Virus record (IMG/VR): IMGVR_UViG_3300024326_000030
Span: 1-26,137 of that record
Source of the DNA: a virus
Strand: one strand, 5' to 3'
Length of the DNA stretch: 26,137 nucleotides
The notes beneath the pieces are model-generated. The model was not told the DNA's origin and did no database searches. It saw nothing but the letters and a program-made list of their open reading frames with translations. Below, in pieces: positions 1 to 26,137 of the stretch. How positions within the stretch are numbered: the stretch's first letter is position 1; each line of letters begins with the position of its first letter. Position numbers and translations under genes: made by a program.

Positions 1-1
1 C

Positions 2-1336
2 AACGCTGACCACCTTGTGGTTGCAAGTCCACTGTCAGGAGGGCAAGCTGGCTGGCAAATCGTAGGCACGAGCTTAGGGACGTTTGTGTATCGCGTGGAT
101 TCCGATGCGGTCACTGAGCTGAATCTTTTGGGGAACGCTGGCGCTGTAAGGTCAGTCGGCGACCTTTACGGAATTATCTTGTTACCCGCGGCAGCAACAG
201 GTGCTGACATTGAGGCGGCACGGAAATTGTTAATCGACCGAGGCGCGGCAGATGGAACGACTTCCAGTGCCTATAGCTCTGCGTGGTATCAAAGAAATGA
301 CATTGTTGAGTTTAAAAATATTGATTTTACTGGGGCAACAAATCTCCAATCAGCTTGGCAGGATTCTACTTCTTTAACTTCATTTAGTGTCGCGTTGCTT
401 CCTGATGCAACAGATGTTTCGTATGCTTGGCGGTATGCTCACTTGACTTCATTTAATACAGCCATTCCGTTGGTTACTAATGCTCAGTTTGCGTGGTTTA
501 ATTGTAATTTAATGGATTCTTTTGGCACGACAGAGATTCCCAACTGCACCAACTTCACGTCCTCATGGCAAAACTGCTCTGCCCTAACGTCATTCCCAAG
601 CGGCGCAAAGCTCGGCACGAGCGCAAGCAATGTGAACTTTACGAGCGCATGGCAGTCTAGTGGGCTTACGAGTTTTCCTGCGTTGGACTTAAGCACTGGG
701 GTAACCTTTACGGCAGCGTGGCGGCTAAGTGCATTGAATTCGTTTAGTGCTGTTGACTGCCAAAACGGGACAAACTTCTTTCGGGCATGGCGTTCGACAG
801 GCTCTTTGACTTCATTCCCAAGCGGCGCAAAGCTCGGCACAGATGCGACAAATGTTACCTTTACTGAATCGTGGCGAGAAAGTGGAATCACTTCATTCAA
901 CACGGATTTGCCGACAGGAACAATTTTCACCAAGACGTGGCGGTCAAGTGCGTTAATTTCATTTGGTGCTGTTGACCTGCGTAAAGGTAGCACATTTTCA
1001 GAAGCATGGATTGCTTGTGCATCACTGACTGATTTTTCTGCCGATGTTTTCGCAAACTGGAATCCAGCAAGTATCACAAGCGCAGTCTTTAATGGTTCAT
1101 GGAGTCAATGCACGTCACTCACCGCTCAATCGGTCGAGAACATACTGACATCCATCGACGCATCAGGCAAATACGCAACGACTACCGGAGCATCTGGTGG
1201 TTCTGCTTTGGGTGACGCTGGCATCGACATCGACTACAATGTAGCCACTGGTTCACTCAGTGCCGCGACTAACGCCGCAGTAACATCACTCAAGGCCAAG
1301 GGCTGGAGCATTGTAGTTAACAACGTAACACTTTAA
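2..1336 (+). CDS. BspA/DUF285-type repeat protein, 5' partial (putative fibre/adhesin)
   Basis: The frame is open to the window edge: codons before the GTG at 17 read NADHL, so the gene very likely starts upstream and that GTG is probably internal. Residues about 85-370 (counted from the GTG) form roughly a dozen units of 22-27 residues, each with an aromatic-rich core such as FTSAWQSSGLTSF, followed by a variable spacer. This matches the DUF285/BspA-like leucine-rich repeat pattern seen in bacterial surface proteins and in phage fibre or structural proteins. The C-terminus (VENILTSIDASG, then LKAKGWSIVVN) is also typical of such repeat proteins. The gene lies just before the portal operon, with only 2 bases before the next ATG. 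A 29-bp exact repeat inside it indicates recent unit duplication. A virion receptor-binding role is inferred from family and context only. Confidence 0.75.
   Translation, partial: NADHLVVASPLSGGQAGWQIVGTSLGTFVYRVDSDAVTELNLLGNAGAVRSVGDLYGIILLPAAATGADIEAARKLLIDRGAADGTTSSAYSSAWYQRNDIVEFKNIDFTGATNLQSAWQDSTSLTSFSVALLPDATDVSYAWRYAHLTSFNTAIPLVTNAQFAWFNCNLMDSFGTTEIPNCTNFTSSWQNCSALTSFPSGAKLGTSASNVNFTSAWQSSGLTSFPALDLSTGVTFTAAWRLSALNSFSAVDCQNGTNFFRAWRSTGSLTSFPSGAKLGTDATNVTFTESWRESGITSFNTDLPTGTIFTKTWRSSALISFGAVDLRKGSTFSEAWIACASLTDFSADVFANWNPASITSAVFNGSWSQCTSLTAQSVENILTSIDASGKYATTTGASGGSALGDAGIDIDYNVATGSLSAATNAAVTSLKAKGWSIVVNNVTL
590..618 (+). repeat. 29-bp direct repeat, copy 1, within DUF285 gene
   Basis: This is an exact 29-base match to 812-840, 222 bases (74 codons) away and in the same frame. 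It encodes the FPSGAKLGT insert between two repeat units. Flanking units have diverged, so recent duplication or gene conversion is likely. Confidence 0.9.
812..840 (+). repeat. 29-bp direct repeat, copy 2, within DUF285 gene
   Basis: Second exact copy of the 29-base word at 590-618, in phase with the reading frame and again encoding FPSGAKLGT. The bases following the two copies differ (gagcgcaagc versus agatgcgaca). Confidence 0.9.
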
Positions 1337-1338
1337 GT

Positions 1339-1662
1339 ATGACAGACGAAACTCATCGATTCTTCCGCTTCAGCAACGAGGCATCCTACGAGCAACTCAC
1401 AGCCGCTGGTAACACCGCAAGGAACCTACCGGACGAACAAAGCGAACGCTGGTTAGCTCTTTGGGATAACACCTTTCTCGACCCAGAGACCAACAGCGAC
1501 CGCTTATATTGTGTTAAACGCAGTGGCATCCTTGAGTCTGATAACTTTGAGTTAGAGGGCATTGAGGAAATCAACCTTGAGACTTACCTACAACGCCTAA
1601 GCTGGGAGCCACCTATCGAAGAAGACCTTGAGATGGAGGATGAACTTGAACTGATAGACTAA
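1339..1662 (+). CDS. small acidic protein of unknown function
   Basis: 107 residues, not recognised. It starts 2 bases after the DUF285 stop and its TAA overlaps the next ATG as TAATG, so it is probably translationally coupled on the same transcript. The protein is strongly acidic, ending in EEDLEMEDELELID. The middle (WLALWDNTFLDPETNSDRLY) is rich in aromatics and looks folded. There is no signal peptide or membrane segment and no Shine-Dalgarno. Given its place between a fibre-like gene and the portal, it may be a structural accessory or chaperone, but that is only positional inference. Confidence 0.7.
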   Translation: MTDETHRFFRFSNEASYEQLTAAGNTARNLPDEQSERWLALWDNTFLDPETNSDRLYCVKRSGILESDNFELEGIEEINLETYLQRLSWEPPIEEDLEMEDELELID

Positions 1663-2000
1663 TGGACGAACAACAAGAACCACTTACAGAAATCGAACAG
1701 TCACGCGCTGACACAGGGTTTCGTTATTACGTCGTCAAACCAGACGAACTCTACACAGGACTTGTTGCATCCGTAGACTCTGACCGTGGCTATCCTAACA
1801 AACAAGGAACTACGCTCACCGGACTTCCACCTGTTGCTAACCTGGCAGAAGCTACGGACGACTCAGGACGACTCATAGCCATCGACTGCTGGAGATTCAC
1901 CGCTAACGATGATGCGATGCTTGAAGATGCCGAGGGTGTGCAGGAGCTTACTCAACTAGAATTTTTATCAATCAAACCTCAACCCGAGGAACTACTTTAA
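1662..2000 (+). CDS. small acidic protein of unknown function
   Basis: 112 residues, not recognised. Its ATG shares one base with the upstream TAA, which suggests reinitiation rather than independent initiation. The sequence is acidic (QEPLTEIEQSRAD near the start, KPQPEELL at the end), with a plausible folded middle (GFRYYVVKPDELYTGLVASV; RLIAIDCWRFT). No transmembrane segment or known catalytic motif is visible. It is followed by an A-rich leader, caacaataacac, before the portal gene. Confidence 0.7.
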   Translation: MDEQQEPLTEIEQSRADTGFRYYVVKPDELYTGLVASVDSDRGYPNKQGTTLTGLPPVANLAEATDDSGRLIAIDCWRFTANDDAMLEDAEGVQELTQLEFLSIKPQPEELL

Positions 2001-2012
2001 CAACAATAACAC

Positions 2013-3566
2013 ATGCAAGCCGAGACAGCACAGCAACTCTATACCACCCTAGAAGGCGCACGGTATTCCTACCTTGACCGAGGACGGGCCTGTTCAAAGC
2101 TGACGCTTCCTTATGTTATGCCTGAGGAGGGCTTCGGTCCCCACAGTCGCCTAGAGACACCTTTCAGTGGAGTCGGTTCCCGTGGTGTTAACAATCTTGC
2201 CTCTAAGCTGCTCCTTGCGTTGTTGCCACCTAACTCACCTTTCTTTAGATTCCAAGCCAACGAAAAGAAGCTTGCCGAGGACGAGACTCCACCTGAGTTA
2301 ATGAGTGAGATCGAAGCATCTCTCCAAGCCCTTGAGGAGCTAGTGATGGATGAGGTTACCCGAGGTGCATACCGGGTTGCTCTTCACGAAGCCCTTAAGC
2401 ATCTTATCATCACCGGTAACGCTTTGTTATATCTACCGGATGAAGGAGGACTCCGAGTCTTTCACCTCGACCGCTTTGTTGTTCAGCGTGACCCTATGGG
2501 TAATTTGTTATCTGTAGCCACCAAGGAGTCTGTTGCATTCAGCACTCTTTCGGAGGAGATACGCCAACGACTTCAACAACAAGATCCGAACCTTGCCGAA
2601 AGTGACGCTAAGGTGGACTTGTTTACCTCTTGTAAAAGGAACGCCAAACACTGGGTGATCACTCAGGATGTTAATGGTGTAGATATTCCGTATGCTGGTG
2701 GTAAGGTAACAATGGACCGCAACCCATTCATCCCCTTAAGACTTTCTAGGATTGACGGTGAAGCTTACGGACGTGGGTTCGTTGAGGAATACCTCGGTGA
2801 CATCCAGAGTCTCGAAGCGTTGACCCGTGCTATTGTCGAGGGATCGGCTGCTGCTGCTAAGGTTCTCTTTCTTGTTAACCCTAATGGCACCACAAGAGCC
2901 CGGACGTTAGCTGAAAGCCCCAACGGTGCGATTGTCCAAGGCAACGCCGCTGATGTTAACACTCTCCAGCTAGATAAGTTCAACGACTTTAGGACAGCCC
3001 AGGTTACCATGGAAGCAATCAAGGACCGCCTTGGTGCTGCCTTCTTGTTGACCTCAGGTGTAGTCCGACAGGCCGAGCGTGTGACAGCCGAGGAGATCCG
3101 TATGTTATCCCAAGAGCTTGAGGCTTCCCTAGGTGGTCTTTACTCGCTCCTTGCTGCTGAGATGCAATTACCATTGGTGAAGCGCATCATGTCAGTCATG
3201 CAAAAGAAGAAGATGTTACCTAAGCTTCCTAAGGACTTGGTGAAGCCAGTTATTGTTACCGGGGTAGAGGCCCTTGGTAGAGGTAACGATCTTTCTAAAT
3301 TAGATTTATTCCTTGCCGGTGCTGCTCAGGTCGTAGGACCAGAAGCTATCGGCCAGTTTGTTAATGTTGAAGACTACTTTAAGCGTCGTGCAACTGCTCT
3401 CGGTATCAAGACCGAAGGACTCATCAAGAGCGCCGAGCAGATGCAACAAGAAGCACAGATGCAACAGATGCAAGCTATGACTGAGAAGCTAGGACCAGCC
3501 GGTATTAAAGCCTTGAATGATCAAGCGTTGGCCGGTAATATGCCATCAGTCGAACCACAAGAATAA
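2013..3566 (+). CDS. portal (head-tail connector) protein, T7 gp8-like
   Basis: 517 residues, close to T7 gp8 (536). The N-terminus (ARYSYLDRGRACSKLTLPYV, then SGVGSRGVNNLASKLLLALL at about 52-71 and PPNSPFFRF) is the hallmark of T7-type head-tail connectors. In this family twelve copies form the ring at one capsid vertex through which DNA is packaged and ejected, and onto which the terminase and then the tail dock. The C-terminal tail is rich in Met and Gln (residues about 470-490). The leader taacaacaataacac has no Shine-Dalgarno. The scaffold gene follows after 2 bases, as expected for a head-assembly operon. Confidence 0.96.
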   Translation: MQAETAQQLYTTLEGARYSYLDRGRACSKLTLPYVMPEEGFGPHSRLETPFSGVGSRGVNNLASKLLLALLPPNSPFFRFQANEKKLAEDETPPELMSEIEASLQALEELVMDEVTRGAYRVALHEALKHLIITGNALLYLPDEGGLRVFHLDRFVVQRDPMGNLLSVATKESVAFSTLSEEIRQRLQQQDPNLAESDAKVDLFTSCKRNAKHWVITQDVNGVDIPYAGGKVTMDRNPFIPLRLSRIDGEAYGRGFVEEYLGDIQSLEALTRAIVEGSAAAAKVLFLVNPNGTTRARTLAESPNGAIVQGNAADVNTLQLDKFNDFRTAQVTMEAIKDRLGAAFLLTSGVVRQAERVTAEEIRMLSQELEASLGGLYSLLAAEMQLPLVKRIMSVMQKKKMLPKLPKDLVKPVIVTGVEALGRGNDLSKLDLFLAGAAQVVGPEAIGQFVNVEDYFKRRATALGIKTEGLIKSAEQMQQEAQMQQMQAMTEKLGPAGIKALNDQALAGNMPSVEPQE

Positions 3567-3568
3567 AT

Positions 3569-4330
3569 ATGGAAAGCGTTACATTTAGCGAACCCACAGA
3601 ACAGGAGAATATGTCTCTTGAAGAACAGGCTGCTATGCAAGATGAGCAAGCCAAAGAACAACAGCCCGAAACGGCTGAAGCTCCTCCACAAGACCGCCCT
3701 GAGTGGTTACCGGAGAAGTTTGATAACCCGGAGGCTTTAGCAGACGCTTACAGCAACCTCGAAAAGCAGTTCCATGAGAACAAAGCCGAGCCATCCGAGA
3801 CCGAAGACAACGCCACCAGCGAACCCGAGGTATCCAACACTGCTGTCACCAGCGCATCCGAAGAATACTTCGAGACCGGTGAGCTATCCGAGGAGACCTA
3901 TAAGTCTCTTGAGGCTAACGGCATCCCTAAGGAGATGGTTGATATGTATGTTAACGGCTACGAAGCCGTGGCTAACCAACAACAACAAACCTTGATGAAG
4001 GAGGCCGGAGGCGCTGAGAACTACGAGGCTATGTCCGAGTGGGCAGCAACAGCTTTAACAGACCAAGAACAAGAGGTGTATAACAACACTGTCGAGTCAG
4101 GGGATGTTAACGCAGCAACTATGGCTATCCGTGGTCTCTATGCTCGCTTTCAGTCGGACGGTGGAACACCTGTTTCTCTTGTCCAAGGGGACACCTCGGG
4201 AACAGCCGGGGCATTGCCCTTTAGCTCCTCTAAGGAGATGACGATTGCTATGCAAGACCCGCGCTATAGTTACGATAACAAATACCGGGAGCAAGTCTCA
4301 CAACGACTATCAGTCACAACCGCATTCTAA
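3569..4330 (+). CDS. capsid assembly scaffold protein, T7 gp9-like
   Basis: 253 residues, very acidic and low in complexity over the first 110 (many Glu, Gln, Pro, Thr). Residues 43-61 read RPEWLPEKFDNPEALADAY, the typical marker of T7-like scaffolds. The family forms the internal scaffold of the procapsid and leaves before or during DNA packaging. The C-terminus (DPRYSYDNKYREQVSQRL) is basic and matches the capsid-binding end of such proteins. It sits directly after the portal. Unlike in T7, about 1.7 kb of small genes separates it from the capsid gene. Confidence 0.93.
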   Translation: MESVTFSEPTEQENMSLEEQAAMQDEQAKEQQPETAEAPPQDRPEWLPEKFDNPEALADAYSNLEKQFHENKAEPSETEDNATSEPEVSNTAVTSASEEYFETGELSEETYKSLEANGIPKEMVDMYVNGYEAVANQQQQTLMKEAGGAENYEAMSEWAATALTDQEQEVYNNTVESGDVNAATMAIRGLYARFQSDGGTPVSLVQGDTSGTAGALPFSSSKEMTIAMQDPRYSYDNKYREQVSQRLSVTTAF

Positions 4331-4332
4331 TT

Positions 4333-4521
4333 ATGTCAGCTATTATTACTTACATCCTCGACAACAAAACTGAACTACTCAGTGCCATCTCTATGGTCAT
4401 TGCTGCTTGTTCCGCTATCGCCGCTCTTACACCTACACCTGTCGATGACGGGTTGGTCAAGAAGCTTTACAAGGTTGTCGATTTCCTTGCACTTAACATT
4501 GGTCGTGCCAAACAAAAATAA
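4333..4521 (+). CDS. small membrane protein, holin-like candidate
   Basis: 62 residues with one clear hydrophobic segment (about 15-32, LLSAISMVIAACSAIAAL), then TPTPVDDGLVKKLYKVVDFL and a basic tail. Short proteins with this TPTP-DD-KLYK-D-LALN arrangement are common in marine phages. It starts 2 bases after the scaffold gene and lies just upstream of a spanin-like pair, so a holin or other membrane lysis role is plausible. This is inference: no motif proves a holin, and a second holin-like gene lies at 20213. Confidence 0.7.
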   Translation: MSAIITYILDNKTELLSAISMVIAACSAIAALTPTPVDDGLVKKLYKVVDFLALNIGRAKQK

Positions 4522-4546
4522 CAACATTTAAACACACACGCACCAC

Positions 4547-4882
4547 ATGTCTGTGTCTCTGCTAGTCAAGTTACTAATATCGTTTCCTCGGTTAGCAGAG
4601 GCATTTCGTGGTCTTATGGAAGCCTATGAAGAGAAGCTATATGTTGAGCGTCACAGCAACATGCGTGATGTTATTGATGAGTGGATGCACTCCGACTCTT
4701 CGTCCGACAAAGCTCCCTTACTTTTTAGAGAAGGCCAGAGAGCAGACGTGGACAACGGACCAGAAGCAGACGGTGGGGGAGATGTTACATTACATCAACG
4801 ACCTAGAGAACAACCAACATGCCCGCTAAACGAAAAGGATTGTCCCTTCGCAAAGAACACAAGTCAGACAAAGGAGGCTTAA
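4547..4882 (+). CDS. i-spanin-like (Rz-like) protein
   Basis: 111 residues. The N-terminus (SLLVKLLISFPRLAEAF) is hydrophobic to amphipathic and is followed by a charged helix (EAYEEKLYVERHSNMRDVIDEWMH), the layout of short Rz-like inner-membrane spanin subunits in podoviruses. The part after residue 55 is low in complexity (DVDNGPEADGGGDV) and overlaps two other genes, so its coding significance is less certain. A lipoprotein gene is nested in the +1 frame, as Rz1 is in Rz of lambda. The N-terminal segment is weak as a transmembrane helix, so the assignment is tentative. Confidence 0.55.
   Translation: MSVSLLVKLLISFPRLAEAFRGLMEAYEEKLYVERHSNMRDVIDEWMHSDSSSDKAPLLFREGQRADVDNGPEADGGGDVTLHQRPREQPTCPLNEKDCPFAKNTSQTKEA
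4626..4829 (+). CDS. o-spanin-like (Rz1-like) lipoprotein nested in +1 frame
   Basis: 67 residues from the ATG at 4626. The protein starts MKRSYM, has a hydrophobic stretch to residue 20, then MSG-C21, a lipoprotein signal peptide with a slightly off-consensus lipobox (Met at -3). The mature part begins CTPTLRPTKLPYFLEK, and a helical end (TVGEMLHYINDLEN) follows. The whole ORF lies inside the Rz-like gene, one frame ahead, as in lambda Rz/Rz1. An upstream in-frame ATG at 4608 would add six residues and spoil the signal-peptide start, so 4626 is preferred. The expected role is an outer-membrane lipoprotein that joins the i-spanin to fuse the membranes at lysis. It overlaps the next gene by 11 bases. 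Confidence 0.6.
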   Translation: MKRSYMLSVTATCVMLLMSGCTPTLRPTKLPYFLEKAREQTWTTDQKQTVGEMLHYINDLENNQHAR

Positions 4883-5064
4883 CAGAAAAAGGGCGCAAGT
4901 ATTACAACCGAAAGACAGGTAGTAACTTAAAGAAACCGCAACCAGAGGGAGGCCCGAGGAAGCGGTCTTTTTGTGCGCGGATGTCCGGCGTCAAAGGCCC
5001 GATGAAAGATTCCAAAGGCAGGCCCACCCGAAAAGCTTTAGCTCTTAGAAGGTGGAAATGCTGA
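4819..5064 (+). CDS. small basic phage protein, DUF6321-like
   Basis: 81 residues, very rich in Lys and Arg. The pattern KGLSLRKEHKSDKGGLTEKG, then NRKTGSNLKKPQPEGG, then SFCARMSGVKGPMKDSKG, and the ending RKALALRRWKC match a compact conserved family widespread in phage genomes (to my knowledge DUF6321). Function is unknown. The conserved Cys and the basic charge suggest nucleic-acid or virion association, but this is not shown. It is the first of four consecutive basic genes between spanin and capsid, and it overlaps the lipoprotein gene's 3' end. Confidence 0.8.
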   Translation: MPAKRKGLSLRKEHKSDKGGLTEKGRKYYNRKTGSNLKKPQPEGGPRKRSFCARMSGVKGPMKDSKGRPTRKALALRRWKC

Positions 5065-5095
5065 CCCCAACCCCAACACTAACAATAATAACACT

Positions 5096-5218
5096 ATGCC
5101 CAAAGTAGGAGATAAGTCGTATCCGTATACCCCCAAAGGTAAGAAAGCAGCTAAGAAAGCAGCCAAGCGGAAGGGGTTGAAGATCATGTCAAAGAAGAAG
5201 AAAGGAAAGGGGACTTGA
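5096..5218 (+). CDS. 40-residue very basic peptide
   Basis: Translates as MPKVGDKSYPYTPKGKKAAK followed by further Ala/Lys runs and ending SKKKKGKGT. Short proteins starting MPKVG-K-YPYT-KGK recur in marine phages, so the ORF looks genuine despite its length. The leader cactaacaataataacact is the same A-rich, Shine-Dalgarno-free type as at other genes here. Function is unknown; the Lys content suggests binding to DNA or RNA. Confidence 0.7.
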   Translation: MPKVGDKSYPYTPKGKKAAKKAAKRKGLKIMSKKKKGKGT

Positions 5219-5261
5219 GCCAAGTAACAATCATTTCAACAAGTTTTATTGAATAACAATC

Positions 5262-5429
5262 ATGGCTAAGATATGTCCTAAAGGAATTGCATGGGCCAAG
5301 CGCACGTTTGATAAGTATCCGAGTGCTTACGCTAACATGGCGGCATCTAAATACTGTAAAGATCCTAACTACGGAAAAGGTAAGAAGAGATCTAAATTAA
5401 CAATCAAGCGTAAGAAGAACCGTGGGTGA
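5262..5429 (+). CDS. 55-residue basic protein with two conserved Cys
   Basis: Starts MAKICPKGIAWAKRTFDKYP, continues SAYANMAASKYCKDPNYGKG and ends in a Lys/Arg tail. The pattern MAK-CP-G--AAKR-F--YPSAYAN--ASK-C is recognisable from many phage contigs, though the function is unknown. Cys5 and Cys32 could pair or bind metal. The leader ttgaataacaatc has no Shine-Dalgarno. The gene's stop overlaps the GTG start of the next gene by 8 bases. Confidence 0.75.
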   Translation: MAKICPKGIAWAKRTFDKYPSAYANMAASKYCKDPNYGKGKKRSKLTIKRKKNRG

Positions 5430-5676
5430 ACTAGCAAAATGGCGCAAGCAAGACTGGGTCCGCGTAGGAACCGACGGTAAAATCAAAGGCGCTTGTGGAA
5501 CCTCAAAGAACAAAAAGAACCCCGATAGATGTCTTCCAAGATCAAAAGCCAACAGCCTATCAATCTCTCAACGGGCTGCAACAGCTCGCAAGAAGAAGCG
5601 TGCAGGATCAAAGGGCAAACAGTTTGTTGCCAACACCCCTGCTGCACGTGTAAAGCTGCGTTTAAAGAAGAAGTAG
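5422..5676 (+). CDS. 84-residue basic protein with CGTSK-NPDRCLP motif
   Basis: GTG start overlapping the preceding gene's end. The motif series WRKQDWVRVGTDGKIKGACG, TSKNKKNPDRCLPRSKA, and AATARKKKRAGSKGKQFV defines a small conserved phage protein of unknown function. Two Cys lie in the CG and RCLP motifs. The 3' end carries a T TTA AAG slippery heptamer at 5661-5667, nine bases before the TAG, and the next domain lies in the -1 frame without a usual start. This gene may therefore encode both an 84-residue product and a longer frameshifted fusion. Confidence 0.75.
   Translation: MGELAKWRKQDWVRVGTDGKIKGACGTSKNKKNPDRCLPRSKANSLSISQRAATARKKKRAGSKGKQFVANTPAARVKLRLKKK
5661..5667 (+). promoter_or_regulatory. 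possible -1 ribosomal frameshift site (T TTA AAG)
   Basis: In the frame of the upstream gene the codons read CGT TTA AAG AAG AAG TAG, so 5661-5667 fits X XXY YYZ. A -1 slip here joins the frame that is open through 5978. No strong downstream stem-loop or pseudoknot is evident by eye, so this is a hypothesis; the alternative is initiation at the CTG at 5679. Confidence 0.4.
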
Positions 5677-5678
5677 CT

Positions 5679-5978
5679 CTGGGAGATGTTATTCAAATAG
5701 ATTTCCTCGACCACGTGCAAGACGGCACCGATGGTCCCCTTGAATGCTCAGTCTATGGTTCACTTACGGACATAGGCGATAACTACCTTACTGTTACCTC
5801 ATGGCACGGCTGTGAGAATAACACAACAACTTTCACCATTATTACAAGCTGCATAAGTAGCTTGGTGGTGTTTAAACCAAACGTCATCATAAAGATAGAC
5901 TCCCCCGAGGCCGACGATGAGACCCACTGCGGTGGACAATCAATAACTCCGAACCCGGTTACGGATACATCAGAATGA
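5679..5978 (+). CDS. small conserved-looking domain with no canonical start (CTG start or -1 frameshift product)
   Basis: The downstream part of this frame has real-protein character: GDVIQIDFLDHVQDGTDGPL, then ECSVYGSLTDIGDNYLTVTSW and TFTIITSCISSLVVFK. It resembles small marine-phage proteins with an LDHVEDG-like motif and an alternating beta pattern. The frame is open back to an ATG at 5529, but the residues from there to 5672 are out-of-frame translation of the previous gene. No ATG, GTG or TTG lies near the domain's N-terminus. The boundary given assumes initiation at CTG 5679, two bases after the upstream TAG. The alternative is a -1 shift at 5661-5667 that fuses it to the basic protein. 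The function is unknown. Confidence 0.55.
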   Translation: MGDVIQIDFLDHVQDGTDGPLECSVYGSLTDIGDNYLTVTSWHGCENNTTTFTIITSCISSLVVFKPNVIIKIDSPEADDETHCGGQSITPNPVTDTSE

Positions 5979-6015
5979 GGACAACCTTAACAACAACTAA
6001 AGAAAACCAAATATT

Positions 6016-7035
6016 ATGGCTAACGGAGATACATCCGCGTCCCGATTGGGACAAGTTAATGCGAGCGGAGCAGTTGATGCTTTGTTCCTTAAGGTGTTCT
6101 CAGGAGAAATCCTGACCACCTTCGAAGAGTTCAACGTGATGAAAGGACTTCACACGATTCGGACTATCGCTAACGGCAAGTCTGCTCAGTTCCCAGTAAC
6201 TGGCATCGCTACCGCTAAATACCACACCCCAGGTCAGAACATTGCTGACGCCGGTAACAGCTACCTCAGTGCTATTAAACACGCTGAGAAAGTTATCAGC
6301 ATTGATGATGTCCTACTTGCCTCTACGTTCATTGCAAACATTGATGAGCTTAAGAACCACTACGATGTCCGCAGCATTTATGCTCAGGAACTCGGTAAGG
6401 CTCTTGCCAAGCGTTTCGATGTGGCAACCATGAAGACCCTTACGGCTGCGGCCCGGACTGCTACTACTATTACTGGTGGTAAAGCTGGTATCGCAATCGA
6501 TGGAGGTGAGCCTGCTGCCTTCACTGGAACTGTGATTCAAGCCAAGCTCTTTGAGGCTGCTCAGAAGCTTGACGAGAACGACATCCCTAACGATGGAAAG
6601 CGTTTCGCTATCCTTAAGCCAGCCGATTACTACACATTGCTTGCCTCTGGTGAAGAGGTTATCAACCGTGACTTCGGTGGTCGTGGTGATGTTGCTACTG
6701 GTCGCATCCCAATGGTTGCTGGTATTAACATCTACAAGTCAAATCACCTTGTTGACGTAGCTGTCTCAGGCAGCGCACAAGATCAGAACGACCAAGTCGC
6801 TGGCGTTCAGAACGACGTGTTTGGCTCTGGTGGAACTGGATACAACGCCGCTATGGACAAGACTCAGATCATCGGTGGACACCCATCGGCGATTGGAACT
6901 GTCAAGCTCCTTGACCTTGCTACCGAAAGCGACTACAAGGTCGAACTCCAAGGAAGCCTGTTCGTAGCTAAGTATGCTATGGGCCACGGTGTCCTTCGCC
7001 CCGAAGCTGCCTTTGAAATCAAAGACGCTGACTAA
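6016..7035 (+). CDS. major capsid protein, T7 gp10-like
   Basis: 339 residues, close to T7 gp10A (345), HK97-fold family by similarity. It begins MANGDTSASRLGQVNASG, followed by ALFLKVFSGEILTTFEEFNV and KGLHTIRTIANGKSAQFPV, all typical of the T7 capsid family. Near the C-terminus KYAMGHGVLRPEAAFEI is also characteristic. It forms the icosahedral shell around the scaffold. The leader from 5979 to 6015 is A-rich (ttaacaacaactaaagaaaa) without a Shine-Dalgarno. A strong intrinsic terminator follows at once, as after gene 10 in T7. No 10B-like frameshift extension is visible. Confidence 0.96.
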   Translation: MANGDTSASRLGQVNASGAVDALFLKVFSGEILTTFEEFNVMKGLHTIRTIANGKSAQFPVTGIATAKYHTPGQNIADAGNSYLSAIKHAEKVISIDDVLLASTFIANIDELKNHYDVRSIYAQELGKALAKRFDVATMKTLTAAARTATTITGGKAGIAIDGGEPAAFTGTVIQAKLFEAAQKLDENDIPNDGKRFAILKPADYYTLLASGEEVINRDFGGRGDVATGRIPMVAGINIYKSNHLVDVAVSGSAQDQNDQVAGVQNDVFGSGGTGYNAAMDKTQIIGGHPSAIGTVKLLDLATESDYKVELQGSLFVAKYAMGHGVLRPEAAFEIKDAD

Positions 7036-7055
7036 TACCCCCTAATAACCCCAAC

Positions 7056-7103
7056 GGTCGCACTCCTTTCTTTAATGATTGGGGTGCGGCCTTTTCCTTT
7101 TTT
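7056..7103 (+). terminator. intrinsic terminator after capsid gene
   Basis: The arms ggtcgcactcc (7056-7066) and ggggtgcggcc (7081-7091) pair over 11 bp with two G-U pairs around a 14-base loop. T-rich sequence ttttcctttttt follows at 7092-7103. Its position matches T-phi downstream of T7 gene 10. Confidence 0.9.
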
Positions 7104-7112
7104 CCAATTACT

Positions 7113-7709
7113 ATGGCTACCCTTACCACCAAACTTGACGCTGTTAACACCATGCTCGGTTACGTTACCGAAGCACCTGTAAACTCTATTGCTAACACTA
7201 CTGCTTTGCCGCCATCTGCTGCACTGGCTAAGGGTGTTATTGACGAAGTGTCACGTGAGGTTCAACAAGATGGGTGGCACTTTAACACAGCCCAAGACTA
7301 CAAGTTGGAAGCCAACGCCTCCAATAAGTTTGTGTTACCTGACAACGTCCTACAAGTGGACACAGTTGACACCACCTATGATGTAGTCCAACGAGGCACC
7401 ACATTGTTCGACCGTAAGAACTACACTGATGTATTCACTGAAGACGAGCTTAAGGTTAACATAACATTTTTACTTGAATACGAAGAGCTACCAGAACAGG
7501 CTCGACGTTACATCGCCCTCAAAGCATCCCGGATGTTTGCTAACAGACTTGTTGGCTCCCGTGAGATTGAGGCACTTATTTACCGTGATGAGATTCGCGC
7601 CAAGGCAGCTATGGAAGAAGCTGAAGGTAACAACTCTGATCGAACAATCTTTGACAACTACGACACTGCTACACGTATCGGCATCAACCGCCGCATTGAC
7701 CTTGCTTAA
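7113..7709 (+). CDS. tail tubular protein A, T7 gp11-like
   Basis: 198 residues, nearly the length of T7 gp11 (196). The N-terminus (LDAVNTMLGYVTEAPVNS), the EVQQDGWHFN motif at 49-58 and the C-terminal EIRAKAAMEEAEGNNSDRT are typical of the family. In T7 this protein forms the adaptor ring beneath the portal, to which the nozzle and fibres attach. It starts just after the capsid terminator and is followed after 3 bases by the nozzle gene. No Shine-Dalgarno is seen; the leader is cttttttccaattact. Confidence 0.93.
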   Translation: MATLTTKLDAVNTMLGYVTEAPVNSIANTTALPPSAALAKGVIDEVSREVQQDGWHFNTAQDYKLEANASNKFVLPDNVLQVDTVDTTYDVVQRGTTLFDRKNYTDVFTEDELKVNITFLLEYEELPEQARRYIALKASRMFANRLVGSREIEALIYRDEIRAKAAMEEAEGNNSDRTIFDNYDTATRIGINRRIDLA

Positions 7710-7712
7710 ACG

Positions 7713-10442
7713 ATGGCTAACATAACAACTACCGTTCCTAACCTCATCCAAGGGGTCAGCCAACAGTCACCCCAGGTGCGCCTAGCTGGTCAATGTGAGG
7801 AACAGATCAACGGTCTTTCCACAGTCACCAAAGGACTCACTAAGCGTCCTCCGGCACGGCTCATAGACAACCTAGGGGCTGTAGCTCTTGAGGGTGACTT
7901 CCTGCACTTCATCAACCGGAGTGAGACTGAAAGGTATGTTGTTACTGTTGAGCATCGGACCACGGGTGATGGCTCAGGTGTTATCCGGGTGTTTAACCTA
8001 GAGACAGTAGACGAAGCCTCTGTTGAAGGGAACACTGGTGGTTACCAAGTCAGTGGTGATTATCTTAAACTAGCAACAGCTAACAAGTCCCACGAGCAAC
8101 TCAAAGCTCTTACCATAGGTGACAGCACGTTCCTTCTTAACACTGATGTTACTGTCGCTAAGACAGACGAGAAGTCCGAGGTGCTTGATTCGTCCCGTGC
8201 CTTAGTGTTTGTTAAACAAGGAGACTTCGGTAAGAAGTATGGTCTTAAGTTCCGTAACAAAGGAACCTTTAGTGGCGGTGGTGCAACCTTTACTGTTACT
8301 TGGTCAGAGGAAAGGACGGGACTAACTAATAATAAATACATCTATCAAATCAACACTATTAGTGTTAATGACGGAGGGTCTGGTTACACAGCCGAAGATG
8401 AGCCGACGATTGAGTTTCCGACAGGAGTAGAATGGCAGATCCGTCCTGAGTTCAATATTACAGTAGCCGCCGGTGTTGTAACAGGAGTAACACTTCTTCA
8501 TAAAGGATTAACAACAGTATACGACTCTTCACAAAGCTTTGCCTCATCAATCCCTGCGTCCCCTGCTTTTGATGAAGGAAGCATTGTTACGGCCCTAAGC
8601 GGAGGACAGAATAAAGAAGAGGTAGCGGACGCAACCAACATCGCATCCCAGTTAAGTCTCGTATTAACAAATACAGCTACAGATCCTCACCTAGCTACCG
8701 GAACTCCTTCTCCGAAAATAGCCGCCGCTTACACCTCAAAGGACAAAGACGGCTCTATCATCATCAACCGCAACGACGGCCAAGACTTCTTCCTTGAAGC
8801 ATTCGATGGTCTTGCTGGTTCCGGCCTAGGACTCGTCCACAAAGAAGTCGATGCCCTTTCGGATCTACCTGTGCGTGGACCTGATGGTTTCCGGGTTGCT
8901 GTGCGTGGCTCTGCTGACGCTAACGAGGACGACTACTATCTCCGCTTTGAGACTAACGACGGTCAATCCTTTGGTGAAGGAGGCTGGGTAGAAGACGTAG
9001 GACCAGACCTCGACATCGCTCTCGACCCTGACACCCTTCCCCTTCAGCTTGTTAACACCGGGGTAAACACCTTTACAGTTAACACTACCGGATGGGCCAA
9101 GCGTAAGTCTGGTGACGACGAGACCAACCCATTTCCATCCTTTGTCGGCAAGAAGCTTAACAACTTTGTCTTCTTTAAGAACCGCCTAGGATTCATCTAT
9201 GAGGACTCTGTGGTGCTTTCGGAAGCCGGAGAACTCTTTAACTTCTTTAGGACCACCGTAAGGACTCTGTTGGATACCGCTCCGATTGATGTTACATCTG
9301 CAACCGCTAACGTAACAAACCTTCGAAGCAGTGTAGCCTTCCAAGAGAACCTGTTGTTATTTGCCGACCGGGGACAGTTTGTTCTTAAGGGTGATCCCTT
9401 GACCAACGAAACAATCACTCTTGAGGCTGTCACCAACTATGATGTTAACACATCCGAAGATCCCCTTGCTGTTGGCTCTTATGTCTACTTCCCATTTAAG
9501 CGTGGTAATTTCCTCGGTATGCAAGAGTATTCTCTCAATGCCACCACGGACGTTTACGACTCGGATGATATTACCACACAAGTTCCAGGATACATCACCA
9601 ACGGTAACATCCTTGTAACATCAGGGTCCACATCCACTGACCTCATTGCTCTTAGCTCAGGAGGCGACACCATCTACGTCTACAAGTATTTCTTTAACGG
9701 ACGAGAGAAGGTTGTTAGCTCATGGAGCAAGTTCAAGATGCCCTTCAATGTTCTCAGCCTAGAGTTCATCAATAGCTCCCTGTTTGTTGTTGGTGACAAA
9801 GATGGCGACACCCTGTTGACTGAGATGAAGTGTGAAGAGCTACGGCTTGAGGATGACACCCTTGACGGCTTTACGATCCACCTCGACATGCTCAAGAAGA
9901 AGACGTTCAGTGGAAGCCCAACAACCACACCTACGGACACCTTGATCGACCTTGGGTTCACTCCCGGTCCTGATGATGTTGTTGAGGTGTATGACAGCCA
10001 CGGCAACCGAGTAGTTGTTAACTTTGTCAACGTCAACCAAGCCAGCATCCAGTCCTACAACCGGACGTGCTTCAGCGGTCTTCGATACAACCTAGAATAC
10101 ACCTTCAGTGAGCCAGTGTTCAAGCAAGGTAACCCACCAGTGTCCTCGGGTCTTGCCCGTATGATACTTAGGAACGGCACCTTGTTCTTTACGGACGCCT
10201 TGGATTTCCAAGTTGAGGTAACACCAGTTGCTAGGGACAAGCGTATCTTTACCTACAGTCCTAACGTCATTAACATCACCTCGACGGACACCCTTCTTTC
10301 ACAAGATGGTAAGTTGCGATTCTCGATCTTTACACAAGCCAAGGATTCGCTTATTAAGATTGTTAACTCAAGTGCATTTGCATCTAACTTCCAAGCCTGT
10401 GAATTCGAAGCCAACGTCCATACCCGTTCAACTAGAATATAA
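7713..10442 (+). CDS. tail tubular protein B (nozzle), T7 gp12-like
   Basis: 909 residues, longer than T7 gp12 (794). The N-terminus has the family signature NLIQGVSQQSPQVRLAGQ followed by CEEQINGL and KRPPARLI. A later segment with LNNFVFFKNRLGFIYEDSVV and LSEAGELFNFF is also diagnostic, as is the ending AFASNFQACEFEANVHTRS. The protein forms the six-fold nozzle at the tail tip. The extra length lies mainly in residues about 140-300, where Gly-rich inserts (VNDGGSGYTAEDEPTIEF) suggest an added domain. The end overlaps the likely start of the gp13-like gene. Confidence 0.95.
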   Translation: MANITTTVPNLIQGVSQQSPQVRLAGQCEEQINGLSTVTKGLTKRPPARLIDNLGAVALEGDFLHFINRSETERYVVTVEHRTTGDGSGVIRVFNLETVDEASVEGNTGGYQVSGDYLKLATANKSHEQLKALTIGDSTFLLNTDVTVAKTDEKSEVLDSSRALVFVKQGDFGKKYGLKFRNKGTFSGGGATFTVTWSEERTGLTNNKYIYQINTISVNDGGSGYTAEDEPTIEFPTGVEWQIRPEFNITVAAGVVTGVTLLHKGLTTVYDSSQSFASSIPASPAFDEGSIVTALSGGQNKEEVADATNIASQLSLVLTNTATDPHLATGTPSPKIAAAYTSKDKDGSIIINRNDGQDFFLEAFDGLAGSGLGLVHKEVDALSDLPVRGPDGFRVAVRGSADANEDDYYLRFETNDGQSFGEGGWVEDVGPDLDIALDPDTLPLQLVNTGVNTFTVNTTGWAKRKSGDDETNPFPSFVGKKLNNFVFFKNRLGFIYEDSVVLSEAGELFNFFRTTVRTLLDTAPIDVTSATANVTNLRSSVAFQENLLLFADRGQFVLKGDPLTNETITLEAVTNYDVNTSEDPLAVGSYVYFPFKRGNFLGMQEYSLNATTDVYDSDDITTQVPGYITNGNILVTSGSTSTDLIALSSGGDTIYVYKYFFNGREKVVSSWSKFKMPFNVLSLEFINSSLFVVGDKDGDTLLTEMKCEELRLEDDTLDGFTIHLDMLKKKTFSGSPTTTPTDTLIDLGFTPGPDDVVEVYDSHGNRVVVNFVNVNQASIQSYNRTCFSGLRYNLEYTFSEPVFKQGNPPVSSGLARMILRNGTLFFTDALDFQVEVTPVARDKRIFTYSPNVINITSTDTLLSQDGKLRFSIFTQAKDSLIKIVNSSAFASNFQACEFEANVHTRSTRI

Positions 10443-10905
10443 TAACGTCTACCTTAGGTCAGCCCGTAAATCCGACTGTGAAGAGGTAGGCATCAACATG
10501 CGCCACATCGACAAGCTTGAATGTTTGTTAACCAGTGGGTCCACCCCAACACAAGCCCTAACCTTAGGGTTAAAGCAAGACTACCACACGTGGACCATAT
10601 GCGCCAAAGACGACCACGCTCCCTTAGCTTGCTTTGGGATCGGTGAGCTTATCAAGGATAACACCAACTACATCTGGTTGTTATCAACCGATAGGCTGCT
10701 TCAAGTTGCCGGATTTGAGTTTGCTAAAGCTAGTAAAGCTTGGCTTTCCTTTATTGTTAACCACTACAAACTACCATGTGTCAACCACGTCCACGTCCAA
10801 AACACCACAGCTATTCGATGGCTTAAGTGGTGTGGTGCTGAGTTCTCCGATGACGACTCCACCGACTTCCTTTCATTCCAAATCAATCCCTCTTTATCTA
10901 AATAA
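10420..10905 (+). CDS. gp13-like internal-core assembly protein with GNAT-like fold, no canonical start
   Basis: The region translates as PVQLEYNNVYLRSARKSDCE, then IWLLSTDRLLQVAGFEFAKA and NHVHVQNTTAIRWLKWCGAE. This resembles the T7 gp13 family, which looks like an acetyltransferase (GNAT) and is needed for internal-core assembly. The N-terminal strand NNVYLRSARKSD belongs to the fold, but the first in-frame ATG is at 10498, after it. No ATG, GTG or TTG stands between the upstream gene's end and that point. An ATA at 10420 would give a natural start (MPVQLEYNNVYLR) overlapping the nozzle gene by 23 bases, and is used here. The alternatives are a +1 shift at the nozzle terminus, an ATG-to-ATA change or sequencing error. 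A TTG-started extension to 10228 is a shadow of the nozzle gene. Confidence 0.7.
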   Translation: MPVQLEYNNVYLRSARKSDCEEVGINMRHIDKLECLLTSGSTPTQALTLGLKQDYHTWTICAKDDHAPLACFGIGELIKDNTNYIWLLSTDRLLQVAGFEFAKASKAWLSFIVNHYKLPCVNHVHVQNTTAIRWLKWCGAEFSDDDSTDFLSFQINPSLSK

Positions 10906-10910
10906 CAATT

Positions 10911-11420
10911 ATGTGTAATCCTATCGTTATGGCTGTAGCTAGTGCTGCATCTTCCTATGCTGGGCAACGGGCTGCGGCAAACGCCCAAGAACAAGCTCAA
11001 GCACAAGCCTCTGCTGCTGAACAAGTTAGAGCGCAACGTGCTAATACAGCGGTAAGACTAAGAGAGGCGCAGGAAAACACAGCCCGGTCACAGCGCACCG
11101 AAGCCGCGCAAGTTCAGACAATGGAGGCAAAATCACGTGCGCGTCTAATTGCTCTTACGGAGTCAGGTATTGCTGGCATGTCCTTAGAGAGGTTGACCGA
11201 TTCGTTAACAGCGAAACAAGCAAGATACGCGTTCTCTGAGAAACAACAGCAGAAGATGCAAGCACAGCAGACTGGATTAGAGTTAGAGGAAGGAGCCATA
11301 CGCTCACGAATGAACCAGCTTAGAATCAACCAGCCAATCAAACAAGCCAGCCTATTGGAAGCAGGGTTACAAGGCATGCAAACCGGAATGCAAACCGCTC
11401 AGGTGTTTCCAGCTAAATAA
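10911..11420 (+). CDS. internal virion protein B, T7 gp14-like
   Basis: 169 residues (T7 gp14 is 196). The N-terminus begins MCNPIVMAVASAASSYAGQR, hydrophobic and Ala-rich. A long Ala/Gln/Arg helix (QEQAQAQASAAEQVRAQRAN) follows, and the C-terminus is amphipathic (LLEAGLQGMQTGMQTAQVF). This is the usual composition of the gp14 family, the first ejected core protein, which forms a channel in the host outer membrane. The gene lies in T7 order just before the gp15- and gp16-like genes. The leader ctaaataacaatt has no Shine-Dalgarno. Confidence 0.85.
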   Translation: MCNPIVMAVASAASSYAGQRAAANAQEQAQAQASAAEQVRAQRANTAVRLREAQENTARSQRTEAAQVQTMEAKSRARLIALTESGIAGMSLERLTDSLTAKQARYAFSEKQQQKMQAQQTGLELEEGAIRSRMNQLRINQPIKQASLLEAGLQGMQTGMQTAQVFPAK

Positions 11421-11429
11421 CAATTTTAA

Positions 11430-14400
11430 ATGACAACAGAAGATCTTAAAAAAGCACTCTCTCAGGACACACGGGAGAAAGTTGATGTTAATCTTGGTCA
11501 AGTCTCACTGCGATCAACAATCAGCCGTGGCGGTCAATACAACGTAGTAACACAAGAAACCCCCAAGGAGAACTCGTTTACTCAATTATCGAAAGCGTTA
11601 AATCAGTTTCCTCAACTTGCTGGTCAATTTAAAAACATTCAACAACAAGCAGGGATCGAGAAAGTCCAAGGGATGTCCCCTATGGAGATTAAAGAGGAGC
11701 TACAGAAACGAGCCGAAGGCGGCGACGAATCAGCAAAAAGTTTTATCTATGACTTGTTCCAAAAAGAGGCCGTTGATGAAGAACTGTATCGTCAGGTGTT
11801 AAAGACGGAGGTCATTCCAAAGTTACAGACCTTAGAGGCTGAGTTATCAAACGCATCCCCATCAGAGATGAACCAAATCTTAAACTCTGAAGACCCAATC
11901 TCAGAGCTTGAGAAGCGTTACAACGATGTGATACCGGGTGAAGTAGATGCAATGGTCGCTAATTCATCTCACCAAAAAGCGTTACACAATGAGATGTTAC
12001 GTAGGATTCCGGGACTCGCTGGTAAAACCCATGCTACCTTAATTGATAACAGACGAAAATTTATTAACTCTGCATCACAAGAGAACATCCTTATGGACGA
12101 CTCCAGTGAGTGGACTAACACACCTTTAGATGATTCTTTTGGCGCGGTAGACCTCAACAATGAGGACATTCCACCTCTTCCAGGGGATGACGTGACTTAT
12201 AACGAAGGTGCTGGCGGGTCAGTGCTACCTTCGAGCGACCCGTTTAATACGGAACCTAAAGATCCTGTGGTCAACCAAGAGAAACCTAAGTTACCTAGGG
12301 TTGCTCCTGCTGGTCCTCTGGTGTTACCAGCCACGCTTGATACGTTCCTAAAAGAACCCGGCAGTGAACTAAACTCTCTTGAACAATTCATGCGAGGAGA
12401 AGCAGACTACGTGAGTGTCTCAGCGAACCCAGCGCAACAAGGTGACGAAAGTATTTTAACAGAGTTTTCCTTTGTCGATAAGAACGGAACTACAAACAAC
12501 TTAGAGAACGTCCCGATTAAGGTAGAGGCAACGACTAACGCAGGGAAGACCTCGCCGAAAGGTTTTTTTGGAATAGTTACCGAGGGCATATCCGAAGCGG
12601 TTAAAGGTGCTAAGTATATCCAAGAAGGAACAGCACCCGAAACTGTCGTAGACAAAAAGCCGGTAAAGTTAACCGCAAGCCAAGAAGTTGAATTAGATGT
12701 TAATACATTAAAACAAGAGAGAGAAGCAAAAGCTTACACACACGCTTTTTCTAACGATAACAAATACCGAAGAGGAGTCGCGGATATACAAGCGGGTAAG
12801 AATCTAGATGACCCTCAAAAGTGGCGCGAAAAAGTTGAAAACTCATCCCTTCAATTTCTACAAGCAAACATTCAAGAAAATCTAAATGTCACTGACACCT
12901 ATCTTGAGCAAGTTAAAAACGGCGAGCTAACTCTCGACGGTAAGAAATACTCTAACCTATACATATCACGTCTACAACGGATGGTTGATGCCGAAGAGAA
13001 GCGTCAGGAGACAACCGATGACTCGTTTGGATCAGAACTGGCCTTGGCTGAACAAATGAAGATTTCGCAAATATTGATTGATGCCAAGAAAATGACGGCT
13101 GATCAAGTCCAAGAAGAGTTAGCTTCTTCTGTTATTAGGGCTGAAACCCTGTTTAATAATAAACAAATCGGAAAATCTGAGCGTGACGATCTAATTGCTG
13201 ATGCAAATAACAAACGAGAATTGATAGGACAATTTGGAATAACTGACGACGTTGACTTCTACGCCTTGATACCCAACCGAGAAACCATCCTTCAGAATCT
13301 AGGTAAAACAGACTTAAGTAGAAAATATCAAAGCTCGGATTCTTTAGTTGAAGCTTGGGAATCTCTGGGAAAAGACGTATCAGGCTTGAAAGTTACACAA
13401 GAAGACGACTGGCAAGGAAAAGCCAAAGACACTTGGAATACAATCCTGTATGATGCACCGCAAAAGACATGGTTAAAAGCCAGTGAAAAAGCTGCTCGTG
13501 ACATTATGAAGGAATACGAGCAGCGTGGAATTAAAGACCCACGTCTATTTAATGTTACTACCGAAGACGGCCGTGAGTTAACAATTCGTGAGCTATACCG
13601 GGAAAGATTAGAAACCTATTTTAAAGAAGAAGCTGATAAAACTTCTGATAATGCGCTTGAGGAAATAAGAAAACGCGCTGAAAAATTTAGGGGTGAGGCT
13701 TCGGCAGCGAGTTTAGAATCTAAAGCAGGTATTACCATACTTGATGATCCTAAGACAGTTCAATTAAAACTTGCCGCATCTTTAGAAGAGAGGGAGCAGA
13801 AGACGGACTTTTTAAATGAATCTGGAAGAGTGACACCAACTTACGACGATGAAACATTGGAACAAGCTATTGAGAGATTTAACAACACAGCAGCGGACGA
13901 TGAAGCGTTGGCTCTAATGAAAAAACAGAACAGCTATGACAGCATTCAAAAAGCTCAGGAAACGGTTTACCGTAAAACCACAGCACCTCAGTATTATATC
14001 GGACAGGCATATAAAGCGGCTGTATTTAATAGAGATAAGAACTTTCGCAAACGCGATGAACACAATGCTTCCGTAGTAGCTCGCAATAAAAACATCGGAC
14101 TGCCCATGTCGTTGCATCGAGAAGGAGCATCAATAAGGTATGGCGGCTTTACCGCAGGGGCTTATAGTGCTTCTAAATCCATCCCCGCTTACAGTCTCAA
14201 TTTAAACCCAGAAGGAATCTCATCTGACGGAAAAAGTAAATTACCTCCGCTTTATTCGCGCAAAGAGACACCTAAGACTCACATCTATAGTTACTACGCG
14301 GCAAGAGCCGGAGCTTATAACGACTTTGATGACTTAGATGCGTTGTTTAAAATGTATTTCAAAGATGGAACGGAAGAACAAAAGATACAATTTAGAACTG

Positions 14401-14465
14401 ACCAAGTAGAACTAGCTCGTAAGATTGGCTTCGGACTGCCAGCTAAAGAGACCACTAATCAATAA
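11430..14465 (+). CDS. internal virion protein C, T7 gp15-like
   Basis: 1011 residues, larger than T7 gp15 (747). The N-terminus LGQVSLRSTISRGGQYNVV (residues 22-40), followed by SFTQLSKALNQFPQLAGQ, is typical of gp15-like proteins in marine T7-like phages. Much of the rest is predicted helical and charged, with an acidic, Pro-rich linker at about residues 225-310 (DEDIPPLPGDDV-like sequences). In T7 this protein builds the middle of the internal core and the periplasmic ejection tunnel. It starts 9 bases after the gp14-like gene with leader taacaattttaa. No catalytic motif was recognised in the enlarged C-terminal half. Confidence 0.82.
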   Translation: MTTEDLKKALSQDTREKVDVNLGQVSLRSTISRGGQYNVVTQETPKENSFTQLSKALNQFPQLAGQFKNIQQQAGIEKVQGMSPMEIKEELQKRAEGGDESAKSFIYDLFQKEAVDEELYRQVLKTEVIPKLQTLEAELSNASPSEMNQILNSEDPISELEKRYNDVIPGEVDAMVANSSHQKALHNEMLRRIPGLAGKTHATLIDNRRKFINSASQENILMDDSSEWTNTPLDDSFGAVDLNNEDIPPLPGDDVTYNEGAGGSVLPSSDPFNTEPKDPVVNQEKPKLPRVAPAGPLVLPATLDTFLKEPGSELNSLEQFMRGEADYVSVSANPAQQGDESILTEFSFVDKNGTTNNLENVPIKVEATTNAGKTSPKGFFGIVTEGISEAVKGAKYIQEGTAPETVVDKKPVKLTASQEVELDVNTLKQEREAKAYTHAFSNDNKYRRGVADIQAGKNLDDPQKWREKVENSSLQFLQANIQENLNVTDTYLEQVKNGELTLDGKKYSNLYISRLQRMVDAEEKRQETTDDSFGSELALAEQMKISQILIDAKKMTADQVQEELASSVIRAETLFNNKQIGKSERDDLIADANNKRELIGQFGITDDVDFYALIPNRETILQNLGKTDLSRKYQSSDSLVEAWESLGKDVSGLKVTQEDDWQGKAKDTWNTILYDAPQKTWLKASEKAARDIMKEYEQRGIKDPRLFNVTTEDGRELTIRELYRERLETYFKEEADKTSDNALEEIRKRAEKFRGEASAASLESKAGITILDDPKTVQLKLAASLEEREQKTDFLNESGRVTPTYDDETLEQAIERFNNTAADDEALALMKKQNSYDSIQKAQETVYRKTTAPQYYIGQAYKAAVFNRDKNFRKRDEHNASVVARNKNIGLPMSLHREGASIRYGGFTAGAYSASKSIPAYSLNLNPEGISSDGKSKLPPLYSRKETPKTHIYSYYAARAGAYNDFDDLDALFKMYFKDGTEEQKIQFRTDQVELARKIGFGLPAKETTNQ

Positions 14466-14474
14466 TTTTACCAT

Positions 14475-17400
14475 ATGAACATATTTCCAAAGACGGTTAA
14501 TTCGTTTACTTCAATGTCCTCGCCCCAAATAACGGGGAGAGCTTCTCTTAGTGACCCAGACTACGAACACCTAGACATCCCGGACGATGAAGATGATGTT
14601 GGCGTGTTTGAAGACATAGGGACCGGGGTAGTGGCTGGGTTAGAAGGTTTCGGAAGATCTATGGTAGGGCTCGCTGATATGACCCTTGGTGGCATGTTTG
14701 ATATGGACGAAGAGTTCTACACCAAACGACATTTTGATAGACCTACTGGAATCGCCGGTGGACTCGCAGAAGGTATAACACAATTCGCCGCCGGTTTGAT
14801 TCCCGGAGGGTTTGCTGTTGGTTTGTTAAGTAAAGCGGGACGCGCTGCCACTGCCATTCGATTTGGTGAAAAGACCACTAAGACAATTAAAGGAATAACT
14901 ACTGGTGCGCTTGCTGATTTTGCGGCCTTTGACGGACATGAAGCGCGTTTAAGTGACCTGTTGGCTGAACACACTGATGTCCTTTCGGGAGTTACCGAAT
15001 ACTTAAAGTCAAACCAAGATGACTCTGAGTTTGAAGGACGAATGAAAAATGTTATTGAAGGCGGTGCTATTGGAGGAGCAGTAGGGTCACTGGTATGGAC
15101 TGGCGCGAAACTTATCAAAGCCATGAAAACCTTTGATGGTTCAAAAAAGTCGGTTGATAAGTTAAATCAAGCAAGAGATGATCACAATGCGAGTCTCAGG
15201 AAAAACGCCGGGGAGACGGAAGAAGGTCAAAAACTTGCCGATGAAGTCACTGAAGAACAACAGAATCTTGACCCAAATAACCTAATTCCAGGAGCGAAGA
15301 CTGAGGGTAAAGAAGGGACAACCGAGTTGCCTGATGATTTTGAGAATGTTAGTGGAGAACAAGCAATATACGCAAGTGAACGTCTAACCGAAGCCATTCT
15401 AGGAGCTAACACTAAAGCCGAGATGGACGACATCTTTAAAAGCTTTACGCCCGACCTCGTTGCGAAAGATGCTGCAAGTAAAGAAAAACGAGCAGCAGAG
15501 ATGATTCAAATACTAGAAACCAGTGGGATGTCTGCTGAAGGTATTAAGAAAGCAATAAGAGGTGGGATATTAGATGACGACACGAAATTATTAGCAATGA
15601 AACAAGCGCGGGCGGGACAGCAGATTTCGATTATTGGAATGAGAACTGCCGTTGACCGTCTTACAACAATAGGCGCTAAACGTGAAAAAGAATTAGCAAA
15701 GTCTGCACCGGATCAATTAGAATTGCGTAAACTGACACTACTTGCTACAGCGGAACAACGGAGGTTAAAGTATTTCACAGCAACGCAAGCTGCTTACGGC
15801 ACTGAGTTCTCCAAAGGTTTACTAGACCGTAAAAATAAATTTGTTGTATCTTTGCAAGAAAGTTTAGGAATTAGATCATCTGATCAAAAACTTGATGAAA
15901 GATACACGCGTGAAATGGCTGATGTTATTGCGGATGACGATGACTTAGCGGACGCGATGGCTGAGATTAACATCCAAGATACGGACAAAGCAGCCGAAGA
16001 TTTACTGAGCGAAGCTGATGAGTTTATTGACCCGACTAAAGGACAGCCTACAAAAGATAAACAGAAAAGCATTAGCAAAAAGCGCTTAAAAGCCAAAGAA
16101 AGTCTTACACGTCGAAAGGAATCCCTTGAGAAACAACTTGAGCTTAAACGAAAAAGAGCAGCAGAGTTATCAGGAAAAGACCCGGACGAAATAAAAGGAG
16201 AAGCAAAAGCCCCTGAGATTGAGGAAGATGGGGATGCCTTTAAGTTAAAGGCCGAGATACGATCATTGGAAGAGAAAATAAGTTATCACGATCAAGCCTA
16301 CAGAGACGAGCAAGACATCATAACATTACGCGAAGAGGAATACTATGTGGATACTCTTAGTCCCAATGAATACAAAGCTAGAGTCACAGCTAAAGAGGCG
16401 GCTAAGAATCGCGCTGCCAAAGCTAAAGGAACCTCATCAACAACCGTCAAAAACCTTAAGAAGATTGTTAAATCCAAGGCCGACCGAAAGATAAAAATTG
16501 CCAAAGCAAAGGAGACCTTAGATTCCTTAAGAGCCGATCTATTACAGAAAGGCAAAACAACCAAAGGACAATTAGATCCCTCTACCTTTAAAGTTGACCC
16601 GGAGATGGATGACATCCTTGCTCGCATTGATTCAGCCAAAAAGATGATCCGAGAAGAGAACGACATCCAAAAGGTTATTGAAGATGTGCAAGCTCTTTCA
16701 AAATTAACAGATCAACAATTCACCGATCTAAGCAACGCACAAGCAGCGAGAAGAAAAGTCCTCAATACCACTCCTACCACGCGTCTTCAAGAACTACGGA
16801 GACAAAGAAGTGAATATGTTAACCGACGCAAAGACGCGATTAACGGAGCCGGTCGAGGATTCACTACAAAGAAAGCTTTTGATAACTGGTTAAAGACTCG
16901 TCCGGGGGACATGGAGAAAGGGTTTGATACCTTTATGAAGCGGATGATGTATGCTGCTGACGGAGAAAGCCCGTTAGATGCTTTTGTTAAAATTAACGAG
17001 ATGTCTCAGATGAGTGGGTTTGATAAGTTCACTAACTTTGGTGTTCGTTTATTTCAGCGTAACCTTCTGTCTGGACCAGCAACTACCACACTAAACGTGT
17101 CTATGCCTCTTGCGGTTCGCTTATTAACAAAAATGGAACGCATTGTCGGTGCTGGCGTTGGCGCTATTAAGGGTGATGAAGCCCAACAACAAGTCTTTAA
17201 AGAAGCTTTGAAATTCCACCAACAAGCTGAAGACTTTAAAATGGTAATCAAAGCTGGAGCTAAAGGCACTAGAACCAAGTCCGATGTGGTCACAGGCGCT
17301 AACTCCCCGTTCACAGACGCTTCAAGTAAACCAAACATCGACGCATTTGACCCTGAGCTTTACGGGGTGAATAAGGACAGCACCTTTGGTAAAGCAATGG

Positions 17401-19145
17401 GATGGGTTAACACTTGGTTTAACCTTCCGTTTGCATTGAACGCGGGTGGTGATTCCATGAACAAAGCAGCCGCCGGATTATCTAATCTTCGCGAACGCCT
17501 GACCAACCACGTCCACACTGATAAGAACTGGGTCAACAAACCAATCGAGGCTAAGGACGCGTGGGTCAAACAGACTATGGATAAAGCGTTTCTTGAGGAC
17601 GGCGCAATGTATAGCGAAAGCCGGATTCACTCTGTCCTTGCTAAACAGGCGCGTGAGAATGTCCTTAAAAGCGAACAAGCTGGACAAGTGATTGACAACC
17701 CAATGCTCATCCCAAATGAGCTTCGCAAGTTAACACTAGAGAATAGAGACAGCTTTATACGCGACCAAGATGCTCTTAAGTTAATTGAAGAAACCAGACA
17801 ATTCACAAGAGAAGTAACCTTCACTGATCCTAATCAAGGTGAGTTTGTTAGTCTAGTAAACAGAGCTAGGGAGAAATTTCCTCCATTAACACTAATCCTT
17901 CCGTTTGTTAATACCCCCGCACAGATCCTTTCGTTTGGGTTAAAGAGAACTCCATTTGGATACGGGTATGAAAAAATCGCACCGTTACTTTCTAAGAAAG
18001 CAGCAGAACGTCGTGCTGGAATGGCAGCAATGAGTCCAATGCAAAAGGCTGAGTATCAAGGAAGAATGGCAACCGCTACAGCGGGAAGTGCTGCTCTTCT
18101 TTACTATGCCTACTTAAACAAAGATAAGATTACTGGAAGTGGACCACGTAACCCGGACGAGATAAAAGCACTCAGAGCTACTGGATGGCAGCCTAACTCA
18201 TTTGTTATTGGTGATGAAGACAATCCAACCTACGTGAGCTACCAACGTCTTGACCCGTTTGCCACCATGATTGGAATTGCAGCCGACATCGCAGACCACA
18301 TGACAATGAACCCGAAGCTTGAGCCTGGAAGTTCAGAATCACTTATGGCTTTAAGTTTCTCGATGGCTGAAAACATAACTGATAAATCATTCCTTCGTGG
18401 ACTAAATAACGTCTTAAACGCTGTCCAGCAGCCTGAGATCTATGGTCCTAAGATTGGACGGGACATTGTTAGCGGCATGGCTGTGCCTATGTCTGTTAAC
18501 CAGTTTAAAGATCTCGGAGAAAGTGAAGTTATGATTAGGGAGTCACGGAGTGTAGTAGACGCTGTTCTTCGCAAGCTTCCTATTGCCGCTGAAAAAATAC
18601 CACCCAAACGGACATTCCTAGGGGAAGCGATTTACAAGCAGAACCCTGTGGGATTATTAGGTGTTATGAACCCGGTCTACGTCTCTAGTAAAAAGAACGA
18701 CAGTGTAGATAAGACAATCCAAGAGTTAGTATACGGATTCTCCATGCCTTCAACAAACTTCATTGGAAACCGCGAGACTGATATGAGGGAATTCTATAAC
18801 GCTGCCGGGGATCAGGCTTACGACCGTTTCTTGGAACTAACCGGAACAACTAAAATTAAAGGCAGAACATTAAGAGAATCCCTAAAAGGGTTAGTTAATT
18901 CGCGTAAATTTAAAGCATTTACAAAATCCGTAAACGATGCCGGTGGTCAATCACAGCTTATTGATAAAGACCCCAGAGTTACAGAAATGAACAAAGTGCT
19001 TTCAGCTTACAGACGTAAAGCAAAGCGCGAAATGAGCTTAGAGTTTCCTGAGCTAATTCAAGCCGTTAAAGACATTAATACTAAGAAAAAGCAGCTTAAT
19101 AAAGCAGCCGCTGAAGAACTTAACAACCCTATCCCAACCTTATAA
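14475..19145 (+). CDS. large internal virion protein D, T7 gp16-like
   Basis: 1556 residues, larger than T7 gp16 (1318). Segments recognised: an acidic N-terminus; hydrophobic Gly/Ala-rich stretches at about 100-125 (FAAGLIPGGFAVGLLSKAGR) and 195-220 (IEGGAIGGAVGSLVWTGAKL); a Lys/Glu coiled-coil region at about 530-790; and a C-terminal block with LPFVNTPAQILSFGLKRTPF near 1141 and a hydrophobic helix near 1200 (GSAALLYYAYL). These are typical of giant ejected core proteins in marine podoviruses. No lytic transglycosylase motif like that at the T7 gp16 N-terminus is visible. Its expected role is the inner-membrane end of the DNA-ejection tunnel. Confidence 0.85.
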   Translation: MNIFPKTVNSFTSMSSPQITGRASLSDPDYEHLDIPDDEDDVGVFEDIGTGVVAGLEGFGRSMVGLADMTLGGMFDMDEEFYTKRHFDRPTGIAGGLAEGITQFAAGLIPGGFAVGLLSKAGRAATAIRFGEKTTKTIKGITTGALADFAAFDGHEARLSDLLAEHTDVLSGVTEYLKSNQDDSEFEGRMKNVIEGGAIGGAVGSLVWTGAKLIKAMKTFDGSKKSVDKLNQARDDHNASLRKNAGETEEGQKLADEVTEEQQNLDPNNLIPGAKTEGKEGTTELPDDFENVSGEQAIYASERLTEAILGANTKAEMDDIFKSFTPDLVAKDAASKEKRAAEMIQILETSGMSAEGIKKAIRGGILDDDTKLLAMKQARAGQQISIIGMRTAVDRLTTIGAKREKELAKSAPDQLELRKLTLLATAEQRRLKYFTATQAAYGTEFSKGLLDRKNKFVVSLQESLGIRSSDQKLDERYTREMADVIADDDDLADAMAEINIQDTDKAAEDLLSEADEFIDPTKGQPTKDKQKSISKKRLKAKESLTRRKESLEKQLELKRKRAAELSGKDPDEIKGEAKAPEIEEDGDAFKLKAEIRSLEEKISYHDQAYRDEQDIITLREEEYYVDTLSPNEYKARVTAKEAAKNRAAKAKGTSSTTVKNLKKIVKSKADRKIKIAKAKETLDSLRADLLQKGKTTKGQLDPSTFKVDPEMDDILARIDSAKKMIREENDIQKVIEDVQALSKLTDQQFTDLSNAQAARRKVLNTTPTTRLQELRRQRSEYVNRRKDAINGAGRGFTTKKAFDNWLKTRPGDMEKGFDTFMKRMMYAADGESPLDAFVKINEMSQMSGFDKFTNFGVRLFQRNLLSGPATTTLNVSMPLAVRLLTKMERIVGAGVGAIKGDEAQQQVFKEALKFHQQAEDFKMVIKAGAKGTRTKSDVVTGANSPFTDASSKPNIDAFDPELYGVNKDSTFGKAMGWVNTWFNLPFALNAGGDSMNKAAAGLSNLRERLTNHVHTDKNWVNKPIEAKDAWVKQTMDKAFLEDGAMYSESRIHSVLAKQARENVLKSEQAGQVIDNPMLIPNELRKLTLENRDSFIRDQDALKLIEETRQFTREVTFTDPNQGEFVSLVNRAREKFPPLTLILPFVNTPAQILSFGLKRTPFGYGYEKIAPLLSKKAAERRAGMAAMSPMQKAEYQGRMATATAGSAALLYYAYLNKDKITGSGPRNPDEIKALRATGWQPNSFVIGDEDNPTYVSYQRLDPFATMIGIAADIADHMTMNPKLEPGSSESLMALSFSMAENITDKSFLRGLNNVLNAVQQPEIYGPKIGRDIVSGMAVPMSVNQFKDLGESEVMIRESRSVVDAVLRKLPIAAEKIPPKRTFLGEAIYKQNPVGLLGVMNPVYVSSKKNDSVDKTIQELVYGFSMPSTNFIGNRETDMREFYNAAGDQAYDRFLELTGTTKIKGRTLRESLKGLVNSRKFKAFTKSVNDAGGQSQLIDKDPRVTEMNKVLSAYRRKAKREMSLEFPELIQAVKDINTKKKQLNKAAAEELNNPIPTL

Positions 19146-19151
19146 AACACC

Positions 19152-20204
19152 ATGCCTGACACAAGTGGACTATCATTCTACCAGACCGACGACCCAACAA
19201 GTAAATCAATTACCTACGGTTTTGACGTATTAAGCGCCGATGACATTACTGTTATTGCTATCGCTTCAAACGGAGCCAAAACCTTCTTAACAGTAGAAAG
19301 CGGGGATGGCTACGGATACACGGTTAACCTTGATACCAAGACGGTAACATATACAGGGGCATCATGGACTAGTCATCCACAGATATACCCATCAAGCGAC
19401 ATAAGAGTCTATCGGACAACATCAGTGATACCCTCGATTGACTTCACGGCGGGTGCTGTGTTAAGCGAAAGCGATCTCGATACCGCCTATAAGCAAGGTC
19501 TATTTGCCGCACAGGAGATGACCGAGGATGCAGCCGACACGAACGCTGGTCTTCAAAGTGTAACATCAGGTGTTATTGCAGCCGGTGCTGTGACCGCTCC
19601 TAAGATTGCCACCAACTCAATCTCAGAAGACCGCATAATTAATAGCGCAGTCACTAACGCAAAGATTGCAGACAACGCTGTTAACGCCGCTAAGATTCAG
19701 AATGGAACAGTGGGATCAGATGAACTAGCAACTGGATGTGTTATAGAAAGCAAAATAGGCAACCTAGCTGTGACGGAGACTAAAATAGGAGATGAAGCGG
19801 TAACACAAAACAAGGTGACCAAAGCGACTAAAGCTAACATGGAAGCCCAGAGTGGGAGCTACGGTGTAGTAACACCTGACGTTCTTAAACACAGTCCGTT
19901 CTCTCCAAAGTGCTATGGGACAGTCGCTTATAGCTCAGGGTCCGCAACCTTAGCTGCCGGTTCGTATAATGTTGCGTCAGCGTCAGCATCCGGGGATCAA
20001 AGAACAATTACGTTCACAGCCGGTATGCACGATAATAATTATGTAGTGTTTGCTAACATGTCGACTAGTGGAGCTATGGGTGCTGATCACTCTGTAACAG
20101 TTATGGCTAAAACAACCGCCGGGTTTACGATAGAATCGCAAGCTAACGTAGCATCGACTACTAGTATTAACTTCATCGTCTTCGGAAGCACCCTTAGTGC
20201 ATAA
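19152..20204 (+). CDS. tail fibre, T7 gp17-like N-terminus with decad repeats
   Basis: 350 residues (T7 gp17 is 553). Residues 1-125 match the T7 fibre attachment domain, including YGFDVLSADDITVIA, the strand region TVNLDTKTVTY, and SIDFTAGAVLSESDLDTAY, which bind the tail in this family. A strict ten-residue repeat follows: K/R-I or equivalent at 151, 161, 171, 181, 191, 201, 211 and 221 (for example KIADNAVNAAKIQNGTVGSD), suggesting a trimeric shaft. The C-terminal 120 residues are rich in Ser, Ala and Thr strands and probably form the receptor-binding tip. It is followed by the holin-like and terminase genes, as in T7. Confidence 0.9.
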   Translation: MPDTSGLSFYQTDDPTSKSITYGFDVLSADDITVIAIASNGAKTFLTVESGDGYGYTVNLDTKTVTYTGASWTSHPQIYPSSDIRVYRTTSVIPSIDFTAGAVLSESDLDTAYKQGLFAAQEMTEDAADTNAGLQSVTSGVIAAGAVTAPKIATNSISEDRIINSAVTNAKIADNAVNAAKIQNGTVGSDELATGCVIESKIGNLAVTETKIGDEAVTQNKVTKATKANMEAQSGSYGVVTPDVLKHSPFSPKCYGTVAYSSGSATLAAGSYNVASASASGDQRTITFTAGMHDNNYVVFANMSTSGAMGADHSVTVMAKTTAGFTIESQANVASTTSINFIVFGSTLSA

Positions 20205-20212
20205 CAATTATT

Positions 20213-20374
20213 ATGAACTCCTCAGTCAATACACCCTTAGTAGGTATCACCGGATTGATTGCAAATATAACACTCGAACAAGTTAACACCACTGTGGCTA
20301 TTGCGGTAGGACTCTCCACGTTGATCTATATGTTAATAAAGATACGACACCTCTTAAAACAGAAACAGAAGTAA
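20213..20374 (+). CDS. holin-like small membrane protein at the T7 gene 17.5 position
   Basis: 53 residues: N-terminal MNSSVNTPLVGITGLIANIT, one clear transmembrane segment (about 27-43, TTVAIAVGLSTLIYMLI) and a basic tail (KIRHLLKQKQK). T7 places its holin, gene 17.5, exactly here between fibre and small terminase. The size, single helix and positive C-terminus fit a small holin that releases or permits the amidase. It has the shared leader cataacaattatt and is followed by the small terminase after two bases. The function is inferred from position and topology. Confidence 0.75.
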   Translation: MNSSVNTPLVGITGLIANITLEQVNTTVAIAVGLSTLIYMLIKIRHLLKQKQK

Positions 20375-20376
20375 TA

Positions 20377-20607
20377 ATGAGCGACGAAAAACGAAGCATC
20401 AAGATGGAGGGTCTACAAGACCTTCTCATCGACACATTCATCGACCAAATCAAAAGTGGTGAAGCACCTCCTGCCTTGTTAAACGCTGCTCGTCAGTTAC
20501 TTAAGGACAATAACATCACAGCCAGCATCACTAAGGACTCACCCTTGGAGGCACTTGTAAATTTACTTCCCTTCGAAGATCCGACTGATAAAGTTGTCAA
20601 TGAATGA
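20377..20607 (+). CDS. small terminase subunit, T7 gp18-like
   Basis: 76 residues (T7 gp18 is 89). An N-terminal helix (MEGLQDLLIDTFIDQIKSGE) is followed by APPALLNAARQLLKDNNI, a pattern typical of small terminases that forms the helix-turn-helix-like DNA-recognition part. The acidic C-terminus (LPFEDPTDKVVNE) is the likely contact with the large subunit. It directly precedes the large terminase and overlaps it as ATGA, so they are translationally coupled. In this family it recognises concatemer DNA and stimulates packaging. Confidence 0.88.
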   Translation: MSDEKRSIKMEGLQDLLIDTFIDQIKSGEAPPALLNAARQLLKDNNITASITKDSPLEALVNLLPFEDPTDKVVNE

Positions 20608-22274
20608 GTGACATCCCACCACAGCTTAAGGACTTCCGTAACTTCCTTTGGATGACATGGAACCACCTTACGCTACCCGCACCTACCCCTATCCAATACG
20701 AGATAGCCGAGTGGATGCAAAACGGTCCACGACGAGGTGTTATCCAAGGGTTCCGAGGTGTCGGTAAGTCATGGATCTGTTCAGCCTTTGTCGTCCACCA
20801 GCTCCTCCTAGATCCACAAAAGAACATCCTTGTTGTCTCGGCATCCAAGAACCGCGCTGATGACTTCTCCACGTTCACCCTTAGGTTGATCCACGAGATG
20901 CCCGTCTTGGCTCACCTGATGCCTGGGGATAAACAACGCTTCTCTAAGATCTCCTTTGATGTCGGACCAGCCCAAGCATCCCACGCTCCCTCGGTCAAGT
21001 CCCTTGGTATAACATCCCAGCTTACCGGCTCCCGTGCTGACATCATTGTTGCTGATGACGTAGAAGTCCCTAACAACTCAGCCACCCAATCAATGCGTGA
21101 CAAGCTCTCAGAGCAAGTCAAGGAGTTCGAAGCCATCCTTAAGCCTGAGGACAACAGCCGCATCCTTTTCCTTGGGACACCCCAATGTGAGGACAGTATC
21201 TATAACAAGATGCTTGAGCGTGACTACGAGATGCGCGTGTGGCCAGCAAAGAAGGTAACATCCGATAAGTCCGAAAAGATCTACAAGGGTAACATAGCTG
21301 ACTCCTGTATCGACAACGATAACGTCGGAGACCCTACCGAACCCACACGCTTTGGCGACATTGACCTAGCCGAACGTGAAGCATCCTATGGTAAGTCAGG
21401 GTTCGCTATGCAGTTTATGCTGGACCCTAAGCTGTCTGACTTAGACCGCTATCCGTTAAAGATCAATGATCTTATTGTTATGGATCTTGATAACGAGACG
21501 GCACCCGAAAAGCTTGTGTGGGCGCAAGTCCCGGAGAACGCTTGGGACAGCACTGTGCCGAACGTCGGGTTCACCGGGGACCGCTTTTTCCGTCCTATGA
21601 AGATTGTCGGGGACCACGTGCCTTACACCGGAAGTGTCCTTGCTGTTGACCCATCAGGCCGTGGTAAAGACGAGACCTCTTGGGCTGTCGTCAAGATGCT
21701 TAACGGTTACCTGTATGTTACCGATGCCGGTGGTATGCAAGGAGGTTACGACGAAAAGGTTCTTAAGGTCTTAACAATGAAAGCCAAGATGAACAAGGTT
21801 AATGTTATTGTGGTGGAAAGTAACTTCGGTGACGGCATGTTTGTGGAGATCATTAAGCCCTATCTCACCAAGATCTACCCTTGCACCATTGAGGAGATCC
21901 GACATAACATCCAAAAGGAACGACGAATCGTAGACACCCTGGAACCAGTCCTTAACCAACATCGACTTGTTATCGACCCTAAGGTCATCAAGAACGACTA
22001 CGACTCCGCCCAAAAGTATCCTATCGAGACACAGCTTAAGTATCAGCTAATGTTCCAGCTATCTCGCCTTACACGAGAAAAAGGGGCGTTAACACACGAT
22101 GATAGACTCGATGCCCTTTCGATGGGTGTCTCCTACTGGACACAACAGATGGCCCAAGATGCCGACACAAAGATCGGAGAACGCAAAGAGGAGGCCATCC
22201 TACAACAACTCAGAGACTTTAAGGACACCTATTACAAATCTCACAACAAAAGCGCACATACATCATGGATATAA
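20604..22274 (+). CDS. large terminase subunit, T7 gp19-like
   Basis: 556 residues (T7 gp19 is 586). Walker A is GFRGVGKSW with Lys55 and Ser56, and Walker B is ADIIVADDVE at about 145-154. The C-terminal nuclease domain has AVDPSGRGKDETSW near residue 348 and HDDRLDALSMG near 497, supplying metal-binding acids. The enzyme is the ATP-driven motor that packages DNA through the portal and cuts concatemers. It overlaps the small subunit upstream (ATGA) and the amidase downstream by 10 bases. All key residues are present, so it should be functional. Confidence 0.97.
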   Translation: MSDIPPQLKDFRNFLWMTWNHLTLPAPTPIQYEIAEWMQNGPRRGVIQGFRGVGKSWICSAFVVHQLLLDPQKNILVVSASKNRADDFSTFTLRLIHEMPVLAHLMPGDKQRFSKISFDVGPAQASHAPSVKSLGITSQLTGSRADIIVADDVEVPNNSATQSMRDKLSEQVKEFEAILKPEDNSRILFLGTPQCEDSIYNKMLERDYEMRVWPAKKVTSDKSEKIYKGNIADSCIDNDNVGDPTEPTRFGDIDLAEREASYGKSGFAMQFMLDPKLSDLDRYPLKINDLIVMDLDNETAPEKLVWAQVPENAWDSTVPNVGFTGDRFFRPMKIVGDHVPYTGSVLAVDPSGRGKDETSWAVVKMLNGYLYVTDAGGMQGGYDEKVLKVLTMKAKMNKVNVIVVESNFGDGMFVEIIKPYLTKIYPCTIEEIRHNIQKERRIVDTLEPVLNQHRLVIDPKVIKNDYDSAQKYPIETQLKYQLMFQLSRLTREKGALTHDDRLDALSMGVSYWTQQMAQDADTKIGERKEEAILQQLRDFKDTYYKSHNKSAHTSWI

Positions 22275-22954
22275 AGACTGTTAACGACATTATAGCAATG
22301 CTTGAGGAATACCGCGATAGTGGCCTTAGGATGGATTCTGAGCGGGTTTTAGATGGACCGGTAGGTGAGCCTAGGAAACAACGCCTTGTGCTGGCTGTGG
22401 GGCATTCTAGGGCCAACGACAAGGGAGCTGTAGGATGGGACGGAAACCTCACCGAGTGGGCCTACAATCGAACCCTTGCCCACTTTATCAATCTTTACCT
22501 AGACGAGTCTATTGATGTTACCATTATCGACAAATACCAAGGGGACTCCTACACCGAAGCTATGGCTAACCTTAAGCGCAGCGTTGATCCCCTTGGGGCT
22601 GACCTTGTGGTCGAACTACACTTCAACGCCTACAAGTCCCAAGAGGCCAACGGATACGAAGCCCTTTACTGGCACTCCTCCAAACACGGCAAACAAGCCG
22701 CCGACGCCTTTATCGACGCAATGGAGTCCGCTTTCCCCAACAACCTCAACCGTGGACCCAAAGCCATCAAGGATAACTCCGAAAGAGGCGCACGGTTCCT
22801 CAGGATGCTTAAAGCACCTTGTGTTATCCTTGAACCATTCTTCGGAACTAACAAAAAGGAATGGACCATGTTCCAAGAATCATACGGAAAACAACAACTT
22901 GGAAAAGCAATAGCCACATCTATTAACAAGTGTTTTTCAGATTGGGGTAAGTAG
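22265..22954 (+). CDS. endolysin, zinc N-acetylmuramoyl-L-alanine amidase (Amidase_3 type)
   Basis: 229 residues. The Amidase_3 signature is complete: VGHSRANDKGA (His47), NLTEWAYN (Glu64), LVVELHFNA (His119) and ILEPFFGTN (Glu190). In the family the first three bind zinc and the last glutamate is catalytic for cleaving the amide between MurNAc and L-alanine in peptidoglycan. There is no signal peptide, so a holin is required. It overlaps the large terminase end by 10 bases. T7 also uses an amidase (gp3.5), but of another fold and in the early region, so the late position here differs. Confidence 0.92.
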   Translation: MDIKTVNDIIAMLEEYRDSGLRMDSERVLDGPVGEPRKQRLVLAVGHSRANDKGAVGWDGNLTEWAYNRTLAHFINLYLDESIDVTIIDKYQGDSYTEAMANLKRSVDPLGADLVVELHFNAYKSQEANGYEALYWHSSKHGKQAADAFIDAMESAFPNNLNRGPKAIKDNSERGARFLRMLKAPCVILEPFFGTNKKEWTMFQESYGKQQLGKAIATSINKCFSDWGK

Positions 22955-23009
22955 TTGAATAACAATCCCTTACAAATGATACCCATAGTAGGGAGGAAGG
23001 GAATAAGCC

Positions 23010-23191
23010 TATCTTAGGAGGCCCCGAAGGTGGATGATCTAAGAATTATTAATAACATCATCAATAACACTATCTTAGAATTATCCCGAAGGTGAGTGAT
23101 CTAAGGATTACCAACAATAACAATATCTTAGGGGGATCTTATGAGATCTTAGAATAAGGGGACTTAAGGAGACCTAAGAATAGCTCTAAGA
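23010..23191. repeat. CTTAG/CTAAG word cluster in degenerate ~60-bp repeats
   Basis: The words TCTTAG (23012, 23073, 23126, 23147) and CTAAGA or CTAAGG (23039, 23101, 23174, 23186) occur eight times in 180 bases. Two units share TATCTTAG, then CCGAAGGTG, then GATCTAAG and a TAACA-rich spacer, starting at 23010 and 23071; a third, degenerate unit starts at 23124. In each unit TCTTAG and CTAAGR can pair as a stem. It may be protein-binding sites, an origin element or structured RNA. Confidence 0.8.
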
Positions 23192-23237
23192 GTAGTTGTT
23201 AATGATTACCTATAACTAACCAACCCATCAGTGTTTA

Positions 23238-23519
23238 ATGCAACATAACTCCAACATCCATCACCAAGAGATACCTGAGGTCTCCCTAGACAACCTAGAG
23301 CATGCCTTAGCTTGCCTAAAGGAACACTTCGATGATGTTGTTGTTGCTGTTCATCACAAAGACACCAGGAACATTAAGGTAACATCATCTAATCCTTATG
23401 CTGGCTTAGGGATGCTACCGACCATCCAAACGAAGCTTAGGGGTGCCATAGAACACGCCGAGATGACACAGCTTATCCATGAGGAATCCTATGAGATCGA
23501 GGAGGATGATAGGCTGTAG
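23238..23519 (+). CDS. small hypothetical protein
   Basis: 93 residues, not recognised. The sequence is His- and acid-rich with a plausible helix (LDNLEHALACLKEHFDDV), a strand (VVVAVHHKDTRNIKVTS) and an acidic C-terminus (IHEESYEIEEDDRL). There is no membrane segment. The leader aacccatcagtgttta has no Shine-Dalgarno. The gene lies alone between two non-coding, repeat-rich stretches, with codon choice similar to the late genes upstream. Its position suggests a regulatory or genome-end-associated gene, but nothing in the protein shows that. Confidence 0.6.
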   Translation: MQHNSNIHHQEIPEVSLDNLEHALACLKEHFDDVVVAVHHKDTRNIKVTSSNPYAGLGMLPTIQTKLRGAIEHAEMTQLIHEESYEIEEDDRL

Positions 23520-23651
23520 GTTTTTGTTATAAAAATGTGAAGGGGTAACGTTATATTGGCGAATCAATTTTACCCCCAAGGCCCCCCGAAAACGTCAAAT
23601 CGACAGCTCTTTTCCTATAAATAAGCAAGGGGGGTGTCTTTATGGTGGCTA

Positions 23652-23736
23652 GTGGCTTCATTATGAAACAATCGTAGAGACTTATAGAATGTCTTTTACA
23701 TCGCTTTGATGATGTTATTACTATAGGCGAAGCCAC
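23652..23736 (+). ncRNA. possible structured RNA (long-range stem with two inner hairpins)
   Basis: GTGGCTTC (23652-23659) pairs perfectly with GAAGCCAC (23729-23736). Inside, GTAGAGAC (23674-23681) pairs with GTCTTTTAC (23691-23699) with one bulge, and ACATC (23698-23702) can pair with GATGT (23711-23715). It lacks T-loop and anticodon features, so it is not a tRNA. Strand and transcription are unknown. Confidence 0.35.
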
Positions 23737-23843
23737 AATCGGAATTGTATAACCCACAGCCTGGTTTTCATTAGTGCTTGTTTTTGTGTTGTCACCCCTT
23801 TGAAATCTATCGGTAGTTACATTGTAAACACAACCTAAAGCAA

Positions 23844-23942
23844 CCTAGTGCCTACCTATGATCTACCTAGTGCCTACCTACTGCCTACCTATGATCTACC
23901 TATTGCCTACCTACTGCCTACCTATGATCTACCTATTGCCTA
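23844..23942. repeat. nine tandem 11-bp units in 33-bp higher-order repeats
   Basis: Units from 23844, each 11 bp: cctagtgccta, cctatgatcta, cctagtgccta, cctactgccta, cctatgatcta, cctattgccta, cctactgccta, cctatgatcta, cctattgccta. The order shows a 33-bp trimer repeated from 23866. The period is close to one helical turn and is not a multiple of 3, fitting a protein-binding iteron array rather than a coding repeat. Confidence 0.92.
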
Positions 23943-23944
23943 CC

Positions 23945-23982
23945 GAGGTGCTTGCACTTTTATGGGAAACTGTAAGCACCTC
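23945..23982. repeat. hairpin with 9-bp perfect stem next to the iteron array
   Basis: GAGGTGCTT (23945-23953) pairs exactly with AAGCACCTC (23974-23982) over a 20-base loop. It begins two bases after the 11-bp array and is followed by an A-rich tract, then AAAAAC-attaaa-GTTTTT (23985-24002). It could be a bidirectional terminator or part of an origin. Confidence 0.8.
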
Positions 23983-24040
23983 TAAAAAACATTAAAGTTT
24001 TTGATTGTTTTTCATAATCACCTCTGTATCTTGTCTCTGT

Positions 24041-24340
24041 ATGACAAAAACAACTGACAAAACACCAAGCCAAGACGCAGCCTCAACCTACCTCAATGCT
24101 TGCTTAAAACGTAAGCGCCAAGCGGAAAACAAGAGCCTGGAAAGAGCGGAAGCTTTATTTATCCTTACGACCACCGCGTGGTTCATTGCGTTCTTCGCTA
24201 GCATGTTCCTAGGTTTCCACGTTCTTTGCCTTTATCTCGCGTGTTGCATGGGATTTGTTCTCCTTGGTGTTATCTGCTCGGGATTGCTTGGATTAGCAAA
24301 AGAAACAATCGCAACACCCTTAAAAACTCTTTTCTCTTAA
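24041..24340 (+). CDS. small two-helix membrane protein
   Basis: 99 residues from the ATG at 24041; an upstream in-frame TTG at 24005 would add poorly supported residues. The N-terminal third is charged (KRKRQAENKSLERAEA), then two hydrophobic helices at about 38-58 (LFILTTTAWFIAFFASMF) and 60-85 (VLCLYLACCMGFVLLGVICS), with Cys clusters. Not recognised. It starts after the hairpin at 23945-23982 and heads a run of small genes leading to the integrase. The leader ttgtctctgt has no Shine-Dalgarno. It may modify the host membrane during infection or lysogeny, but no specific role can be claimed. Confidence 0.65.
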   Translation: MTKTTDKTPSQDAASTYLNACLKRKRQAENKSLERAEALFILTTTAWFIAFFASMFLGFHVLCLYLACCMGFVLLGVICSGLLGLAKETIATPLKTLFS

Positions 24341-24344
24341 GCCA

Positions 24345-24518
24345 ATGACCTTCCTAGAAAACACCACCGGCCCGCTCTTTCTAATCCTTCTTTTGTGCGT
24401 GTTGCTAGTCATCGCCTATGCTTGCATCGTTATTAACTACGCGCGAAGCAAAGCAAGATATGAACGCATGAGAGACCAAGCCGAACGCAAAAGATCACGC
24501 GAAGACTTTCGCCTTTAG
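24345..24518 (+). CDS. 57-residue single-helix membrane protein
   Basis: Starts MTFLENTTG, then a transmembrane helix at about 10-31 (PLFLILLLCVLLVIAYACIV) and a strongly basic, charged C-terminal tail (RSKARYERMRDQAERKRSRE). It begins 4 bases after the two-helix gene's stop, so the two are probably co-translated. The topology with a basic cytoplasmic tail is holin- or anchor-like. There is no family recognition. Confidence 0.6.
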   Translation: MTFLENTTGPLFLILLLCVLLVIAYACIVINYARSKARYERMRDQAERKRSREDFRL

Positions 24519-24542
24519 TAACACCAAAGAAAAAACAACATT

Positions 24543-24848
24543 ATGAAAAAAGCAACTGTAACTATAAATGCAAGGACAAGAGAAGGAAAGACAGCACTCT
24601 TCACCGCGAAGGGGTATCAGTGGGAGTGGGAGGGTTTTGAGTTTGTTATCCATCGCCCTTTATCGGGGAATGAATTGACTTCAAAACGATGGACTATGAC
24701 TTGTGCTATCACTGGCAAGAGGGTGTCACGCGGAAGCTTTGCGACTCGAAAGGACCTTATCGAAATGACTCTTCCACGCTTGGACGGATTCGGAGTGGAA
24801 GCATTCAAAAAACTGGTAGTAGCTAACACGTCGGACGCTGTGCGTTAA
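24543..24848 (+). CDS. small hypothetical protein
   Basis: 101 residues, not recognised. It begins MKKATVTINARTREGKTALF and looks beta-rich, with aromatic strands (YQWEWEGFEFVIHRPL; KRWTMTCAITGKRVSRGSF) and a C-terminal helix (LDGFGVEAFKKLVVANT). It could be a small nucleic-acid-binding or host-modifying protein. The leader accaaagaaaaaacaacatt is A-rich with no clear Shine-Dalgarno. A compact terminator-like hairpin follows at 24858-24882. Confidence 0.65.
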   Translation: MKKATVTINARTREGKTALFTAKGYQWEWEGFEFVIHRPLSGNELTSKRWTMTCAITGKRVSRGSFATRKDLIEMTLPRLDGFGVEAFKKLVVANTSDAVR

Positions 24849-24857
24849 TTCCTAAAG

Positions 24858-24882
24858 CTCCTCGGTTATGCCGGGGGGTTTT
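24858..24882 (+). terminator. weak intrinsic terminator
   Basis: CTCCTCGG (24858-24865) pairs with CCGGGGGG (24871-24878) over 8 bp with two G-U pairs and loop TTATG, followed by TTTT. The T-tract is short, so termination may be partial. Confidence 0.6.
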
Positions 24883-24884
24883 AT

Positions 24885-24899
24885 GGAGTTAATGACTCC
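24885..24899 (+). promoter_or_regulatory. hairpin just before the 24903 start codon
   Basis: GGAGT (24885-24889) pairs with ACTCC (24895-24899), loop TAATG, ending 3 bases before ATG. It sits where a ribosome would load, so it may limit initiation. It contains GGAG, but in the wrong place and partly paired. Confidence 0.4.
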
Positions 24900-24902
24900 G
24901 TT

Positions 24903-25208
24903 ATGATTATGAAAAAACAACTAAAGACCAAAAAGCAAAGGGCATTTGATAAAGCCCAAGTGACCAAGCTAGCAAAGGAACAGGCCGTGCCCGCTCTTAC
25001 CGTATTGCACAACATCCACGAAAGCCTGCGGGATTGTGATGGTGACTGGCGATACATTAACCTAGGAACACTCATGGAGCTTCTATCGTATCCGAAAGGA
25101 CGCTTGCACCTTGCCTTGGATGAAATGAAAAAAGACTATGTTATTAGTGAAGGCTACGAGTACGGCGCAACGAATGTTGAATACTACCAGAAGGAGGAAA
25201 CGAAATGA
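24903..25208 (+). CDS. small hypothetical protein, possible winged-helix type
   Basis: 101 residues from 24903, or 99 from the in-frame ATG at 24909. The N-terminus is very basic (MKKQLKTKKQRAFDKAQV), and the remainder (HNIHESLRDCDGDWRYINLG, TLMELLSYPKGRLHLALDEM, KKDYVISEGYEYG) has a helix-helix-strand layout that could be a winged-helix DNA-binding fold. That is an impression, not a family match. The end overlaps the next gene as ATGA and carries that gene's Shine-Dalgarno. If it binds DNA, the nearby repeats would be natural targets. Confidence 0.6.
   Translation: MIMKKQLKTKKQRAFDKAQVTKLAKEQAVPALTVLHNIHESLRDCDGDWRYINLGTLMELLSYPKGRLHLALDEMKKDYVISEGYEYGATNVEYYQKEETK
25192..25197 (+). promoter_or_regulatory. 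Shine-Dalgarno AGGAGG, the only strong one in the window
   Basis: AGGAGG lies 7 bases before the ATG at 25205, inside the 3' end of the upstream gene. The other starts here lack a comparable purine-rich site. Confidence 0.85.
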
Positions 25209-25597
25209 CCACCTCACAAAATCGAGACATCATTGATCACATGCTTTCAACTCTTGAGACAATGACAGAATGCGATCACGCTTCCGACTTGCATCATTAT
25301 CTTTGCAATGAAGATTACTTTATCGTTGGCACCTTTCGCGCTCGCCAGTGGATCGGGGATGAAGCCTTTTCGATTATTGAAAAGATCAAAGAATATGAAG
25401 AGTCCAATTTCGGAGAGGTCACCACTGATTTCTCCGAGCCTGAAAAGGTAGCCAACATGTATTGTTACATGAAAGGGGAGGAAATCCTCCAACACGCAAA
25501 CACCTTGCAAGGCAAATGGGATGGAGCTTTAAACCGCCAAGATCTTCAAGCTATCGGTGAGGAGATTGACGCAATACCCGCTCACACGTTAGCGTAA
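25205..25597 (+). CDS. conserved-looking phage protein of unknown function
   Basis: 130 residues. The core (DLHHYLCNEDYFIVGTFRAR, then QWIGDEAFSIIEKIKEYEES, then NFGEVTTDFSEPEKVANMYC and YMKGEEIL) resembles a family of small proteins in phages and bacterial mobile elements whose function I do not know. It is acidic and helical with no membrane segment. It is the only gene here with a strong Shine-Dalgarno. It overlaps the upstream gene as ATGA and the downstream peptide as TAATG, so three small genes are coupled. The different start signal hints at a separate origin or higher expression. Confidence 0.75.
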   Translation: MTTSQNRDIIDHMLSTLETMTECDHASDLHHYLCNEDYFIVGTFRARQWIGDEAFSIIEKIKEYEESNFGEVTTDFSEPEKVANMYCYMKGEEILQHANTLQGKWDGALNRQDLQAIGEEIDAIPAHTLA

Positions 25598-25683
25598 TGA
25601 ACAAGACCGAAGAAATCCTCTGGCTATTCTTCTCTCTCCTTTCTGCATATCTAGCGTGGGAGTTATTCCGGGGAGGTAACTAG
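25597..25683 (+). CDS. 28-residue single-helix membrane peptide
   Basis: Reads MNKTEEILWLFFSLLSAYLA followed by WELFRGGN. Most of it is one hydrophobic helix with a short charged start and end. It overlaps the upstream stop as TAATG, which supports translation. The gene is followed by an intrinsic terminator, so it is the last gene of the transcript. The function is unknown; similar tiny membrane peptides in phages are often anchors or inhibitors. Confidence 0.5.
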   Translation: MNKTEEILWLFFSLLSAYLAWELFRGGN

Positions 25684-25708
25684 CACCAGCACACCGCAAC
25701 ACCGCCAC

Positions 25709-25743
25709 AAGAGCACCTTGGATCGTCCTTGGTGCTCTTTTTT
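25709..25743 (+). terminator. strong intrinsic terminator before the integrase
   Basis: AAGAGCACC (25709-25717) pairs perfectly with GGTGCTCTT (25731-25739), with an inner GG/CC pair in the loop, and a run of T's at 25737-25743. It separates the small-gene operon from the integrase transcript. Confidence 0.9.
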
Positions 25744-25776
25744 GTTACCATCGCCACCCTAAAACCTGGAAATCCT

Positions 25777-25968
25777 ATCGTTGGGGCAAAAAACATCTTT
25801 ACATGATGAAAGTTTTCGTCTAATCGTTGGACATGGCAAACATACAAGACCTATTTGAAGTTACCTTTATCAATCGTTGGGCCGGTAAGGCTCGGGAGGA
25901 GGTAGAAAGTCGGAACATTAAATTCTGGCTTAAGATGTTACCCAAGACCACAAGGGGGTTATCGTTGG
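25777..25968. repeat. four ATCGTTGG direct repeats around the integrase start
   Basis: Exact 8-base copies at 25777-25784, 25823-25830, 25873-25880 and 25961-25968, all in the same orientation. Two are upstream of the gene and two inside it in different reading frames, so protein conservation does not explain them. No other copy was noticed. They may be arm-type recombinase sites or operators. Confidence 0.75.
25798..25824 (+). promoter_or_regulatory. possible promoter for the integrase
   Basis: TTTACA (25798-25803) and TCTAAT (25819-25824) each match the sigma-70 consensus at five of six bases, but the 15-base spacer is short. A start near 25831 would leave almost no leader before ATG 25833. 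The -10 overlaps one ATCGTTGG copy. Confidence 0.35.
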
Positions 25969-26137
25969 GCGTAATCGACAAGGTGATCCTTAGCGAGGTC
26001 AAGAAGGGTAACAAACCTTCCACCATCAACAGCAAGCTACAGACCTTGAAGACCACCCTGGATTTCACACGGGAGCGAGGGATGCATGACGTTGGGTTCA
26101 AAGTTCCACGCCTAAAGCAACCCAGTGACGCCCGGAT
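25833..26137 (+). CDS. tyrosine recombinase/integrase, 3' partial (N-terminal domain)
   Basis: 101 residues plus part of a codon, open to the window end. It begins MANIQDLFEVTFINRWAGKA and contains KFWLKMLPKTTRGLSLGV and NKPSTINSKLQTLKTTLDF, followed by ARGMHDV-like sequence (TRERGMHDVGFKVPRL). This matches the SAM-like core-binding N-terminal domain of phage integrases: a helix with a STINSKLQTLKTTL pattern and a following basic segment. The catalytic Arg-His-Arg-Tyr domain is outside the window. The gene follows a terminator and has its own possible promoter. In T7-like phages with integrases, this gene typically heads the early region next to RNA polymerase. Confidence 0.7.
   Translation, partial: MANIQDLFEVTFINRWAGKAREEVESRNIKFWLKMLPKTTRGLSLGVIDKVILSEVKKGNKPSTINSKLQTLKTTLDFTRERGMHDVGFKVPRLKQPSDAR

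Follow-up and report, generated by a model that had tools for sequence, protein, structure and literature searches.

Oriented direct repeats in the integrase gene of a clade of T7-like phages are under selection that protein sequence does not explain

We report that a short word, ATCGTTGG, recurs in a single orientation at the tyrosine integrase gene (int) of a clade of T7-like phages, that it is almost confined to this gene, and that it is under selection which the protein sequence does not explain. The DNA analysed was the 26,137-base IMG/VR virus record of one such phage, here called the window, together with loci from its relatives. The best reading of these observations, to which we give an even chance, is that the copies are asymmetric operators, arrayed in one orientation, through which int is controlled.

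Results

Searching the whole window, we found ATCGTTGG four times within 192 bases on the plus strand, at 25777-25784, 25823-25830, 25873-25880 and 25961-25968, exactly where the original prediction had placed it, and not once on the minus strand. A fifth plus-strand copy lies at 25322-25329. Dinucleotide shuffles of the whole window held 0.68 copies on average and at most 3, none of them reaching 5; the repeats are confirmed as real, and chance is excluded as their source. The full word is longer, about 10 bp with a consensus of about wATCGTTGGGC, and the copy at 25322 is probably due to chance: it agrees with the extended word at 8 of 10 positions, and the one relative that shares it is the sister contig L003, whose integrase is 100% identical over the 101 residues encoded in the window.

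The window contains the 5' part of int on the plus strand (25833-26137), from an ATG at 25833 to the contig end, which cuts the gene. Upstream, we recognise a putative promoter on the same strand (25798-25826), consisting of TTTACA (25798-25803), a 17-nt spacer and TAATCG (25821-25826); this layout is kept in three clades even though the letters of the spacer differ, and it was not reported by a strict sigma-70 scan. Copy 1 (ATCGTTGGGG, 25777-25786, plus strand, offset -56 from the ATG) lies upstream of the putative -35 box. Copy 2 (ATCGTTGGAC, 25823-25832, plus strand) ends at the integrase ATG and, as had been predicted for one of the copies, would overlap the -10 hexamer. Because of this arrangement, we expect transcription to start at or near the ATG. 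Copies 3 and 4, both ATCGTTGGGC and both on the plus strand, are intragenic (25873-25882, offset +40, and 25961-25970, offset +128) and are indeed read in different frames, the former through the codons N-R-W-A and the latter through S-L-G.

Further upstream, a terminator-like hairpin followed by a T run occupies 25709-25745 on the plus strand (-18.8 kcal/mol, z-score -4.2), its loop being too long for the terminator rule of the strict scan. The absence of a Shine-Dalgarno sequence at int is uninformative as a sign of a leaderless gene, since such a sequence is missing from almost every gene of this phage and leaders are A-rich (window 1339-23516), a feature that may hint at the host group. 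Two other elements of the window deserve mention. One, in the stretch that separates the amidase gene from the early genes (23843-23944), is a tandem array with an 11-bp unit and a 33-bp higher period (97% match) that resembles the short repeats beside the T7 terminal repeat; the physical genome end may lie near it, and the contig may cross a concatemer or terminal-repeat junction. Upstream of int, at 24903-25208, a second small and fast-changing protein is encoded, with relatives down to 21-33% identity at the same place; read from the sequence, with no family match, it may be of the winged-helix type.

The arrangement of the copies is conserved. We compared 33 related phage loci. The peptide seeds used to collect them lie outside the +40 and +413 copies, so that the conservation of these two is not an artefact of collection. 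Relative to the integrase gene, the copies occupy fixed offsets: -62 or -56, 10 nt before the ATG, +40, +128, +413, and +453 or +617. The +413 copy is found in all related loci and the +453 copy in clades A and C, while clade B lacks the latter and has a copy at +617 instead, an exchange that fits site turnover, as expected. Copy 1 is present in seven clade A loci, at -56 or -62, and has been shortened by a deletion in some others; copy 2 occurs in clades A, B and C and, where present, always 10 nt before the ATG; at the position of copy 4, clade B has TTCGTTGGGC and clade C has no copy. The spacing between copies follows no helical phasing. In L003, which continues past the end of the window contig, further copies lie at +413, +453 and +1059.

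The closest annotated record is AP013544, the uncultured phage MedDCM-OCT-S45-C18 (Autographiviridae, Ayaqvirus), with 91.7% identity over 43% of the query. Sites with at most one mismatch number seven in this complete genome of 40.6 kb; all are at int, from -56 to +874, and none is in antisense; TCGTTGGGC occurs in it four times, always within int, against an expectation of 0.19. In the viral collection, two close copies of the word were found in 29 contigs, 20 of which belong to this int clade while the other 9 encode no such integrase, and on this basis we rejected the word as a general viral motif. A scan with TAATCGTTGGGCATG matched mostly contigs that do not belong to the clade, which is what chance predicts for a word of 15 bases. 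The motif follows the integrase clade: integrases of the motif-bearing set are at least 73% identical, and the word is absent from the integrase clade at 46-50% identity. Within int, then, the copies keep the same offsets in the relatives, and elsewhere they are no more frequent than chance predicts; neither an abundance of copies elsewhere nor a loss of spacing, the outcomes that would have spoken against the original prediction, was found.

Downstream of int, the gene order in L003 is int (267 aa from the ATG), a 100-aa ORF, a winged-helix protein, a 54-aa ORF and the phage RNA polymerase. The interval between int and the RNA polymerase gene has 9 sense copies and no antisense copy in 26 loci, with none in clade B. 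Three unrelated accessory genes in this interval carry one sense copy each in some relatives; in L008, L017 and L003, these interchangeable genes lie between int and the winged-helix gene, which is MarR-like, from +804 to about +1213 of int, and the copy is ATCGTTGG. In the RNA polymerase gene, a copy at about codon 45 (NCGTTGGGCC) is retained in close relatives only and may reflect plain ancestry. Another conserved ATCGTTGG, about 6 kb downstream, was discarded as a codon run (GIVGLE) in a helicase-like gene.

Conservation of this kind could in principle come from the protein, and residues such as R15 and W16 are conserved in the integrase at large. We looked at synonymous positions in a codon alignment of 31 integrases, considering the four- and six-fold degenerate amino acids conserved in more than 90% of the sequences. 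Only five codons are fully invariant, and all fall in the repeats: CGT and GCC in the +40 copy, and TCG, TTG and GGC in the +413 copy. On a tree of the same 31 sequences, these copies required 1 (+40) and 0 (+413) parsimony changes per 11 nt, where the median is 24, and no other windows of int are lower. The six-fold codons of Arg, Ser and Leu are invariant at these places only, and the same word is read in three frames (NRWA, SLG and IVG), stands 5' of the gene and appears in unrelated genes. Since the synonymous sites do not vary and three reading frames cross the word, selection acts at the level of the nucleic acid, and protein constraint alone is insufficient; for the +40 and +413 copies, codon invariance and the parsimony minima refute it. 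That protein constraint together with codon preference could account for the copies is hardly credible.

Selection at the nucleotide level alone cannot separate DNA from RNA, and every copy is in sense, as would be the case for a repeated target in the int mRNA of a small RNA or an RNA-binding protein. Against such a target, two copies would lie 5' of the expected transcript start, behind the terminator-like hairpin, AP013544 has no antisense copy within one mismatch, and the word is no more accessible than the rest of the mRNA, its predicted accessibility showing nothing special in comparison with other parts. We consider an RNA target very unlikely, and favour a role at the DNA level because the -56/-62 copy and the promoter copy would lie upstream of the transcript.

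At the DNA level, the original prediction had offered arm-type integrase sites as one option, and short non-palindromic direct repeats that adjoin an integrase gene, and whose presence follows the integrase clade, would suit arm-type or accessory sites of an attP spanning the 5' part of int. The integrase itself speaks against it. It is catalytically complete for a tyrosine recombinase (R-K-H/R-H-Y), with R135, K163, R218/H219, H241 and Y250 invariant in the clade and a match to PF00589 (E 3e-20). In alignment, however, it lacks about 60 N-terminal residues that are present in other temperate T7-like integrases, those of LUZ100, CRP-804, HTVC200P, BB8 and Pasto, and the structural model, of low confidence in its C-terminal part, starts at residue 4 with a bundle of four helices such as core-binding domains typically have. 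Alignment and model thus indicate an integrase with no N-terminal arm-binding domain.

The layout of the sites points the same way. They are spread over 500-930 bp of mostly coding DNA, with no core found between them for the sites to flank, and no inverted half-site partner of the kind that a core-type site would have rises above background (best 3-6 of 11 at 6-8 bp spacing). No attP or tRNA fragment near int came out of Rfam, of T-loop patterns or of DNA searches in 1,149 genomes (the classes of an Emcibacteraceae, a Vibrio and a Kaistella genome), a weak negative, as none of these genomes is one in which the query must match. A prophage scan of genome contigs gave only integrases about 30% identical over most of their length, and consequently no attL or attR was obtained. 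The suggestion of arm-type sites has accordingly fared poorly, and we regard it as quite unlikely.

Discussion

If the copies are operators, they would be asymmetric direct-repeat sites of the above consensus for one sequence-specific DNA-binding protein, arrayed in one orientation over int in this clade of marine temperate T7-like phages. Binding at copy 2, which overlaps the putative -10 box and reaches the start codon, would block initiation of int transcription, and the intragenic copies, when bound, could assist by cooperative binding or by halting RNA polymerase within int, on its way toward the phage RNA polymerase gene. Control by the array might perhaps also extend to the early operon that leads up to the phage RNA polymerase. 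One odd observation argues against a simple promoter operator, namely that in L004, L006, L008, L011 and L022 the promoter copy is degenerate or lost while the +40 and +413 copies are kept. The negative sigma-70 scan, the copy-free interval downstream of int in clade B and the unphased spacing also count against the operator reading. The repeats had also been suggested to be autoregulatory operators; the operator part of this suggestion stands as the best reading, given the copy at the putative -10 box and start codon and the selection beyond protein, and autoregulation by the integrase itself is plausible.

The integrase is the first candidate for the binder, as a correlation in the sequences suggests: the motif follows the integrase clade, being present where integrases are at least 73% identical and absent at 46-50%. 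Foldseek matches of the integrase include the Tn1549 integrase, lambda Int (residues 75-356), XerA and the phi3T repressor SroF, which has the same fold. An integrase acting as its own repressor is for us the likeliest binder of the word, a tentative choice held at well below even chances. A further-reaching version is that the arm-less but catalytically complete integrase doubles as a lysogeny repressor. It would bind singly along an oriented array that its own gene contains and keep transcription from reaching the gene of the phage RNA polymerase, one coding sequence thus being both gene and operator array; this we consider unlikely. A host protein or another phage protein might instead be what binds the word.

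Among phage proteins, another candidate is the MarR-like winged-helix protein (L003 6108-6410), whose gene lies between int and that of the RNA polymerase. It has a MarR fold, its gene is present in most relatives, and its homologues include the MarR proteins of other temperate T7-like phages, which have been proposed to govern lysogeny (PMC10134795). Its recognition helix, however, varies strongly (SRESIQVA, TPEAIRVA, SQQNCMVT, TRATAYGA) while the word is constant, and for this reason we place it behind the integrase. MarR proteins, moreover, are usually dimers on palindromes, and the word is asymmetric. Operators for this protein are in our estimation quite improbable, and we give the same low probability to sites for a conserved host protein through which the phage would sense the state of its host. 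A host protein would account for a constant site next to fast-changing phage regulators, but the copies are found at int only, and we know of no bacterial regulator with this word as its site.

The array bears on how marine T7-like phages equipped with an integrase decide between lysis and integration. T7-like cyanophages integrate but have yielded no stable lysogens (PMC8776855), and the MarR model of LUZ100 is a hypothesis (PMC10134795). For one clade, the frozen and oriented array at int offers a concrete sequence, in the oligonucleotide form AATCGTTGGGC, with which to fish for the regulator. It is also a clear case of what would be a regulatory array kept within coding sequence in three reading frames.

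The repeats are not a general trait of temperate T7-like int genes, an idea that we rejected as no over-represented repeat was found in ten other such int regions. As in LUZ100, pelagiphages and roseophages (PMC10134795), int and a MarR-like gene lie directly upstream of the phage RNA polymerase gene, although the MarR-like gene is downstream of int here and upstream of it in those phages; LUZ100 and S28-C10 have a tRNA-Leu beside int, and there is none here. The self-repressed intS of KplE1 (PMC2951348) would be similar, binding sites overlapping the int promoter there and a putative site overlapping a putative promoter here. In KplE1 the sites belong to attL, beside a tRNA, whereas here no att site was found and the sites run deep into the gene.

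Closer in form are the stoperators of Cluster A mycobacteriophages (L5, TipsytheTRex; PMC9283540), which are likewise short asymmetric sites in the same orientation, located at the promoter and along transcribed DNA; all int copies in the related loci and in AP013544 are in sense, oriented with transcription as stoperators are. Stoperators differ in being 13 bp long, more than 20 in number, spread genome-wide in short intergenic gaps and bound by a known monomeric HTH repressor (PMC9283540), which halts elongation, as opposed to 4-7 sites of about 10 bp concentrated in one gene, and in AP013544 confined to int, with a candidate binder only. In the Bacillus phage SP-beta, a repeated element (SPBRE) is read by a protein of the tyrosine recombinase fold, MrpR (YopR) (PMC10516654), and SroF of phi3T is among the Foldseek matches of our integrase. 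MrpR, however, has lost catalysis, and its sites are intergenic and scattered across a large prophage (PMC10516654); the integrase studied here keeps all catalytic residues, most of the sites fall within the gene that encodes it, and the elements are not homologous.

We assign the array to none of the stoperator, SPBRE and intS types, because it is not spread over the genome like the first two, no att site was found to tie it to the third, and its binder is only a candidate. By analogy, it would work most like an oriented operator array, and each of its elements has a precedent: self-repressed integrase genes (PMC2951348), a recombinase-fold repressor acting on a repeat (PMC10516654) and oriented asymmetric stoperators (PMC9283540).
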